NCBI RefSeq assembly: GCF_025755255.1
Contig: NZ_JALIEB010000005.1
Span: forward strand, 62,001-126,000
Source: Roseobacter sinensis
GTDB taxonomy: Bacteria > Pseudomonadota > Alphaproteobacteria > Rhodobacterales > Rhodobacteraceae
DNA length: 64,000 nucleotides
Reading direction: 5' to 3'
The translations under genes were made by a program, and so were the position numbers. This document shows, piece by piece, positions 1 through 64,000 of this stretch (position 1 is the stretch's first letter; every line of letters starts with the position of its first letter). The notes under the pieces are model-generated. The model made no database searches. It saw only the letters and a program-made list of their open reading frames with translations, and was not told where the DNA came from.

Positions 1-206
1 CTACGATTTACCGCCAGACCTGCGGTGCTGTTGCCGTGCTGTAGCCCGTTGAACTGGACAAGCCGACCCCGGGCAGGCGGATCGGTCATGATCAGGCTGC
101 GCGCAACCGGGGTCAGGCTGGACCATACGACAAAGCCGCCTTGGGTCTTCCCCGGCCTCCCCATCTGCCACACCGTGACCGAGCGGGCTTGATCGCCTTG
201 GTCCGC
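1..206 (-). other. Unidentified open frame running off the left edge, downstream of tRNA-Ala
   Basis: On the minus strand a frame stays open from just after a TGA at 207-209 to the window edge. It reads like real protein: it contains GRPGKTQGGFVVWSSLTPVA and, further on, a stretch ending NGLQHGNSTAGLAVNR. No convincing start with a ribosome binding site is visible; GTG at 173-171 and ATG at 164-162 are the only early candidates. It lies directly 3' of the tRNA, a common position for integrated elements, but I recognise no integrase motif. It could be the 5' end of a gene, a decayed fragment, or chance. Confidence 0.25.
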
Positions 207-328
207 TCAGGCCTCCCAGAAGCTCGCTGGCGGATCCGACCGCATTTGACGCAGCGGGAGGAGCGGACCGGGCTATTGCGAGAGTCCGGCCAGCGTGGAT
301 CAGAGCGGCCCCGACGATAGGAATAAAA

Positions 329-404
329 TGGTGGAGCCTAGCGGGATCGAACCGCTGACCTCCTGCATGCCATGCAGGCGCTCTCCCAGCTGAGCTAAGG
401 CCCC
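329..404 (-). tRNA. tRNA-Ala (anticodon GGC)
   Basis: Reads on the minus strand as a 76-nt cloverleaf. The acceptor stem begins GGGGCCT, followed by a D-loop TAGCTCAGCTGGGAGAGC, anticodon stem CCTGC/GCAGG around loop ATGGCAT with GGC at its centre, T-arm GGTTCGATCCC and an encoded 3' CCA. The GGC anticodon reads GCC and GCU alanine codons. All arms pair, so identity is clear. It is transcribed away from the FYDLN-protein gene and has its own promoter at 434-462. Confidence 0.95.
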
Positions 405-433
405 ATCGGTGGATGTGGTATCCGGTGCGCCGC

Positions 434-462
434 TGAATAGGCCCAACGCGGGGCGGGATCAA
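434..462 (-). promoter_or_regulatory. Sigma-70 type promoter of tRNA-Ala
   Basis: On the minus strand a -35 box TTGATC (462-457) and a -10 box TATTCA (439-434) are separated by exactly 17 bp. Transcription would begin near 427, about 23 bases before the mature tRNA 5' end. Position, spacing and orientation all fit; no start site has been measured. Confidence 0.55.
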
Positions 463-498
463 GCGTAAAAATCGCCGCCCTCGCGCGTTTTCGACAAA

Positions 499-828
499 TC
501 AGTTGTCGTCGTCTTCCGAGGCGACATCCGCGATCTCTTCCAAGGGCACGCTGTCATCGTCGTCTTCGTCGTCATCGAGCAGATCATCATCCAGATCGAC
601 ATCGACGTCGTCCTCATCGTCGAGCACCACATCGTCATCGTCCGTATTGGCCTTGGCCTTGGCAGAGGCGGCATCCTCGGCATCCGCTGCGATCATGCGG
701 GATTTGCTGAGGTCGATCTCGACAACCTCACCGGTATAGGGGCTGATGATCGGATCGTTGTTCAGATCGTAAAAGCGCTTGCCCGTTGTGGGGCACAGGC
801 GCTTCGTTCCCCATTCTTCCTTGGGCAT
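499..828 (-). CDS. TIGR02300 family FYDLN acid-rich protein
   Basis: A 109-residue protein of unknown function, conserved across alphaproteobacteria. It has the family signature LCPTTGKRFYDLN at residues 11-23 and a YTGE motif near residue 31. The C-terminal half, from about residue 62, is almost entirely Asp/Glu. The N-terminal Cys and Gly/Lys residues resemble half of a zinc-ribbon, but the second metal-binding half is missing, so metal binding is uncertain. The start MPKEEWG was chosen over an upstream ATG at 885 because it matches the family N-terminus and follows AGAGGG. It is divergent from the metallopeptidase at 942. Family assignment is secure; role unknown. Confidence 0.9.
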   Translation of the reverse strand: MPKEEWGTKRLCPTTGKRFYDLNNDPIISPYTGEVVEIDLSKSRMIAADAEDAASAKAKANTDDDDVVLDDEDDVDVDLDDDLLDDDEDDDDSVPLEEIADVASEDDDN

Positions 829-941
829 GAAAAACCCTCTTCTTGATTGCGACTCTTCGTGTAGATGATTCAGCGCAAGTGCCATATGAAGCGGGGGCTG
901 TAAAGGGCTGCCGGAGGCTGGCCCGCTGCCGGAGAGCCGAT

Positions 942-1640
942 ATGCCCGAGTTGATCCTGCCTGGTGATCCGCCGATTCCCCTGACGCTGCGGCGCTCGGG
1001 CCGGGCGCGGCGGATTTCGCTGCGCATCTCGCAGCTCGACGGGCGGGTCACGCTGACGCTGCCAAAGGGCGTGCCCGAGCGTGAGGCGCTGGGGTTCGCA
1101 CGCGAGAAGGAGAGCTGGATCCGCGGGCATCTGGCGGCGCGCGGCGCGGATGTGATCGTCGGTCTGGGTACGGCGCTGCCGGTGGGCGGCCAGCTGCATG
1201 AGGTGGTTCCGACCACTGGGCGCAAGGTGGTCTTTGAACCGGGGCGTGTGGCCGTACCCGGCGCGCCCGATCGGGTGGGGCGGCGGCTTGTGGGTCATCT
1301 CAAGACGCTCGCACGGGCCCGGCTGGCAGAGGCCTCCGACACCTACGCCGCGCGACTCGGCAAGCCCTATTCGGCGATCACGCTGCGGGACGCGCGGTCG
1401 CGCTGGGGGTCCTGCACCGCTGAGGGGCGGCTGATGTACTCCTGGCGGCTGATTCTCGCGCCGCCTGAGGTGCTCGACTATGTGGTCGCGCATGAGGTGG
1501 CGCATCTGGCGGAGATGAACCACTCAGCGGCCTTTTGGGCGCAGGTGACCCGGATTCACGGGGATTACGCTGAGCCGCGCAACTGGTTGCGGCGCAACGG
1601 CAGTGATCTGCACCGGTATCGCTTCGAGCGCTCTGCTTGA
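942..1640 (+). CDS. YgjP-like (M48/DUF45) zinc metallopeptidase
   Basis: A 232-residue protein of the YgjP/DUF45 family, a cytosolic relative of SprT and WLM metallopeptidases. The signature RWGSC lies at residues 154-158, and the zinc site HEVAH at 184-188 is followed by His194 (MNHS) as likely third ligand; Glu185 would be catalytic. There is no signal peptide or membrane segment. The start was placed at 942 because GGAGAG sits eight bases upstream and the 33 residues encoded before it look non-coding. Substrates of this family are not well established, so only the catalytic class is predicted. Confidence 0.88.
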   Translation: MPELILPGDPPIPLTLRRSGRARRISLRISQLDGRVTLTLPKGVPEREALGFAREKESWIRGHLAARGADVIVGLGTALPVGGQLHEVVPTTGRKVVFEPGRVAVPGAPDRVGRRLVGHLKTLARARLAEASDTYAARLGKPYSAITLRDARSRWGSCTAEGRLMYSWRLILAPPEVLDYVVAHEVAHLAEMNHSAAFWAQVTRIHGDYAEPRNWLRRNGSDLHRYRFERSA

Positions 1641-1685
1641 GGGGAGCGCCTTGACGGCCTCGTCATTTGTGATCACAGATGTTCC

Positions 1686-2336
1686 ATGATCCTGAATCCG
1701 CGCCCCGCCGAAGCCACGAGTGCTGCGCATGACCGCGTCTACCGGGCGCTGCGCGGGCGGATCATGCAGGGGGATCTGCCACCGGGCGAGAGCCTGACTT
1801 TGCGCGGGATCGGGCGGGACTTCGATGTCTCGATGACACCTGCGCGCGAGGCCGTTCGGCGGTTGGTGGCGGAAGGCGCGCTGACAATGTCGAGCTCAGG
1901 GCGGGTCTCAACGCCTGAGCTCAGCAACGAGCGAATCGAGGAACTGGCGGCGCTGCGCGCGTTGATCGAGGTGGAACTGGCCAGCCGCGCCTTGCCGCGC
2001 GCGCATATGGCCCTGATCGAGCGGATGCAGACGATCAACGCCACCATCGCCGAAGCGGTCGCGCATCGCGATGCGGCCCGCTACATCCGGACCAATCTGG
2101 AGTTTCACCGCACCCTCTACCTTCGGGCGCAGGCGCCGGCGATGCTGGCCATGGCGGAAACGGTCTGGTTGCAAATGGGTCCGACCATGCGGGCGCTCTA
2201 TGGGCGGCTACGCAAGACCGAACCGCCGCAGTTTCACCGCCTGATCATCGCCGCCCTGCGCGCCGGCGACGAACCGGGCCTGCGCCTCGCCGTGCGATCG
2301 GATGTGACGCAAGGCCTGCGCATGTTGGCGAGCTGA
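1686..2336 (+). CDS. GntR family transcriptional regulator (FCD domain)
   Basis: A 216-residue one-component regulator. Residues about 14-72 form a winged helix with the GntR pattern (RVYRALRGRIMQGDLPPGE, then LRGIGRDFDVSMTPAREAVRRL). Residues about 80-210 form the helical FCD effector domain, with a plausible metal-ligand set including the His in LEFHRTLY. FadR-type members usually respond to carboxylic acids or sugar acids. No target operon adjoins it: the neighbours are a metallopeptidase upstream and an acetyltransferase 150 bp downstream. The regulated pathway therefore cannot be named. Confidence 0.9.
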   Translation: MILNPRPAEATSAAHDRVYRALRGRIMQGDLPPGESLTLRGIGRDFDVSMTPAREAVRRLVAEGALTMSSSGRVSTPELSNERIEELAALRALIEVELASRALPRAHMALIERMQTINATIAEAVAHRDAARYIRTNLEFHRTLYLRAQAPAMLAMAETVWLQMGPTMRALYGRLRKTEPPQFHRLIIAALRAGDEPGLRLAVRSDVTQGLRMLAS

Positions 2337-2488
2337 TCTTTACCATACGACCAACGCCCCATTGAATTTTTCTACTTTATGTAGAATTTTACCCAAATTC
2401 GGCCCATTCGAGGACACAGTTTCCTGTTCTGACTGGGGCGAGCACACTGGGAACGGGGGTTTGTGTCTTGTAAGTGGTTCAGATTGAG

Positions 2489-2965
2489 ATGAAACATCCT
2501 GTTTTCAACGGAGAGGTCCGCCCCGCGGGCCACGACGACCTTTCGACTGTTTTGCACATGGTGGCCGCATTGGCCGCTTATCACGGCGATGTCGCCACAG
2601 TGACCGCCGACCAGCTTTCGTGCTATATCGAAGGCGCCGACCCTTGGGTCCGCATCCTCTTGGCCGAGGAGCACGGCCGTGCGCTTGGCTATGTGGCGCT
2701 GACGCCCTGGTCGCAGATGCAGTTCGGCCTGCGCGGCATGGATATGCACCACCTTTTTGTCGAGCCAGAAGCCCGGAACCGCGGCGTGGGGCGCGCCCTG
2801 ATTGCGGCGAGCGAACGGGCCGCGCGCGATGCGGGCTGTCACTATTTGTCTGTCGGCACACATCCGGAGAATCGCCTGGCGCAGGACATCTATCGCGGGA
2901 TGGGGTTCGAGCAACTCGACCCGCCCGGCCCGCGCTTTCGCATCGCGCTTGCTTCGGCGTCCTGA
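2489..2965 (+). CDS. GNAT family N-acetyltransferase
   Basis: A 158-residue single-domain GNAT acetyltransferase that would move an acetyl group from acetyl-CoA to an unknown amine. The pyrophosphate-binding loop RNRGVGRAL is at residues 96-104, preceded by the beta-4 strand MDMHHLFVEPEA. The C-terminal YRGMGFEQ pattern is typical of the fold. An in-frame GTG at 2474 is an alternative start; neither start has a strong ribosome binding site, and ATG was preferred. It stands alone between a GntR regulator and the convergent accA, with only 2 bp separating the two stop codons. Confidence 0.85.
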   Translation: MKHPVFNGEVRPAGHDDLSTVLHMVAALAAYHGDVATVTADQLSCYIEGADPWVRILLAEEHGRALGYVALTPWSQMQFGLRGMDMHHLFVEPEARNRGVGRALIAASERAARDAGCHYLSVGTHPENRLAQDIYRGMGFEQLDPPGPRFRIALASAS

Positions 2966-2967
2966 GG

Positions 2968-3930
2968 TCAGGCCGCGAGGCCGATTCCGCCGATTTCAAT
3001 GAATTTCGCCCGGCGGTCCGAGACAAGCGTCTGCGGGTCCTTACCCTCGAGGTCGTCCAGCATGCCTTCGAGGGCGCGGCCGACGGCGGAATAGGCAGCG
3101 GAGGGGTCGCGGTGTGCGCCGCCCAAGGGTTCGGCGATGATGCGGTCGATCACGCCGAGTTGCTTGAGGTCTTCGGCGGTCAGCCGCAAGGCCTCGGCTG
3201 CTTCGCGCATCTTTTCGGCGTCCTTCCAGAGGATCGAGGCGCAGCCTTCCGGGCTGATCACCGAATAGACCGAGTGCTCCAGCATCGCCACGCGGTTGGC
3301 CGTGGCAAAGGCCACGGCCCCGCCCGAGCCACCCTCGCCGATGATCACCGAGACCAGCGGGACACCGATCTGCAGACATTTTTCAGTGGCGCGCGCGATG
3401 GCTTCGGACTGTCCGCGTTCTTCGGCGCCCTTGCCGGGGTAGGCGCCCGGTGTGTCGACGAGCGTGATCACCGGCAGGTTGAAGCGATGCGCGATGTCCA
3501 TCAGCCGGATGGCCTTGCGGTAGCCTTCGGGGCGCGCCATCCCGAAGTTCCGCTCGATCCGCGATTTGGTATCGTTGCCCTTCTCATGGCCGATCACCAT
3601 GACGGGGCGATCGTTCAACCGCGCAAGCCCGCCCATGACCGCGTGGTCGTCGGCGAAGTTCCGGTCGCCTGCCAGCGGCGTGTAATCGGTAAAGAGCGCA
3701 TCCACGTAGTCCTCGCAATGTGGCCGTTCCGGGTGCCGCGCGACCTGGCATTTGCGCCAGGGGGTGAGCGACTTGTAAAGATCCTGCAACATCGCCTTGG
3801 CCTTGACGTCGAGGGCCGCGGCCTCTTCGGTCACATCCATTTCCTCGTTGGCGCGGGCCAGGGCGCGTAACTCTTCCGCCTTGCCTTCGATCTCGGCCAG
3901 CGGTTTTTCGAAATCCATGTATTGGGTCAT
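2968..3930 (-). CDS. accA: Acetyl-CoA carboxylase carboxyltransferase subunit alpha
   Basis: A 320-residue AccA, the normal family length. With AccD it moves the carboxyl group from biotin on AccB to acetyl-CoA, giving malonyl-CoA for fatty acid synthesis. The N-terminal dimerisation segment [15 protein letters not shown] is at 7-21. The oxyanion-hole region has [19 protein letters not shown] (157-175) and GEGGSGGA (198-205), followed by [19 protein letters not shown]. The start [10 protein letters not shown] was chosen because it matches family N-termini. The gene stands alone on the minus strand, convergent with the GNAT gene. Confidence 0.97.
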
Positions 3931-3994
3931 GGGCGCTCTTATCGTTGGTGACCTCCGTTGTATGACGGGCCTCGCGGGGCAATGCAACGACGCG

Positions 3995-4591
3995 TTACCT
4001 GGGCCAGAGCACAGGATAGAGCGAGGCGATGAGCAGGGCGGCCATGGTCCGGTTGAACACCCGCAGGCGGCGCGGGTTGGTCAGCACCCGGGCGAGCTGT
4101 TGTCCGAGTACGGTCCAGGCCGTAATCGCAGGCAGGTTCACACTGGCGAAGATCACCGCAACGAGCGCGAAGGCGGCGAGCGTCTGGCTGGGCGCGTAGA
4201 CCGAGAGCGCGGTCAGCGCCATGGCCCAGGCCTTGGGGTTGACCCATTGGAACGCAGCGGCCTGCAGGAAGGTCATCGGGCGCCCCTTGCCCGCGTCGCC
4301 GCGGATCGGGGCCGCGGTGGCGATCTTCCAGGCGAGATAGCTCAGGTAAAGCACCGAGATCACCTTCAGGACCGTGTAGCTCACCGGGTAGCTCTCGAAC
4401 ACCTGCGCCAACCCTGCGCCCACCAAGACGATCATCAGGCCGAAGCCTACCGAGATGCCGAGCATATGCGGGATCGAGCGGCTGAAGCCGTAATTGGCGC
4501 CTGAGGCCATGAGCATGAGGTTGTTGGGTCCGGGTGTTGCGGAGGTGACCAGCGCGAAGAGGACAAGGGCGGTAAGAAGCTCGACTGACAT
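3995..4591 (-). CDS. LysE/RhtB family amino acid exporter
   Basis: A 198-residue inner-membrane protein with about five to six hydrophobic segments. It carries the LysE/RhtB N-terminal signature [17 protein letters not shown] near residues 19-35 and the conserved [16 protein letters not shown] segment in the middle. This family exports amino acids or homoserine lactone-like compounds; the substrate cannot be read from sequence. It is divergently transcribed from an Lrp/AsnC regulator that starts at 4664, the standard arrangement in which the regulator switches on the exporter when the amino acid accumulates. Confidence 0.92.
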
Positions 4592-4663
4592 GGCGCAATG
4601 ATTGCGTAGAAATGGAGGCTATAAATTGCGTTCTCCCGCGGGTTCAGAGTAAATCTGCAATCT

Positions 4664-5116
4664 ATGGGTAATATTGATGAGAAATCCGAACGAATATTGC
4701 GGGAGCTTACACGTGATGGCCGTATCAGCAACCTCGAACTGGCCGAGCGGGTGGGGCTGTCGCCCTCGGCCTGCTTGCGCCGGGTGCAGGAGTTGGAGCG
4801 GTCGGGTGTGATCCGGGGCTATCGCGCCGTGCTTGATCCGATAAAGCGCGGTATCGGCTTCACGGCCTATATCACCGTGGGGCTGAGCGACCATTCGAAG
4901 GCCTCGCAGGAGGCGTTCGAGCGGGCGATCTCGAGGGCGCCGGAGGTGGTGGAGTGCCACAACATCACTGGAGCAACCGAGTATCTGTTGCGGGTGGAAT
5001 GCGCCGATCTGCCGAGCTACAAGCGATTTCACACGGACAACCTTGGGGCGTTGCCGCAAGTGAATGCGATCACCTCTTATGTGGTGATGGGGTCGCCCAA
5101 GGACGCGCGGGCGTAA
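4664..5116 (+). CDS. Lrp/AsnC family transcriptional regulator
   Basis: A 150-residue regulator. The N-terminal helix-turn-helix (about residues 4-60) contains LTRDGRISNLELAERVGLSPSACLRRVQELERSGVI. The C-terminal RAM/AsnC ligand-binding domain (about 66-145) contains VVECHNITGATEYLLRVECADL. Ligands in this family are usually amino acids. It is divergent from the LysE-type exporter with a 72-bp shared promoter region, so that exporter is the likely target. The start at 4664 gives the usual family N-terminus. Confidence 0.93.
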   Translation: MGNIDEKSERILRELTRDGRISNLELAERVGLSPSACLRRVQELERSGVIRGYRAVLDPIKRGIGFTAYITVGLSDHSKASQEAFERAISRAPEVVECHNITGATEYLLRVECADLPSYKRFHTDNLGALPQVNAITSYVVMGSPKDARA

Positions 5117-5126
5117 GTGCTTCGGT

Positions 5127-5180
5127 GGTGCGCCAGAAGAGTTTCATGCCTCCGGCGGGGATATTTGGAGCCAGAAGAAG
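5127..5180 (+). repeat. 54-bp dispersed intergenic repeat, copy A
   Basis: A 54-base sequence with core CATGCCTCCGGCGGGGATAT, flanked by GGTGCGCCAGAA on the left and AGCCAGAAGAAG on the right. A closely matching copy lies in the opposite orientation at 34214-34267, differing at only about six positions. Both copies are intergenic, each starting shortly after a stop codon. The function is unknown. Confidence 0.8.
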
Positions 5181-5196
5181 TCCCAGTGCTTAGGTC

Positions 5197-5667
5197 CTAG
5201 TCGGTGGCAGCTGCGGCGATTGCGGCGAAGCGGCTGTCGAGCTCTTCAGCCAGGGTTGCGAGTTCCGGGCCAGCTTCGTCCATGTAGGGTGAATAGACAA
5301 AGCTGGGGGTCTTGTACGAGAGCGTTGCCGTGCCGTCCGGCTCTTCGGTGACGTAGAAGCGGACGGGCGCTTCGATCATCGCGGCGGTGGAGAGGGCGAG
5401 GACCTTCACCGCGAAGTCGTTGTTGAAGACGCCGACGACACGATTTTCGGGGATGGTGATGCCGCGGGCGCGGGCCGCCCCTGTGGGCCCGGCCTGAGTA
5501 ACGACCCCCATCCCGTTGGCCTTGACGGCGGCCTTCAGGTCGTCGAGCAGCGTTGCGTGCGGTTTCTGCGTTGGAATGACGACCCATCCGTCGCGGGGCG
5601 TGATGGACTGCGCGGCAAGGGTGGTCGCGCAGAGCAGCGTGAGGCAAAGGGTGAGGATCGGTTTCAT
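5197..5667 (-). CDS. Exported DUF302 domain protein
   Basis: A 156-residue protein with a cleavable signal peptide (residues 1 to about 19, LTLCLTLLCATTLAA), so probably periplasmic. The remainder is a DUF302 domain: IPTQKPHATLLDDLKAAVKA, a PENRVVGVFNNDFAVKVL strand and VRFYVTEEPDGTATLSYKTPS. DUF302 proteins have no settled biochemical role. The start was set at the Met that gives a clean signal sequence, rather than at the upstream ATG at 5721. It lies between the 54-bp repeat and mcl1 with no clear partner gene. Confidence 0.85.
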   Translation of the reverse strand: MKPILTLCLTLLCATTLAAQSITPRDGWVVIPTQKPHATLLDDLKAAVKANGMGVVTQAGPTGAARARGITIPENRVVGVFNNDFAVKVLALSTAAMIEAPVRFYVTEEPDGTATLSYKTPSFVYSPYMDEAGPELATLAEELDSRFAAIAAAATD

Positions 5668-5733
5668 GACGGGCTCCCGGATGGTTTGGCCCATAGGGTC
5701 AAACGGCGGGCGCCTTGCCAAGTCACGAGCGCG

Positions 5734-6690
5734 TCAGCCGGCGATCATTTCCGACTGGCGCACGATGACCTCGGCCTGCTTGATCGACGCGATATCGACG
5801 AGGCGGCCCTTGTAGACGGTCGCACCTTCGCCTTTCGCCTTGGCTTCCTCCATGGCGGCGAGGATCTCACGCGCCTCGGCGACGGCCTCGTCAGAGGGCG
5901 TGAAGACCTCGTTGGCGAGGGTCACCTGTTTGGGATGGATGGCCCATTTGCCGACCATGCCGAGGGTGGCGGAGCGGCGGGCCTGGGCGCGGAAGCCCTC
6001 GTCGTCGGAGAAGTCGCCAAAGGGCCCGTCGACCGGCAGCACGCCGTGCGTGCGGCAGGCCGCAACGATGGCGGCTTGCGCCCAGTGCCAGGGGTCGGAC
6101 CAGTGTTTCTGGCCTTCGCGGATCATGTAGTAGTTTTCCTGCGTGCCGCCGATACCGGTGGTTTGCATCCCCATGGAGGCGGCGAAATCGGCGGCGCCAA
6201 GGCTCATGGCCGCCATGCGCGGAGAACTTGCGGCGATCTCTTCCACATGGGCAATCCCGGCAGCGGATTCGATGATCACTTCGAAAGTGATTTTCTTCGA
6301 CCGCCCCTTGGCGGCTTCTATGGCGGTGACCAGCGCGTCGACGGCATAGACATCTGCCGCGCAGCCCACTTTCGGGATCATGATCTGGTCGAGCCGGTCG
6401 CCCGTCTGCTCCATCAGGTCCACCACATCACGGTACCAGTAGGGCGTGTCGAGCCCGTTGATGCGCACCGACAGCGCCTTGGAGCCCCAGTCGATGTCGG
6501 ATATGGCGGCGATGATATTGGTGCGCGCGCTGTCCTTGTCGGAGGGCGCGACGCTGTCTTCTAGATCAAGGTTGATCACATCCGCGGCAGAAGCAGCCAT
6601 CTTCTCGAAGATCGCGGGGCGCGAGCCGGGACCGAAGAGCTGGCATCGGTTGGGACGGGCCGGAGGGCTGGGCTGGATGCGGAAACTCAT
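5734..6690 (-). CDS. mcl1: L-malyl-CoA / beta-methylmalyl-CoA lyase
   Basis: A 318-residue CitE-like TIM-barrel lyase, the same length as Mcl1 of Rhodobacter sphaeroides. It reversibly cleaves L-malyl-CoA to glyoxylate plus acetyl-CoA and beta-methylmalyl-CoA to glyoxylate plus propionyl-CoA, reactions of the ethylmalonyl-CoA pathway. Visible family motifs are LFGPGSRPAIFEKMAASAAD, VINLDLEDSVAP (about 38-49), a metal-binding Glu in FEVIIESAAGI, and GKWAIHPKQV. A thioesterase paralogue (Mcl2 type) is possible but less likely from the N-terminus RIQPSPPARPNRCQLFGPGS. The start is 6690, with the other strand's dgcN 251 bp away. Confidence 0.9.
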   Translation of the reverse strand: MSFRIQPSPPARPNRCQLFGPGSRPAIFEKMAASAADVINLDLEDSVAPSDKDSARTNIIAAISDIDWGSKALSVRINGLDTPYWYRDVVDLMEQTGDRLDQIMIPKVGCAADVYAVDALVTAIEAAKGRSKKITFEVIIESAAGIAHVEEIAASSPRMAAMSLGAADFAASMGMQTTGIGGTQENYYMIREGQKHWSDPWHWAQAAIVAACRTHGVLPVDGPFGDFSDDEGFRAQARRSATLGMVGKWAIHPKQVTLANEVFTPSDEAVAEAREILAAMEEAKAKGEGATVYKGRLVDIASIKQAEVIVRQSEMIAG

Positions 6691-6743
6691 GAGCGACCTT
6701 AGGGTAATAAAGTTACAATTGCGTTGGTGGTGTTGGTATGAAA

Positions 6744-6775
6744 TTGCGCAAGATGCTGCAAGCGCATTTTGCAGC
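6744..6775. promoter_or_regulatory. Cluster of short palindromes between mcl1 and dgcN
   Basis: In the 251-bp divergent intergenic region there is a perfect octamer palindrome TTGCGCAA (6744-6751). Next to it is an inverted repeat GCTGCAA / TTGCAGC (6755-6761 and 6769-6775). These resemble the TGCAA-rich sites bound by RamB/PccR-type regulators of acyl-CoA metabolism, but no such regulator is encoded in this window. This is a candidate operator only. Confidence 0.3.
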
Positions 6776-6941
6776 TGCAGCATGGGATTCGCCAGAGCTT
6801 CCGTTAAGGCCTGCTGAATTCTTCGCCAATTACCGCCCATTATCGAAGAATCTTGCGTCAAAGGGGCGTAACCGACTTCATTCGAGATGTCTTTGCAGGT
6901 CAAAGAGAGGAAGTTGCAGCGCAGTTAACGGAGGCTTCCCC

Positions 6942-7943
6942 ATGATTCAGACCCCTTACCTCTTGTTCCTCGGCGACGCGCCGGATCAGCTGGCCGCGAA
7001 GGTTGCGCAGGGCATCAAGGATTGGCGCCCAGAGAATGCAGTTGGTCAGTTCCGCCTGCCCGGTTGTGGCGCGGACATGGGTCTGACCGATATGTCGCTG
7101 GAGGAAGGGCTTGCCGCCGGAGCCAAGACGCTGGTGATCGGCGTTGCGAACCGTGGCGGGGTGATCTCTGCCGAGTGGAAGGTCGTGCTCGTCAAGGCGT
7201 TGCAGATGGGGTACGACCTTGCCGCGGGCCTGCACAACCTTCTGCGCAACGAAGACGAGCTTCAAGCGGCCTCGAAAGTGCACGGGGGCACGCTGCATGA
7301 CGTGCGCGTGCCGACCGTCGCTTATCCGATTGCCAACGGAAAGAAACGCAGCGGCAAACGTGCCTTGGCGATTGGTACGGATTGCTCCTGCGGCAAGATG
7401 TATACGGCGATGTCGATGGATGCCGAGATGGTCAAGCGGGGGCTGAAGTCGGACTTCCGCGCGACCGGTCAGACCGGCATTCTGATCACCGGCAAGGGTG
7501 TGCCGCTCGACGCGGTGATTGCCGACTTCATGGCGGGCGCGGTCGAGTATCTGACGCCCGACAACGACGATGATCACTGGGACCATATCGAGGGGCAGGG
7601 AAGCCTGTTCCACGTGTCGTATTCGGGCGTGACCATGGCGCTGATCCATGGCGGGCAGCCGGATGCGCTGATCCTCTGTCACGAGCCGACGCGGACCCAT
7701 ATGCGCGGCTTGCCGCATTACGGGCTGCCGACGCTCGAGACGTTGCGGGACACGGCGCTGCCGATCGCACAGGTCGCCAACCCGGCCTGTTACGTGGCCG
7801 GTGTCTCGGTGAACACCAAGGCGCTGGAGGAGGCGGCGGCGCGGGCCTGCTTGCAGGAGATCGAGGACCGCATGGGCCTGCCTACAACCGACCCGTTCCG
7901 CTTTGGCGCGGGCAAGCTGGTGGATGCGCTGCTCGAGATCTGA
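6942..7943 (+). CDS. dgcN: DUF1611 protein, DgcN-like D-glutamate N-acetyltransferase
   Basis: A 333-residue DUF1611 protein. The family has a Rossmann-like N-terminal domain (to about residue 125) and a C-terminal P-loop-type domain, here with IGTDCSCGKM at 144-153. In marine bacteria DgcN acetylates D-glutamate with acetyl-CoA, and its partner DgcA converts the product to the L-form; the epimerase that follows 63 bp downstream makes that pair. GGAGG lies eight bases before the ATG, so the start is firm, and 204 upstream in-frame bases are non-coding. The specific substrate is inferred from the pairing, not seen in the sequence. Confidence 0.8.
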   Translation: MIQTPYLLFLGDAPDQLAAKVAQGIKDWRPENAVGQFRLPGCGADMGLTDMSLEEGLAAGAKTLVIGVANRGGVISAEWKVVLVKALQMGYDLAAGLHNLLRNEDELQAASKVHGGTLHDVRVPTVAYPIANGKKRSGKRALAIGTDCSCGKMYTAMSMDAEMVKRGLKSDFRATGQTGILITGKGVPLDAVIADFMAGAVEYLTPDNDDDHWDHIEGQGSLFHVSYSGVTMALIHGGQPDALILCHEPTRTHMRGLPHYGLPTLETLRDTALPIAQVANPACYVAGVSVNTKALEEAAARACLQEIEDRMGLPTTDPFRFGAGKLVDALLEI

Positions 7944-8006
7944 GAGCGGCGGGACAGTGGCTGGGGCTGGTGCCGTGAGTATTTGAAGACGGGTGAAGGA
8001 GAGCGC

Positions 8007-8972
8007 ATGCGCATTAACGTCAACCGGGATGTGTTTCGGCTTGCGCAGGTTTTCACCATCTCGCGCGGCTCGCGCACGGAGGCGCAGGTGCTGACGGTGC
8101 GTGTGTCGGATGGGGCGCACCAGGGCTGGGGCGAGTGTGTGCCTTATGCGCGCTATGGCGAAACGCTGGAGAGCGTGACGGATCAGATTGAGGCGCTGCC
8201 GGAGGATGTGACACGGGCGGCGCTTGCCGAGCTGTTGCCGGCAGGGGCGGCGCGCAATGCGGTCGATTGCGCGCTCTGGGATCTGGAGGCGAAGCGCGCG
8301 GGCAAACGGGTGTGGGAGCTTGCGGGACTGCCTGCGCCGGGGCCGGAGATTACCGCCTATACGCTGTCGCTGGATTCGCCGGAGAAGATGCAGGCGCAGG
8401 CGGCTGCGCATGCGCACCGGCCCTTGCTGAAGATCAAGCTCGGCACGCCGGACGACATGCCACGGCTCGAGGCGGTGCGCGCGGGAGCGCCGAAGGCGCG
8501 GATCATCGTCGATGCGAATGAGGGTTGGTCCGCGGAGGTCTATGCCGATCTCGCGCCGCATCTGGTACGGCTCGGTGTGCAACTGGTGGAGCAGCCCTTG
8601 CCCGCGGGCGCGGATGAGGCATTGGCCGGGATGGAGCGGCCCGTGCCGGTCTGCGCCGATGAGAGCTGTCATGACCGGGTGAGTCTGCCGGAGCTCAGAG
8701 GGAAGTACGATGTGGTCAACATCAAGCTCGACAAGACCGGAGGACTGACGGAGGCGCTGGCACTGCGCGAGGCCGCGCGGGCGGATGGGTACAGGGTCAT
8801 GGTCGGCTGCATGGTCGGCTCCAGCCTGGCTATGGCGCCGGCGACACTGGTGGCGCAGGGCGCGCTGATCACCGATCTTGACGGACCGCTTCTGCTCGCC
8901 GACGATCGCGGCACGCCCTTGCTGTTTGATGAGAAAGGCGTGCACCCGCCGGAGCCCACCCTCTGGGGGTAG
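8007..8972 (+). CDS. dgcA: Enolase-superfamily dipeptide/N-acylamino-acid epimerase, DgcA-like
   Basis: A 321-residue member of the muconate-lactonising/dipeptide epimerase branch of the enolase superfamily. Catalytic and metal residues are visible: the KxK motif at 142-144 (LLKIKLG), Asp169 (VDANEGW), Glu195 (VEQPL), Asp218 (CADES) and Lys240/Lys243 (NIKLDKTGG). It would epimerise the alpha carbon. With DgcN upstream, the expected reaction is N-acetyl-D-glutamate to N-acetyl-L-glutamate; an L-Ala-D/L-Glu epimerase role in murein recycling is the main alternative. A strong site GAAGGAGAG precedes the ATG. Its stop abuts that of the convergent Lrp gene. Confidence 0.82.
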   Translation: MRINVNRDVFRLAQVFTISRGSRTEAQVLTVRVSDGAHQGWGECVPYARYGETLESVTDQIEALPEDVTRAALAELLPAGAARNAVDCALWDLEAKRAGKRVWELAGLPAPGPEITAYTLSLDSPEKMQAQAAAHAHRPLLKIKLGTPDDMPRLEAVRAGAPKARIIVDANEGWSAEVYADLAPHLVRLGVQLVEQPLPAGADEALAGMERPVPVCADESCHDRVSLPELRGKYDVVNIKLDKTGGLTEALALREAARADGYRVMVGCMVGSSLAMAPATLVAQGALITDLDGPLLLADDRGTPLLFDEKGVHPPEPTLWG

Positions 8973-9434
8973 TCAGTGCGCGGCGTCCGGCATGGCGGGG
9001 CGGTGTTCCCGCAGGACGACGATGCTCTCGAAGCCGCTGATCGCGGGGTCGTAGAAATGCTCTTCCGTGAAGGCGGCGTAGGCCTCCATAGAGGCGCAGC
9101 GCACCGTCAGCACGAAATCCGCAGGGCCGGTCACGTGGAAGATGCGCTCGACCTGCGGCAGACGCAGAAGCTTCTGGCGCAGGCGGTCGAGCGCGTCGCG
9201 CCCGCCCCGTCGGAGCGTCAGCAGCGACAGGACCGTGATGTGGCGGCCAAGAAGCTCGGGGGCAACGATGGCCACCTCGCGTTCGACGGCGCCAATCCGG
9301 CGCAGCCGCTGCAGGCGGCGCAGGCAACTGGCCGGAGAGAGGCCAACCTGTTCAGCCAGCGCATCGCCGGTCTGGCGGCAGTCTATCTGCAACAGCGCAA
9401 GCAACTGCCTGTCGAAGTCGTCGATCTCATCCAT
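8973..9434 (-). CDS. Lrp/AsnC family transcriptional regulator
   Basis: A 153-residue regulator with an N-terminal helix-turn-helix (DDFDRQLLALLQ, then LAEQVGLSPASCLRRLQRLR) and a C-terminal AsnC/RAM domain (ERIFHVTGPADFVLTVRCAS). The start MDEIDDFDRQ fits the family; an ATG at 9557 would add 41 unlikely residues. It is tail-to-tail with dgcA, with no base between their stops, and head-to-head with the small DUF1127-like gene. It sits inside the putative D-amino-acid block, so it may regulate dgcNA or the transaminase, but the sequence shows no direct proof of a target. Confidence 0.92.
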   Translation of the reverse strand: MDEIDDFDRQLLALLQIDCRQTGDALAEQVGLSPASCLRRLQRLRRIGAVEREVAIVAPELLGRHITVLSLLTLRRGGRDALDRLRQKLLRLPQVERIFHVTGPADFVLTVRCASMEAYAAFTEEHFYDPAISGFESIVVLREHRPAMPDAAH

Positions 9435-9577
9435 GTCATCCACCGTCCGGATTGCGAAAGCTTTGCACCAATGCAGATTAATCGCAAGATTTTCGCGCAG
9501 GGTGAGAGAGTTTTGCAATCTCGTCTCTGCTGACGGCCCTACTCTGGTATCCATCACTCAAGAGATGGAGCTTTGAT

Positions 9578-9745
9578 ATGACCACGTTAAGCACCCTGAC
9601 CCGATACTTCGAACAGCGCGGCAAGCGGATCCGGTGGCGCGCCACGCGCCGGTTCCTCGCCGGTCTGCCAGATCATCTGCGCCGTGACGTCGGTGTCGCA
9701 GCCACGGGCGAGCCTTTCGATCCGCGCCGCCGGCCCGGGCCATAA
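9578..9745 (+). CDS. Small basic DUF1127-like protein
   Basis: A 55-residue basic protein too short for ordinary ORF cut-offs. It begins MTTLSTLTRYFEQRGKRIRW and contains RRFLAGLPDHLRRDVGVAA. That Leu-x-Asp-His-x-x-Arg-Asp-Val/Ile-Gly pattern is typical of alphaproteobacterial DUF1127 proteins. Some DUF1127 proteins act as small regulators that bind RNA or affect phosphate and stress physiology, but no role can be assigned here. AGATGGAG lies before the ATG. It is divergent from the Lrp gene and 123 bp upstream of the D-amino-acid transaminase. Confidence 0.65.
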   Translation: MTTLSTLTRYFEQRGKRIRWRATRRFLAGLPDHLRRDVGVAATGEPFDPRRRPGP

Positions 9746-9868
9746 GGCGCGGTGCCTGCTATGCGGCGGGCTGACGCGCTGCTTTGGCGTTGACCTTTGC
9801 GCGCTTTGCGGTGCAGTGATGCTCTGGACGGTTCCGGCGGGAACACTGGTGGGAAAGGAGCTGCACCC

Positions 9869-10729
9869 ATGCGCACGGTTTATCTGAACGGGCAGTATCT
9901 GCCGGAGAACGAAGCCACGGTGTCGATTTTCGACCGCGGGTTTCTGATGGCCGACGGTGTTTACGAGGTCACCTCGGTTCTGGATGGCAAGCTGATCGAT
10001 TTCGACGGTCACGCGGTGCGGCTGGAGCGGTCTCTGCGCGAGCTCGACATGGTGAACCCGATCAGCAAGGAGGATCTGCTAGAGGTGCATCGCGAGCTCG
10101 TGCGGGCGAACGGCATCGAAGAAGGCATGGTTTATCTGCAGATCACCCGTGGCGCGCCCGGTGACCGGGATTTCGTCTTTCCCGACCCGGAGGAAACCGA
10201 GCCGACCATAGTGCTCTTCACCCAGAACAAGCCGGGGCTGGCCGACAGCCCGGCGGCGAAAAAGGGTATGAAGGTCATCAGCATCGAGGATATCCGCTGG
10301 GGCCGCCGCGACATCAAGACGGTGCAATTGCTCTATCCCAGCATGGGTAAGATGATGGCCAAGAAGTCGGGTGCGGACGATGCCTGGATGATCGAGGATG
10401 GCTTCGTGACCGAAGGCACGTCGAACAACGCCTATATCGTTAAGGGCAACAAGATCATCACGCGCGCGCTCTCCAACGACATCCTGCACGGGATCACGCG
10501 GGCCGCGGTGCTGCGCTTTGCCCAGGAGGCGCAGATGGAGGTGGAAGAGCGCAATTTCACCATCGACGAGGCGAAAGAGGCCGATGAGGCCTTCATCACA
10601 TCCGCCAGCACCTTCGTGATGCCGGTGGTGGAGATTGACGGCGTAGCCCTGGGAGAGGGCGTCCCGGGCCGCGTAGCACCGCGCCTGCGCGAGATCTATC
10701 TCGAAGAGAGCCTGAAAGCGGCTGTTTGA
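9869..10729 (+). CDS. dat: D-amino-acid transaminase (class IV)
   Basis: A 286-residue PLP-dependent class IV aminotransferase, the usual length for D-alanine aminotransferase. It moves the amino group between D-amino acids and 2-oxo acids, for example D-alanine plus 2-oxoglutarate to pyruvate plus D-glutamate. The N-terminus VYLNGQYLPENEATVSIFDRGFLMADGVYE is characteristic. Lys150 (RRDIKTVQLL) would bind PLP, with Glu182 (VTEGTSNN) opposite. AAGGAG precedes the ATG. A branched-chain or aminodeoxychorismate activity is less likely given the DAAT-like residues. It adjoins the D-glutamate genes, which suggests a shared role in D-amino-acid turnover. Confidence 0.9.
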   Translation: MRTVYLNGQYLPENEATVSIFDRGFLMADGVYEVTSVLDGKLIDFDGHAVRLERSLRELDMVNPISKEDLLEVHRELVRANGIEEGMVYLQITRGAPGDRDFVFPDPEETEPTIVLFTQNKPGLADSPAAKKGMKVISIEDIRWGRRDIKTVQLLYPSMGKMMAKKSGADDAWMIEDGFVTEGTSNNAYIVKGNKIITRALSNDILHGITRAAVLRFAQEAQMEVEERNFTIDEAKEADEAFITSASTFVMPVVEIDGVALGEGVPGRVAPRLREIYLEESLKAAV

Positions 10730-11032
10730 AGGCTGTCTGACGCCAGCTATTATAAGGAGATGCCGTTCCGCGGTCTCCTAAGCGGACTACGTCAGCTTTC
10801 GTAAGGCCCGATGGACCTCGAACGGCCACGCACGCGCTGAGCTCCGGTCTTGGCGGCGCTCAAGCCGCCCTCCGGAGCAGTGACTTCTGGATGCCGTTCG
10901 CCGCCTTTTTCCTTCCGGACGCCGCATTGCGGCCCAATTGGACATTTTGCGTTTCCACCGCATGGGCCGGGAGCGAGACGCATGGATACGCTGATTGGAT
11001 ACGTCCAATTCACGATGTAGACACTCTTCAGT
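10730..11032. other. Gene-free stretch
   Basis: About 300 bases between the transaminase and the broken hydroxylase gene. I see short GC-rich complementary segments (for example GGCGGCGCTCAAGCCGCC near 10853-10870) but no tract of T after them. There is no ORF with a ribosome binding site and protein-like composition, and no recognisable RNA. Confidence 0.4.
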
Positions 11033-11976
11033 ATGAACCAACGGCTCGCGCTGGTTTGCCTAGTTGGCACAATTGTTGTGGCTTTTGGTGTCTGGTGCTA
11101 TCGGGGCATGCCCGGTGGCTCTTTTGTCAAATGGTTGTTGCCGGCAAAGGTCTATCTGCATCGCTCTAACCTGCTGGACATAAAACTCTTCTTTACCATG
11201 CGTGCCATCAGCTTTTTGGGCCGATGAGCAACGTCTCCTTTCCCGCAACTGTTGCATTATATGTCTTGTCCTGGCTTTTTGGACGGGCGGCTGGTGACTT
11301 TGACGTCCCTCCGGTCAGCTGGGATCGGAGCGTGCTGGCCACACTCATAATCGTGCGGGCCTCGGACTTCTGCAAGTACTGGGCCCACCGCCTGCATCAT
11401 GAGTGGAAGGTGCTTTGGCCGTTTCACGCCGTGCATCATTCCGCAGATGTTCTGACCCCGCTGACGTTGCAAAGGGTTCATCCTGTCGAGCCGCTGATCC
11501 GTAACCTGCTGATCACGGTGATTGTCGGAGCGATTCAGGGGGTGCTTCTTTTCGTGTTGATCGGGCGGATCGATCTCGTGACCCTGGGTGGTGCGAACGC
11601 GATGTATGTCGTGTTCAACATGCTGGGCGCAAACCTGCGTCACAGCCACATCTGGCTCAGCTATGGGCGGGTCATGGAGCACATCCTCATTTCGCCTGCT
11701 CAGCATCAGATCCATCATTCGGTGGCGGTCGAACATCACAACAAGAACTACGGCTCGATGTTCGCGATCTGGGACTGGATGTTCGGAACCCTCTACGCGC
11801 CAGAAAGGGTGAGGACCTCACTTTCGGCGTCTCTGACGAAACCGGAAAGCAGATGGCCCAGCCCTACAACACATTGCGCGAGGCCCTGCTCAAACCGTTC
11901 CGCGAATGCTGGGATGCGATACAGGAGCAACGGGCAGGCCGGGCGCAGAGAAGGGCGCAGCTGCCCGAGCTCGTGA
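11033..11976 (+). pseudogene. Fatty acid hydroxylase / sterol desaturase family protein, frame-broken
   Basis: A membrane di-iron hydroxylase family protein spread over three frames. The first part, 11033-11227, encodes MNQRLALVCLVGTIVVAFGV and ends LLDIKLFFTMRAISFLGR. The next frame, from about 11224, carries the His boxes HRLHH, HAVHH and HQIHH and the segment GSMFAIWDWMFGTLYAPE. After the AAAGGG at 11804-11809 the protein-like continuation (KGEDLTFGVSDETGKQMAQP) is again in the -1 frame. The natural frame otherwise runs on to a non-protein-like tail and TGA at 11974-11976. Family members hydroxylate or desaturate lipids at the inner membrane. Repaired, it would read straight into the acyltransferase. 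Confidence 0.75.
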
Positions 11977-13099
11977 TGTCGCAGGGCTTTTCGATCTGGC
12001 TGGACGTCTTGCGCGCCGCGGCTGCGATCACCGTGTTGTTTGGACATATGGCGCATATCCGGTTCACGCGCGGCGACTATTACGTCTTGCGGGAAATCAA
12101 TATCGCCAGCGATGCGGTCATCGTGTTCTTTGTGCTGTCGGGCGTGGTCATCGCCTACACGGCCAAACGCGATGGCACGCTGGAGCGCTTCGCCTTCAAC
12201 CGCCTGACGCGGCTTTGGTCCGTGGTCCTTGCAGCGCTGGTGCTAACGGTGCTGTTCGACGCAATCGGGACCGCCGTGCGGCCGGATGCTTATCCTGCGC
12301 GGTTCTACAACTCGGTTCCGGTGTCGGAGATGTTTCTGCGCGGGCTGACTTTCACCAATGAGTGGCAGGGCTTCTGGGACCGCGTGCGGCTTGGGACAAA
12401 CGGGCCGCTCTGGTCGCTCAGCTATGAGGCTGGCTTCTATATGCTGTTCGGTGTGGTTGTTTTTCTGCGCGGTGCCTTGCGCTGGGTTCTGCTGGCCTTG
12501 CTCGTGCTGCTGGTCGGGTTGCCCATTCTGGCGCTGTTGCCCGCGTGGCTCATGGGCGTTCTGGTTTGGCACAGCAGACGTACCGAACAGGCCTCGAGAG
12601 CAACCGATGTGGCGCGCGCGATTTTGGGCATTGTGTTGCTGATCGGCCTGAAAGTCGCGGGTCTGCCGCAACTGTTGACCGATGTGACGACCCAGTGGCT
12701 TGCGCCGCTCAACCACCACGCCGTGCTGGGCTATTCAGATGAGGTGTTGTGGAACCTGGTGATAGCGTTCTGCGTCGCTCTGCACCTCGCCGGCGTTAAG
12801 AATATGGCCGATCGGCGCGCGCCGAGGCCAGAGGGGATATCCGTGCGATCGGTTCGCTGGATCGCGGGGGCGAGTTTTCTATCTATGTGATGCACTATCC
12901 CACGCTGCATCTGCTCGACGCGACCTTGCCGGAAGACCTGCCGGCCTATGATCTGTGGCTACTGGCGCTGACGTTGACGGTGTGTTTCGTATTCGCTGCG
13001 GTCTTCGAGCGGCCCCTCGGGACCATCCGTGCCAGGGTGTTGCCGCTGTGGAAGGCCCTGTGCTGGCCCATCTCGGCGGCCAGATCGACCGCGCCCTGA
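11976..13099 (+). pseudogene. Acyltransferase 3 family membrane protein, frame-broken near the 3' end
   Basis: An integral membrane O-acyltransferase of the Acyltransferase-3/OafA type. The N-terminus MSQGFSIWLDVLRAAAAITV carries the family Arg, and FGHM supplies the usual His; IVFFVLSGVVIAY and NGPLWSLSYEAGFYMLF follow. The frame ends at a TGA at 12888-12890. The missing last transmembrane part (VMHYPTLHLLDATLPEDLPA to about 13099) is in the -1 frame after TTTT at 12875-12878. In the same frame, codons upstream of the ATG at 11976 stay open and encode the end of the hydroxylase. The substrate is unknown; such enzymes acylate surface sugars or lipids. Confidence 0.75.
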
Positions 13100-13411
13100 T
13101 CAGCCCTTTCCGACGTTCTCTTCGAAAGCCTTTTCAAAGGCCTTTTGCTGGTCGCCAGTGGCTTCGGTCTGATAGTTGGCTTTCCACTCGGCCATCGTCA
13201 TGCCGTAGAAGAGCTCGCGCGCCTCGTCCTTGCTCATCTCGATGCCCTTCTCGGCCGCAGCTTCCTGGTACCAGCGGCTCAGGCAGTTGCGGCAGAAGCC
13301 GGCGAGGTTCATCATGTCGATGTTCTGAACATCGGTGCGGTCTTCCATGAGGTGCTTTTGAAGGCGCCGGAAGGCGGCGGCCTGAAGTTCGATTTCTGTC
13401 TGAGTTGGCAT
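13100..13411 (-). CDS. DUF1244 family protein
   Basis: A 103-residue cytosolic protein of unknown function, well conserved in proteobacteria. It has the family core FRRLQKHLMEDRTDVQNIDM and GFCRNCLSRWYQEAA. The C40-x2-C43 pair could bind metal or be redox-active. The segment SKDEARELFYGMTMAEWK follows. The start MPTQTEIELQ was chosen over a distant ATG at 13954 because coding character begins there. It is convergent with the acyltransferase remnant and divergent from pyruvate kinase. Confidence 0.88.
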   Translation of the reverse strand: MPTQTEIELQAAAFRRLQKHLMEDRTDVQNIDMMNLAGFCRNCLSRWYQEAAAEKGIEMSKDEARELFYGMTMAEWKANYQTEATGDQQKAFEKAFEENVGKG

Positions 13412-13618
13412 GGCGGGGCTCCTGCACTGTCTCCGCTCAAGATTGGGTCCGTCCGGAGTGGTGTCAACCGGCTGCCGTGCTTGCGGCTTGGGCGGCGTCC
13501 ATGTCATCAAGGCGTTATTCGGGCGCGGCAGGATCAGCGGAGTTGCCCCACGCCGCATCATGCGACATAAGATGCGCAAAATCGTTAGCGGTAACACGCC
13601 AAGGGGGACGACAGGACA

Positions 13619-15067
13619 ATGAGACGCACGCGGAATGTAAAGATCGTGGCCACCCTGGGCCCCGCTTCTGAAACTTATGAGACCATCCACGCGCTGCACA
13701 TGGCGGGCGCCGACGTCTTCCGGCTGAACATGAGCCACGGCAGTCATGAGGAAATCCGCGAAAAGCATAAGATCATCCGCCAGATCGAAGAGGAGACGGG
13801 CGGCAGTATCTGCATTCTCGCGGATCTGCAGGGTCCGAAGCTGCGCGTGGGTGTCTTCGCCAATGAAGAGGGCGAGATACTGGAGGAAGGCGCCAAATTC
13901 CGCATGGATCTGGACGCGGCCGAAGGGGATGCGACCCGCGTCTGCCTGCCGCATCCGGAGATTTTCGCAGCCCTTGAGCCGGGCGCGACTCTGCTGGTGA
14001 ATGACGGCAAGATCCGCCTGAAGGTCGAGGACTGCGGCCCCGATTTTGCCAATTGTACGGTGATCGCCGGAGGCGTGATCTCAAACCGCAAGGGTGTGAA
14101 CGTCCCTGATGTGGTGCTGCCGCTGGCAGCGCTTTCGGACAAGGACCGCAAGGATCTGGAGTTTGTCTGCGAACTCGGCGTGGATTGGCTCGCGCTGAGC
14201 TTCGTGCAGCGGCCCGAGGATGTGCTGGAGGCCTCGGATCTCGCCAATGGGCGCGCGGCGATCCTCAGCAAGATCGAGAAGCCGGCGGCGGTCAAGAATT
14301 TCGATGACATCCTCAAGGTCAGCGACGGTATCATGGTGGCGCGCGGCGATCTGGGGGTCGAATTGCCGGTGCAGAACGTCCCGCCCATTCAGAAGCGCCT
14401 CGTGCGTCAGTGCCGCCGCGCGGCCAAGCCGGTGATCGTGGCGACACAGATGATGGAGAGCATGATCGAAAGCCCGATGCCCACGCGCGCCGAGGTCTCG
14501 GATGTTGCCACCGCGATCTATGAGGGCGCGGACGCCGTGATGCTTTCGGCGGAATCCGCGGCCGGTGCCTATCCGATCGAGGCCGTGACGACGATGAACA
14601 ACGTGGCCACCGAGGTCGAACTGGACCCGACCTATACGCAGATCATCGAAGCCTCGCGCGAGACCCGCGGCATCACCATCGCCGACGGGATCGTGGCCGC
14701 CGCCCGCGAGATTGCCGAGAAGACGGATATCAAGGCGATCTGCTGTTTCTCGCAGAGCGGCACGACGGCGGCGCTGACCGCGCGCGAGCGCCCGCGCGTG
14801 CCGATCATCGCAATGACGCCGCTGCGCAGCACGGCGCGCCGGCTGACCCTGACCTGGGGGATCAACTGCGTGATGACCGAGAAGCTGGATCGCTTCAAGC
14901 TCGCCGTGGTCGCCTCGGCGCGGGCCGCCACCCGGCAGGGCTATGCCGAACACACCGATCAGATCGTGGTGACCGCGGGCGTGCCCTTCAATGTCCCCGG
15001 CAGCACCAATATTCTCAGGGTCGCCCCCTGCGACGAGCGTTTGATTTTCAGCACCGACCCGGAGTAG
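13619..15067 (+). CDS. pyk: Pyruvate kinase
   Basis: A 482-residue type II pyruvate kinase that makes pyruvate and ATP from phosphoenolpyruvate and ADP in lower glycolysis. The N-terminal strand KIVATLGPAS and FRLNMSHGSHEE carry substrate-binding Arg and Asn. ILSKIEKPAAV holds the catalytic Lys, VARGDLGVELP the metal-binding region, and ATQMMESMIESPMPTRAEVSD the conserved active-site signature. The C-terminal domain (from about 350) is the regulatory fold. The start follows a purine-rich AGGGGGACGACAGGACA. A small membrane protein gene follows 34 bp downstream. Confidence 0.97.
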   Translation: MRRTRNVKIVATLGPASETYETIHALHMAGADVFRLNMSHGSHEEIREKHKIIRQIEEETGGSICILADLQGPKLRVGVFANEEGEILEEGAKFRMDLDAAEGDATRVCLPHPEIFAALEPGATLLVNDGKIRLKVEDCGPDFANCTVIAGGVISNRKGVNVPDVVLPLAALSDKDRKDLEFVCELGVDWLALSFVQRPEDVLEASDLANGRAAILSKIEKPAAVKNFDDILKVSDGIMVARGDLGVELPVQNVPPIQKRLVRQCRRAAKPVIVATQMMESMIESPMPTRAEVSDVATAIYEGADAVMLSAESAAGAYPIEAVTTMNNVATEVELDPTYTQIIEASRETRGITIADGIVAAAREIAEKTDIKAICCFSQSGTTAALTARERPRVPIIAMTPLRSTARRLTLTWGINCVMTEKLDRFKLAVVASARAATRQGYAEHTDQIVVTAGVPFNVPGSTNILRVAPCDERLIFSTDPE

Positions 15068-15101
15068 TCTGCCGCTTGGGGGAGAAACGGGAAGGCAGGC
15101 C

Positions 15102-15326
15102 ATGGACGCCGATACCGCGATGGTGCTTGGCATCATCATCGGGACTTTTTCACTGATTTCGATCTTCTCGGCCCTTGTCGACCGCCGCCCGCCTCGGGCT
15201 TCGGCGATCACGGTGCTGATTGCAACGGGGCTGATCGTCTATGCGGCCAGCACCTCGGAGGTGGGGTACACGTTGGCGTCCCTGCCCACGACCTTCATGA
15301 TGGTGGTGGTGAATCTGCTGCCCTGA
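15102..15326 (+). CDS. Small membrane protein of unknown function
   Basis: A 74-residue protein with two or three hydrophobic segments: residues about 6-24 (MVLGIIIGTFSLISIFSAL), about 34-49 (ASAITVLIATGLIVYA) and a C-terminal TFMMVVVNLLP. A short basic loop RRPPRAS separates the first two, suggesting this loop faces the cytoplasm. It lies 34 bp after pyk and ahead of the rpmI promoter, so it probably shares the pyk transcript. I do not recognise a family. Confidence 0.7.
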   Translation: MDADTAMVLGIIIGTFSLISIFSALVDRRPPRASAITVLIATGLIVYAASTSEVGYTLASLPTTFMMVVVNLLP

Positions 15327-15340
15327 GGGCGCATCTTCTC

Positions 15341-15369
15341 TTGCCAAGAGGTTGGCAACCTCCTATAGG
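15341..15369 (+). promoter_or_regulatory. Sigma-70 type promoter of rpmI-rplT
   Basis: A -35 box TTGCCA (15341-15346) and a -10 box TATAGG (15364-15369) are separated by 17 bp, 78 bases before the rpmI start. The spacer carries an inverted pair GAGGTTGGCAACCTC, which could be an operator or chance. A leader of about 70 bases would precede rpmI, where L20 autoregulation often acts. Confidence 0.6.
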
Positions 15370-15446
15370 GCGGCTTTCAAACCGCTCGACCGGCTTATGT
15401 GGCATGCCGAGTCGGGCTGACACCGACCCAAGACCAGGAGACGGAA

Positions 15447-15647
15447 ATGCCCAAGATGAAGACGAAGTCGAGCGCCAAGAAGCGCTTTAAGGTGACGGCC
15501 ACCGGCAAGGTGATGTCCGCCCAGGCCGGCAAGCGCCACGGCATGATCAAGCGCAGCAACAAGTTCATCCGGGATGCGCGCGGCACCACCACGCTCAGCG
15601 CGCCCGATGCCAAGATCGTCAAGGGCTTCATGCCCTACGACCGCTAA
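15447..15647 (+). CDS. rpmI: 50S ribosomal protein L35
   Basis: A 66-residue basic protein of the large ribosomal subunit. It has the L35 signatures [15 protein letters not shown] and [20 protein letters not shown] sits upstream of the ATG; the longer reading from 15399 was dropped because L35 invariably starts MPKMKT or similar. It forms the usual two-gene unit with rplT, which starts 17 bp downstream. No infC is adjacent here, unlike in enterobacteria. Confidence 0.97.
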
Positions 15648-15664
15648 GTGACAGGAGATCAGAC

Positions 15665-16030
15665 ATGAGCCGAGTGAAAGGTGGAACCGTCACCCACGCG
15701 CGTCACAAGAAAGTCGTCAAGGCCGCCAAAGGCTACTATGGTCGCCGCAAGAACACCTTCAAGGTTGCGCGCCAGGCTGTCGACAAGGCCAACCAATACG
15801 CCACCCGCGACCGCAAGAACCGCAAGCGGAACTTCCGCGCGCTGTGGATCCAGCGGATCAACGCCGCCGTGCGCAGCCACGACGAGGCACTGACCTACAG
15901 CCGTTTCATCAACGGGCTGACCCTTGCGGGCATCGAGGTTGACCGCAAGGTGCTGGCCGACCTCGCCGTGCACGAGCCCGAAGCCTTCGGCGCCATTGTG
16001 AAACAGGCGCAGGACGCGCTCGCGGCCTGA
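15665..16030 (+). CDS. rplT: 50S ribosomal protein L20
   Basis: A 121-residue L20, which binds 23S rRNA early in assembly of the large subunit. It starts [20 protein letters not shown] and has the core [20 protein letters not shown] plus [26 protein letters not shown] precedes the ATG. In many bacteria L20 represses its own operon by binding the leader mRNA. An intrinsic terminator follows 27 bp after the stop. Confidence 0.97.
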
Positions 16031-16056
16031 TCCGTCGCAGATCGAGATGACAAAGA

Positions 16057-16086
16057 AAGCCGCTCCGTGCTGGAGCGGCTTTTTTC
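16057..16086 (+). terminator. Intrinsic terminator of rpmI-rplT
   Basis: A perfect stem AAGCCGCTCC / GGAGCGGCTT closes a short loop and is followed at once by a run of T (to 16085). This is a textbook factor-independent terminator 27 bp after the rplT stop. Confidence 0.88.
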
Positions 16087-16163
16087 ATCGGCTGAGGGCA
16101 CGGGCCTTGAGCGCGGGCCGGCACGTGCTACAACCGCGCCAAGCGAAACGACGCGAAGGCGCC

Positions 16164-17063
16164 ATGGCGGCAACAGGCAACACCTCCCCGAACCGCGACG
16201 ATCAGGTCGGTCTGAAAGACCGTGTCGTCAGCGCGATCATCATCGGGGTGATCCGGTTGCTGACGCTACTGCCCTACCGGATGCGGGTGCCCGCCAGCGG
16301 CTGGGTGCTGTCGAGCATCGTGGGGCCGCTGATTGGCTACCGCCAGCGGGTCAGGGACAACCTCAGCCTGATTTTTCCCGATATGCCCGCTGCGGAGAAA
16401 GAACGCCTCGCTCGCGCGGTTCCCGATCAGATCGGGCGTACGCTGGCCGAGCTTTTCTCGCCGAAGGACCTGATCCGCACAGCAGCCGAGACACCGGTCG
16501 CAGGTGCCGGCGTTGCTGCGGTTGAAGAGGCGCGGCAGGCCGGACGCCCGATCATTCTGGTGTCCGGGCACTTCGGAAATTATGACATTGCCCGTTCTGT
16601 CCTGATCCAGCGGGGCCACAAGGTCGGCGGGCTCTACCGGGCGATGAACTACCGCGGGTTCAACGACTTTTATGTCTCCCGCATCGCGCAGGTCGGCACG
16701 CCGCTCTTTCTGCGGGGGCGCCGGGGCATGGGCGAGATGGTGAAATTTCTCAAAGCGGGCAATGCAATTGCGCTGCTGATCGATCAGCACATGTCGGCCG
16801 GTGCGCCGCTCACCTTCTTCGGGCAGACGGCCTATACGGCGCTCTCCGCGGCCGAGCTTGCGTTACGGTACGATGCGTTGCTGGTACCCTGCTATGGCGT
16901 GCGCCAGCCCGACGGCCTGAGCTTCGAGATGGTGATCGAAGCGCCTGTCCCGCACAGCACTCCGGAAGAGATGACGCAGGCACTGAACGACAGCCTGGAG
17001 GCTCAGGTCCGCGCGCATATGGCCCAATGGTTGTGGGTGCACCGCCGGTGGAAGTCTGCTTAG
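16164..17063 (+). CDS. LpxL/HtrB-like lysophospholipid (lipid A) acyltransferase
   Basis: A 299-residue membrane-associated acyltransferase of the LpxL/LpxM (HtrB) family. A hydrophobic N-terminal anchor spans about residues 20-60. The catalytic H-x4-D motif is H136FGNYD141 (ILVSGHFGNYD), followed by GGLYRAMN and FLRGRRGMGEMVKFLKAG. The C-terminal AQWLWVHRRWK is a family hallmark. It would add a secondary acyl chain to lipid A or a related lipid from acyl-ACP. The start at 16164 was chosen because the region upstream is the rplT terminator. A perfect 22-bp inverted repeat follows the stop. Confidence 0.9.
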   Translation: MAATGNTSPNRDDQVGLKDRVVSAIIIGVIRLLTLLPYRMRVPASGWVLSSIVGPLIGYRQRVRDNLSLIFPDMPAAEKERLARAVPDQIGRTLAELFSPKDLIRTAAETPVAGAGVAAVEEARQAGRPIILVSGHFGNYDIARSVLIQRGHKVGGLYRAMNYRGFNDFYVSRIAQVGTPLFLRGRRGMGEMVKFLKAGNAIALLIDQHMSAGAPLTFFGQTAYTALSAAELALRYDALLVPCYGVRQPDGLSFEMVIEAPVPHSTPEEMTQALNDSLEAQVRAHMAQWLWVHRRWKSA

Positions 17064-17082
17064 CTGACATTTGAGGCGCGTG

Positions 17083-17130
17083 GCCCGCAGGCAAGGCCCG
17101 GGCGGATGCCCGGGCCTTGCCTGCGGGCCC
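17083..17130. repeat. Perfect 22-bp inverted repeat with a GGAT loop
   Basis: The arms at 17083-17104 and 17109-17130 are exact reverse complements (22 of 22), separated by GGAT. The left arm begins GGCCCGCAGGCAAGG. It lies 20 bp after the acyltransferase stop and 45 bp before the solute-binding protein start. No T tract follows, so it is not a classic intrinsic terminator; it may be a rho-type or bidirectional transcript end, or an mRNA stabiliser. Confidence 0.85.
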
Positions 17131-17174
17131 CTCTCCGGGGATAACCGGAACACGCAAATGGCAAAACGGGGAGC

Positions 17175-17990
17175 ATGACCATGTGGACGAAACTGACGGC
17201 CGCCACCTTTGGCGCGATGCTGATCGCGGGCGGGGCAGCGGCGCAGAGTTGCAGCGACGGCAAAACGCTGACCGAGGGCAAGCTGACCATCGCAACCGGC
17301 AACCCGGCCTACTACCCCTGGGTCATCGATGACGCACCGGAGAGCGGCAAGGGCTTCGAGGCTGCCGTGGCCTATGCGCTGGCGGAGGCCATGGGCTTTG
17401 CCACCGAGGACGTCGTGTGGACCCGTACCTCCTTCGACCAGGCGATCCAGCCCGGGGCCAAGGACTTCGACATCAACATGCAGCAGTTCTCGATCACGGC
17501 CGAGCGCGACAAGGTCGTGGACTTCTCCGCGCCTTACTACACCGCGCCCATGGCGGTGCTCGTGCGCGGCGGCGGTGATCTCTCTGCAAGCCTTGACGCG
17601 CTGAAAGAGCTGAAATGGGGTGTCGTGGCCTCCACCACGGCGCTGCCGATGATCACCGATACGATCCAGCCCGCGTCAAGCCCGCTGGTCTATGACGACA
17701 ACGCCAATGTGGTCGAGGCGATGAAGGCGGGTCAGGTGGATGCGGCGCTCTTCGACCTGCCCACCGCGCTCTATCTCTCGGCGGTGGTTCTGGAGGGCGG
17801 TCAGGTGCTGGGCCAGTTCCTGCCCGACGAGACCGCCAACCCCGATCACTTCGGGGCTCTCATGCCCGAAGGCAGCCCGCTCAAGGAGTGCGTGGACGCC
17901 GCTCTTGCGGAGCTGAAAGCCGACGGGGCGCTCGCGGCCCTGGAAGCGGAGTGGCTGCAAGAGGCCACCGGGGTGCCGCTGATCGAGTGA
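17175..17990 (+). CDS. Amino acid ABC transporter substrate-binding protein
   Basis: A 271-residue family-3 solute-binding protein. The signal peptide is residues 1 to about 24 (KLTAATFGAMLIAGGAAA), so it acts in the periplasm. The mature protein has the family core KLTIATGNPAYYPWVIDD, GFEAAVAYALAEAMG, and DFSAPYYTAPMAVLVRGG. Such proteins bind polar amino acids and deliver them to the membrane permease. GGGGAGC precedes the start. The permease begins 5 bp after its stop and the ATPase follows, so the three form one operon. The exact amino acid is unknown. Confidence 0.93.
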   Translation: MTMWTKLTAATFGAMLIAGGAAAQSCSDGKTLTEGKLTIATGNPAYYPWVIDDAPESGKGFEAAVAYALAEAMGFATEDVVWTRTSFDQAIQPGAKDFDINMQQFSITAERDKVVDFSAPYYTAPMAVLVRGGGDLSASLDALKELKWGVVASTTALPMITDTIQPASSPLVYDDNANVVEAMKAGQVDAALFDLPTALYLSAVVLEGGQVLGQFLPDETANPDHFGALMPEGSPLKECVDAALAELKADGALAALEAEWLQEATGVPLIE

Positions 17991-17994
17991 TCCG

Positions 17995-18804
17995 GTGAAC
18001 CGCAGGCAGGCATATGAGGCGGCGGAGCGGCGGCGTGCGCTGACCGTCGCCGCCGTCAGCACCGCTCTGGTGGTTGCGGCGATCATCCTGCTGGTGCCGC
18101 TGGCGCCCGGCTGGCCCGCGGTCCGCGCGAGCTTCTTCGACGGCGCCGTCTTCGCGCAGACCTTTCCGACCCTGCTGCGCGCCTTCCTGATCGACGTGAT
18201 GATCTTTGCCTGGTCTGTCCCTCTGATCCTCGGGCTCGGGCTGGCGATTGCGCTCGCGCGCGGAGCACGTGCGCCGGCGCTCTTTCCCCTGCGCATCTTC
18301 GGGGCGGTTTACGTGGACGTCTTCCGCGGTGTTCCTGTGGTGCTGACCATCTACCTCATCGGCTTCGGGGTTCCTGGGCTTGGGCTGCCGCGGCCCTGGA
18401 ACTCGCCTTATATCTGGGGCACCGTGGCGCTGGTGCTGACCTATTCGGCCTATATCGCAGAGGTGCTTCGCTCAGGGATAGAGAGCATCCACGCCAGCCA
18501 GCGCAACGCCGCGATCTGCCTTGGCCTCAGCGAGCGCGACACTATGCGCTACGTGATCCTGCCGCAGGCGATCCGCCGGGTGGTGCCTGCGAATATGAAT
18601 ATGCTCGTGGCCTTGCAGAAGGACGTCGCACTGCTCTCGTTCATCGGCCCGGTGGAGATCCTGCGGCAGGCGGGCATCTACAAGAGCCTGCTCGCGAATT
18701 TCACGCCCTATGTGGTGGCCGCTGTCATCTTTCTCGCGATCACCGTGCCCGCAACGCGCTATGCGGACCATTTGTTGAACAAGGATCGCAATGCCCGGTC
18801 CTAG
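17995..18804 (+). CDS. Amino acid ABC transporter permease
   Basis: A 269-residue inner-membrane permease of the HisMQ type, with about six membrane segments. Conserved features are [20 protein letters not shown] near the start, [18 protein letters not shown], and the EAA loop [25 protein letters not shown], which contacts the ATPase. The start is GTG at 17995, 5 bp after the binding-protein stop; no upstream alternative exists. It overlaps the ATPase gene by 14 bp. A single permease is present, so it may act as a homodimer. Confidence 0.92.
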
Positions 18805-19651
18805 GGAAGGAATACACGCATCCGATGTTGTTGAGGGCAACGCCGGCCCGCGGGGTGGGGTAAAGGCGCTGCCCGGAGGTGCCGCCGGGCGGGACACCAT
18901 CGATCAGTCTTCACAAGATGCCGGAACGACCGCCAAACTCTCTTTGCGCGGGGTACGCAAGTCCTTTGGTGACAACATCGTACTGAGCGGCATCGACCTC
19001 GATGTGGCCGCGGGCGAGATGGTCTGCCTGATCGGCGCCTCTGGCTCGGGCAAGTCCACGCTGTTGCGCTGCATCAATCAGCTGGAGCCGATCGATGACG
19101 GGGTCGTACTGCTCGACGGGCAGGATATCTCCGAGCCGGGGCTCGATCTGGGGCCGGTGCGGCAGCGGATCGGGATTGTCTTCCAGTCCTACAATCTCTT
19201 CCCACATATGTCGGCGCTTCAGAACGTGCTGCTGGCCCCGCGCCGGGTGTTGCGCCGGGACAGCACCGCGGAGGCCGAGGCGCTCTTTGCGCGTTTTGGG
19301 TTGGCGGCGCATATGCACAAATACCCCGACCAGCTCTCAGGCGGTCAGCAACAGCGGGTGGCGGTGATCCGGGCCTTGGCCATGCGGCCCGAGATGATGC
19401 TCTTCGATGAGATCACAGCGGCGCTTGACCCCGAGTTGGTGGGCGAAGTTCTGAACGTCCTGAGGCAGCTGCGCGCCGAAGGCATGACGATGATCCTCGC
19501 CACCCACGAGATGGGCTTTGCCAGAGAGTTGGCTGACCGCGTGTGCTTCATGGATGGCGGCGTGATCGTCGAGCAAGGCCCGCCAGAGCGGATCTTCAGT
19601 GCGCCGGAGCTGGCGCGGACAAAAGAGTTCCTTCGGTCGGTTCTGCGCTAA
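18791..19651 (+). CDS. Amino acid ABC transporter ATP-binding protein
   Basis: A 286-residue ABC ATPase of the polar amino acid (GlnQ/HisP) class. Walker A is GASGSGKST at 82-90, the signature LSGGQQQR at 182-189, Walker B MLFDE at 203-207, and the H-loop ATHEMGFA. The usual DEPTSALDP reads DEITAALDP here, with Ile in place of Pro. It also has an N-terminal extension of about 45 residues before the ABC domain; the true start could be further in. It completes the three-gene importer begun at 17175. Confidence 0.93.
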
Positions 19652-19750
19652 ACCAATTCGCCTTGAGCTTGAATCATCTATCGCTGCCTGATTTCAGTGA
19701 AATCAACGCAATAGGCGATGTACCTTGTCTTGGGCTAAAGGCGGACCGCT

Positions 19751-20584
19751 CTAGTCCTCCACCAGGTTCGGCAGAAAGTCTGAAAGCGCGGTCAGAACCG
19801 CGCCAGGTGCTTCCAGCTGCGGCAAATGACCGACACCGTAGAGGGTTTCGAAGCGGTTTTGACCGATCAGATCCGACAGTGCGCGGCCGCGGGCAATGGG
19901 GATCCACGGGTCGGCGTCTCCCCAGATCACCTTGGTCGGGCACCGCAGGGCTCCAAACAGCGGCTCGACCTCCGCGGTGTATCGCTCGTCGGCTTGGGCG
20001 AACTGGCGATAGAAGCTGGCGGCCCCCTCATCGGAGAGCCACGGCGTGACCAGCCTCTCGACATCCTCCTCCGCGATACCCTTGGCCAGCGCGCCGCGAA
20101 TGTAGGCCTCGACGATGGCCTTGTGAATATGCGGCGGCAGCCCCTGAAAGGCCTCGACGTGGCGGCCGACGTGATCGAAAAACTCCGAGCCCCAGGGCCG
20201 CATGGCCACCACGTTCATCAGGACGTAGCGCTCGAAGTCGCAGCCATGCAGCAGATGCGCGCGCAGCGTCGTGGCGCCGCCGAAATCATGCGCGATCACC
20301 GTGGGCTTGGTGAGCCCCCAGTGGCGGATCATCTCGGCAAAGACCTCGCCCTGGACGTCGAGCGAGGTGCGCTGGTCGGCCCGCTTCTCGGACTGCCCAT
20401 AGCCGGGCATGTCGTACCAATGAACCCTATGGGTCTCGGCCAGCCGCGGTATGAGCCGATGCCAGGAGAACGACGACCACGGCCAGCCGTGCGCCAGAAC
20501 CAGATCGGGCCCACTACCCGTCTTGCCTGCAAGGACCCTGCCAGCGCCGGTCTGGTGGCTCTCTGTCAGCTCCCAGACCGACAC
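19751..20584 (-). CDS. Alpha/beta hydrolase, epoxide hydrolase/dehalogenase-like
   Basis: A 277-residue alpha/beta-fold hydrolase. The oxyanion motif HGWP is at 32-35 and the nucleophile elbow VIAHDFGG gives Asp100 as nucleophile. WGDADPWIP carries a candidate acid and VGHLPQLE (near 255) the catalytic His. An Asp rather than Ser nucleophile points to epoxide hydrolase, haloacetate or haloalkane dehalogenase-like chemistry; the substrate is unknown. There is no signal peptide. It stands alone between the amino acid transporter and the phosphotransferase gene. Confidence 0.85.
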   Translation of the reverse strand: MSVWELTESHQTGAGRVLAGKTGSGPDLVLAHGWPWSSFSWHRLIPRLAETHRVHWYDMPGYGQSEKRADQRTSLDVQGEVFAEMIRHWGLTKPTVIAHDFGGATTLRAHLLHGCDFERYVLMNVVAMRPWGSEFFDHVGRHVEAFQGLPPHIHKAIVEAYIRGALAKGIAEEDVERLVTPWLSDEGAASFYRQFAQADERYTAEVEPLFGALRCPTKVIWGDADPWIPIARGRALSDLIGQNRFETLYGVGHLPQLEAPGAVLTALSDFLPNLVED

Positions 20585-20724
20585 AAACGCTCCCCCTTTT
20601 CATCACACTCGGACATAGCAAAAACCGCCGTGTGGCGCCCAGCAAAGCTTTTGCACGAAGTGTTGCGGCAGTACCTGCGCTTTTTCACACCGTAGCCATG
20701 ACCACAAACACAGGATAGGTAAAG

Positions 20725-21708
20725 TCATGCAGCGAATGCGATGCGCAGCCGTTCGTGAAGCCTTTCGAACCTGTTTCGATGTGCGCAGCTGCGCTCATAC
20801 TGCTCCCGCTGAATCGAGAGCCAATCAATCAACAGTCGGCCGCGCAAACAGAAATCAAGCAACTCGCTTTCGATTGGGTGGCGATAGAGCTTGAAGAACA
20901 TGGATTTGCAATGCCGTGTTACGCCGCTCCGGTCCACATCGTCCAAAACGCCCGTTCGGCAGGCATCGATCTTCAGGAAGTCGACAATGTCGTATAGCGC
21001 TAGTTTTTGCTTCGCTTCTGTGAAGTCGAAACCGTGCGTGATACCCCTATCGAGGATCAGGTTGTCCGCGTGAAAGTCACCATGACAGAAGGCTTTGAAC
21101 CCTTTCTTGCCCTTGTACTCGCTCGCCTGCGTTTTCAGCTTTGTAAGCAAGGTGCTATATTGGGCTTCCGATGCTTGCGGATCCCGCGCACGTGCCTTGT
21201 TCGCGCTTGTGACCATCCAATTTGGCCAAGCTCTCGCGGTCTCGGCGGGACGATAAAGATGCAGAGCGTGCAGCCAGCCGCCGGCACGTCGAAACACTTG
21301 GCCCAAGACTTGCGGGTTTTCGCTCGACCTGACCGCCGTCCTCGCCGTCTTGCCGCGAAGATAGTTCGTTACAAAGAACGTGCCATCTGGCGAGCAAAAC
21401 AGTGGCTTTGGGCTTGAGAACAAACTGAAGCGCGCGAAATGCGCGTCCATTTGTTGAAGCACGGCGAACTCGGATGCAAGGCGTCCGCTGTCCGCGCCGG
21501 TTGTATCGACTTTCATTGCAAAATCTTGCGTTCCGATTGTCACCTTGAAGACAAGCCGTTCGCCACCGAAGTGAGTTGATTGGAAGATGCAGGTATAGGC
21601 AACCTCGCCTTCCAGCGTCGTGGCAGAAGTAAAGTCTTTTATCATGCGTTCGACGAGACTTCGGTCGATGTGGAACTTATTGGGCACCGCAGCTAATCCG
21701 TTTGACAT
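20725..21708 (-). CDS. Aminoglycoside phosphotransferase-like kinase
   Basis: A 327-residue protein with the kinase-like APH fold. The catalytic loop is FCHGDFHADNLILD at about 207-220 (Asp211 catalytic), followed by the metal-binding Asp in HGFDFTEA (228). VFKVTIGTQDFAMKVDT carries the ATP-contacting Lys. Members phosphorylate small molecules such as choline, sugars or drugs; no substrate can be assigned and resistance should not be assumed. Its base composition is visibly lower in GC than its neighbours, suggesting acquisition. A long antisense-like extension upstream (to 22707) overlaps pheS and was rejected; the start MSNGLAAVPN precedes the coding signal. Confidence 0.75.
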   Translation of the reverse strand: MSNGLAAVPNKFHIDRSLVERMIKDFTSATTLEGEVAYTCIFQSTHFGGERLVFKVTIGTQDFAMKVDTTGADSGRLASEFAVLQQMDAHFARFSLFSSPKPLFCSPDGTFFVTNYLRGKTARTAVRSSENPQVLGQVFRRAGGWLHALHLYRPAETARAWPNWMVTSANKARARDPQASEAQYSTLLTKLKTQASEYKGKKGFKAFCHGDFHADNLILDRGITHGFDFTEAKQKLALYDIVDFLKIDACRTGVLDDVDRSGVTRHCKSMFFKLYRHPIESELLDFCLRGRLLIDWLSIQREQYERSCAHRNRFERLHERLRIAFAA

Positions 21709-21834
21709 CTGTTGTTCTGCCTTATGCCTTTTCGGCGAGGGGAACGCGAGGCGGCTATCGACCGTTGAGGTCGCCTGTCTTGCAATCGGCGGCCAGTCTG
21801 CTAGCACCCCTGCAGCATGACGAATGAGGCCGGA

Positions 21835-22908
21835 ATGGACGATCTCAAGCAAAGATATCTGGGCCAGATTGCCGAGGCGGGCGATGAGGCCGCCCTCGAG
21901 TCGATCCGGCTGGCGGCTGTGGGCAAGAAGGGTGAGGTCGCGCTCAAGATGCGCGAGCTCGGCAAGATGACGCCGGAGGAACGGCAGGTCGCTGGCCCGG
22001 CGTTGAATGCACTGAAGGACGAGATCAACTCGGCGCTGGCCGCCAAAAAGGCGGCCCTCGTGGACGCGGCGCTCGATGCGCGGCTCCGCGAGGAGTGGCT
22101 CGATGTCACGCTGCACGCCCGCAGCCGCCCGCGCGGCACGATCCACCCGATCAGCCAGGTGACGGAGGAAGTCACCGCGATCTTCGCCGAGATGGGGTTC
22201 AGCGTGGCCGAAGGGCCGCGGATCGACACCGATTGGTACAACTTCGATGCGCTCAACATTCCCGGCCATCATCCCGCGCGCGCCGAGATGGACACGTTCT
22301 ACATGCACCGGGCCGAGGGCGACAACCGCCCGCCGCATGTGCTGCGCACCCATACCTCGCCGGTGCAGATCCGCGCGATGGAGACCATGGGCGCCCCGAT
22401 GCGCATCATCTGTCCGGGCGGCGTCTATCGGGCGGACTATGACCAGACCCACACCCCGATGTTCCACCAGGTCGAGGGGCTGGCGATCGACACGGATATC
22501 TCGATGGCCAACCTCAAATGGGTCCTTGAAGAGTTCGTGAAGGCATTCTTCGAGGTTGACGGCGTTGATCTGCGCTTCCGCGCTTCGCATTTCCCCTTCA
22601 CCGAGCCCTCGGCAGAAGTAGACATCCGCTGCTCCTGGGAAGGGGGCACCTTGAAGGTCGGCGAGGGCGACGACTGGCTTGAAATCCTGGGCTCCGGCAT
22701 GGTGCACCCGAAGGTGCTGAAGGCCGGTGGGATCGATCCCGACAGCTGGCAGGGGTTCGCCTTTGGCATGGGCATCGACCGGATTGCGATGCTGAAATAC
22801 GGCATCCCCGATCTGCGCGCTTTCTTCGATTCAGATCTGCGCTGGCTGCGCCATTACGGCTTTGCCAGCCTCGATCAGCCGACCCTGCACGGGGGGTTGA
22901 GTCGCTAG
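21835..22908 (+). CDS. pheS: Phenylalanine-tRNA ligase alpha subunit
   Basis: A 357-residue catalytic subunit of phenylalanyl-tRNA synthetase, which charges tRNA-Phe together with PheT. The N-terminal coiled coil is followed by a class II aminoacyl-tRNA synthetase core: motif 2 region [11 protein letters not shown] and [20 protein letters not shown], and motif 3 region [18 protein letters not shown]. The start [10 protein letters not shown] was chosen because family members begin there; an ATG 18 bases upstream (21817) is the alternative. pheT lies 1.3 kb downstream, separated by two unrelated genes. Confidence 0.96.
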
Positions 22909-22935
22909 GCGTCGACGCGACGGGAAAACCGTGCT

Positions 22936-23199
22936 ATGATTCCCGTTATGGTAGAGGAAGAGCAAACTCCCGACCGGGGCTCGCGCGTTTTGCTTGTGGC
23001 CGTCATGCTGTGCCTGATCATCGTGGCGCATGTGTTCATGTGGTTCTCTGACATGCCGCGCGACCTGAAAATAGTCTTCACCGTGCTGAATGCGGCCGGG
23101 TGGACCATTGTGCTGGCGCCGATTCTCCTGGTTGACCGGTGGCTGGCCACCATCCAGGCCGGTGCGCCCGAGGAGGAGGCAGAGGGTCAGAGCCTCTGA
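22936..23199 (+). CDS. Small membrane protein between pheS and pheT
   Basis: An 87-residue protein with two hydrophobic segments, about residues 19-37 (LLVAVMLCLIIVAHVFMWF) and 46-67 (IVFTVLNAAGWTIVLAPILLV), and an acidic C-terminus EEEAEGQSL. A second ATG at 22948 would give a start MVEEEQTPDR. It begins 27 bp after pheS, so it is probably co-transcribed. I do not recognise a characterised family. Confidence 0.7.
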   Translation: MIPVMVEEEQTPDRGSRVLLVAVMLCLIIVAHVFMWFSDMPRDLKIVFTVLNAAGWTIVLAPILLVDRWLATIQAGAPEEEAEGQSL

Positions 23200-23258
23200 A
23201 AGGGTGGGTGACGCGGACGTGATGTGACAGCGCACCTGTGCGCTTTGAGGTGCGGCCC

Positions 23259-24068
23259 ATGAAACGTCGCATCATCGCTTCGTTCGTCTTATTGCTGCTG
23301 GCTCAGACGGCCTCTGCCATGGGGCCATGGAAAGTGCCATGCGATGCGCAGGGCCCCTGCAATCTGGGTGATCGTTCCTATCACGTTAAGGTGCCGGACG
23401 GCTGGGACGGGCTCTCGCCGATGCCGGTGCTGCTGCACTTTCATGGTTGGCAGCGCAGGGGCGCGCTTCCCGTGCGCCACCAGCGCATCTCGGGCGCGAC
23501 CCGGCGGCGCGGTGTCCTGCTCCTTGCCCCGAACGGCCTCCGCAAGACCTGGAACTTCTGGGATGGCGACACGGAGGATGTGGGTTTTGCCGCCGCCGTT
23601 CTGGAGGATGCAGCGCAGCGCTATCCGATTGACCGGCAGCGGATCTACATCTCGGGCTATTCCTTCGGGGCGGCCATGGCGTGGCGGTTCGTGTGCGAAA
23701 ACGGCGATGGGATCGCGGCCCTGCTGGCGGTCTCCGGCACGTTGCAGCAGTCCGAGGAGTGTCCGCAGGCGCCCCGCGAAGTACGCCATGTACACGGGCT
23801 CGCCGACACGGTCATGGACTTTCCCATGGGACCGGGCGGGGATGAGACCTATCCGGTTGCCCTCTGGCGCGATCACTTCAGCTGCACCGGGGGTGTGGCG
23901 CAGGGCCCGTGGAGCGCGCGCGCCTTCCTGACATTCCAGCGCACCACATGGGAGTGCGACGGCGGGCGGGTCAGCCTCGATCTGCACCCCGGTGGGCACG
24001 TCATCCCGCACGGCTGGCTCGCCCGTCAGCTTGACGAGCTGCTCGGGCAGCCCGCCACCTGCCCCTAG
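23259..24068 (+). CDS. Exported polyhydroxybutyrate depolymerase-like esterase
   Basis: A 269-residue secreted alpha/beta hydrolase of the LpqC/PHB depolymerase-feruloyl esterase type. The signal peptide is residues 1 to about 20. VLLHFHGWQ supplies the oxyanion region, GYSFGA at 133-138 puts the nucleophile at Ser135, and LHPGGHVIPHGW near the end carries the catalytic His. Cys pairs CDAQGPC and C-rich segments suggest disulfides in the periplasm. The natural ester substrate is unknown. It lies between pheS and pheT, with pheT 171 bp downstream. Confidence 0.82.
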   Translation: MKRRIIASFVLLLLAQTASAMGPWKVPCDAQGPCNLGDRSYHVKVPDGWDGLSPMPVLLHFHGWQRRGALPVRHQRISGATRRRGVLLLAPNGLRKTWNFWDGDTEDVGFAAAVLEDAAQRYPIDRQRIYISGYSFGAAMAWRFVCENGDGIAALLAVSGTLQQSEECPQAPREVRHVHGLADTVMDFPMGPGGDETYPVALWRDHFSCTGGVAQGPWSARAFLTFQRTTWECDGGRVSLDLHPGGHVIPHGWLARQLDELLGQPATCP

Positions 24069-24239
24069 AGCATCGAATAGGGACCCTGCACAGCTTGCAC
24101 AGCAGGCGCCCGCCGGACTGACCCGGCGCGTGGTTCGATCCCGATCTTGGATCCGATGCACAAGGACGCAGCAATGGCTTTCCCCGGCCCATGCTTTCAG
24201 CTATCAGGGCGCGGACTTGATTTGCCCCGGTGAAGACTC

Positions 24240-26639
24240 ATGAAATTCACGCTCTCCTGGTTGAAGGACCATCTGGATACGACGGCGACACTGGACGAGA
24301 TCGTCTATGCGCTGACCGATCTCGGGCTCGAGGTCGAGGGCGTCGAGGACCGGGGCGCGAAGCTGCGGGATTTTACCATCGGCTATGTGAAATCGGCCGA
24401 GAAACACCCCGATGCAGACCGGCTGCGCGTTTGTCAGGTGCAGACCGACGAGGGCGTGAAACAGATCATCTGTGGCGCGCCGAATGCGCGCCAGGGGATC
24501 ACCGTCGTGGTCGCCAAGCCGGGCGTCTATGTGCCGGGTATCGACACCACCATTGGGGTGGGCAAGATCCGCGGGATCGAAAGCTTCGGCATGATGGCCT
24601 CCGAGCGCGAGATGGAACTCAGTGACGAGCATGATGGTATCATCGAGCTGCCCTCGGGCGAGGTGGGCGAGTCCTTCGTGGATTGGCTGACCGAGAACGA
24701 TCCCGCGAAGGTCGACCCGGTGATCGAGATCGCGATCACGCCCAACCGGCCCGATGCGCTCGGCGTGCGCGGCATCGCGCGCGATCTGGCCGCACGCGGG
24801 CTCGGCACGCTGAAAAAGCGCGATGTGGAGGCGGTTGAAGGCAGCTTCCCCTGTCCGGTCAGCGTGACCATCGACGGCGACACGCTGGAGCAATGCCCCG
24901 TTTTCTACGGGCGCGTGATCCGCGGTGTCACGAACGGTCCGAGCCCCGCGTGGTTGCAGGACCGCATGCGGGCGATTGGCCTTCGGCCGATTTCTTTCCT
25001 CGTGGATGTGACGAACTTCTTTACTTACGACCGCAACCGCCCCTTGCATGTTTTCGATGCGGACAAGATCGCCGGCAATGCGCTGCGGGTGCACCGTGCG
25101 ACAGGCGGTGAAACGCTCGTCGGCCTCGATGAGAAGGAGTATACCTTCGAGGCGGGCATGACCCTGATCTCGGACGCAAACGGCGTCGAGAGCATCGGCG
25201 GCGTTATGGGCGGGCTGGCGTCTGGGTGCACGGAAGAGACCACCAACGTTTTCCTCGAAGCCGCCTACTTCGACCCGATCCGCACCGCCTATACGGGCCG
25301 CGCGCTCAAGATCAACTCCGACGCCCGGTACCGCTTTGAGCGGGGCATCGACCCCGCCTGGACCCCCTATGGCATCGAGCACGCCACGCGGATGATCCTC
25401 GATCATGCGGGCGGCGAGGCGTCCGACGTGATCGTCGCCGGCAAGGTTCCGGAAACCAAGCGGGCCTACCGGCTCGATCCCGCGCGCGTGCGCTCGCTGG
25501 TCGGGATGGAGATCCCAGAGAGCGAGCAGCGGCAGACCCTGACTTCCCTGGGCTTCGTCCTCGAAGGCAGCATGGCGCATGTGCCGAGCTGGCGGCCGGA
25601 TGTGCAGGGCGAGGCCGACCTCGTCGAGGAAGTCGCGCGCGTCGCATCGCTCACCAAACTCAGGGGAACGCCACTGCGGCGCGTCGTTCCGGGCGTACCG
25701 AAGCCGGTTTTGCTGCCGATGCAGCGGCGCGAGGCCATCGCCCGCCGTACCTGCGCTGCACTCGGGTACAACGAATGCGTCACCTACACCTTCATCGACA
25801 AGGCATCTGCCACACTCTTCGGCGGGGGAGATGATGCAACCAAGCTCGAGAACCCGATCAGCAGCGATATGAGCCACATGCGGCCCGCGCTGCTGCCGGG
25901 GCTTTTGCAGGCCGCGGCACGCAACCAGGCCCGCGGCTTTGCCGATCTGGCGCTGTTCGAGGTCGGGCCAGCCTTCCACGGCGGAGAGCCGGGCGAGCAG
26001 CACACGCTGGTGAGCGCCCTTCTGGTCGGACGGACCGGGCCGAAGGACGTGCTTGGCGCCTCCAGGCCGGTTGATGTCTTCGATGTGAAAGCGGATGCCG
26101 AGGCGGTGCTGTCTGCTCTCGGTGCGCCCGCCAAGGTGCAGATCCTGCGCGGCGCGGCGGAGTGGTGGCACCCCGGGCGCCATGGCATGATCTGTCTGGG
26201 CCCCAAGAAGGTGCTCGGCGTCTTCGGCGAGGTGCATCCGCGGGTCCTGCAGGCGATGGATGTCAAAGGCCCGGCCATGGCCTTCACGCTCTGGCCCACC
26301 GAGGTGCCGATGCCGCGCAGGACCGGTGCGACCCGGCCCGCGCTGGAGATCTCCGATCTGCAGGCGGTCGAGCGTGACTTCGCCTTCGTGGTGGATGCCG
26401 AGGTGGAGGCGCTGACCCTGGTGAATGCCGCCATGGGGGCCGATAAGGCGCTCATCGAGGATGTGCGCGTCTTTGACGAATTCGTCGGAGGCAGCCTGGG
26501 CGAGGGCAAGAAGTCGCTTGCGCTCACCGTTCGCATGCAGCCGGTCGAAGACACCTTGAAAGACAAGGACATCGAAGCGGTGAGCGCCAGGGTCGTCGAA
26601 AGGGTGACCAAGGCGACCGGAGCGGTGCTGCGCGGCTGA
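24240..26639 (+). CDS. pheT: Phenylalanine-tRNA ligase beta subunit
   Basis: A 799-residue PheT of usual length. It has the tRNA-binding OB domain (about 40-150, VKSAEKHPDADRLRVCQVQT), the B3/B4 editing domain that clears mischarged tyrosine (about 210-390, with ISFLVDVTNFFTYD), the B5 domain, the pseudo-catalytic module, and the C-terminal anticodon-binding domain (about 705-799, ISDLQAVERDFAFVVD). It works with PheS as an alpha2-beta2 tetramer. The start is supported by the MKFTLSWLKDHLDT family N-terminus. Confidence 0.96.
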   Translation: MKFTLSWLKDHLDTTATLDEIVYALTDLGLEVEGVEDRGAKLRDFTIGYVKSAEKHPDADRLRVCQVQTDEGVKQIICGAPNARQGITVVVAKPGVYVPGIDTTIGVGKIRGIESFGMMASEREMELSDEHDGIIELPSGEVGESFVDWLTENDPAKVDPVIEIAITPNRPDALGVRGIARDLAARGLGTLKKRDVEAVEGSFPCPVSVTIDGDTLEQCPVFYGRVIRGVTNGPSPAWLQDRMRAIGLRPISFLVDVTNFFTYDRNRPLHVFDADKIAGNALRVHRATGGETLVGLDEKEYTFEAGMTLISDANGVESIGGVMGGLASGCTEETTNVFLEAAYFDPIRTAYTGRALKINSDARYRFERGIDPAWTPYGIEHATRMILDHAGGEASDVIVAGKVPETKRAYRLDPARVRSLVGMEIPESEQRQTLTSLGFVLEGSMAHVPSWRPDVQGEADLVEEVARVASLTKLRGTPLRRVVPGVPKPVLLPMQRREAIARRTCAALGYNECVTYTFIDKASATLFGGGDDATKLENPISSDMSHMRPALLPGLLQAAARNQARGFADLALFEVGPAFHGGEPGEQHTLVSALLVGRTGPKDVLGASRPVDVFDVKADAEAVLSALGAPAKVQILRGAAEWWHPGRHGMICLGPKKVLGVFGEVHPRVLQAMDVKGPAMAFTLWPTEVPMPRRTGATRPALEISDLQAVERDFAFVVDAEVEALTLVNAAMGADKALIEDVRVFDEFVGGSLGEGKKSLALTVRMQPVEDTLKDKDIEAVSARVVERVTKATGAVLRG

Positions 26640-26700
26640 AGCGGGACAGCCCGCGGCCCCGTCCTACGTCAATTGGGACAACCAACCGAAGGAGAATGCC

Positions 26701-27150
26701 ATGCCGCTGAACGTCTATCTGTCCGGAGAGATCCACACCGACTGGCGGGATCAGATCATGGCCGGGGCCCAGGGGCTCGACGTGCGGTTCAACAGCCCCG
26801 TGACCGATCATGCGGCGAGCGACGATTGCGGCGTTGCGATCCTCGGGGCGGAGCAGAACAAGTACTGGCATGACCACAAGGGAGCCATGGTCAATGCGAT
26901 CCGCACCCGCAAGGGGATCGCGGAGGCCGATGTCGTGGTGGTGCGCTTCGGCGATCAGTACAAGCAGTGGAACGCCGCCTTCGATGCCGGTTACGCGGCG
27001 GCTCTGGGCAAGTCGCTGATCATCCTGCACGGGCCTGATCACGCCCATGCGCTGAAGGAAGTGGACGCCGCCGCGCTTGCGGTTGCGGAAGATCCTGCGC
27101 AGGTCGTACAGATCCTGCGCTACGTGCTCACCGGCGCGTTGCCGTCCTGA
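26701..27150 (+). CDS. YtoQ family protein
   Basis: A 149-residue cytosolic protein of the YtoQ family, related to nucleoside deoxyribosyltransferase folds but of unsettled function. Characteristic segments are LNVYLSGEIHTDWRDQI at 3-19, RFNSPVTDHAASDDCG and NAAFDAGYAAALGKSLI. GAAGGAG precedes the ATG. It follows pheT by 61 bp and is convergent with the GST gene, the two being separated by a large hairpin region. Confidence 0.88.
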   Translation: MPLNVYLSGEIHTDWRDQIMAGAQGLDVRFNSPVTDHAASDDCGVAILGAEQNKYWHDHKGAMVNAIRTRKGIAEADVVVVRFGDQYKQWNAAFDAGYAAALGKSLIILHGPDHAHALKEVDAAALAVAEDPAQVVQILRYVLTGALPS

Positions 27151-27162
27151 CCTGGCGCAGAA

Positions 27163-27238
27163 GGGCGGCCTGAAAGCCCGCCCAACCTGCCAGCACGACC
27201 GGTGGGAGCAGGCAGGTGCGGTGGGCTTTCAGGCCGCC
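27163..27238. terminator. Large hairpin between convergent ytoQ and GST genes, sharing a repeat with 35381-35401
   Basis: The left arm GGCGGCCTGAAAGCCC (27164-27179) and the right arm GGGCTTTCAGGCCGCC (27223-27238) are exact reverse complements. The first 21 bases (27163-27183) recur exactly, inverted, at 35381-35401. It sits between two convergent genes, fitting a bidirectional transcript end, although no T tract is present. The region between the arms (about 43 bases) also contains CCTGCC / GGCAGG. Confidence 0.65.
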
Positions 27239-27251
27239 GCTTTGCCACCGC

Positions 27252-27956
27252 TCAGGCAGGCTCGCGTGGCGGGATCTGCAGGCCCGTCTTGACCGCGGGC
27301 CGCTCCAGGAACCGCTCAAGATACGCTACGACATTGGCGTAGTCGGTAAAGCCAACCACCTCTTTCGCGCCATAGAAATCGAGCGCACGCAGCCACGGCG
27401 CGATCGCGATATCGGCGATCGAGTAGTCACCTGCGATCCAGGTCTTACCGTCGAGTGCGCCGTCGAGCGCGCCCAGGAGCCGCTTCGCCTCGGTGATATA
27501 CCGTTGCTGCGGGCGCTTGTCTTCCCACTCCGAGCCGGCAAATTTGTAGAAGAACCCGAGTTGGCCGAACATCGGCCCGAGCCCACCCATCTGGAACATG
27601 ACCCACTGGATGATCCGCGCCTTCTCGGTTGCGTCCGATCCGATCAGCTTGCCGGACTTCTCGGCGAGGTAGATCAGGATCGCTCCGCTTTCGAAAAGCG
27701 GCAGCGGCGCACCGTCCGGCCCGTCCGGGTCGATGATCGCCGGGATCTTGTTGTTCGGGTTGAGCGAGAGGAACTCGGGGCTCTTCACATCCGCATCCGC
27801 AAGCGTGACTGTATGCGCTTCATAGGGAATGCCCATCTCTTCCAGCGCGATGGAAATCTTCACACCATTGGGCGTGGGGAAGGAATAGAGCTGCAGGACA
27901 CTTGGGTCCTTCGCGGGCCATTTCTCGTTGATCTTGAAGCTGGACACATCGGCCAT
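27252..27956 (-). CDS. Glutathione S-transferase, YghU/Nu-like
   Basis: A 234-residue glutathione S-transferase. The N-terminal thioredoxin-like domain has LYSFPTPNGVKISIALEEMG, where Thr/Asn replace the classical Tyr/Ser, as in YghU and YfcG disulfide-reductase-like GSTs. NPNNKIPAIIDP contains the cis-Pro and LFESGAILIYLAEKSG the gamma-glutamyl binding site. The C-terminal helical domain has SIADIAIAPWLRALDFYG. The likely role is thiol-disulfide or peroxide chemistry with glutathione. The start is MADVSSFKIN, preceded by GAGGAG. It is divergent from mscL. Confidence 0.9.
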   Translation of the reverse strand: MADVSSFKINEKWPAKDPSVLQLYSFPTPNGVKISIALEEMGIPYEAHTVTLADADVKSPEFLSLNPNNKIPAIIDPDGPDGAPLPLFESGAILIYLAEKSGKLIGSDATEKARIIQWVMFQMGGLGPMFGQLGFFYKFAGSEWEDKRPQQRYITEAKRLLGALDGALDGKTWIAGDYSIADIAIAPWLRALDFYGAKEVVGFTDYANVVAYLERFLERPAVKTGLQIPPREPA

Positions 27957-28106
27957 CTGGGCACTCCTCAAATTGGTTGTGGCTGCAAGCTAGGCGGATT
28001 TCCCCGCAAAAACAGTCTCGTCTACGCGCAGCGATGTGTTAACAAATGCACAAGGTGGCCGGTTCAAGAGGCCGGACCGCCGTAAAAAACAGTGTGAGGG
28101 ACATCA

Positions 28107-28535
28107 ATGATCAACGAATTCAAGGAATTTATTGCCAAGGGCAACGTCATGGATATGGCTGTTGGCATCATTATTGGGGCAGCGTTTACAGCGATTGTCA
28201 CATCGCTGGTTGGGGATCTGATCAACCCCATCATTGCGCTCTTTACGGGCGGGATCGACTTTTCCGGCTGGTTCTACGTAATGGGCGAAGACACCTTTGC
28301 CTCCATCGAAGCCGCAACCGAGGCAGGCGTTCCGGTCTTTGCGATCGGCAAGTTCGTCATGGCGGTGATCAACTTCCTGATCGTGGCCTTTGTTGTCTTT
28401 CTGCTGGTGAAGATGGTGAACCGCATCAAGGATGCAGCAACCAAGGAAGAAGAGCCGGCACCGGAAGAGCCCGCGGGCCCGAGCGAGCTCGACGTCCTGC
28501 TCGAGATCCGCGATGCGCTGAAGAAATCCGGCTGA
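28107..28535 (+). CDS. mscL: Large-conductance mechanosensitive channel
   Basis: A 142-residue MscL, which forms a homopentameric inner-membrane pore that opens under extreme tension to release solutes during osmotic downshock. The N-terminal amphipathic helix [19 protein letters not shown] and pore-lining segment [19 protein letters not shown] are clear. TM2 is [20 protein letters not shown], followed by a charged cytoplasmic helix rich in Glu and Pro. Length is normal. It is a single-gene unit. Confidence 0.96.
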
Positions 28536-28559
28536 ACCTGCAATCTGGTTGACGCCACA

Positions 28560-28584
28560 GCCTGCGCCCGTCATGGGCGCAGGC
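28560..28584 (+). terminator. Hairpin after mscL
   Basis: A perfect 10-bp stem GCCTGCGCCC / GGGCGCAGGC closes a GTCAT loop 24 bp after the mscL stop. Only TT follows, so it is a weak intrinsic terminator at best. Confidence 0.5.
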
Positions 28585-28720
28585 TTGACCTGCGGGGCAA
28601 ATTCCAATGGCCTGCGGCCAACTCGGACCGTTGGCGGGAACGCTGCCGAGGCCTCTTGGCCTGGTCCGGTGAGCGCTGGACGCCGCCGGTCTGACGCGGG
28701 GCCCAGCCGCTTTGGCGTGC

Positions 28721-29002
28721 TTAGAGCAGGGTGATCGACGTGCGCCCTGCGCTCGTCCGCAGTGCATGTGTCTCGACGAGATCCGGGTCAGCGCGCCAGT
28801 CCACTGCACCCTCGCGGGTGTCGAACTCAAGGACTACGGCGATCTGCGGTGCCGCGATATCGCCTTCGAGCACGGTCGGCTCGGGTGAGGCCTGAAGCAC
28901 CTTGCCGCCATGTTTGGCCAGCGCGTCGCCCGCCCTTTCGCGATAGGCGGCGAGCTTTTCCGGGTCGGTGATATCGAGGGTGACAAAGGCGTATGCGGGC
29001 AT
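28721..29002 (-). CDS. DUF1330 family protein
   Basis: A 93-residue ferredoxin-like (dimeric alpha+beta barrel) protein of the DUF1330 family. It starts MPAYAFVTLDITDPEKLAAY and continues HGGKVLQASPEPTVLEGD, then VVLEFDTREGAVDWRADP. No enzymatic activity is established for the family. The start is the ATG at 29002, preceded by a purine stretch AGGAAAGGATCACCCC. It is divergent from a LysR regulator that may control it. Confidence 0.88.
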   Translation of the reverse strand: MPAYAFVTLDITDPEKLAAYRERAGDALAKHGGKVLQASPEPTVLEGDIAAPQIAVVLEFDTREGAVDWRADPDLVETHALRTSAGRTSITLL

Positions 29003-29099
29003 GGGGTGATCCTTTCCTGTTGTGTCCTTCCCAGCTAAGCCCGCACCGAGCCGTCGAAAACCGCTCAACACTGCGCAATGGATGTGCAAAAGTGATCGG

Positions 29100-29999
29100 A
29101 TGAGCCTGAACTGGAACGACTTGCGATTTGTGTTGGAGACCGTGCGCCACGGCGGCTTGAGCGGTGCGGCGCGGGCGCTGAAGGTCAACCACGCCACAGT
29201 ATCGCGCCGGATCGCGGCAGCGGAGGCGGCCATGGGGGCGCGGCTCTTTGACCGCGCGCCGGCAGGCTACCGGCCCACGGAAGCGGGGCTCGAAGCGGCA
29301 GAGATCGCCGAACAGATGGAGGCCAAGAGCCATGATCTCAGCCGCAGCCTGACAGCGCGCGATCAGGTGCTGGGCGGCAGCCTCGCGGTGACCGCGCCAC
29401 AGCTCCTGGTCGATCGGCTGCTGGCGCCGATCCTGCGCGACTTCAAGGCGAGCTACCCGGCCATCGACCTGTCCGTGATTGCCGCGAACCGGACGTTGAA
29501 CCTTGCCGCTCATGAGGCGGACGTCGCATTCCGGATATCTGACACGCCCGGCGACACGCTGGTGGGGCGGCGCGCCACCGAACAGGCGGCCGCTGCCTAT
29601 CTGTCGCAGGATCTCGCGGAGCGGATGCGCCAGGACCCGGCGCGCCCGCTCGACTGGATCCGCTTTGCCCATTGGCCGGGGCCGCCGGAGGCCCTGAAGG
29701 AGGCCTGGCCCAATCGGCGGGTTACTCTGACGGTCGACGATATGTACGCAGCACTTGCGGCCGTGCGCAGCGGCATGGGTGCGACGCGGATACCCTGTTT
29801 CATCGGCGACAGCGAACCGGACCTCATGCGGTTGCCGGGTGTGCCGCTGTTTCCGTATCGGCCCCTGTGGGTGCTGACCCACGCAGACCTGCGCGAGACA
29901 CGCAAGGTCAGAACCTTCACGCAGTTCGCGGCCTCACGGATCAACGCGCTGCGCCCGCTCTTCGAGGGGCGCACGCGCGAGACACCGCTCAGCCTTTGA
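29100..29999 (+). CDS. LysR family transcriptional regulator
   Basis: A 299-residue LysR-type regulator. The N-terminal winged helix (residues about 5-63) contains LRFVLETVRHGGLSGAARAL and VSRRIAAAEAAMGARLFDR. The effector-binding domain follows from about residue 88. It is divergent from the DUF1330 gene with a 97-bp gap, the usual layout of a LysR protein and its target. Its 3' end overlaps that of convergent ald by 11 bp. The effector is unknown. Confidence 0.92.
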   Translation: MSLNWNDLRFVLETVRHGGLSGAARALKVNHATVSRRIAAAEAAMGARLFDRAPAGYRPTEAGLEAAEIAEQMEAKSHDLSRSLTARDQVLGGSLAVTAPQLLVDRLLAPILRDFKASYPAIDLSVIAANRTLNLAAHEADVAFRISDTPGDTLVGRRATEQAAAAYLSQDLAERMRQDPARPLDWIRFAHWPGPPEALKEAWPNRRVTLTVDDMYAALAAVRSGMGATRIPCFIGDSEPDLMRLPGVPLFPYRPLWVLTHADLRETRKVRTFTQFAASRINALRPLFEGRTRETPLSL

Positions 30000-31107
30000 T
30001 CGCCACGCTGGGGGCGATCACGTCGATCCCGAGCGCCTTGCCGACAGCGTAGTAGGTCAGTTGCCCGGCATGCACGTTGAGCCCGTTCATCAGGTGCGGA
30101 TCATCGAGGCAGGCCTGACGCCACCCCTTGTCGGCGAGCGCCAGCATGAAGGGCATGGTGGCGTTGCCGAGCGCGATGGTCGATGTCCGCGCGACCGCGC
30201 CGGGCATGTTGGCCACGCAGTAATGCATGATGCCGTCGACATCGTAGATCGGATCCTGATGGGTGGTCGCCTTGGAGGTCTCGAAGCACCCGCCCTGGTC
30301 GATGGCGACATCCACCAGCGCAGCGCCGGGCTTGAGGTCGGCCAGTTGCGCGCGGCTGATCAGCTTGGGTGCCGCCGCCCCGGGGACCAGCACGGCGCCG
30401 ATGATCAGGTCGGCGGCCTGCGCCAGCTCGATAGTATTGCCCGCCGAGGCGTAGGAGGTCTTGAAGGTGCCGCCGAAGACATCGTCGAGATAGCGCAGGC
30501 GTGTCAGCGAGCGGTCGAGCACCGTCACATCTGCGCCCATGCCGGCGGCGATCTTGGCCGCATGGGTCCCGACGACACCGCCGCCGATCACCAGCACGCG
30601 CGCCGGTCCGACCCCCGGCACACCGCCCATGAGCACGCCGCGCCCGCCGTTGGCTTTCTGCAGCGTCCAGGCGCCGACTTGTGGCGCAAGGCGACCCGCG
30701 ACCTCGGACATCGGCGCCAGCAGCGGCAGGCCGCCGCGGTCGTCGGTGACGGTCTCATAAGCGATGCAGGTGGCACCCGAGGCGAGCAAGTCGTGCGTCT
30801 GCTCGGGGTCCGGCGCGAGGTGCAGGTAGGTGAAGAGAAGCTGTCCGTCGCGGAGCATCTTGCGCTCGCCCGCCTGCGGTTCCTTGACTTTCACAATCAT
30901 GTCGGCCGTTGCAAAGATCTCTTCTGCCGTATCGACAATTTTCGCGCCAGCTGCGATGTAGTCGGCGTCTTCAAACCCGGCGCCTGCACCTGCGCCTGCC
31001 TGAATGCAGACATCGTGGCCGTGGGCGACGGCCTCGCGCGCGGCGTTGGGGGTCATGCCAACGCGGAATTCCTGCGGTTTGATCTCTGTCGGGCATCCGA
31101 TCATCAT
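29989..31107 (-). CDS. ald: Alanine dehydrogenase
   Basis: A 372-residue NAD-dependent L-alanine dehydrogenase, interconverting L-alanine and pyruvate plus ammonia. IGCPTEIKPQEFRVGMTP is the family start. VKVKEPQ carries the catalytic Lys, LFTYLHLAPD the active-site His, and VLVIGGGVVGTHAAKIAAGMGADV the Rossmann NAD site. LVDVAIDQGGCFETSKATTHQDP follows. GGAGG lies eight bases before the first of two tandem ATGs, so 31107 was chosen. It is divergent from an Lrp-family regulator, the arrangement known for ald-aldR. Confidence 0.96.
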   Translation of the reverse strand: MMIGCPTEIKPQEFRVGMTPNAAREAVAHGHDVCIQAGAGAGAGFEDADYIAAGAKIVDTAEEIFATADMIVKVKEPQAGERKMLRDGQLLFTYLHLAPDPEQTHDLLASGATCIAYETVTDDRGGLPLLAPMSEVAGRLAPQVGAWTLQKANGGRGVLMGGVPGVGPARVLVIGGGVVGTHAAKIAAGMGADVTVLDRSLTRLRYLDDVFGGTFKTSYASAGNTIELAQAADLIIGAVLVPGAAAPKLISRAQLADLKPGAALVDVAIDQGGCFETSKATTHQDPIYDVDGIMHYCVANMPGAVARTSTIALGNATMPFMLALADKGWRQACLDDPHLMNGLNVHAGQLTYYAVGKALGIDVIAPSVAIKG

Positions 31108-31121
31108 GGGGGCTCTCCTCC

Positions 31122-31228
31122 ACCAAATGTTTGGCTGGGAAATAGCGCGAGTCGCGCGCAATGTTGCATCAAAGATGGCTCGCCATTTGGTCCAGAATGC
31201 GAATAAATGAGCGTTAGTGTACCAAATG
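31122..31228. promoter_or_regulatory. ACCAAATG repeats in the ald / Lrp-regulator intergenic region
   Basis: The octamer ACCAAATG occurs at 31122-31129 and 31221-31228, and its reverse complement CATTTGGT at 31184-31191. The latter two form an inverted pair. Repeated spaced half-sites between ald and a divergent Lrp-type gene look like binding sites for that regulator, which in this family wraps DNA around an octamer. Binding is inferred. Confidence 0.45.
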
Positions 31229-31247
31229 ACGGAAGAAGTTTGCGCAT

Positions 31248-31709
31248 ATGAGCCTTGATGCAACAGATCGGCGGATTCTGAACGCGCTGCAGCGCAAGGG
31301 CCGGATGGCGAATGCGGAGCTGAGCGAGGCGGTCAACCTCTCTGCCTCGGCGTGCCACCGGCGGGTCCAGCGGCTCGAGAAGGAGGGTTACATCCGCGAC
31401 TATGTCGCCCTCTTGGACGCGCGCAAGATGGGCGTGCCCACAACCGTCTTCGTGGAGATCACCCTGCAAGGGCAGGCCGATGAGGTGCTCGATGCCTTCG
31501 AGAAAGCCGTGCGGCGCATCCCGGATGTGCTGGAGTGCCATCTGATGGCAGGGACAGCGGATTACCTGCTGAAGGTCGTCGCCGAGAACACCGAGGATTT
31601 CGCGCGGATCCACCGGCAATACCTGGCGAGGCTGCCAGGGGTGGGGCAGATGCAGTCGAGCTTTGCACTCCGGACGGTGTTCAAGACAACCGCCTTGCCC
31701 GTCAATTGA
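31248..31709 (+). CDS. aldR: Lrp/AsnC family regulator, probable AldR
   Basis: A 153-residue Lrp-type regulator: helix-turn-helix DRRILNALQRKGRMANAELS then SASACHRRVQRLEKEGYI, and the RAM domain VLECHLMAGTADYLLKVVAE. It is divergent from ald with a 140-bp shared region that holds repeated ACCAAATG sites. In other alphaproteobacteria AldR activates ald when L-alanine is present. The assignment to AldR rests on this adjacency; the family itself is certain. Confidence 0.88.
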   Translation: MSLDATDRRILNALQRKGRMANAELSEAVNLSASACHRRVQRLEKEGYIRDYVALLDARKMGVPTTVFVEITLQGQADEVLDAFEKAVRRIPDVLECHLMAGTADYLLKVVAENTEDFARIHRQYLARLPGVGQMQSSFALRTVFKTTALPVN

Positions 31710-31761
31710 AACAGGGGTTGCGGCCCGCCCGCCCTTGATCGGCAGGCGGGCCGCGCCCGAA

Positions 31762-32898
31762 TTACGCGAGGCAGTCCCACTCTTCGGTGAAGCGGAAGCC
31801 GCCATCGTCACCCTGCGCCGCATCCTGGGCCATCATCATGTCGTCTTCGGCCATGTCATCATCGCCGTCGCCGGACCCGTCGAACAGGCTGTCGAACAAC
31901 TCGTCGACATCGAAGGTGGTTGTCTGCGGTTCACCATCGTCGCCACCGTTCCAGGTGAAGGTGAAGTCCTCATCGAAGAGGGTTGCGAGGAACCCGCTGA
32001 GGAAGAATTGTAGCTGTGCAACCGTGTCAGCATCGTCAGTGCCGCCGGGAGTGTCCGTGCCGTCATCGGGTACCTCGGGCTCCGGGGGTGTGGGGTCTTC
32101 AGGGGTCGGCGCTTCGGCCACGGGCTCGTCGGGATCGTCCGGGGTTGGCGCCTCAGCCACCGGATCGTCCAACTCAGGAGTATCGGGTGCTTCCGGTACA
32201 GGAGCTTCCGCAACCGGCTCGTCGGGGCTGGCCGGCACCGGCGCTTCCGCCACAGGCTCGTCCGGCATAGGGTCTGGTTCCGGCGCTTCCTCCACCGGGG
32301 GGTCCTGTTCTGTGAGGTCAGGCATCTCGGCGACGGGCTCTTCCGTCTCCGCATCCGGTGCCTCGGCGACAGGTGTCTCGGGGTCTGGCTGCGGGTCCGG
32401 CGCCTCGGCGACAGGCTCGGCGGATGTCGCGCTGCTGCCCTCATCGATCTGCAACTCGGCATCGGTTGCGGCAAAGTTCTGCGTCACCATGACCGCGTCG
32501 AACCCGTTGAAGTCGCCGGTTTCGATGCCAAGCCCGACAACCTCGAAATCCGGATTGAGGATGTTGGCCCGGTGGCCCGGGCTGTTCATGAGGCTGTCGT
32601 GCAGGTTCTCGACGTCATCGGCCAGGCCGGGCGCGCCGCGTTCGCTCTGATAGGCGATGTTCTCGCCCCAGGTCCAGCTGCCTTCAAAGGCGAAGTCGGC
32701 AGCTTCCATGCGGTCCCCCGCGCTGCTGCCGTTCTCGCCGGCGTGGGAAAACCGGTCTTCCTCCAGCATCCACTGGCTGTGATCTTCGCTGCTGTCGTTG
32801 AGCCGTAGCTCAAGCTCGACCGGATCGAGGTCGCGAGATGTGCGCTCCTCGTTGATAAGGTCCAGCATCTGCCGTTCTAGATCGCTTGCGCGTGACAT
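31762..32898 (-). CDS. CAP-domain (SCP/PR-1) protein with acidic proline repeats
   Basis: A 378-residue protein in three parts. Residues about 5-148 are a CAP domain: LDLINEERTSRDLDPVELEL, HSQWMLEEDRFSHAGENG, WTWGENIAYQSERG and NSPGHRANILNPDF, with the paired His and Glu of the family cavity. Residues about 162-275 contain six exact PVAEAP units and two variants (PVAEMP, PVEEAP) spaced by Asp/Pro stretches. The C-terminus is hydrophobic then very acidic (DGSGDGDDDMAEDD) and ends EWDCLA. No N-terminal signal peptide is visible, so export would need another route. The CAP function in bacteria is not settled. Confidence 0.85.
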   Translation of the reverse strand: MSRASDLERQMLDLINEERTSRDLDPVELELRLNDSSEDHSQWMLEEDRFSHAGENGSSAGDRMEAADFAFEGSWTWGENIAYQSERGAPGLADDVENLHDSLMNSPGHRANILNPDFEVVGLGIETGDFNGFDAVMVTQNFAATDAELQIDEGSSATSAEPVAEAPDPQPDPETPVAEAPDAETEEPVAEMPDLTEQDPPVEEAPEPDPMPDEPVAEAPVPASPDEPVAEAPVPEAPDTPELDDPVAEAPTPDDPDEPVAEAPTPEDPTPPEPEVPDDGTDTPGGTDDADTVAQLQFFLSGFLATLFDEDFTFTWNGGDDGEPQTTTFDVDELFDSLFDGSGDGDDDMAEDDMMMAQDAAQGDDGGFRFTEEWDCLA

Positions 32899-33124
32899 GT
32901 CATTCTCTCCTTGATGCTTCGTGTCAGCGGGCCGATCGCTAGAAGCTGGAGATCTGTGCCGATAGGTTCGGCATCGTACGTGTGTTTTTTCAGCGGCAAC
33001 GAGCGTGAATGCGCAGCCTGCGACAGCAGAAAAATGCCGCGTCCGCCTGTGCGCGCAGACATCGGCGCAACTGGCAAGAACCCGCGGTTCTTATGTGCAA
33101 GCTTTTAAGGGCGCAGATACAATA

Positions 33125-33155
33125 AACCCCCGCACGGGCGGACCGTCCGGGGGTT
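33125..33155 (-). terminator. Terminator of rpsU
   Basis: The outer stem AACCCCCG / CGGGGGTT and inner stem ACGG / CCGT form a hairpin 31 bases downstream of the rpsU stop. On the minus strand it is followed by TATTG after the closing GTT. Position and structure fit an intrinsic terminator with a short T stretch. Confidence 0.65.
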
Positions 33156-33185
33156 CGTATTCTGATCAGCCTGTCGGCGTGGCGC

Positions 33186-33392
33186 TCAGAGCATGCCTTC
33201 GCGTTGGGCTTTCTTGCGTGCCAGCTTACGGGCACGGCGGATCGCTTCAGCTTTCTCGCGTGCTTTTTTCTCGGAGGGCTTCTCGAAATGTTGCTTGAGC
33301 TTCATCTCGCGGAAGACACCTTCACGCTGCAGCTTCTTCTTCAAAGCGCGGAGCGCCTGATCGACATTGTTGTCGCGAACACTAACCTGCAT
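33186..33392 (-). CDS. rpsU: 30S ribosomal protein S21
   Basis: A 68-residue very basic S21 of the small ribosomal subunit, which sits near the mRNA Shine-Dalgarno helix. It begins [20 protein letters not shown] and ends in an Arg/Lys-rich tail [21 protein letters not shown] strong site AAGGTGGTG precedes the ATG. It has its own promoter at 33445-33473 and a terminator at 33125-33155, so it is a single-gene unit. Confidence 0.97.
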
Positions 33393-33444
33393 GTGGTTTT
33401 CACCACCTTTCTAAGTTGAGTTGCAAGGATTTGCAGGAAGTGGG

Positions 33445-33473
33445 CATATAGCAAGGACGCTCTATCTTGTCCA
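33445..33473 (-). promoter_or_regulatory. Sigma-70 type promoter of rpsU
   Basis: On the minus strand -35 TGGACA (33473-33468) and -10 TATATG (33450-33445) are separated by 17 bp. The predicted start is about 45 bases before the rpsU ATG. It is one of the best-formed promoters in the window. Confidence 0.65.
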
Positions 33474-33506
33474 GTGCAATGCCCGACTTTGGCCCGGAGA
33501 ACCGAT

Positions 33507-34205
33507 ATGACCACATCCTACGAGACGGCAAAAACCCAGCTTCTGGACGCGGCCCTGGCCCATGTGCCCTTTGACGGCTGGTCGGAGGCGACGTTTCAGG
33601 CCGCGATTCGCGACACCGATGTCAGCTCGACCGTGGCGCGTGCCATCTGCCCGCGCGGCGCCGTCGATCTCGCCGTTGCGTTTCACAAGCGTGGCGATGA
33701 GGCGATGGAGGCGCGGCTCCGCTCGGAAGACATGAGTGCGCTGAAGTTCCGCGAAAAGGTCGCGGCGGCGGTGCGGTTCCGCCTGGAGGCGGTCGAGGAC
33801 AAAGAGGCGGTACGCCGTGGCACAACGCTCTTTGCGCTGCCCATACATGCGGTCGATGGCGCAAAGCTCGTCTGGGGCACGGCAGATGCGATCTGGACGG
33901 CCTTGGGCGACACCTCGGACGACGTCAACTGGTACACCAAGCGGGCAACGCTCAGCGGTGTCTACTCCTCGACCGTGCTCTACTGGCTTGGCGACGACAG
34001 CCCCGATGCGATGGCGACCTGGGCGTTCCTCGACCGGCGTATCGAAGACGTGATGCGGATCGAAAAGGTTAAGGCCCGGGTGCGCAACAGCCCGACCTTG
34101 AGCCGTCTGATGGCCGGTCCGAACTGGGTGCTTGGCCAGATCAAGGCCCCGACACGGATGCCCAAGATGGACTTTCCCGGCAGCTGGACGGCCCCGCGCG
34201 ACTGA
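33507..34205 (+). CDS. coq9: COQ9 family protein (ubiquinone biosynthesis)
   Basis: A 232-residue COQ9 protein. COQ9 folds like TetR regulators but binds lipids and helps COQ7 hydroxylate the ubiquinone ring precursor. Family features are LLDAALAHVPFDGWSEATFQAA, the aromatic segment DDVNWYTKRATLSGVYSSTVLYWLGD (split here by position about 142-167) and the helix FLDRRIEDVMRIEKVKA. GGAG precedes the ATG. It is divergent from rpsU, a common alphaproteobacterial arrangement. Confidence 0.92.
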   Translation: MTTSYETAKTQLLDAALAHVPFDGWSEATFQAAIRDTDVSSTVARAICPRGAVDLAVAFHKRGDEAMEARLRSEDMSALKFREKVAAAVRFRLEAVEDKEAVRRGTTLFALPIHAVDGAKLVWGTADAIWTALGDTSDDVNWYTKRATLSGVYSSTVLYWLGDDSPDAMATWAFLDRRIEDVMRIEKVKARVRNSPTLSRLMAGPNWVLGQIKAPTRMPKMDFPGSWTAPRD

Positions 34206-34213
34206 CGCCGGGG

Positions 34214-34267
34214 CTTCTTCTGGCTAAAAATATCCCCGCCGGAGGCATGAAGGTTTTCTGGCGCACC
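34214..34267 (-). repeat. 54-bp dispersed intergenic repeat, copy B
   Basis: The reverse complement of this stretch matches copy A at 5127-5180 over its whole length, with the same core CATGCCTCCGGCGGGGATAT and right flank AGCCAGAAGAAG. It begins 8 bp after the coq9 stop, in a 186-bp gap before the quinone oxidoreductase. Function unknown. Confidence 0.8.
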
Positions 34268-34391
34268 GCCGCCGCGCTTGCGGGCAGCCCCAATCCTCCG
34301 GATCAGCGCCAGCTGCGCAAGCCCATCGCCTCCTTCAATTTGCCATTCCGATTTGTCCTGCTAGGCATGAGGCAAAGGAAAGGATCCCCCC

Positions 34392-35381
34392 ATGCCCCAG
34401 ATGATGCGCGCCGTTGAAATCACCAAACCCGGTGGGCCGGAGGTTTTGCGGATCACCGACCGGCCGCTGCCCGAGCCCGGCCACGGGCAGGTGGTGATCA
34501 AAGTCGCATGGGCCGGCGTGAATCGCCCCGATGCGTTGCAACGTGCGGGTCTCTACGCGCCGCCGCCCACCGCAAGTGATCTGCCCGGGCTGGAAGCCTC
34601 TGGCGAGATCGTGGCACTGGGCGCGGGTGTCTCGGGTCTGACTGTGGGCGATCGGGTGTGCGCGCTTCTGCCAGGGGGGGGCTATGCCGAGTATGTGGCA
34701 ACGCCCGTGGCGCATTGCCTGCCCGTCCCGGAAGGGACGTCGCTCAAGGAGGCAGCCTGTCTTCCAGAGACCTTCTTCACCGTCTGGTCCAACGTCTTTC
34801 TGCGCGGTCAGCTGAAGGGCGGCGAGCGTTTTTTGGTGCACGGCGGTTCGTCGGGGATCGGGACCACGGCGATCCAGCTCGCCCATGCCTTCGGCGCAAA
34901 GGTCTTTGCCACCGCCGGGTCCGAGGAGAAATGCGCGGCCTGCCGGGACCTCGGGGCGGAGCGCGCGGTGAACTACCGTGACGAGGACTTTGTCGAGGTG
35001 CTGCGGGCCGAGGGTGGCGCCGATCTGATCCTCGATATGGTGGGTGGCGACTATATTCCCCGCAATCTGAAGGCACTCGCCGACGATGGCCGCCTGGTGC
35101 AGATCGCCTTCCTGCAGGGGCCCAAGGTCGAGGTGAACTTCGCCCAGCTGATGATGCGCCGCCTCACCATGACGGGCAGCACCCTGCGTCCACAGAGTGA
35201 TCTGGCCAAGGCGCAGATCGCACAGGACCTGCGCGAGACGGTCTGGCCCCTGATCGCCGCCGGGCGGATCGCGCCGGTCATGGACCAGGCCTTCCCGCTG
35301 GAAGAGGCCGCCAAGGCGCATGCCCGGATGGAAAGCTCCACCCACATCGGCAAGATCGTCCTTGAGGTGTCCGGCGGGTAG
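34392..35381 (+). CDS. NAD(P)H quinone oxidoreductase, PIG3/Qor type
   Basis: A 329-residue zinc-free medium-chain reductase of the quinone oxidoreductase (PIG3) group. It would reduce quinones with NADPH. The GroES-like N-domain has WAGVNRPDALQRAGLYAPPP and PGLEASGEIVALG; the Rossmann domain has VHGGSSGIGTTAIQLAHAFGAKV (about 153-175) and LILDMVGGDYIPRNL. The Cys/His zinc ligands of alcohol dehydrogenases are missing. Length is normal. It is convergent with the RNase T2 gene, separated by a short hairpin that overlaps its own stop codon. Confidence 0.92.
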   Translation: MPQMMRAVEITKPGGPEVLRITDRPLPEPGHGQVVIKVAWAGVNRPDALQRAGLYAPPPTASDLPGLEASGEIVALGAGVSGLTVGDRVCALLPGGGYAEYVATPVAHCLPVPEGTSLKEAACLPETFFTVWSNVFLRGQLKGGERFLVHGGSSGIGTTAIQLAHAFGAKVFATAGSEEKCAACRDLGAERAVNYRDEDFVEVLRAEGGADLILDMVGGDYIPRNLKALADDGRLVQIAFLQGPKVEVNFAQLMMRRLTMTGSTLRPQSDLAKAQIAQDLRETVWPLIAAGRIAPVMDQAFPLEEAAKAHARMESSTHIGKIVLEVSGG

Positions 35382-35401
35382 GGCGGGCTTTCAGGCCGCC
35401 C
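35381..35401. terminator. 21-bp palindromic repeat between convergent genes
   Basis: GGGCGG and CCGCCC arms flank GCTTTCAGG, giving a hairpin that starts on the last base of the oxidoreductase stop codon and ends 3 bp before the RNase T2 stop. The same 21 bases occur exactly, inverted, at 27163-27183. Position suggests a shared bidirectional terminator. Confidence 0.6.
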
Positions 35402-35404
35402 CAG

Positions 35405-36034
35405 CTAGCGGACTGGTGTGAAGAGCGCGTTTGGCGCGGAGCAGTCCCGCTTCACATCTCCTTCGCAGCGGCGCGGTTGTAGATCGCGGGTCAGGCAAAT
35501 CCGCGCCTCCTGAATGTGCCCCCGGCGGCAGGTGATGGTGAGCCCGTCGGCGGCTAGGTGCGGGTTGGCTTCAAGGAAGGCCTCTTCGACCACGGAGGCC
35601 GGCAGCCGGACGCTCTGTTCCAACCGGCGGAACACCGGTGGTCGCGCGATGCGACCGTAGGCCTCGCGCGAGAGCGCGTAGTAGTCGGCGGCATTGAGCC
35701 CGCTGCAGGTGCCGTGCTTTTTCCACTGGTGCCACGCGAGGCCGGAGGTGCCCATGATATCCGACATCTCGCCCGTCATCCGCCGCGACGGTGCCCGCGC
35801 CGGAGTGCGACAGTACTCGGGATAGCCGCGTTCGTATTGCGGCCAGAGCCCGTGCAGGATCCATCCGTGATCCTCACCAGCGTCGCATTGCTCCGATCCC
35901 CGCGCGTCCCCTTCGAGTGCGCACCAATTCGGCGACCAGCTCAGGCTGAGCACATAATAGTCGAACACGCCCGCGCGATGTTCCTGCGCCGCAAGGGGCA
36001 GGGCGCTCAAAAGCCAGAAAAGCAGGCTGCGCAT
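35405..36034 (-). CDS. Secreted ribonuclease T2 family protein
   Basis: A 209-residue RNase T2, which cleaves single-stranded RNA through a 2',3'-cyclic phosphate. The signal peptide is about residues 1-16 (LLFWLLSALPLAAQ), so it is periplasmic. Catalytic segments CAS1 WILHGLWPQ and CAS2 HQWKKHGTC carry the two catalytic His, and Cys residues are placed for disulfides. An upstream Met (MISIRKDP, 36058) is possible; the shorter start gives a cleaner signal sequence. It probably scavenges nucleotides from external or periplasmic RNA. Confidence 0.93.
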   Translation of the reverse strand: MRSLLFWLLSALPLAAQEHRAGVFDYYVLSLSWSPNWCALEGDARGSEQCDAGEDHGWILHGLWPQYERGYPEYCRTPARAPSRRMTGEMSDIMGTSGLAWHQWKKHGTCSGLNAADYYALSREAYGRIARPPVFRRLEQSVRLPASVVEEAFLEANPHLAADGLTITCRRGHIQEARICLTRDLQPRRCEGDVKRDCSAPNALFTPVR

Positions 36035-36171
36035 TGGGTCTTTCCTTATGCTGATCATCCGCCTATATAAGCCACAAGTTCCCCCACAATGGAAACCGTT
36101 CCGGCCCTCGGGACCGCCCCTCCAGGCGACAGGACAGATGTGGGCGCAGACCGGTAGACAGGAGAAAGACA

Positions 36172-36942
36172 ATGGCAAAACCGATCATGGCCAAGGCGAC
36201 CGCCGTCTGGTTGGTCGACAACACCACAATCAGCTTCAAGCAGATCGCGGATTTCGTCGGCATGCACGAGCTGGAAGTGCAGGGTATCGCCGATGGCGAC
36301 GTCGCACAGGGCGTGAAAGGCTTTGATCCGATCTCGAACAACCAGCTGACGCAGGAAGAGATCGACGCGGCACAGTCCAACCCGCTGCACAAGCTGAAGC
36401 TGAAGTTCAACGCCGCAGCCCAGGGCGAGGAGAAACGCCGCGGTCCGCGCTATACGCCGCTCAGCAAGCGACAGGACCGCCCTGCGTCGATCCTGTGGCT
36501 GGTGAAATTTCACCCCGAGCTGACGGACGGCCAGATCAGCAAGCTGGTGGGCACCACCAAGCCGACGATCCAGGCGATCCGCGAGCGCACGCATTGGAAC
36601 ATCGCCAATATCCAGCCCATTGATCCGGTCGCCCTGGGCCTCTGCAAACAGTCCGAGCTGGATGCCGCGGTTCAGAAGGCCGCCGCTAAGAAGGCCGCCG
36701 ATGCACCGGTGATGAGCGATGATGAGCGTCGCAAGCTGGTGAGCACCGAGCAAAGCCTCGGCATGGAAGCGGAGCCCAAGATCCCGACCGCAATCGAAGG
36801 TCTGGAAACCTTCACCCTCTCCGGCGAGCCTGCAGAAGAGGCGACAAAAGAGGAGAAGGAAGCCTTCGCGGATGCGGACAGCTTCTTCAACCTGCCCGAT
36901 GGCCCTGTCGAAGAAGACGAGGACAGCGATCCGCGCAGCTGA
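36172..36942 (+). CDS. trcR: TrcR (DUF1013) cell-cycle transcriptional regulator
   Basis: A 256-residue alphaproteobacterial protein formerly DUF1013. TrcR homologues associate with RNA polymerase and affect cell-cycle genes. Family segments are KATAVWLVDNTTISFKQIAD, GIADGDVAQGVKGFDPISN and HPELTDGQISKLVGTTKPTI, which looks like a second helix-turn-helix unit. The C-terminal 80 residues are acidic and low-complexity. GGAGAAAGACA precedes the ATG. It is divergent from RNase T2 and convergent with recR. Specific targets cannot be read here. Confidence 0.88.
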   Translation: MAKPIMAKATAVWLVDNTTISFKQIADFVGMHELEVQGIADGDVAQGVKGFDPISNNQLTQEEIDAAQSNPLHKLKLKFNAAAQGEEKRRGPRYTPLSKRQDRPASILWLVKFHPELTDGQISKLVGTTKPTIQAIRERTHWNIANIQPIDPVALGLCKQSELDAAVQKAAAKKAADAPVMSDDERRKLVSTEQSLGMEAEPKIPTAIEGLETFTLSGEPAEEATKEEKEAFADADSFFNLPDGPVEEDEDSDPRS

Positions 36943-36962
36943 TCGTCGCTGCGCGCGGCTCC

Positions 36963-37556
36963 TCAGATCGACTTGCGGGCGCGCATCGCGGCCGCAATCG
37001 TGCCATCGTCGAGATAGTCGAGTTCACCTCCGATGGGCACGCCCTGCGCCAGCGAGGTCAGCGTGACCTGACCGTCAAGCTGGTCGGCGATGTAATGCGC
37101 CGTGGTTTGCCCGTCGACCGTGGCATTGAGCGCGAGGATCACCTCGGTGATGTTCTCGCTCGGCACCCGGTCGATCAGCCGCGGAATGCGCAGGTCCTCC
37201 GGCCCGATGGCATCCAGCGCCGAGAGCGTGCCGCCGAGCACGTGGTACCGGCCCTTGAAGACGCCCGCGCGCTCCATCGCCCACAGATCGGCCACATCTT
37301 CCACCACGCAGATCTCGCCGTTGGCGCGTTTTTCGGACGTGCAGATGTCGCAGATGTCCAGCGTGCCCACATTGCCGCAGTTCAGGCATTCGCGCGCCGT
37401 GGCGGCCACGGTCTGCATCAGGTCAGCCAGCGGCGTGAGCAGCAGGCTGCGCTTGCGGATGAGGTGCAGCACCGCACGGCGGGCCGAACGTGGGCCCAAC
37501 CCCGGCAGTTTCGCCATCATGTCGATCAGCGCATCGATGTCCCTGGTGCTGCTCAC
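36963..37556 (-). CDS. recR: Recombination mediator RecR
   Basis: A 197-residue RecR, which with RecO loads RecA onto gapped DNA. The N-terminal helix-hairpin-helix [20 protein letters not shown], a Cys4 zinc finger (C57, C60, C69, C72) and the Toprim domain ([19 protein letters not shown] and the later [12 protein letters not shown]) are all present. It ends the minus-strand run dnaX-ybaB-membrane protein-recR. In most bacteria recR follows ybaB directly; here one extra gene intervenes. Confidence 0.96.
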
Positions 37557-37589
37557 GGCTTTGCCTCTTTTTGCCTCTGACCGGGCGGA

Positions 37590-38567
37590 TCAGAAGAATT
37601 TGCGCATCGCGTAGTCTATGAGGGTGGGCATGAAAGACAAGAAGGTCACGATGGCAGCCGCCGAGACGGAGATCTGCCCGCCCGGCGGCAGGGTCCGAAC
37701 CTTGAGCAGCAGGTCGCGGGCATTGACCAACTCGCCAAGACTGGGAAGCGTCTCGACATCGCCCCCCAGATCCTCCCGCGCGGGTTGATGGCTCAGACGG
37801 CGGACATGGGCATCGATCAGCCGCTCGATCCGATCCAGCTCTTCCGCCTTCTTGGCGGCCAGCAGGTCCGACAGCGGCAGGATTGGGACGGCGTAGGTTG
37901 CGACCACCATCGCCAGCGCCGAGAGGGAGAAGACGAGGATAATGGGGTCGATGGCGTAGTCCGAAAGCACCAGCGCGAGGATCGAGAGGCACGTAACCAG
38001 CGCCGTGGCCATCACGATCTGGCTGTTGATCCGCAGAAGCGTGATCATTGGCGCGCGGTTGAGGTTGAGAACGCGCAGATCGAGTGTCGGTAACTCACGC
38101 AGCACCGCTTGCCAGAAACGCGCAATGGCGACAATGACCGTGCCGACGATGAGGTTGTTCACGAAGAGAAACATACAGAGCCAGACCGTCAGCTCGGGCA
38201 CGTCGCGCCAAGGATCGATCTGCCAGACGGCAAAGGCGATGAAGCCGGAAAAGACGATGGCCGGCAGGGCGGTGGCACGGTCTCCCAGGAGGTGATTGAC
38301 GGCGGTTTGCGGATCGCGGCGCGCTTGAGGAAACTCGTCGAACATCGCGCCGATGCGTGGCGCGATATGGATGCCGAAGCGATAGATGAAAAGCGTGTTG
38401 GCCGTCACCAGAACAATCAGGGCTGCATCCTTCAGCCCGCCGATGCGCGCCACCTGGATGCCGGCGTAGATCCCGGCCACAAGGGCCGAGGCGAGAACGG
38501 CCCACCCGCCGGCCTGTACCCAGTAGCCAGGTGGGTCGACCCTTGCAGTGGCGGCGGTGTCCGTCAC
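37590..38567 (-). CDS. Multi-pass membrane protein of unknown function
   Basis: A 325-residue protein with about seven hydrophobic segments, for example residues about 22-40, 49-66, 101-116, 126-150, 183-201 and 206-230. A cytoplasmic charged helical region (about 235-295, LLAAKKAEELDRIERLIDAH) lies before a final C-terminal membrane segment. I recognise no family motif. It starts 7 bp after ybaB ends and stops 33 bp before recR, so it belongs to that transcript, but its position does not explain its role. Confidence 0.75.
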   Translation of the reverse strand: MTDTAATARVDPPGYWVQAGGWAVLASALVAGIYAGIQVARIGGLKDAALIVLVTANTLFIYRFGIHIAPRIGAMFDEFPQARRDPQTAVNHLLGDRATALPAIVFSGFIAFAVWQIDPWRDVPELTVWLCMFLFVNNLIVGTVIVAIARFWQAVLRELPTLDLRVLNLNRAPMITLLRINSQIVMATALVTCLSILALVLSDYAIDPIILVFSLSALAMVVATYAVPILPLSDLLAAKKAEELDRIERLIDAHVRRLSHQPAREDLGGDVETLPSLGELVNARDLLLKVRTLPPGGQISVSAAAIVTFLSFMPTLIDYAMRKFF

Positions 38568-38574
38568 CTTCGCC

Positions 38575-38919
38575 TCAGAACGGCAGCTTCATGTCCGCGG
38601 GCAGGCCGAGCCCTTCGGTGAGCTTTGCCATCTCGGCCTGTGCGCGTTCGCTCGCCTTGGTCTGCGCGTCCTTGATCGCGGCGAGGATGAGGTCTTCGAC
38701 CACTTCCTTGTCATCCCCGTTGAAGATCGAAGGGTCGATGTCGAGCGTCTTCAGCTCGCCCTTGGCCGTGCAGGTTGCCTTGACCAACCCGGCGCCTGAG
38801 GAGCCTTCGACGATGATATTGTGCATATCCTCCTGAAGCTGGGCCATCTTGCCCTGCATCTCCTGCGCCTTCTTCATCATCCCGGCCATATCGCCGAGCC
38901 CGCCTAGTCCTTTGAACAT
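38575..38919 (-). CDS. ybaB: YbaB/EbfC nucleoid-associated protein
   Basis: A 114-residue YbaB/EbfC protein, a small tweezer-like dimer that binds DNA. The amphipathic start GLGDMAGMMKKAQEMQGKMA is followed by VEGSSGAGLVKATCTAKGEL and DDKEVVEDLILAAIKDAQTK, all family hallmarks. It lies downstream of dnaX (156-bp gap) and upstream of the membrane protein, the conserved dnaX-ybaB-recR neighbourhood. Its physiological role is poorly defined in alphaproteobacteria. Confidence 0.95.
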   Translation of the reverse strand: MFKGLGGLGDMAGMMKKAQEMQGKMAQLQEDMHNIIVEGSSGAGLVKATCTAKGELKTLDIDPSIFNGDDKEVVEDLILAAIKDAQTKASERAQAEMAKLTEGLGLPADMKLPF

Positions 38920-39075
38920 GTTTTCTATCCTTGTTGTGTCCGCATGAGCTGTACTGACCCGAGGTTTATCCTGTCCGGTGCCGCGCGACCACCGTGAGTT
39001 CCGGTGAGTGCCGCCCGCGCCGTGCTGCCGGCCAAAGCGCGGGCGACGCAGCGGCCCGCAGCGATCCCGTGCCGA

Positions 39076-40839
39076 TCAGTCATCTTCGAACGGGTCCCAT
39101 TCGTCATCCACCACCGGCAGCGCGGCTCGCTCGACTTCGGCGGCGATCTTTTCAGGCGTACGGATCTCCTTGATCTTTGCCTTCGGGAATTCCGCGAGCA
39201 CGGCCTGCATCAACGGATGCGCCCGTGCCGAGTCCTGCAAGGCGTAGAGCTCCGCGTTGCGCTCCTCATCAATCGTCTTGCCGCCGCCCTCGTTGACAAT
39301 GGTCACCGCCCAGCGGTTGCCGGTCCACATCTGCAAACGGTGGCCAAGGCGTTGGGCGAGATCGCGGGGGGCGCGCTCCGTCGGTTGGAATTCGATGCGT
39401 CCGGGCTGGTAGGACACCAGCCGCAGGTCGGTCTCCACGTCCGCTAGCAGCTTCCCGTCGCGGTTGGCTCGGATCAGCTCGACCACGTGATCGAAGGTGG
39501 GGAACCGCGCCAGAGCTGCTTCCGTATCGAGCGCGCGCGCGGTGGCAGATGCTGCACTGCCGCCTGCGGATGTCGGGGCCGAGGCAATCGCCGAGGCCCC
39601 CCCGCCCGCGGCACGCGCGCCTGTGCCGTGCACAGGCTTTGCACCGCCGCCGTTCGCGGCGGGCGCAGGGGGCGGGGTGGTCCCATGCAGCTTGCGTACG
39701 AGGTCTTCGGGGCTCGGCAGGTCCGCCACATGGGTCAGCCGGATGATCGCCATTTCCGCTGCCATCATCGCATTGGGCGCAGCGGAGACTTCATCGAGCG
39801 CCTTGAGCAGCATCTGCCACAGTCGGGTCAGCACCCGCATGGGAAGTGCGTCAGCCATGGCCAGACCCCGGCTGCGCTCGTCGGGTGAGACGGTCGGATC
39901 CTCCGCGGCCTCCGGCGTGATCTTCACAACCGAGACCCAATGGGTGATCTCGGCCAGGTCCCGCAGCACCGCCATCGGGTCGGCCCCTTCGGCATATTGC
40001 GCCGACAGTTCACTCAGCGCGCCGGCCGCATCTCCCTTCAGGATCATGTCGAAGAGGTCGAGCACACGCCCGCGGTCCGCAAGCCCGAGCATGGCCCGGA
40101 CCTGCTCTGCGGTGGTCTCGCCCGCACCGTGGCTGATCGCCTGATCGAGCAGCGAGGTGGCATCGCGGGCCGAGCCTTCCGCCGCGCGCGCGATCAGGGC
40201 CAACGCGTCTTCAGCGATATCCGCGCCTTCTGCGGCCGCGATCTTGCGCATGAGCGCGATCATCACCTCCGGTTCGATCCGCCGCAGATCGAACCGTTGG
40301 CACCGCGACAGCACCGTGACCGGAACTTTCCGGATTTCAGTGGTTGCAAAGATGAACTTCACATGCGCGGGCGGCTCTTCCAGCGTCTTCAGCAGCGCGT
40401 TGAACGCGCCGGTGGAGAGCATGTGCACCTCGTCGATGATATAGACCTTGTAGCGCGCCGAGGCTGCGCGGTAGTGCACCGAATCGATGATCTCGCGGAT
40501 GTTGGCCACGCCGGTGTTCGACGCGGCATCCATCTCGATCACGTCGACATGGCGCCCTTCCATGATCGCGGTGCAGTGCTCGCAGGTGCCGCAAGGCTCG
40601 GTTGTGGGCCCGCCGGCGCCATCCGGTCCGATGCAGTTCATGCCCTTTGCGATGATTCGCGCTGTGGTCGTCTTTCCGGTGCCGCGAATGCCGGTCATGA
40701 TGAAGGCCTGCGCGATGCGGTCCGCCTCAAAGGCGTTCCTCAGGGTCCGCACCATCGCGTCCTGACCGACCAGATCCGCGAAGGTCTCGGGGCGGTATTT
40801 TCGCGCCAGAACCTGATAGGTCGAGGGGGTGTCTTGCAT
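39076..40839 (-). CDS. dnaX: DNA polymerase III subunit gamma/tau
   Basis: A 587-residue clamp-loader ATPase. Walker A GIRGTGKTTTA is at 50-60, the Cys4-type zinc module includes CGTCEHC, IIDEVHMLSTGAFNALLKTL is Walker B, and ATTEIRKVPVTVLSRCQRFD holds sensor 1 and the SRC arginine finger. Domain III follows to about 370, then a Gly/Ala/Pro-rich linker and the tau-specific C-terminus. No clear slippery site for a gamma product was seen. It clamps the polymerase core and drives loading of the beta clamp. Start MQDTPSTYQVLARKYRP matches relatives. Confidence 0.96.
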   Translation of the reverse strand: MQDTPSTYQVLARKYRPETFADLVGQDAMVRTLRNAFEADRIAQAFIMTGIRGTGKTTTARIIAKGMNCIGPDGAGGPTTEPCGTCEHCTAIMEGRHVDVIEMDAASNTGVANIREIIDSVHYRAASARYKVYIIDEVHMLSTGAFNALLKTLEEPPAHVKFIFATTEIRKVPVTVLSRCQRFDLRRIEPEVMIALMRKIAAAEGADIAEDALALIARAAEGSARDATSLLDQAISHGAGETTAEQVRAMLGLADRGRVLDLFDMILKGDAAGALSELSAQYAEGADPMAVLRDLAEITHWVSVVKITPEAAEDPTVSPDERSRGLAMADALPMRVLTRLWQMLLKALDEVSAAPNAMMAAEMAIIRLTHVADLPSPEDLVRKLHGTTPPPAPAANGGGAKPVHGTGARAAGGGASAIASAPTSAGGSAASATARALDTEAALARFPTFDHVVELIRANRDGKLLADVETDLRLVSYQPGRIEFQPTERAPRDLAQRLGHRLQMWTGNRWAVTIVNEGGGKTIDEERNAELYALQDSARAHPLMQAVLAEFPKAKIKEIRTPEKIAAEVERAALPVVDDEWDPFEDD

Positions 40840-40911
40840 GGGTCTGCCTTCCGGGCCGCGTGCTGGCAAACTAGTGACTTCGCCGGGCGGCGTCCAGCGG
40901 TCCAGGCCGGT

Positions 40912-41496
40912 TCAGGCCGGTGCGATCGTGGTTTGCGGCTGCATCTCAAGAAGCGCGGGCAGCGATCGCAGCACATCCGACGACCGGCGTGCGCGCGCCA
41001 GCTGCCAGCCACCCTGGATCAGCAGGAAGAGATGTTCCGCGCGACGCCCCGCCTCGGCGGCATCAAGGCCGAATCGGGATGCATGGTCGTGTACCTCCGC
41101 GATCCAACCCGAATAACAGCGGTCAGCGTATTCGAGAAAGCCGGCGTTTCCGGGCCCCTCGAAAAGCGTCGACCCGATGGGGCAGCCATCCTGCTGACCG
41201 GTCAGATCGAAGAGCTTGGCCAGCTTGAAGCACAGCGTTGTGGCCCCGTCCTCGAATGTCTCGGCCTCGGCAAAACTCGCCGCAATCACACGCAGCATCT
41301 CGTCGGAGGCCCAGGTTGCCGCCGCGATGGCGAGGTCAGCCTTGCCGTTGGGAAAGTGATGGTAGAGCGAGCCTTTCGGCGCAGCGGCCTCGCTCAACAG
41401 ATCGTTGAGTCCGACCCCATGGTAACCATGAGTGCGGAAGAGCTTCGCCGCGGCGCGGATCAGCCGATCTTTGGTCGGAAGTGCAGCAGTGTCCAT
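40912..41496 (-). CDS. TetR/AcrR family transcriptional repressor
   Basis: A 194-residue TetR-type repressor. The N-terminal helix-turn-helix is KDRLIRAAAKLFRTHGYHGVG, continuing LLSEAAAPKGSLYHHFPNGK (about residues 9-55). The C-terminal ligand-binding region has a Cys (QQDGCPIGSTLFEG) that may sense electrophiles, as in some relatives. It is divergent from the alpha/beta hydrolase at 41561, and the 64-bp gap between them holds two near-perfect palindromes at 41515-41532 and 41542-41557, so it very likely represses itself and that hydrolase. Confidence 0.92.
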   Translation of the reverse strand: MDTAALPTKDRLIRAAAKLFRTHGYHGVGLNDLLSEAAAPKGSLYHHFPNGKADLAIAAATWASDEMLRVIAASFAEAETFEDGATTLCFKLAKLFDLTGQQDGCPIGSTLFEGPGNAGFLEYADRCYSGWIAEVHDHASRFGLDAAEAGRRAEHLFLLIQGGWQLARARRSSDVLRSLPALLEMQPQTTIAPA

Positions 41497-41514
41497 GAAA
41501 CGATCTTGACAGCG

Positions 41515-41557
41515 CTAGACCAAATGGTCCAGTGAAGAGGGTAGACCACTTGGTCTA
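41515..41557. promoter_or_regulatory. Two tandem TetR-type operators
   Basis: TAGACCACTTGGTCTA (41542-41557) is a perfect palindrome of TAGACCA/TGGTCTA arms. TAGACCAAATGGTCCA (41516-41531) is the same with one mismatch. They are 26 bp centre to centre in the gap between the TetR gene and the hydrolase, the standard geometry for cooperative repression in both directions. Confidence 0.75.
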
Positions 41558-41560
41558 GTC

Positions 41561-42472
41561 ATGCTGCGCGTGGAGATCGAAATGCTGAAAGTCGTCGAAA
41601 CGCCCGTTGTCCGCCGACGTCTCATCAAGACACCCGACGGCGCCGAATTGGGCGGAACGCTGTTCCGTCCCGCCTTCCGACCCCGCGCCGCCCTGGTGCT
41701 GAACGGTGCAACTGGCGTGCCGCAAGGCTATTACCGCGCTTTTGCGCAGTGGGCGGCGGCGGAACATGCGATCGCGGTGCTGACCTATGACTATCGGGGC
41801 ACCGGCAGATCCCTGACCGGTGCGATGCGGGCCAGCCGAGCGACGATGTCCGACTGGGGCTTGCGCGACAACGCGGCGGCGCGACGGCACTTGCGGAGAG
41901 CCGTGCCCGACGTGCCGCTTTGGGTGATGGGCCATTCGCTGGGTGCCATGATGCTGCCCATGCAAGACGATGTCAGCGGCATCGACGGGGTCATCGGCGT
42001 TGCAAGCGGCCTTGTGCATCATGCGGACCACCCCTGGCCCTACCGGGCTCTGGCGCTCTATTTCTGGTACGGGCTGCCGCCGCTCGCCGCGGCTATGCTG
42101 GGGTATCTGCCGGGACGCCGCATGGGCCTGGGCGCCGATATGCCGGCGACCGCCTATGCCGAGTGGCGCCGGTGGTGCACGACGCCCGGCGTCTTCGCGG
42201 GCGAGGTACGCGATACGCTACCACGGCCCGACTGGCGGAGATCTGCGGCCCCCGTCCGGCTGGTCTCCTTCACCGATGACGATGTCTGCCCCGAGGTCTG
42301 TACACGCCGTCTGGCCGGTCTCTATGACGGTTTTGCGCAGGTGGAGGTGATCTCGCCAGCTGAGCTTGGGGTGCGGCGTGTGGGCCACATCGGCGCCTTT
42401 GCACGCCAGAATGAGGCGATCTGGCCGGCGCTGCTGTTCGGGCAGCGGCCGATACAGGAGCGCTTCTCCTAA
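41561..42472 (+). CDS. Alpha/beta hydrolase
   Basis: A 303-residue alpha/beta hydrolase (296 if it starts at ATG 41582). The nucleophile elbow is VMGHSLGAMM; the acid candidate lies in VSFTDDDVCPE and the catalytic His in VGHIGAF near the end. The strand ALVLNGATGVPQGYYRAFAQ supplies the oxyanion region. Serine-hydrolase chemistry is likely; substrate unknown. It faces a TetR gene across twin operators and is probably induced by whatever that repressor senses. SRP RNA lies just downstream in the opposite orientation. Confidence 0.85.
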   Translation: MLRVEIEMLKVVETPVVRRRLIKTPDGAELGGTLFRPAFRPRAALVLNGATGVPQGYYRAFAQWAAAEHAIAVLTYDYRGTGRSLTGAMRASRATMSDWGLRDNAAARRHLRRAVPDVPLWVMGHSLGAMMLPMQDDVSGIDGVIGVASGLVHHADHPWPYRALALYFWYGLPPLAAAMLGYLPGRRMGLGADMPATAYAEWRRWCTTPGVFAGEVRDTLPRPDWRRSAAPVRLVSFTDDDVCPEVCTRRLAGLYDGFAQVEVISPAELGVRRVGHIGAFARQNEAIWPALLFGQRPIQERFS

Positions 42473-42505
42473 GCCATGGGCGTTCGGGCGGCATGAAGAA
42501 GAGGT

Positions 42506-42599
42506 GAGAGGCTGGACAACGACCCAAGCGGGGCTCGTTACGGCTGCTTCCTTCCGGACCTGACCGGGTTGGCGAGGCGCTCGCCCGCGCCAACCTCTC
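42506..42599 (-). ncRNA. ffs: Signal recognition particle RNA (4.5S)
   Basis: On the minus strand this has the universal domain IV core GGTCAGGTCCGGAAGGAAGC with its GGAA tetraloop and symmetric loop. Terminal GAGAGG / CCTCTC ends pair to form a single hairpin of about 94 nt, the small bacterial SRP RNA type. With Ffh it targets ribosomes making membrane proteins. Ends are approximate. A promoter at 42607-42635 fits it. Confidence 0.93.
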
Positions 42600-42606
42600 A
42601 GCCCTC

Positions 42607-42635
42607 CATATAGTCGAGCCTGTCGCCGGCCGCAA
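42607..42635 (-). promoter_or_regulatory. Sigma-70 type promoter of SRP RNA
   Basis: On the minus strand -35 TTGCGG (42635-42630) and -10 TATATG (42612-42607) are 17 bp apart. The start would be about 7 bases further, at or just before the RNA 5' end. It lies in the gap just after the downstream end of the cpdB-like gene. Confidence 0.6.
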
Positions 42636-42644
42636 GATCGCCGC

Positions 42645-44522
42645 CTAGAGATGCAATCGCAGGCGGGCAAAGCCATCTTTGGTGAAGCCGCAGGGCTCGG
42701 GGCGCATGTCCGCGATGTCTGGCAAATGGTTCAACGCTTCTGGCGCAGTGTGCAGGATCGCGCTTAGCCCCGGGGCGGGCGCAAAGCGCCACGGCGGCGC
42801 GACGCTTGGGCGATGGGCAGTTGGTGTCGACAGATAGTCGATCAAGGTGCGGTCCAGCGGTGCCTCGTCCCGCACAACGATATCGTCTTCCTCGAACGGC
42901 CGGAAGCTCCCGCCGCCACCGGCGCGGTGATCGGTCACCGCAACAAGGAACTCCTGCTCGGGATGCACCGGCTCACCTTGCCACATGATCTGCGAGACAC
43001 GACCGGCCGCGCCGGGGACAGGCCGTCCCGCGGCGTCGAACCGGGACGCGGCGGTGAGGTCGATCACATAGGTCAGCCCATAGAGCGCATCGTAGCGGAA
43101 CCCTGGCACCTGCGGGTCGATGAGCATCTGATCCGGCTGGTCGGGGCGCAACACGTTGAAGATGAGCGCCGACCGTTCGAGCCATCCGGCAATACGCGCG
43201 CCGGTGGCTTTCACGGCCCAGATCTGATTGGCGTAAGGGATGAGGCCGGCGATGTGACGGCGTTCCAGCTGGCCCGCTGGCAGAGAGATGAAATTGCCCG
43301 GTCCGTCGAAGCCGCCCGTCGCGGGTGTCGCCGCGGCCGAAAGCAGCGGTAGTTTGGCCAGATCGGTCCCCTCCACCAGCCGGGCGATGGCGTATCGTTT
43401 GGCGGCGCCCATCAGCGCGGTCACCGAGCTGGGGTTGGCCAAGGCGAAATAGCTGTGCATCGGCGCCTCGGTCCGCGCAACCGGACGGGCAAGCGCGCGG
43501 CGCGTCGCCAGATGCGCCTCGTTTGCCAGCGTCGCCAGCACCGGGTCTTCCCGCACATCATCGGTCAAAGGCCGCAAGGCGACCGTGCTTTCTGCCACCC
43601 GCCAGGGCGTGCCCGGCGTTCGGCGCTCCAGCGACAGGTCGATCACACCGAGATCCGACGCGCCGCTGCCCGGCATGACCACAGGCACACCGGCGACAAG
43701 ACCGGCCTCCGTATCGACCGCTGCAGCCGCCCGATGGTCGGGGCCTGGAAAGCGCAGGTGCGTATGGCCGGCGACCACGGCATCAAGACCCGAAAGCGCG
43801 CAGACTTCCGTCACAAGGTTCTGTGGCTCATCCCCTTCGTCGAACCGGGCAATGCCCATATGCGCGAGTGCGATGACAAGATCCGCGCCCTGCGACTTCA
43901 CGGTCTCGACCGCCTCTCGCAGCGCTTCGATCGGGTGGCGGATGCGGGCGGACGGATCCAGATGCTGGCGGTTCCACAGGGCGGTTTGGCGCGGCAGGGC
44001 CGAGACCACACCGATGCGCAGCGTCGTTTTCTCGCCAGACGTCAAGCACAGCTCGCGCTCCAGCACGACATAGGGTTTCAGCTGCGGCAGCGCGTCCGAG
44101 CGCATGTTGGAACAGACAATCGGCGCGTCGCACTCTGCCATGCAGCGCGCAAGATGCGCGACACCGTGGTCGAAGTCGTGGTTGCCAAGGCCAAGCGCAT
44201 CGTAGCCGAGCGCGTTCATGGCCGCGATCATCGGATGCGGCATCGCTCCGTTGCCAGCCAGAAAAGACCCGAGCGGGTTGCCCTGCAAGGTGTCGCCGTT
44301 GTCCATGAGCAGGCAGAGCGCACCGTCCGCTGCGGCATCTGCGCGGGCGGCGTGGATCAGGGTGGCGAGGCGCGCGAGGCTCTCTTCACCCGTCAGACAG
44401 TCCTTTACATAGTCGTACGCGATAAGCTGCATATGCAGATCGCTGGTGGCCAGGATCCGCAGCTTGGCCTCGCCAACGGCCGATTCCGAAGACGGGTCAC
44501 CCGAGGTCGGCGCGGGAGCCAT
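42645..44522 (-). CDS. cpdB: CpdB-like 2',3'-cyclic-nucleotide phosphodiesterase / 3'-nucleotidase
   Basis: A 625-residue metallophosphoesterase of the 5'-nucleotidase/CpdB group. The N-terminal catalytic domain has RILATSDLHMQL, LLMDNGDTLQGNPLG, GLGNHDFDHG and VVAGHTHLRFPG; the C-terminal nucleotide-binding domain begins after about residue 360. It would degrade 2',3'-cyclic nucleotides and 3'-mononucleotides. CpdB is normally periplasmic, yet no signal peptide is visible at the chosen start (MAPAPTSGDPSSES) or in the longer reading. This makes its location uncertain. It is divergent from nudC. Confidence 0.88.
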   Translation of the reverse strand: MAPAPTSGDPSSESAVGEAKLRILATSDLHMQLIAYDYVKDCLTGEESLARLATLIHAARADAAADGALCLLMDNGDTLQGNPLGSFLAGNGAMPHPMIAAMNALGYDALGLGNHDFDHGVAHLARCMAECDAPIVCSNMRSDALPQLKPYVVLERELCLTSGEKTTLRIGVVSALPRQTALWNRQHLDPSARIRHPIEALREAVETVKSQGADLVIALAHMGIARFDEGDEPQNLVTEVCALSGLDAVVAGHTHLRFPGPDHRAAAAVDTEAGLVAGVPVVMPGSGASDLGVIDLSLERRTPGTPWRVAESTVALRPLTDDVREDPVLATLANEAHLATRRALARPVARTEAPMHSYFALANPSSVTALMGAAKRYAIARLVEGTDLAKLPLLSAAATPATGGFDGPGNFISLPAGQLERRHIAGLIPYANQIWAVKATGARIAGWLERSALIFNVLRPDQPDQMLIDPQVPGFRYDALYGLTYVIDLTAASRFDAAGRPVPGAAGRVSQIMWQGEPVHPEQEFLVAVTDHRAGGGGSFRPFEEDDIVVRDEAPLDRTLIDYLSTPTAHRPSVAPPWRFAPAPGLSAILHTAPEALNHLPDIADMRPEPCGFTKDGFARLRLHL

Positions 44523-44665
44523 GGTCAGGGAGCTCAACTTCTGCACGAGGTCATATCCATCAGATCGCGTGTGAGTTGGCAAGCCTTGGCAGATCGAACG
44601 GCCCGCTTGAGCCTTGAAAGAGCGCGAAACGCGTGCGAGTCGTATCAAAAATGCGGGGACAGACC

Positions 44666-45634
44666 ATGAAACATGCGGAAACGGTGACCTTCGGAGGGTC
44701 GGCGCTGGACCGGGCCGCGGAGATACGTCTCGACACAGATGCGGTTTCAGCCGGTGCGGCGCGTCCGGAGGCGCGCGCGGTTCTGTTCTGGCGGGGCAAA
44801 CCGCTGATCCGGACGGAGCGGCCGGCAGAGCTCGCCCGCTTGCCGATGGATCATCCGGTGCTGTCGGCGGCCTCGGGCGAGCGGATTCTGCTCGGCCGGG
44901 AAGACGGCGCCTTGCGGTTTGCCTTCGATCTCTCGGACTGGGCGCCGGAGGACCTGGACGAGGCGATGCTGGGCGGTTTTCTCGACCCCAGCGAGCAGCG
45001 GCATCCGTTGCTGCCTGAGACCATGGCCTTTCTGGAGTTGCGGCGGATCATGACTTGGCTCGGCCCGCGCGACGCCGAACTGGCGGCAACCGGCAAGGCT
45101 CTTTTCGGCTGGCATGAGACTCATCGGTTCTGTTCCAAATGTGGAAGCCCGTCGGATATGAGCCAGGCGGGGTGGCAGCGCCGGTGCCCGGCTTGCGCAG
45201 GCACCCATTTCCCCCGGACGGACCCGGTGGTGATCATGCTGATCACCCGTGGCAACTCGGTCTTGATGGGGCGCTCGCCGGGCTGGCCTGAGGGCATGTA
45301 CTCGCTGCTCGCCGGTTTCGTCGAACCCGGCGAAACGCTTGAGGCGGCCGTGCGGCGGGAGGTTTTCGAGGAAACCGGTGTCGAGGTCGGGCGCGTGAGC
45401 TATCTCGCCAGCCAGCCCTGGCCCTTCCCCGCGTCACTCATGTTCGGCTGCGCGGGAGAAGCGACAAGCGGTGAGATCACCATCGACCCGGTCGAGATCG
45501 AAGATGCGCTCTGGGTGAGCCGGGAGGAGATGATGGCCATTTTCGCTGGCGAACACCCGGTCGTAAAGCCGGCCCGCAAAGGGGCCATTGCACATTTTTT
45601 GCTGGAAAACTGGCTTGCGGACCGGTTGGATTGA
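44666..45634 (+). CDS. nudC: NAD(+) diphosphatase NudC
   Basis: A 322-residue Nudix hydrolase that cleaves NAD(H) to NMN(H) and AMP and can remove NAD caps from RNA. The zinc ribbon is CSKCGSP with CPACAGTHFPRTDP after it (near residues 155-190). The Nudix box is GFVEPGETLEAAVRREVFEETG, about residues 223-244 (written in part). SQPWPFPASLMFG is the NADH-specific SQPWPFPxS motif. An upstream ATG at 44651 is possible. SRPBCC follows 36 bp later. Confidence 0.95.
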   Translation: MKHAETVTFGGSALDRAAEIRLDTDAVSAGAARPEARAVLFWRGKPLIRTERPAELARLPMDHPVLSAASGERILLGREDGALRFAFDLSDWAPEDLDEAMLGGFLDPSEQRHPLLPETMAFLELRRIMTWLGPRDAELAATGKALFGWHETHRFCSKCGSPSDMSQAGWQRRCPACAGTHFPRTDPVVIMLITRGNSVLMGRSPGWPEGMYSLLAGFVEPGETLEAAVRREVFEETGVEVGRVSYLASQPWPFPASLMFGCAGEATSGEITIDPVEIEDALWVSREEMMAIFAGEHPVVKPARKGAIAHFLLENWLADRLD

Positions 45635-45670
45635 ACGAAGCGCCACGCTCGAGGCACGGACAGGCAGAGG

Positions 45671-46138
45671 ATGAAGTTTTCCACACAAGAGGTCATGGAG
45701 GTGCCGGCTGATGCGGCTTTCGCCCTGCTGACGGACTTCGCGCTGCTCGAGCAGGCCGCGGTACGCCGGGGCGCGGATGTCAGGCGGCTCGACAGCTTGG
45801 CGGAGCCTGGCGTCGGGCAGGCGTGGGACGTCACATTCGCCGTCCGGGGCCGGCCGCGGCAGGTTGCGCTTGATGTGGTGATCTATCGCCCGCCGCAGGA
45901 GCTCGTGATCGGCTTTAGCTCGCAGGGTCTTGAAGGTGAGACCCGTCTGGAGCTCACGCCGTTGTCGCCGTCGCGCACCCGCGTGATGGTCAGCCTCGAG
46001 ATGCGTCCGGCGACCCTGCCCGGGCGTCTTCTGCTGCAATCGCTCAAGCTGGCGAAGGTGCGCCTGGCGCAGCGGTACAAGGTCCGCGTCGGCCAGCATA
46101 TCGAAGAGATGGAACAACAGCACCGAGGGGCGGTCTGA
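45671..46138 (+). CDS. SRPBCC family protein
   Basis: A 155-residue START/Bet v1-like protein with a hydrophobic pocket for lipids or aromatic ligands. Typical features are the start MKFSTQEVMEVPADAAFALL, the strand ELVIGFSSQGLEGETRLEL and a long C-terminal helix LPGRLLLQSLKLAKVRLAQR. It lies 36 bp after nudC and is probably co-transcribed. No ligand or partner can be named from sequence. Confidence 0.82.
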   Translation: MKFSTQEVMEVPADAAFALLTDFALLEQAAVRRGADVRRLDSLAEPGVGQAWDVTFAVRGRPRQVALDVVIYRPPQELVIGFSSQGLEGETRLELTPLSPSRTRVMVSLEMRPATLPGRLLLQSLKLAKVRLAQRYKVRVGQHIEEMEQQHRGAV

Positions 46139-46164
46139 TCCTTTCGCCGCTCGGGCTCCGCTGG

Positions 46165-47010
46165 CTAGTGACGTCCTGGGTCGGCCGGGTAGACGCCAAG
46201 GACCTCTACCATATTCGTGAAATAGTCCAGCTCGTCCAGCGCGCGGCGCACGCCAGGATCATCGGGATGACCTTCGATATCGGCATAGAACTGCGTCGCC
46301 GTGAACGACCCGCCGACCATGTAGCTTTCCAGCTTCGTCATGTTGATGCCATTGGTCGCGAAGCCGCCCATGGCCTTGTAGAGCGCGGCCGGGATGTTGC
46401 GGACCTCGAAGACAAAACTGGTGATCATGCCGTGGCTGCCGCGGCGGGAATGATCGGCCTCCGGCGACATCAGCAGGAAGCGCGTGGTGTTGTTGCCCTC
46501 GTCCTCGATATGGCGGGCCAGCATATCGAGCCCGTAGATCTCGCCCGCCAATTCGCTTGCGAGTGCCGCCATCCCCGGCACGCCCTGGGCCGCGACTTCC
46601 CTGGCCGATCCGGCGGTATCGGCACCGGTCACCCGGGCGATCCCGTGTTGCGACAGGAACGCCTTGCACTGCCCCAGGAGCACGGTATGGCTCATGGCCG
46701 ACTTCACGTCCTCCAGACGTGTGCCTGGCACCGCCAGCAGGTTGATATGCACCCGGACAAAGGCCTCCTCAATGATGTGAAGGCCCGACTTCGGCAGCAG
46801 CGAGTGAATGTCGGCGACCCGGCCATAGGTGGAATTCTCGACCGGCAACATCGCGAGTTCGGCTTTACCGCTGCGCACGGCGTCGATCGCGTCCTCGAAC
46901 GTCGCGCAGGGAACCGGGGTCATATCGGGCCGGGCGACGCGGCAGGCTTCATGGCTGTAGGCCCCCAGTTCGCCCTGAAATGCGATGCGGGCGGAGGATG
47001 CGGTCGTCAT
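46165..47010 (-). CDS. pheA: Prephenate dehydratase
   Basis: A 281-residue monofunctional prephenate dehydratase, converting prephenate to phenylpyruvate in phenylalanine synthesis. The N-terminal catalytic domain has IAFQGELGAYSHEACR, MLPVENSTYGRVADIH and ARVTGADTAGSAREVA. The C-terminal ACT domain (about 195-275) has SFVFEVRNIPAALYKAMGGF and the ESYMVGGSFTATQFYADIEG feedback motif, the site where phenylalanine inhibits. No chorismate mutase domain is fused. It is divergent from the cytochrome c gene. Confidence 0.96.
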   Translation of the reverse strand: MTTASSARIAFQGELGAYSHEACRVARPDMTPVPCATFEDAIDAVRSGKAELAMLPVENSTYGRVADIHSLLPKSGLHIIEEAFVRVHINLLAVPGTRLEDVKSAMSHTVLLGQCKAFLSQHGIARVTGADTAGSAREVAAQGVPGMAALASELAGEIYGLDMLARHIEDEGNNTTRFLLMSPEADHSRRGSHGMITSFVFEVRNIPAALYKAMGGFATNGINMTKLESYMVGGSFTATQFYADIEGHPDDPGVRRALDELDYFTNMVEVLGVYPADPGRH

Positions 47011-47129
47011 TAAACGTTCCTTGGGTGTTTTCTTCTATGTGGGGTCGATTGGTCGCGGTAACTACACCTTGCCACCGCCAAGGTGAAGCAATAGATAGCG
47101 CGCAAACGCGCAGAAATGGATCGAAGAGA

Positions 47130-47633
47130 ATGCTCGACACTATGACCTTCACTAAGGCAGCTGGCGCCGTCTGCGGCGCGCTGCTCGTGTTCCTGCTTGG
47201 CAAATGGGCCGCCGAAGAGCTTTACCACGTCGAAAGCCATGGCGAGGCTGCCTATGTGATCGCGGTCGAAGGCGGGGAAGAGGTTGCGGAAGTCGAAGAG
47301 GTGGATTTCGCCACGGTTCTGGCGTCGGCGGATCCCGAGGCGGGCGCGCGCGTGTTCCGTAAATGCTCTGCCTGTCACAAACTGGCGGATGGCGAAAACG
47401 GCACCGGCCCGCACCTCTATGCTGTCGTGGGACGTGAGAAGGGTGCCGTTGACGGGTTCAACTATTCCGACACGCTGGCCTCGATGGACGGTGCCTGGAC
47501 GGCCGAAAACCTGAACGGCTTTCTGGAGCGTCCGTCGTCCTATGCGCCGGGTACCTCGATGAGTTTTGCGGGTCTGAGCAAGGTCGAGGAGCGGGCGGAC
47601 CTGATCGCTTATCTCGACAGCCTCGACGACTGA
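47130..47633 (+). CDS. Membrane-anchored c-type cytochrome (CycM-like)
   Basis: A 167-residue class I cytochrome c with an uncleaved N-terminal anchor (about residues 7-26). An acidic linker leads to the haem domain, with CSACHK as haem-binding site (Cys-x2-Cys-His) at about 83-88 and Met in PGTSMSF as axial ligand near residue 145. It would carry electrons between the bc1 complex and terminal oxidases, as CycM/CycY do in relatives. It is divergent from pheA. The start MLDTMTFTKA was chosen because residues before it look non-coding. Confidence 0.9.
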   Translation: MLDTMTFTKAAGAVCGALLVFLLGKWAAEELYHVESHGEAAYVIAVEGGEEVAEVEEVDFATVLASADPEAGARVFRKCSACHKLADGENGTGPHLYAVVGREKGAVDGFNYSDTLASMDGAWTAENLNGFLERPSSYAPGTSMSFAGLSKVEERADLIAYLDSLDD

Positions 47634-47652
47634 TCTTAACCACAAATTAACC

Positions 47653-47690
47653 AAAGAAGCCGCTTGTTAAGGAACAGGCGGCTTCTTTTA
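47653..47690 (+). terminator. Intrinsic terminator after the cytochrome c gene
   Basis: AAAGAAGCCGC (47653-47663) pairs with GCGGCTTCTTT (47678-47688) around a 14-base loop, followed by a T run. It lies 20 bp after the stop. Confidence 0.8.
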
Positions 47691-47814
47691 TGGGCGAGAT
47701 CCGGTCAGCGCGATCACATTTTCGCAACTTGTAACTTGGCGCGCTGTTCCGTTAGCTTACATGGTTAACGACGAAGATGCCGACAGGCACGGCACAAGAC
47801 CGGAGGTATTCCAG

Positions 47815-49743
47815 ATGACAGCGCTCCAGGCCCGAGCAGCCATATCATCCTGCATTGCTGATTTTCGCAGGATCGGCCTGGGTGCGCTGACCGCCCTATC
47901 AGCAGCCATATTGGCGCCGTCCGCGCAGGCCGAGGAAGAGACCATCGTCAGCCACGGCTATTCGTTCTATGGCGATCTGACCTATCCGGAGGACTACACG
48001 CACTTCAACTACGTGAATCCCGATGCACCCAAGGGGGGCGAGTTGTCGATCTCCTTTGTCGGGACGCTCGACTCAATGAACCCCTACGCACGCCAGGGCC
48101 GGGCACATGCGTTCTCGGTCTTCATGTATGAAAGTCTTTTGGGTGAGGGCGGTGCCGGCACGGCGGCCCCGGCAGACGTATATGGTGAATACTACGGCCT
48201 TCTGGCAGAGCGCCTGGAATACCCGCCCAGCAAGGACTGGGTCATCTTCTACATGCGGCCCGAGGCGCGGTTCTCCGACGGGACGCCGGTGACGGCGCAT
48301 GACATCGCCTTCAGCCACAATTTGCTGCTCGATCAGGGCTTCAAATCCTACGCGGACAGCGTGCGCCGTGCGATCCCCAAGGTCGAGGTGATCGACGACC
48401 ACACCATCAAATTCTACTTCGCGGAAGGCATCTCGCGCCGCAGCCTGATCGAACAGGTGGGCACAGTGCCGGCCTGGTCGAAGAAATGGTACGAGGAAAC
48501 CGGCGCGCGCCTCGATGAAAGCCGGCTGGAGACGCCAACCGGGTCCGGGCCCTATGTGGTGGAAAGCGTGGATATCGCCCGCAGGATCGTGCTCAAACGC
48601 AACCCGGACTACTGGGGCAAGGATTTGCCGTTCAACCGCGGGCGGCACAATTTCGACCGTCTGCGTCTGGAAATCTTCGGGGATGACACCGCAGCCTTCG
48701 AGGCGTTCAAGGCGGGCGAGTACACCTTCCGAGCCGAGGCGGATCCAAAACGCTGGGCCACGGGGTACGATTTCCCCAAGACGCGCGAAGGCCAGGTGGT
48801 TCAGAAAGAACTGCCCAACGGCAATCCGCCGGTGCCCACGGGCATCGTCTTCAACCTTGCAAGCCCCGTGCTGCAGGACAAGCGGGTCCGTGAAGCGGTG
48901 GCTTTGGCCTACAATTTCGAATGGACCAATGAGAGCCTGCAATACGGGCTCTACAGACAGCGCGCCTCCTTCACGCAAGGATCACCACTGATGGCCGAAG
49001 GCGCGCCGACAGGCGCTGAACTTGAGCTGCTGACGTCTCTGGGCGATCTTGTGCCGCCGGACATGCTCACCCAGCAGGCGCGCATTCCGCATGTGTCAAA
49101 CGCCGAACGGCTCTTCGACAGGCGTCAGGCGCGGATCGCCATGCGGCTTCTCGATGACGCTGGCTGGACGGTCGGGGACGACGGCGTGCGGCGCAACGCG
49201 GAAGGAACCGCGCTGACACTCAACTTCCTGTTCAATTCCGCAGCCGGCGCAACGCTCACCGCGGTGATGGAAAACTTCGTGTCGAATGCCCAGAAACTGG
49301 GGATCGACGTGACCTTCGAAAAGGTCGACCCGTCGCAATTCACCGCCCGCGAGCGCGACCGGGACTACGACCTGCTCTATGACAGCTATGCGGCTTTCCT
49401 AGCCGCGGGGACGGGGCTCACGCAGCGCTTTGGATCCGAGGATGCGGCCTTTTCGCTCTTTAACCCCGCAGGCCTCGCCAGTCCGCTCGTCGATGCTCTG
49501 ATCGATGCGGCGCTGGACGCCGAGACACGGGAAGAGGAAACAGCGGCGCTGATGGGGCTGGACCGCGCGTTGCGTTATGAACTCATCATGATCCCTCTGT
49601 GGTACAACCCCTCTCATTGGGTGGCGTACTACGACCAGTACGAGCATCCCGATATCCCGCCCTACAATTTGGGCTACCTCGATTTCTGGTGGTACAATCA
49701 GGACAAGGCCGAGGCGCTGCGCGATGCAGGGGCGCTGAGGTAA
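47815..49743 (+). CDS. yejA: Peptide/microcin ABC transporter substrate-binding protein YejA
   Basis: A 642-residue family-5 solute-binding protein. Residues 1 to about 39 form a signal peptide with a long basic n-region (to [12 protein letters not shown]), so the mature protein is periplasmic. Family features are [23 protein letters not shown] at the mature start and [22 protein letters not shown] in the middle. It binds peptides for the YejBEF importer. GGAGGT lies upstream of ATG 47815; an ATG at 47761 was rejected because it has no such site. It is first of the four-gene operon. Confidence 0.93.
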
Positions 49744-49750
49744 CCGCGCT

Positions 49751-50842
49751 ATGGGCGCCTATATTGTCCGACGGCTTCTGCTGATCATTCCGACCCTGCT
49801 CGGGATCATGCTGATCAACTTCGCGCTCGTGCAGTTCGTCCCCGGCGGCCCTGTCGAGCAGGCGATCGCGCGCGCGCAGGGCGGCGGCGATGTCTTCGGC
49901 GGGTTTGCGGGCACGAACAACGATCCGGGCGCGGACGATCTCAATACCGCCTCCGACAGCCGGTACGTCGGCGCGCGAGGCCTGCCGCCGGAATTCATCG
50001 CGGAGTTGGAACGCGAGTTCGGCTTCGACAAACCCCCTGTCGAGCGCTTCCTGAACATGATCTGGAACTACATGCGGTTCGACTTCGGAGAGAGCTATTT
50101 CCGCTCGATCTCGGTCATTGATCTGATCAAGGAAAAACTGCCCGTCTCGATCACGCTGGGGCTCTGGTCCACCCTGATTGCCTATCTGGTGTCGATCCCG
50201 CTCGGCATCCGCAAGGCGGTGAAGGACGGCACCAGCTTCGACACCTGGACCTCGGGTGCCATCATCGCCGCCTATGCGATCCCCGGCTTTCTCTTTGCGA
50301 TCCTGTTGCTGGTGCTCTTCGCGGGCGGCTCTTACTGGCAGATCTTCCCGCTGCGGGGGCTGACCTCGGACAACTTCGATCAACTGAGCCCGCTGGGCAA
50401 GGTCGCGGATTACTTCTGGCACATCACGCTGCCGGTGCTGGCCTCGACCATTTCCGCCTTTGCCACGCTGACGCTGCTGACCAAGAACAGTTTTCTCGAT
50501 GAGATCAAGAAGCAGTACGTGATCACTGCCCGCGCAAAGGGCCTCGCCGAAGGGCGGGTGCTTTACGGTCACGTCTTCCGCAACGCGATGCTGATTGTGA
50601 TCGCGGGCTTTCCGGCGGTCTTCATCGGCGTTTTCTTTGGCGGATCACTGATCATCGAGACGATCTTCAGCCTCGACGGTCTGGGGCGCCTCGGCTTCGA
50701 GGCCGCCGTGGCTCGCGACTATCCGGTGGTCTTCGGCACGCTCTTCATCTTCGGCCTGATCGGTCTGATCGTGGGGATCCTGTCGGATCTGATGTATGTG
50801 CTCGTCGACCCGCGCATCGACTTCGAGCGGAGGGAGGGCTGA
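49751..50842 (+). CDS. yejB: Peptide ABC transporter permease YejB
   Basis: A 363-residue inner-membrane permease of the DppB/OppB class. The start [20 protein letters not shown] and a long periplasmic loop before the second membrane segment are typical of YejB. The EAA motif region is [22 protein letters not shown] and the C-terminus has [20 protein letters not shown]. It begins 8 bp after yejA and overlaps yejE by one base, showing translational coupling in the operon. Confidence 0.95.
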
Positions 50843-51948
50843 TGGCTCTGTCGCCGCTCAATCAACGGCGCTGGCGCAATTTCAAGCGCAACAGGCGCGC
50901 CTATTGGTCGCTATGGATTTTCGCGGTGCTTTTCGGGATTTCGCTGATGGCGGAGTTCGTGGCCTACGACAAGCCGATCCTCGTGCAGTACCGCGGCAGC
51001 TATTACACACCGATCTGGACCTTCTACCCCGAGACGGAATTCGGTGGGGATTTCCAGACCGAAGCCGTCTATCGCGATCCGGAAGTGCAGTGCCTGATCG
51101 CAACCGGGGGGTTGGATCTGTGCTTCGACGACCCCGAGGGCTATATCGAAGATGCTGAAGACGGCATCATCGAAGGTGAACCGATCCAGCGGGGGTGGAC
51201 GATCTGGCCGCTGATCCCCTACTCCTTCGACACCGCGGTGGACCGGCCCGGCGCAGCCCCGTTGCCACCCAACGGCGAGAACCTTCTGGGCACCGATGGC
51301 ACCAAGCGCGACGTTCTGGCCCGCGTCATTCACGGGTTCCGACTGTCGATCATCTTCACCCTGATCGTCACGGGGGCCGCCAGCCTCATCGGCATCATCG
51401 CCGGGGCCGTCCAGGGGTTCTTCGGCGGCAAGACTGACCTTATCTTCCAGCGGATCATCGAGATCTGGTCCTCGACCCCATCGCTTTACGTGATCATCAT
51501 CATGTTCGCGATCCTGGGGCGCAGTTTCTGGCTCTTGGTGATCCTGCTGGTGCTCTTCAGTTGGACCTCGCTTGTCGGGGTTGTGCGGGCGGAGTTCCTG
51601 CGCGCGCGCAACCTCGAATATGTGCGTGCCGCCCGTGCGCTGGGTGTGAGCAACATGACCATCATGTTCCGCCATATGTTGCCCAACGCCATGGTCGCCA
51701 CCTTGACGATGCTGCCCTTCATCGTCACCGGCACGATCTCGACGCTGGCGATCCTCGACTTTCTGGGTTTCGGGCTGCCGTCGTCCGCGCCGTCGCTGGG
51801 CGAGCTGACCCTCCAGGCCAAGCAGAACCTGCAGGCCCCGTGGCTCGCCTTCACCGCCTTCTTCACCTTCGCGATCATGCTGTCGCTGCTGATCTTCATC
51901 TTCGAGGGCATCCGCGACGCCTTTGACCCAAGAAAGACATTCACGTGA
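50842..51948 (+). CDS. yejE: Peptide ABC transporter permease YejE
   Basis: A 368-residue DppC/OppC-class permease. The cytoplasmic start [20 protein letters not shown] is followed by the first membrane segment and a large periplasmic region (about residues 45-150) typical of YejE. LLGTDGTKRDVLARVIHGFR precedes the core membrane domain, and the EAA loop is YVRAARALGVSNMTIMFRHM. It pairs with YejB. Its start codon overlaps the yejB stop (TGATG) and its stop overlaps the yejF start (GTGA). Confidence 0.95.
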   Translation: MALSPLNQRRWRNFKRNRRAYWSLWIFAVLFGISLMAEFVAYDKPILVQYRGSYYTPIWTFYPETEFGGDFQTEAVYRDPEVQCLIATGGLDLCFDDPEGYIEDAEDGIIEGEPIQRGWTIWPLIPYSFDTAVDRPGAAPLPPNGENLLGTDGTKRDVLARVIHGFRLSIIFTLIVTGAASLIGIIAGAVQGFFGGKTDLIFQRIIEIWSSTPSLYVIIIMFAILGRSFWLLVILLVLFSWTSLVGVVRAEFLRARNLEYVRAARALGVSNMTIMFRHMLPNAMVATLTMLPFIVTGTISTLAILDFLGFGLPSSAPSLGELTLQAKQNLQAPWLAFTAFFTFAIMLSLLIFIFEGIRDAFDPRKTFT

Positions 51949-53525
51949 CCGCGCTGCTCGAGGTGAAAGACCTGCGCGTGAGCTTCCGGCAGGATGGCGC
52001 GCTGACCGAAGCCGTGAAGGGCGTGAGCTTTGCCGTCGAACGTGGCGAGACGGTCGCGCTGGTGGGCGAGTCCGGCTCGGGCAAATCCGTCTCCGCGCTT
52101 TCGACCGTGTCGCTGCTGGGTGACAGCGCCGAGGTCTCCGGCTCGGTCACCTACGATGGCCAGCAGATGATCGGCGCGGGCGAGCAGCTGTTGCGCAAGG
52201 TGCGCGGCAACGACATCAGCTTCATCTTTCAGGAGCCGATGACCTCGCTCAACCCGCTGCACACCATCGAGAAGCAATTGGCCGAAAGTCTCGCGCTGCA
52301 CCAGGGGCTCGCCGGTGCAGCGGCCCGTGCGCGCATTCTGGAGCTGCTCGATCAGGTCGGCATCGCGGATCCCGAGACACGGCTGACAAGCTATCCGCAT
52401 CAGCTGTCGGGCGGGCAGCGGCAGCGGGTGATGATCGCGATGGCGCTGGCCAACGAGCCGGACGTCCTGATCGCCGATGAACCGACGACCGCGCTGGACG
52501 TGACGATCCAGGCGCAGATCCTCGATCTGCTGAAGGAGCTCAAGGATCGGATGGGAATGGGGCTCTTGTTCATCACCCACGACCTCGGCATCGTGCGCCG
52601 CATTGCGGATCGCGTCTGCGTGATGCAGCAGGGCGAGATCGTGGAGACCGGTCCCGTGGCCCGGATCTTTGATGCGCCGCAACATCCCTACACGCAGAAG
52701 CTGCTCAGCGCCGAACCCTCCGGCGCGCCGAGGCCGGTGGCGTCCGACGCGGAACGGGTGGCGGAGACCGAACATCTGAAGGTCTGGTTCCCGATCCATG
52801 CGGGGCTGTTGCGCCGCACGGTGGGGCACGTGAAGGCCGTGAACGATGCGAGCCTCTCGGTCCGTGCCGGCGAGACCATCGGGATCGTGGGCGAGTCAGG
52901 CTCGGGCAAGACGACGCTGGCCCTTGCCATGATGCGCCTCATTGCGTCCGAGGGCCAGATTGTCTTTCTGGGGCAGGACGTGCGCAAATGGTCCACGCGC
53001 GCGCTGCGCTCCTTGCGCAAGGACATGCAGATCGTCTTTCAGGACCCCTATGGGTCGCTCTCGCCGCGGATGACCTGCGCCCAGATCATCTCCGAAGGCC
53101 TTGGCATCCACAAGGTGGATGCTGACCGCGACCCGCGGGATCTGGTGCGCGAGGTGATGGTGGAGGTGGGGCTCGATCCCGCCACGATGGACCGCTACCC
53201 GCATGAGTTCTCGGGTGGACAGCGGCAGCGGATCGCGATTGCCCGCGCCATGGTGCTCCGCCCTCGCCTGCTGGTGCTCGATGAGCCGACCTCGGCACTG
53301 GACATGACCGTGCAGGTGCAGATCGTCGATCTGTTGCGCGACCTGCAGGCCAAATACGGGCTGGCCTATATCTTCATCAGTCACGACCTGAAGGTCGTGC
53401 GTGCCATGTCGCACCGGGTGCTGGTGATGAAACGCGGCGATGTGGTCGAGATGGGCGATGTCGATGCCATCTTCGACGCGCCGCAGCACGACTACACCCG
53501 CACGCTCCTGCAGGCTGCCGTCTGA
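51945..53525 (+). CDS. yejF: Peptide ABC transporter double ATP-binding protein YejF
   Basis: A 526-residue protein with two fused ABC ATPase domains. Domain 1 has [32 protein letters not shown] and [13 protein letters not shown]; domain 2 has [30 protein letters not shown] and [13 protein letters not shown]. It powers import of peptides through YejBE. The GTG start overlaps the yejE stop, as common in such operons. A hairpin follows before the convergent hemN. Confidence 0.95.
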
Positions 53526-53550
53526 TCATCGGTCGGGCGGTTGTGACCGG

Positions 53551-53580
53551 CAGGTGGGGTGGGCCTTGGGCCACCCCCTG
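53551..53580. terminator. Hairpin between convergent yejF and hemN
   Basis: A GC-rich inverted repeat (outer CAGG / CCTG, inner GGGGTGG / CCACCCC around CCTTGG, one mismatch) lies 25 bp after yejF and ends 2 bp before the hemN stop. There is no T tract. Its place between convergent genes suggests a bidirectional transcript end. Confidence 0.45.
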
Positions 53581-53581
53581 C

Positions 53582-54937
53582 TCAGATCGCCGAGGCGTGC
53601 CCCGCGCCTGACATGTCGTAGGCGTCGAAGAACCGCGCGATGATCCGGGTGAGCGGCCGGCCTTCGGGTCTGATCCGCAAGCCCGTCTCGCCCAGATGCA
53701 CCATCTCGCCGAACTGGTCCGCGGCCGATTGCAGCAACTCGGCCAGATGCCGCGTCGCGCCGGGGAACCGCAGGGCCATATCGTCGAAGCGGACCTCGAA
53801 ATCGCACATCAGTGCTTCGATGATCCGCGCGCGCAGAAGATCCTCGCCCGCAAAGGCGTGCCCCCGCGCGGCAGCAAACCGGCCCGACTGGATCGCCTTT
53901 GCGTAAGCGGATGTGGCGGAGGCGTTCTGCGTGTACCCTTGGCGGAAGCGTGAGATGGCAGAGGCGCCAAGACCCACGAGTGTCTCTGCCGGATCATCGG
54001 TGTAGCCCTGGAAATTGCGGCGCAACAGCCCTGCGCGCGCCGCGACCGCGAGGCTGTCATGTGGCGCGGCAAAGTGATCGATGCCAATCTGCGTATAGCC
54101 ATCCCATTCGAAAAGCCGCGCCGCGGTCTCGAAGAGGCTCAGGCGCCGCTCGGGCGCGGGCAGCGCATCGCTCGGGATCATCGACTGGCGCCGCGCCATC
54201 CATGGCACATGCGCATAGCCATAAAGCGCCACGCGATCCGGGTTCAGCGTCAGCAGTTTCTGCACCGAGGCCGCGATCCGCGTCTCGTCCTGATGCGGCA
54301 ATCCGAAGAGGATGTCGGCGTTCAGCGAAGTGATGTTTGATGCGCGCAGCATGTCGGCTGCATCGCGCGTGACCTCGAAGCTCTGGATCCGGCCGATGGT
54401 GGTCTGAACCTCGGGATCGAAATCCTGCACGCCGATGGAGGCGCGCGTCATGCCGACCCGGGCCAGCGCATCGACCCGCGCCGAATCGATTTCGTTCGGA
54501 TCGACCTCGACCGAGAATTCCGCACCCGACGCGAGCGGTGCCACATCCGCCACCGCACCGGCAAGCTCGTCGATCATCCCGGACGAGAGCAGTGTCGGCG
54601 TGCCGCCGCCCCAGTGCATCCGGCTCAGCGTCACACCGTCGGGCAGCATCTGCCCCAGCATTTCGATTTCCTGGATCAGGGTTTCGAGATATCCGGCGAC
54701 GGGCGTGAGCGTCTGCGTCCCTTGTGTCCGGCAGGCACAGAACCAGCAAAGCCGTCGGCAAAAGGGGACGTGCAGATAGAGCGAGATCTGCCCGCCGGGA
54801 GGAATGGCGCGCACCCAACTCTCCATCTGCGCGCCACCGATCTCGGGTTTGAACTGAGGCGCGGTCGGGTAGCTGGTGTACCGTGGCACCATCGCGTCAA
54901 AAAGACCCAGCTTTGCTAATTTGGATGTCATGTGCAT
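53582..54937 (-). CDS. hemN: Oxygen-independent coproporphyrinogen III dehydrogenase
   Basis: A 451-residue radical-SAM enzyme that decarboxylates coproporphyrinogen III to protoporphyrinogen IX without oxygen. The start region has MVPRYTSYPTAPQF. The [4Fe-4S]/SAM motif C-x3-C-x2-C is HVPFCRRLCWFCACRT (about 56-71). SRMHWGGGTPTLLSSGMI and SIGVQDFDPEVQTTIGRIQS follow. The C-terminal HemN domain is present. MHM offers starts at 54937 and 54931. An FNR-type box lies 35 bp upstream, fitting low-oxygen induction by FnrL, its divergent neighbour. Confidence 0.95.
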   Translation of the reverse strand: MHMTSKLAKLGLFDAMVPRYTSYPTAPQFKPEIGGAQMESWVRAIPPGGQISLYLHVPFCRRLCWFCACRTQGTQTLTPVAGYLETLIQEIEMLGQMLPDGVTLSRMHWGGGTPTLLSSGMIDELAGAVADVAPLASGAEFSVEVDPNEIDSARVDALARVGMTRASIGVQDFDPEVQTTIGRIQSFEVTRDAADMLRASNITSLNADILFGLPHQDETRIAASVQKLLTLNPDRVALYGYAHVPWMARRQSMIPSDALPAPERRLSLFETAARLFEWDGYTQIGIDHFAAPHDSLAVAARAGLLRRNFQGYTDDPAETLVGLGASAISRFRQGYTQNASATSAYAKAIQSGRFAAARGHAFAGEDLLRARIIEALMCDFEVRFDDMALRFPGATRHLAELLQSAADQFGEMVHLGETGLRIRPEGRPLTRIIARFFDAYDMSGAGHASAI

Positions 54938-54971
54938 ACTGCTCGCATAAAGTGCGCTGTGTCACCTTTCC

Positions 54972-54985
54972 TTGACACAGATCAA
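54972..54985. promoter_or_regulatory. FNR-type box between hemN and fnrL
   Basis: TTGACACAGATCAA matches the FNR/FnrL consensus TTGAT-N4-ATCAA at nine of ten defined positions. It lies 35 bp before hemN and 16 bp before fnrL, so it could activate hemN and repress or autoregulate fnrL. Confidence 0.75.
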
Positions 54986-55000
54986 AAGAGGAGCCTCAAG

Positions 55001-55744
55001 ATGCAGCAGGTGGCAAGCCCTGCCTTCAAGTCCTGTTCGGACTGTCCAATCCGCCATCGGGCCGTATGTGCCAAATGCGACAGTGACGAACTCGAGCTGC
55101 TCGAGGATATCAAGTACTATCGAAGTTTCAGCGCCGGGCAGACAGTCATGTGGGCCGGCGATCATATGGATTTCGTCGCCTCCGTCGTCTCCGGTGTCGC
55201 AACGCTGACACAGACGATGGAAGACGGTCGGACGCAGATGGTGGGCCTGCTGCTGCCCTCGGATTTCGTGGGGCGCCCCGGCCGGGGCGAGGCGGCCTAT
55301 ACGGTGACGGCGACATCGGATCTGGTGATGTGCTGTTTCCGGCGCAAACCTTTCGAGCAGATGATCGGTACGACACCGCATATTGCGCATCGCCTGCTGG
55401 AGATGACGCTGGACGAGTTGGATGCCGCGCGCGAGTGGATGCTTGTTTTGGGACGCAAAACAGCGCGGGAGAAGATCGCGAGCCTGCTTTCGATCATCGC
55501 GCGGCGCGATGCGTTGCTCGGTCTGGCGCCGCCTGGCAAGGAGCTGCAGTTCGAACTGCCGCTGACCCGCGAGGCCATGGCCGACTATCTGGGACTGACG
55601 CTGGAGACGGTCAGCCGCCAGATGTCTGCGCTGAAGCGGGACGGTGTGATCATTCTCGCCGGCAAGCGTGTGGTGACGGTGCCCGACATGGACCGGCTGA
55701 TGACCGAGGCCGGCGACGACAGCGACGGCGGCTACCTCGTGTAA
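55001..55744 (+). CDS. fnrL: Oxygen-sensing regulator FnrL
   Basis: A 247-residue CRP/FNR regulator. Cluster ligands are probably three of C12, C15, C23 and C26 in SCSDCPIRHRAVCAKC plus C111 or C112 (VMCCFRR). The cyclic-nucleotide-binding-like core spans about 30-150, and the C-terminal helix-turn-helix includes MADYLGLTLETVSRQMSALK, matching FNR DNA specificity. In Rhodobacter FnrL activates hem, cco and photosynthesis genes when oxygen is low. Start MQQVASPAFKS follows AGAGGAG; the frame's upstream ATG at 54932 overlaps the FNR box and was not used. Confidence 0.95.
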   Translation: MQQVASPAFKSCSDCPIRHRAVCAKCDSDELELLEDIKYYRSFSAGQTVMWAGDHMDFVASVVSGVATLTQTMEDGRTQMVGLLLPSDFVGRPGRGEAAYTVTATSDLVMCCFRRKPFEQMIGTTPHIAHRLLEMTLDELDAAREWMLVLGRKTAREKIASLLSIIARRDALLGLAPPGKELQFELPLTREAMADYLGLTLETVSRQMSALKRDGVIILAGKRVVTVPDMDRLMTEAGDDSDGGYLV

Positions 55745-55759
55745 ACTGCGGCGTGCAGC

Positions 55760-56596
55760 TCAATGCGCCATGAAGACGGGCACCTTCGCGTGTTCCAGCG
55801 TCTCGCGGGTGGCGCCCCCGAGGATCGCCTCGCGAAAACGGGAGTGACCGTAGGCGCCCATCACCAGCATCTCGGCCCCCATTTCGGTGACGTGGCGCTG
55901 CAACCGCTCGCTGACCCGCGCGCCGTTGCGGGACATCACCTGTATATCGCAGTTGACACCATGGCGAGAGAGCATCACCGCCAGCGCGCCGCCCGGATCG
56001 GACCGGTTCGCGGCGTGTTCGGGCGGGTCGATGATCGCGATATGCACCTCCTTCGCCGCCATCAGGAAGGGCAGCGCGGAGCGGATCGCCCGCAGGGCTT
56101 CGGTGCTTTCGTTCCACCCGATGACGATGCGCTCGGGCCGTGCGATGGGCTCGACATCGGGCATCACAACCGTGGGGCAGGCCGCGTCGAACAGCATCGC
56201 TTCGAGGATCAGTGTCTCTTCGGGGCTGCTGTCCTTGCGGTAGGGCAGGGGCGCGACCCCGAGGTCTGCAAACCGCGCGGCCAGCGCCAGGGGCCGCCCC
56301 GCATCAGCGAGCGTTGCAACCGCATCGACCGCCGTCCACCGCAGCTTTGCGGTTTGCAGCCACGCCTCCACCTCGCCCCGTGTCTCTTCGGCCTTGCGGT
56401 GCGCCTCTTCGAGGGCCGTCTGCACCAGGATCGCATTCGCGCCGACCTCGTAGTAGTTGCTCCGCGACCGGTCCATGCCCACGCACATCACGTCGAGATG
56501 CGCATCTAGCGCTTCGGTCAGGGCCGCCGCCTGCGCGAGCGCGGCCGTGCTGGGGTCGAAGGAGGTCATCGCGGTGAAGATCGTCTTGAAGGTCAT
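55760..56596 (-). CDS. Universal stress protein (tandem UspA domains)
   Basis: A 278-residue protein with two universal-stress-protein-like halves. The first half (about 1-140) has MTFKTIFTAMTSFDPSTAAL but a weak nucleotide motif. The second (about 150-278) has RIVIGWNESTEALRAIRSAL and ends VMGAYGHSRFREAILGGATR, the ATP-binding G-x2-G-x9-G pattern. It responds to unspecified stress. Its upstream region, shared with ccoN, carries two FNR-type boxes, so low-oxygen induction is likely. It is divergent from ccoN. Confidence 0.9.
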   Translation of the reverse strand: MTFKTIFTAMTSFDPSTAALAQAAALTEALDAHLDVMCVGMDRSRSNYYEVGANAILVQTALEEAHRKAEETRGEVEAWLQTAKLRWTAVDAVATLADAGRPLALAARFADLGVAPLPYRKDSSPEETLILEAMLFDAACPTVVMPDVEPIARPERIVIGWNESTEALRAIRSALPFLMAAKEVHIAIIDPPEHAANRSDPGGALAVMLSRHGVNCDIQVMSRNGARVSERLQRHVTEMGAEMLVMGAYGHSRFREAILGGATRETLEHAKVPVFMAH

Positions 56597-56656
56597 GACG
56601 CCGGTCCTTTGCAGTGGTCTTGCCGAAAACCCTAGCCTTCGCGTGTCGCGCGAACC

Positions 56657-56670
56657 TTGATCCGCATCAG
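56657..56670. promoter_or_regulatory. FNR-type box nearest the usp gene
   Basis: TTGATCCGCATCAG matches TTGAT-N4-ATCAA except at the last base. It lies 60 bp upstream of the universal stress protein start and probably serves that gene. Confidence 0.6.
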
Positions 56671-56688
56671 TCAAAAACGGGCCGATGC

Positions 56689-56702
56689 TTGATGCAGATC
56701 AA
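56689..56702. promoter_or_regulatory. Perfect FNR box upstream of ccoN
   Basis: TTGATGCAGATCAA is an exact match to TTGAT-N4-ATCAA, 87 bp before the ccoN start. FnrL-dependent activation of ccoNOQP from such a site is known in Rhodobacter species. Confidence 0.85.
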
Positions 56703-56789
56703 AGCGCGCGCAGGGCCAAACCGGCACACCCGGATCATTGAGACGTTCCCACGCCCCGCGTGGGGCTAACCGGAAGGGAACCCGGAACA

Positions 56790-58403
56790 ATGAATACCGG
56801 AACATCAAATTACATAAAGCTGGTGGTCCTGGCACTCGCCACGCTGTTTACGATGATCGCGGCGAGCTACGCCCGCGATCTGGCTTATCAGGTTCATATG
56901 ATCATCTTCATGATCGTGGCGGCAGGGTTGTTTCTGACAACGCTGCGCGCAACGGACGAACCTGTCAAACCCATACCCACCAACGAATATTTCGACAGCG
57001 TCGTGCGCGCGGGCGTGATCGCGACCGCCTTCTGGGGCGTTGTCGGTTTCCTCGTTGGCGTTGTCATTGCCTTTCAGCTGGCGTTTCCGCAGTTGAACTT
57101 TGAATGGACGCAAGGGTATGGGAATTTCGGCCGCTTGCGTCCGCTGCACACCTCGGCAGTGATCTTTGCCTTCGGAGGCAATGCGCTGATCGCAAGCTCG
57201 TTCTACATCGTGCAGCGCACCTCGGCGGCCCGGCTCTGGGGCGGCAACCTCGGCTGGTTCGTGTTCTGGGGCTATCAGCTCTTCATCGTGCTTGCGGCCA
57301 CCGGGTACCTTCTGGGCGGTACGCAATCGAAGGAATACGCCGAGCCTGAATGGTACGTCGACATCTGGCTGACCATCGTCTGGGTTGCCTTCCTCGCCTG
57401 TTTCCTTGGCACGATAATCCGGCGGAAAGAGCCGCATATCTACGTGGCGAACTGGTTCCTTCTGTCCTTCATCGTGACGGTGGCGATGCTGCATATCGTC
57501 AATAACATCTCGATCCCCGTCTCGATCTGGGGCAGCAAGTCGGTGCAGGTCTTCTCGGGTGTGCAGGATGCGATGGTGCAGTGGTGGTATGGCCACAACG
57601 CCGTTGGCTTCTTTCTGACCGCAGGGTTCCTCGGCATGATGTACTACTTCGTGCCCAAGCAAGCCGAACGCCCGGTGTTCTCCTATAAGCTGTCGATCAT
57701 TCACTTCTGGGCGCTGATCTTCCTCTATATCTGGGCTGGTCCGCACCACCTGCATTACACCGCACTCCCCGACTGGGCGTCCACGCTTGGCATGGTCTTC
57801 TCGATCATCCTGTGGATGCCCAGCTGGGGCGGTATGATCAACGGCCTGATGACGCTGCAAGGGGCCTGGGACAAGCTGCGCACCGACCCGGTGCTGCGGA
57901 TGATGGTCACCAGCCTTGCCTTCTACGGCATGTCCACCTTCGAGGGCCCGATGATGTCCATTCGCTCGGTCAACAGCCTCAGCCACTACACCGACTGGAC
58001 CATTGGCCACGTGCATTCCGGTGCCCTGGGCTGGAACGGGTTGATCACCTTCGGCGCACTCTACTACCTGGTGCCCGTGCTCTGGAAGCGGGAGCGGCTT
58101 TACAGCCTCAGCCTTGTCAGCTGGCACTTCTGGCTCGCCACCATCGGCATCGTGCTCTACGCGGCCTCGATGTGGGTGACCGGGATCATGGAGGGCCTGA
58201 TGTGGCGCGAAGTGGATGCCAACGGCTTCCTCGTGAACAGCTTTGCCGACACCGTGAGCGCCAAGTTCCCCATGTATGTGGTGCGCGGTCTGGGCGGCGT
58301 GCTGTTCCTCGCTGGTTCCATCATCATGTGCTACAACCTGTGGATGACTGTCCGCGCGGCGCCTGCCAAGGCTTCGCTCGGCACAGCCGTCCCTGCGGAA
58401 TAG
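56790..58403 (+). CDS. ccoN: Cytochrome cbb3 oxidase subunit I
   Basis: A 537-residue catalytic subunit of the cbb3 (C-type) haem-copper oxidase, which reduces oxygen to water with high affinity and pumps protons. About twelve to fourteen membrane segments are visible. [20 protein letters not shown] includes a haem-ligand His, [20 protein letters not shown] the CuB His and cross-linked Tyr region, and [13 protein letters not shown] the His pair. [16 protein letters not shown] holds later haem ligands. It starts the operon ccoNOQP, with ccoO 12 bp downstream. Confidence 0.97.
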
Positions 58404-58415
58404 GGAGGGGCAACA

Positions 58416-59141
58416 ATGTCGATCCTCAGCAAACATAAGATCCTCGAGACCAACGCCACCCTCCTGCTGATCTTCAGCTTCCTGGTGGTGACCATCGGGG
58501 GCATCGTGCAGATCGTGCCGCTCTTCTACCTCGAAAACACCATCGAGGAAGTGGAAGGGATGCGCCCCTACTCTCCGCTGGAGCTGGCTGGCCGTGACAT
58601 CTACATCCGCGAGGGCTGCTATGTCTGCCACAGCCAGATGATCCGACCCATGCGGGACGAGGTCGAGCGCTACGGCCACTACAGCCTCGCCGCGGAGTCG
58701 ATGTACGACCACCCGTTCCAGTGGGGCTCCAAGCGGACCGGGCCGGATCTGGCCCGTGTGGGCGGGCGCTACTCGGATGACTGGCACATCGACCATTTGC
58801 GGAACCCCAAGGCGGTCGTGCCGGAATCGATCATGCCGCCCTACGCCTTCCTTGAGGAAACGCTGATCGACGCGGATCACATCGAGGACCTGCTGCGCAC
58901 GCATCGCATCGTGGGCGTGCCCTACACTGATGAGATGATCGAGCAGGCCGCGGCGGACTTCCGTGCCCAGGCCGACCCCGACAGCGATTTTGACGGGCTG
59001 CTCGAACGCTATCCGGGTGCGCAGGTGCGCAACTTCGACGGCCAGCCGGGCATTTCCGAGGCCGATGCGATGATCGCTTATCTGCAAATGCTGGGCACGC
59101 TGGTCGACTTCTCGACCTTCACGCCCGACGCAAGCCGCTAA
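58416..59141 (+). CDS. ccoO: Cytochrome cbb3 oxidase subunit II (monohaem cytochrome c)
   Basis: A 241-residue membrane-anchored cytochrome c. One N-terminal anchor (about residues 15-38, [20 protein letters not shown]) leads to the haem motif EGCYVCHSQ at about 67-75. [13 protein letters not shown] carries the Met axial ligand. It passes electrons from CcoP to CcoN. AGGGAGGGG precedes the ATG. It is tightly spaced between ccoN and ccoQ. Confidence 0.97.
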
Positions 59142-59155
59142 GGGAGGGAGACAGC

Positions 59156-59341
59156 ATGGAAACCTATTCGCTCCTGCGTGAATTCGCTGACAGCTGGATG
59201 CTTCTGGTTCTGTTCTGCATCTTCGTGGGCATCTGGTTCTGGGTCATTCGGCCCGGCTCCAGCGCCGCGCACGACGAGGCCAAGAACATGATCTTCCGCA
59301 ATGACGACCGACCCGCGCCCCGAGAGGAGGCAGAGAAATGA
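59156..59341 (+). CDS. ccoQ: Cytochrome cbb3 oxidase subunit CcoQ
   Basis: A 61-residue single-span membrane protein: a short periplasmic start [14 protein letters not shown], one membrane helix (about 15-35, [20 protein letters not shown]) and a charged cytoplasmic tail ending PAPREEAEK. CcoQ helps stabilise the cbb3 complex under oxygen. AGGGAGGGAGACAGC gives a strong start site. Its stop overlaps the ccoP start by four bases (ATGA). Confidence 0.92.
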
Positions 59342-60201
59342 GTAAAGTACCGCCGAAACAAGAGGGCGATCCGAACACCACCGGCCACAGCTGGGACGGG
59401 ATCGAGGAGTTCGACAACCCGATGCCGCGCTGGTGGCTCTGGACCTTCTACGCCACAATTGTCTGGGGTGTGGCCTACACGATCGCCTATCCGGCCTGGC
59501 CACTGGTTTCCTCTGCGACCTCGGGTCTTCTGGGGTATTCCACCCGGGGAGAGGTGGCCGTCGACATCGCAGCGGTCGAGGAGGCCAACGCAGGCATCAA
59601 TGCGCGGCTTGCCGAAGCGGAGCTCACCGAGATTTCCGCAGATGCCGAGTTGAACGGCTATGCCGTGTCCGCTGGTGCCGCCGTCTTCCGCACCTGGTGT
59701 GCCCAATGCCATGGCTCTGGCGCGGCAGGCTTCGTGGGCTACCCCAACCTGCTCGACGACGATTGGCTCTGGGGGGGCGACATCGAGGCCATTCACACCA
59801 CGATCGCTCACGGGATCCGCAACGAGGACGACCCGGATGCCCGGTATTCCGAGATGCCCGCCTACGGTGACATCTTCGAGCCTCAGGAGATCTCCCAGGT
59901 CGTGAACTATGTCATGTCGCTCTCCGGCAGCGATCACGATGCTGGCCTGGCCGAACCGGGCGCCGAGCTCTTCGCCGACAATTGCGCGGCCTGTCATGGG
60001 GACGACGGTCTTGGAAACACCGAGCTCGGAGCTCCGAATCTCGCCGACGCGATCTGGCTCTACGGCGGTGATGAAGAAACGCTGACCGAGACTGTGACCT
60101 ATAGCCGCTATGGCGTCATGCCACCTTGGACACAGCGCTTAGGCGAGGCAGAGATCAGGGCAGTCGCACTCTACGTGCACCAGCTGGGTGGCGGCGAGTA
60201 G
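59338..60201 (+). CDS. ccoP: Cytochrome cbb3 oxidase subunit III (dihaem cytochrome c)
   Basis: A 287-residue dihaem cytochrome c anchored by one N-terminal membrane segment (about 33-57). [20 protein letters not shown] is the family start. The two haem sites are CAQCHG at about 121-126 and CAACHG at about 219-224, each with a Met ligand (EMPAYG and VMPPWT). It takes electrons from soluble or membrane cytochromes c. It ends the structural operon; ccoG begins 87 bp later. Confidence 0.97.
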
Positions 60202-60288
60202 CCGCTGCCCATCGGGCCGGGGGGCGCGGCAATCGCTGCAAACTCCCGTCGGCCCGGACCGCTTCAGAGTACATCCGCAAGGACAATC

Positions 60289-61722
60289 GTGACAGATCAA
60301 GCGCCGCCTCCCAGCCTCTACGCCGCCCGCGAGCCGATTTTTCCGCGGCGTGTCTCAGGCCAGTTTCGGAACCTCAAATGGGTGATCCTCGTGATCACCC
60401 TTGGTATCTATTACCTCGTGCCCTGGATCCGTTGGGATCGGGGGCCCGCGCTGCCCGATCAGGCGGTCCTGCTCGATCTGGCGAACCGCCGTTTCTATTT
60501 CTTCTGGATCGAGATCTGGAGCCACGAGTTCTACTTCGTCGCCGGTTTGCTGATCATGGCGGGGCTGGGGCTCTTCCTTTTCACGTCCGCCCTGGGGCGG
60601 GTCTGGTGCGGCTATGCCTGCCCGCAGACCGTCTGGACGGATCTCTTCATCCTCGTGGAGCGCTGGGTCGAGGGCGACCGCAACGCACGGCTCCGCCTGC
60701 ACCGGCAAGAGAAGATGGACCTGCGCAAGCTGCGGCTGCGGCTCACCAAGTGGCTGCTCTGGCTGCTGATCGCGGTTGCGACCGGCGGCGCCTGGGTCTT
60801 CTACTTCGCCGATGCGCCCACGCTCTTCGTCGATCTCTTCACCGGGCAGGCCCATGCGGTTGCCTACATCACCGTCGCAATCCTGACCGCGACGACCTTC
60901 GTTTTCGGTGGCTTCATGCGCGAGCAGATCTGCATCTATGCCTGCCCTTGGCCGCGCATCCAGGCGGCGATGATGGACGAAGACACGCTGACGGTCGCCT
61001 ACCGCGAGTGGCGGGGGGAACCCCGCAAACACAGCCAGGATGCGAAAACGCAGGAGCAGGGCGACTGCATCGACTGCATGGCCTGCGTGAACGTCTGCCC
61101 AATGGGCATCGATATCCGTGACGGGCAGCAGCTGGAATGCATCACCTGCGCGCTCTGCATCGACGCATGTGACGATGTAATGGAGCGCATCGGCAAGCCT
61201 CGGGGGCTCATCGACTACATCGCCCTGTCCGACGAGGAGCGCGAGCGTGCGGGCGCAGAACCCCGGGCGGTCTGGAAGCATATCTTCCGCCCCCGCACGA
61301 TGCTTTACACTGCGCTCTGGAGCGGTGTGGGTGTGGCCCTGCTTGTCGCACTGTTCATCCGGGCCGAGATCGAGATGACGGTGGCCGCTGTGCGCAACCC
61401 GACGTTTGTCACCCTCTCGGATGGCTCGATCCGGAACACCTATGACATCCGGCTGCGCAACAAGAATAACGACGAGCGGCTGTTCCGCCTCTCTGTCGCG
61501 GGCGATCCCGCCTTGCGCATCCAGCTTGAAGGCACGCCCTATGGCTCGGTCGACGTACCGGCCGATACGTCCCTCTTGCAGAGGGTCTACGTGATCGCAC
61601 CGCCGGGATCGACTCCCGCGGAAGCTGCCCGCACCGATCTTCGCTTCTGGGTCGAAGATCTCTCAAACGGCGATCGCGCCTACAAGGACAGTAGTTTTAC
61701 CGGCACAGGAGATGAAGAATGA
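60289..61722 (+). CDS. ccoG: Cytochrome c oxidase accessory protein CcoG (RdxA/RdxB/FixG)
   Basis: A 477-residue polyferredoxin-like membrane protein required for cbb3 assembly, probably a copper reductase. GYACPQTVWTDLF and CIYACPWPRIQAAMMD are conserved, and the 4Fe-4S sites are DCIDCMACVNVCPMGIDIRD and CITCALCIDACDDVM. About five membrane segments precede or flank these, with a periplasmic immunoglobulin-like C-terminus (from about 355). The start is GTG at 60289 and its stop overlaps the ccoH start. Confidence 0.95.
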   Translation: MTDQAPPPSLYAAREPIFPRRVSGQFRNLKWVILVITLGIYYLVPWIRWDRGPALPDQAVLLDLANRRFYFFWIEIWSHEFYFVAGLLIMAGLGLFLFTSALGRVWCGYACPQTVWTDLFILVERWVEGDRNARLRLHRQEKMDLRKLRLRLTKWLLWLLIAVATGGAWVFYFADAPTLFVDLFTGQAHAVAYITVAILTATTFVFGGFMREQICIYACPWPRIQAAMMDEDTLTVAYREWRGEPRKHSQDAKTQEQGDCIDCMACVNVCPMGIDIRDGQQLECITCALCIDACDDVMERIGKPRGLIDYIALSDEERERAGAEPRAVWKHIFRPRTMLYTALWSGVGVALLVALFIRAEIEMTVAAVRNPTFVTLSDGSIRNTYDIRLRNKNNDERLFRLSVAGDPALRIQLEGTPYGSVDVPADTSLLQRVYVIAPPGSTPAEAARTDLRFWVEDLSNGDRAYKDSSFTGTGDEE

Positions 61723-62192
61723 CGACCGCACCCAAGCAATTGACCGGCCGCCATGTGGCCCTGATTTTCGTCTCGGCCTTTACCGTGATCATCGCGGTCA
61801 ATCTGACGCTGGCTTACAGCGCGCTCAGCACCTTTCCGGGCCTCGAGGTCAAGAATTCCTACGTCGCGAGCCAGCACTTCGACAAGAACCGTGCCGCCCA
61901 GCAGGCCCTGGGCTGGTCAGTGCTGGCCCAAGCGCGGGGTGACGAGGTTGTGCTGTCGATCACGGATACCGCGGGGCGCCCTGTTCAGGTCGCGGAGCTT
62001 GACGCGACCCTTGGGCGGGCAACCCATGTGCGCGACGATCGGATCCCGGCCTTCGTCTACGATGGGGCCGATTATGTTGCACCGGCCGAGCTTGCACCCG
62101 GCAACTGGAACCTGCGGATGAAGGCGGTGGCAGCGGACGGGACCGTGTTCCAGCAGCGCGTCATCCTGCGCGTGCCAAAGGGCGCTTCGTGA
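61719..62192 (+). CDS. ccoH: Cbb3 oxidase assembly protein CcoH (FixH)
   Basis: A 157-residue protein with one N-terminal membrane anchor (about residues 10-32, HVALIFVSAFTVIIAVNLTL) and a periplasmic FixH domain (QQALGWSVLAQARGDEVVLS and the later GNWNLRMKAVAADG). It helps mature the cbb3 complex. It overlaps ccoG at its start and ccoI at its stop (GTGA), so the ccoGHI products are translated together. Confidence 0.93.
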   Translation: MTTAPKQLTGRHVALIFVSAFTVIIAVNLTLAYSALSTFPGLEVKNSYVASQHFDKNRAAQQALGWSVLAQARGDEVVLSITDTAGRPVQVAELDATLGRATHVRDDRIPAFVYDGADYVAPAELAPGNWNLRMKAVAADGTVFQQRVILRVPKGAS

Positions 62193-64000
62193 CGACGGCC
62201 AGCACAAATACGCCGGTGGGGTGCGCCGGATGCGTTGCGGCGGCGGCCCAGCCCGTTGCCGCGCCGCCTCGGGATGCGCGGATCATGCTGTCCTTGCCGA
62301 CGATCCATTGCCAGGCCTGCATCGCGAAGGTCGAACGGGCGCTCAACGCGCACCCTGGCGTGACGTCCGCGCGGGTTAACCTCACTTTGAAACGCGCCCT
62401 GATTGACGCGGCACCCGATGTGACGCCCGCGGCATTGGCGGAGCTTATGATGCGCGAGGGGTTCGAGGCGCATGAGCTCGATCCCGCTGCGCTGAACGAA
62501 ACCGCGACGGGCAGCGCGGGCCGCGATCTGCTGATGCGTCTGGCGGTGGCCGGCTTTGCCTCGATGAACGTGATGCTTCTGTCGGTCGCGGTCTGGTCCG
62601 GGGCCGAGGATGCAACGCGCGATCTCTTCCACTGGATTTCCGCCGCGATTGCCTTGCCTGCGATCGCCTTCTCGGCGCAGCCGTTCTTCGTGAACGCCTG
62701 GCATGCGCTGAAGGCCGGGCGGCTGAACATGGACGTGCCCATCAGCCTGGCGATTCTGCTCGCCTTGGTGACCTCCCTCTGGGAGACCTGGCTGTCCGGG
62801 CATCACGCCTACTTCGATGCGGCGCTGACGCTGACCTTCTTCCTGCTGGCAGGCCGCTGGCTGGACGCACGTGCCAGATCGGCGGCGCGGTCGGCGGCGG
62901 AGGAATTGACTGCCCTGGAGGTCCCCCGCGCGTGGCGTGTGACCGAGGAGGGGCCTGTCGAAGTCCCTGTCTCCGAGTTGCGGCTCGGCGATCACGTGCT
63001 CGTCCGCCCAGGAGGCCGCGCACCCGTCGACGGCCTTGTCATCGAAGGGCGGTCGGAAGTGGACCGGGCGCTGCTGACCGGTGAGACCTTGCCCGAAACG
63101 AAGGGGCCTGGCGACGCCATGAGTGCCGGCGAGGTCAATCTGACCGGCCCGCTCACGCTGCAGGCGACGGCGGTTGGTCAGGACACATCGTTGCAGCGCA
63201 TGGCGGCGCTTGTCGCCATCGCCGAAAGCGGCCGGTCACGGTACACCTCTCTCGCGGATCGGGCGGCGAAGCTCTATGCGCCGGGCGTGCATATCCTGGC
63301 GGCGCTGGCGTTTCTGGGTTGGCTGATCTGGTCGGGGGACATGCGGGTCTCGCTGAACATCGCGGCGGCGGTGCTGATCATCACCTGTCCCTGTGCCCTG
63401 GGGCTGGCGGTTCCGGCGGTGACGACGGCCGCGTCTGGCAGGCTCTTCGGAAAGGGACTTCTGATCAAGAACGCAAACGCGCTGGAGCGGCTTGCGGAGA
63501 TCGATACGGTGGTCTTCGACAAGACGGGCACGCTGACGACCGGGCAGCCCCGGCTGACCAATTGGGATGATCTCGATCCCACGCAGAAGGCGATTGCTCA
63601 TGCGCTGGCGAGCGGGTCGCATCACCCGCTTTCGCAGGCCATCTGCGCAGCGGCGCAGGCGGAGGGGATGCTGCCTGCGGATCTCACGGACCGTGCCGAG
63701 CGACCGGGATATGGCGCCGAGGCTCGGCTTGGCGATCGGCCGGTGCGTCTGGGGCGCCCGGACTGGATCGGGCTGTCGTGCGGTGGATATGATATCTGCA
63801 CTGCCCTGCAGGGTCCGGAGGGGGCGCCGGTTCTGCTGCGCTTCACCGACGCGGCCCGGAAAGGAGCATCGGATACGCTCGCGGCGCTCAAGGCCCAAGG
63901 ATTGGACATAGTTCTGCTGTCCGGCGATCGGCCAGCGGCTGTCTCGACCTTCGCGGACCGGCTGGGCATCGCGGATTGGCACGCGGGGATGCTCCCCGAC
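62189..64000 (+). CDS. ccoI: Copper-translocating P-type ATPase CcoI (FixI), partial
   Basis: The first 604 residues of a P1B copper ATPase; the gene runs off the right edge. It supplies copper for the CcoN active site. An N-terminal Cys motif (C12-x2-C15) and an HMA metal-binding domain with CQAC (41-44) precede the membrane domain. TGE of the actuator domain is in LLTGETLPETKG, the copper-binding CPC is at 400-402 (IITCPCALGLAVPA), the phosphorylated Asp444 in FDKTGTLTTGQP, and HP of the nucleotide domain in SGSHHPLS. GTG start overlaps the ccoH stop. Confidence 0.95.
   Translation, partial: MTTASTNTPVGCAGCVAAAAQPVAAPPRDARIMLSLPTIHCQACIAKVERALNAHPGVTSARVNLTLKRALIDAAPDVTPAALAELMMREGFEAHELDPAALNETATGSAGRDLLMRLAVAGFASMNVMLLSVAVWSGAEDATRDLFHWISAAIALPAIAFSAQPFFVNAWHALKAGRLNMDVPISLAILLALVTSLWETWLSGHHAYFDAALTLTFFLLAGRWLDARARSAARSAAEELTALEVPRAWRVTEEGPVEVPVSELRLGDHVLVRPGGRAPVDGLVIEGRSEVDRALLTGETLPETKGPGDAMSAGEVNLTGPLTLQATAVGQDTSLQRMAALVAIAESGRSRYTSLADRAAKLYAPGVHILAALAFLGWLIWSGDMRVSLNIAAAVLIITCPCALGLAVPAVTTAASGRLFGKGLLIKNANALERLAEIDTVVFDKTGTLTTGQPRLTNWDDLDPTQKAIAHALASGSHHPLSQAICAAAQAEGMLPADLTDRAERPGYGAEARLGDRPVRLGRPDWIGLSCGGYDICTALQGPEGAPVLLRFTDAARKGASDTLAALKAQGLDIVLLSGDRPAAVSTFADRLGIADWHAGMLPD

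Follow-up and report, generated by a model that had tools for sequence, protein, structure and literature searches.

What does a coding sequence encode when it changes reading frame three times within two kilobases: two genes, one broken gene, or one protein read across frames? This question is raised by positions 11033–13099 of the window, the 64,000-nucleotide stretch of the Roseobacter sinensis genome analysed here (a draft assembly of 77 contigs), where coding sequence occurs in three frames and four open stretches, with successive −1 shifts that amount to three single-base losses. A preliminary description, made from the letters of the window, had proposed that the locus, once repaired, would read as a single protein of about 690 residues joining a di-iron lipid hydroxylase to an acyltransferase-3, and had offered gene decay, systematic sequencing loss in runs and programmed slippage to explain the breaks. 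The comparison with related genomes reveals that a fused hydroxylase–acyltransferase protein exists intact in related bacteria. The window copy is most likely an ordinary recent pseudogene of this real fusion architecture, so that the interest of the locus lies in the fusion and not in the breaks; in itself, the copy is merely a broken example of the fusion family.

A coding sequence in three frames

The closest intact relative, G216, carries both the FA_hydroxylase and Acyl_transf_3 domains in an intact single frame of 688 residues, about 76% identical to the window segments over 668 codons. Read against it, the locus comprises the following features.

11033–11227, + strand: hydroxylase N-terminal fragment, frame 2, from ATG to a premature stop (64 amino acids), aligning with about the first 60 residues of G216
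11213–11224, + strand: first frame break, one base fewer than in G216
11224–11976, + strand: hydroxylase-core ORF, frame 1 (250 amino acids; PF04116), hydroxylase-like only to about 11808 and later out of register
11803–11812, + strand: second frame break, from the nucleotide alignment with G216
11853–12890, + strand: ORF with the hydroxylase tail and the acyltransferase domain, frame 0 (345 amino acids; PF01757), truncated by the third break
11931–11978, + strand: fusion linker and junction, from the hydroxylase tail to the acyltransferase Met, with no stop between
12866–12878, + strand: third frame break, from the nucleotide alignment with G216
12887–13099, + strand: acyltransferase C-terminal fragment, frame 2 (70 amino acids)

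All four stretches align to G216, and for this reason they are not chance coding stretches; moreover, the aligned segments contain no internal stop codon. At the nucleotide level, the window and the intact fused gene of G216 share 74% identity, with single-base gaps in the window near 11214, 11810 and 12874, which confirms the three −1 breaks of the preliminary description and places them within a few bases of where it had set them. The other gaps in the alignment cancel or sum to multiples of three. The three changes occur in the same direction and together restore the first frame. The further claim that each break falls within a run of identical bases stood only in part: the first and third losses lie within T runs or beside them, the alignment allowing both, but the second aligns at about 11810, adjoining the AAAGGG run and outside it. 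In G216, none of the three places has a run of at least five, and only the second and the third have one of four. The frame of the 11853–12890 ORF is open further upstream and resembles the relatives from about 11810 onward. The Met at the junction corresponds to the acyltransferase start in relatives with separate genes, and an out-of-frame TGA overlaps its ATG there (TGATG, 11974–11978).

The FA_hydroxylase family (PF04116) was matched in the 11224–11976 ORF with 88.6 bits against a curated cut-off of 31. Acyl_transf_3 (PF01757) reached 64.2 bits in the window (cut-off 31) over profile positions 2–234 of 326, before the third break, compared with 81 bits over positions 2–324 in intact G216. 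The two short end pieces of the locus, each taken alone in the profile search, gave no family match. Characteristic motifs of both domains were located as follows.

11386–11400, + strand: histidine box 1, HRLHH (motif search)
11425–11439, + strand: histidine box 2, HAVHH (motif search)
11704–11718, + strand: histidine box 3, HQIHH (motif search)
12012–12047, + strand: acyltransferase-3 R-x10-H motif
12201–12212, + strand: acyltransferase-3 RxxR motif (RLTR)

The histidines of the three boxes, which we take to be the di-iron ligands of the FA_hydroxylase family (PF04116), are invariant among 10 aligned fused proteins. The two acyltransferase-3 motifs are those given in the accessible part of PMC7448272. 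The only named hydroxylase model matched was the one for the ornithine lipid hydroxylase OlsE (NF052566), with 69.3 bits for the window and 67.9 for G216, far below the equivalog cut-off of 475, and the fused acyltransferase lies outside that model. An SGNH domain was not matched in G216 at E 0.01, its acyltransferase domain extending to residue 654 of 688.

Upstream of the first fragment, a leader is also recognizable.

10982–11020, + strand: leader with an ATG in the hydroxylase frame, 12 codons and then an in-frame TAG

This leader represents the 17-residue N-terminal extension of the other members, interrupted in the window and open in the 16 other fused members. The TAG at 11018 was at one point counted as a fourth lesion, a candidate withdrawn because intact G216 also has an in-frame leader TAG, at a different codon, two codons earlier than that of the window. 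The translation start may simply have shifted to 11033. On its own account, the leader region of the window and G216 (10982–11032 in the window) can be read in two ways: the translation start may have been displaced downstream in these two copies, or the leader may constitute a short upstream ORF.

The fusion in related bacteria

When the acyltransferase stretch was searched against 394 genomes of the family, 21 had a match, the window's own included, and G216 ranked first among the rest. In named genomes, an acyltransferase alignment detected 126 relatives; the best 80 of these, together with 21 loci from further genomes, make up a set of 101 relative loci, 13 duplicates among them; the window's own protein as query gave no matches in the named genomes. 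With duplicates included, these 101 loci comprise 17 in which both domains are fused in one frame, a state that the window copy lacks, 76 with separate adjacent genes, five more with separate frames whose matches slightly overlap or touch, and three without a hydroxylase in the piece examined. Besides G216, the 16 intact fusions come from named records, within the best 80 of the 126 relatives, and belong to Roseovarius, Ruegeria, Marivita, Sulfitobacter, Antarcticimicrobium and others. The 17 intact fused genes encode 670–708 residues, counted from the aligned start, which bears out the protein of about 690 residues predicted from the window.

Aligning the repaired protein to close relatives had been put forward as the way to find a fused, in-frame version, and G216 provides it. 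Relatives with two separate intact genes had been named as what would speak against a fusion, and most relatives are indeed of this kind (81 of the 101 loci, that is, the 76 and the five), but those nearest to the window copy carry the fusion. Two genomes with separate genes, G053 and G013, were found first and suggested that the fusion was an illusion, an idea overturned by intact G216. In plasmids, no fused relative was detected at E 1e-20, the 10 records obtained all covering the hydroxylase half only at less than 35% identity, nor any acyltransferase at E 1e-10.

The separate genes overlap at their stop and start codons in 54 of the 81 loci, with ATGA (or GTGA) in 47, TGATG in seven and other arrangements in 27; without duplicates, the corresponding numbers among 68 loci are 39, six and 23. 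Such overlaps are usual for coupled translation. Two-gene units of alphaproteobacteria (for instance L118, L120 and L151) thus share with the fusion the same two adjacent domains in the same order, but are made as two proteins with a stop between, whereas the clade of the window has one protein. In three of the 17 fused genes (L085, L087 and L094) the internal acyltransferase start Met has become Ile, consistent with translation exclusively as a single protein. Within about 3–4 kb on each side of the named loci, no neighbour cluster was present in more than seven loci, and the neighbourhood gave no functional hint. At another locus, 4001–5545 of L136 from an uncultured Sulfitobacter isolate, the acyltransferase matches in two pieces, possibly another frame break.

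For the trees, the 13 duplicate loci and the three without hydroxylase were dropped. In a FastTree analysis of 86 rows, one clade of 19 holds all 18 fused copies, window included, together with one split copy (G053), and its support was 0.996 for the full alignment and 0.903 and 0.956 for each half alone. With IQ-TREE on 38 rows, 48 of the 86 being left out, the fused clade obtained 98/99, and the window and G216 appeared as sisters with 100/100. The split copy of G053 (L020, 2316–4441) consists of separate, overlapping hydroxylase and acyltransferase genes inside the fused clade, and is likely a re-split. A strict fused-only clade without G053 is not in the tree, which has two state changes, although it survives an AU test (p 0.062). 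As judged from these trees, the simplest account would be one fusion followed by one re-split; alternatively, two independent fusions may have taken place. In 12 of the 17 fused genes, a stop codon in another frame continues to overlap the position of the former acyltransferase start. This is consistent with a frame change within the linker of two overlapping genes as the origin of the fusion, although the residues preferred after a Met would produce the same pattern. The fusion probably arose in this manner from two overlapping, co-translated genes.

As for its genomic location, the fused gene occupies a single inter-gene stretch.

10730–13104, no strand: inter-gene stretch holding the fused gene, between an aminotransferase gene and the next gene

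In G015, about 23 bases separate the flanking genes at this site; in G007, G011 and G014, the site contains about 520, 650 and 1,150 bases, respectively, without a match to the fusion protein. The absence of the fused gene at this site in four genomes of the same genus suggests a horizontal gain, and the window copy was probably acquired in this way. Among 18 other genomes of the genus, only G013 has a relative of the acyltransferase, with separate genes and on a different contig from the G013 pyruvate kinase gene. A side observation concerns the distance separating the aminotransferase gene from the one preceding pyruvate kinase, which varies between about 23 and about 2,375 bases across five genomes (the window, L164, L168, L169 and L170), perhaps a small insertion hot spot.

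Origin of the frame breaks

We consider it likely that the window copy belongs to a genuine natural fusion family, the intact members of which are one membrane hydroxylase/acyltransferase-3 protein, and that it has recently been inactivated. The reading frame is disabled in the window copy, and the neighbouring genes are intact when compared with G011, a genome of the same genus. In that comparison, 74 ORFs were mapped to the window and its flanks and no real frame break was found in any window gene, the survey covering window genes with a G011 relative and some rows being shadow ORFs of others. Split matches occurred in two of the 74 rows, a shadow ORF outside the window and a LysE-type gene at about 3974–4591; one row, outside the window, was partial, and a few window rows match from residue 60–88 onward of a longer G011 ORF, which was read as start choice. 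A set of 57 window genes, picked and trimmed by hand from this comparison, spans 52,008 bases with 444 runs of at least four and 78 runs of at least five. Since these neighbours are unbroken despite their runs, a general sequencing loss in runs is unlikely, and this explanation of the preliminary description is further disfavoured by the one loss outside a run. Of the three explanations originally offered, gene decay is the best fit. Separately, the gene at 3974–4591 (− strand), which we take to be a LysE-type transporter, is open in the window and seemingly broken in G011.

Substitution patterns had also been suggested as a way to recognize decay. The dN/dS between the window and G216 is 0.099, similar to the values for intact pairs at a comparable distance (0.086 for L089–L094 and 0.097 for L085–L087), with dS near saturation; four more distant pairs gave 0.18–0.34. 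When the window codons beside each break are excluded, 118 changes were inferred on the window branch versus 68 on that of G216 (36/20/62 and 15/19/34 at codon positions 1/2/3), with third-position shares of 53% versus 50%. Of 240 columns that do not vary among all the other members, seven are changed in the window; intact members tested alike without the window show 0 to 14 changes in 245 to 259 columns. With G216 also out of the reference, the window has 10 and G216 six substitutions at 251 invariant columns (gaps uncounted). A dN/dS like that of intact pairs implies that the inactivation, if real, is recent. The patterns carry no sign of long decay, which weighs against inactivation unless it is recent, and the catalytic motifs are intact.

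The same traits would be expected if the three losses were sequencing or assembly errors confined to one gene, the true gene being an intact fusion. In favour of this, each loss removes one base within or close to a short run, stop codons and motif losses are absent, the dN/dS is low and the assembly is a draft. Nevertheless, such errors would have spared the 57 neighbour genes with all their runs, the second loss lies outside any run, and the chance of all three falling here, taken as uniform by length, is about 6e-5, a figure that serves as a guide only because the gene was picked beforehand for its breaks. Altogether, we see error restricted to this gene as rather unlikely, and recent inactivation as the better reading.

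Far less credit is due to the idea that the locus works as separate pieces, re-split like G053, with a 250-residue hydroxylase from 11224 ending at TGATG and an acyltransferase from 11976. The TGA/ATG overlap at 11974–11978 is indeed the one seen in seven of the 81 unfused relatives, and a re-split copy (L020) occurs inside the fused clade, but the 250-residue ORF has no N-terminal membrane part, its last ~55 residues are out of register, and the acyltransferase is deprived of its C-terminal portion by the third break. Finally, programmed slippage or frameshifting joining the frames into a full protein is very unlikely: the three changes share their direction and jointly restore the first frame, and five of the 17 fused relatives, like the window, have runs of five in the vicinity of the first place, but three successive events would be required, a run of at least five around the second place is found in only one of the 17 fused relatives, all of which read through, and G216, with which alone the third place was compared, reads through without any run of at least five at the three places.

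Structure and putative function of the intact protein

AlphaFold, applied to one of the intact fusions (703 residues) with 64 alignment rows, gave a confident model with a pLDDT of 89.0 and a pTM of 0.69, and the fold matches were taken from this whole-protein model. In VIA-align, the hydroxylase half resembles Scs7p (Z 6.2, rmsd 4.7, 182 residues, 13% identity), and the acyltransferase half the transmembrane acyltransferases HGSNAT (Z 11.9, rmsd 5.9, 282 residues) and GWT1 (Z 9.7, rmsd 5.7, 269 residues), both at 10–13% identity, MurJ being the next different protein with Z 5.4; all these values are below the VIA-align guide of about 13 for helical folds, a range that may mean a mere common helical arrangement. 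Scs7p is a yeast sphingolipid alpha-hydroxylase, a eukaryotic protein without acyltransferase and similar in fold to the hydroxylase half with a modest Z, and HGSNAT and GWT1 have other substrates. HGSNAT is named beside acyltransferase-3 (AT3) proteins in the accessible part of PMC12423673, the title of which claims a shared fold. Solved structures searched by sequence (E up to 0.1) and Foldseek with the whole model (E 0.001 or better) gave no match.

The intact member is pictured as one membrane protein, in which a short linker connects an N-terminal di-iron-type hydroxylase domain, from the fatty-acid-hydroxylase family, to an acyltransferase-3 domain at the C-terminus. The former would hydroxylate a membrane lipid, and the latter would carry an acyl group across the membrane onto this new hydroxyl, in such a way that the protein would make and consume its own intermediate. 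We tentatively propose, as a possibility somewhat short of an even chance, that the fused enzyme makes its own acceptor by hydroxylating a membrane lipid that the joined AT3 domain acylates, yielding an undescribed acylated hydroxy-lipid in Rhodobacterales. A difficulty for this scheme is that the active site of such hydroxylases should face the cytosol. According to the accessible part of PMC9558356, acyltransferase-3 proteins are believed to pass their acyl group to the outer side, and the lipid would consequently have to cross the membrane. The broader notion that hydroxylase and acyltransferase act in a shared pathway is supported, at the level of gene organization, by their conserved adjacency and their fusion. 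In this regard, the fusion ties an orphan AT3 to an orphan lipid-type hydroxylase and predicts one pathway for many unfused pairs.

Among the papers listed in searches of the open-access literature, no description of the hydroxylase–AT3 domain pair was found, and the words hydroxylase and desaturase are absent from the main text of PMC9558356 and PMC7448272. The one paper holding both Pfam numbers (PMC3534327) was set aside, since its accessible part names the two families separately, in worm proteins, and does not concern this fusion. The AT3 fusions named in the accessible part of PMC9558356 are those with SGNH and racemase domains, and the same 2022 review asks whether AT3-only proteins need a partner protein. 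The hydroxylase–AT3 family offers a concrete partner candidate for that question and, if the proposal is true, a self-acceptor enzyme would be one answer to how AT3 proteins without an SGNH domain find their acceptor. The known fusions OafA, OafB and OatA (with SGNH) and VanT (with a racemase) share the AT3 membrane domain, the R-x10-H and RxxR motifs and the presence of a partner enzyme with the family of the window, as far as the accessible parts of PMC9558356 and PMC7448272 describe them, but their partners are C-terminal, whereas here the partner is an N-terminal hydroxylase.
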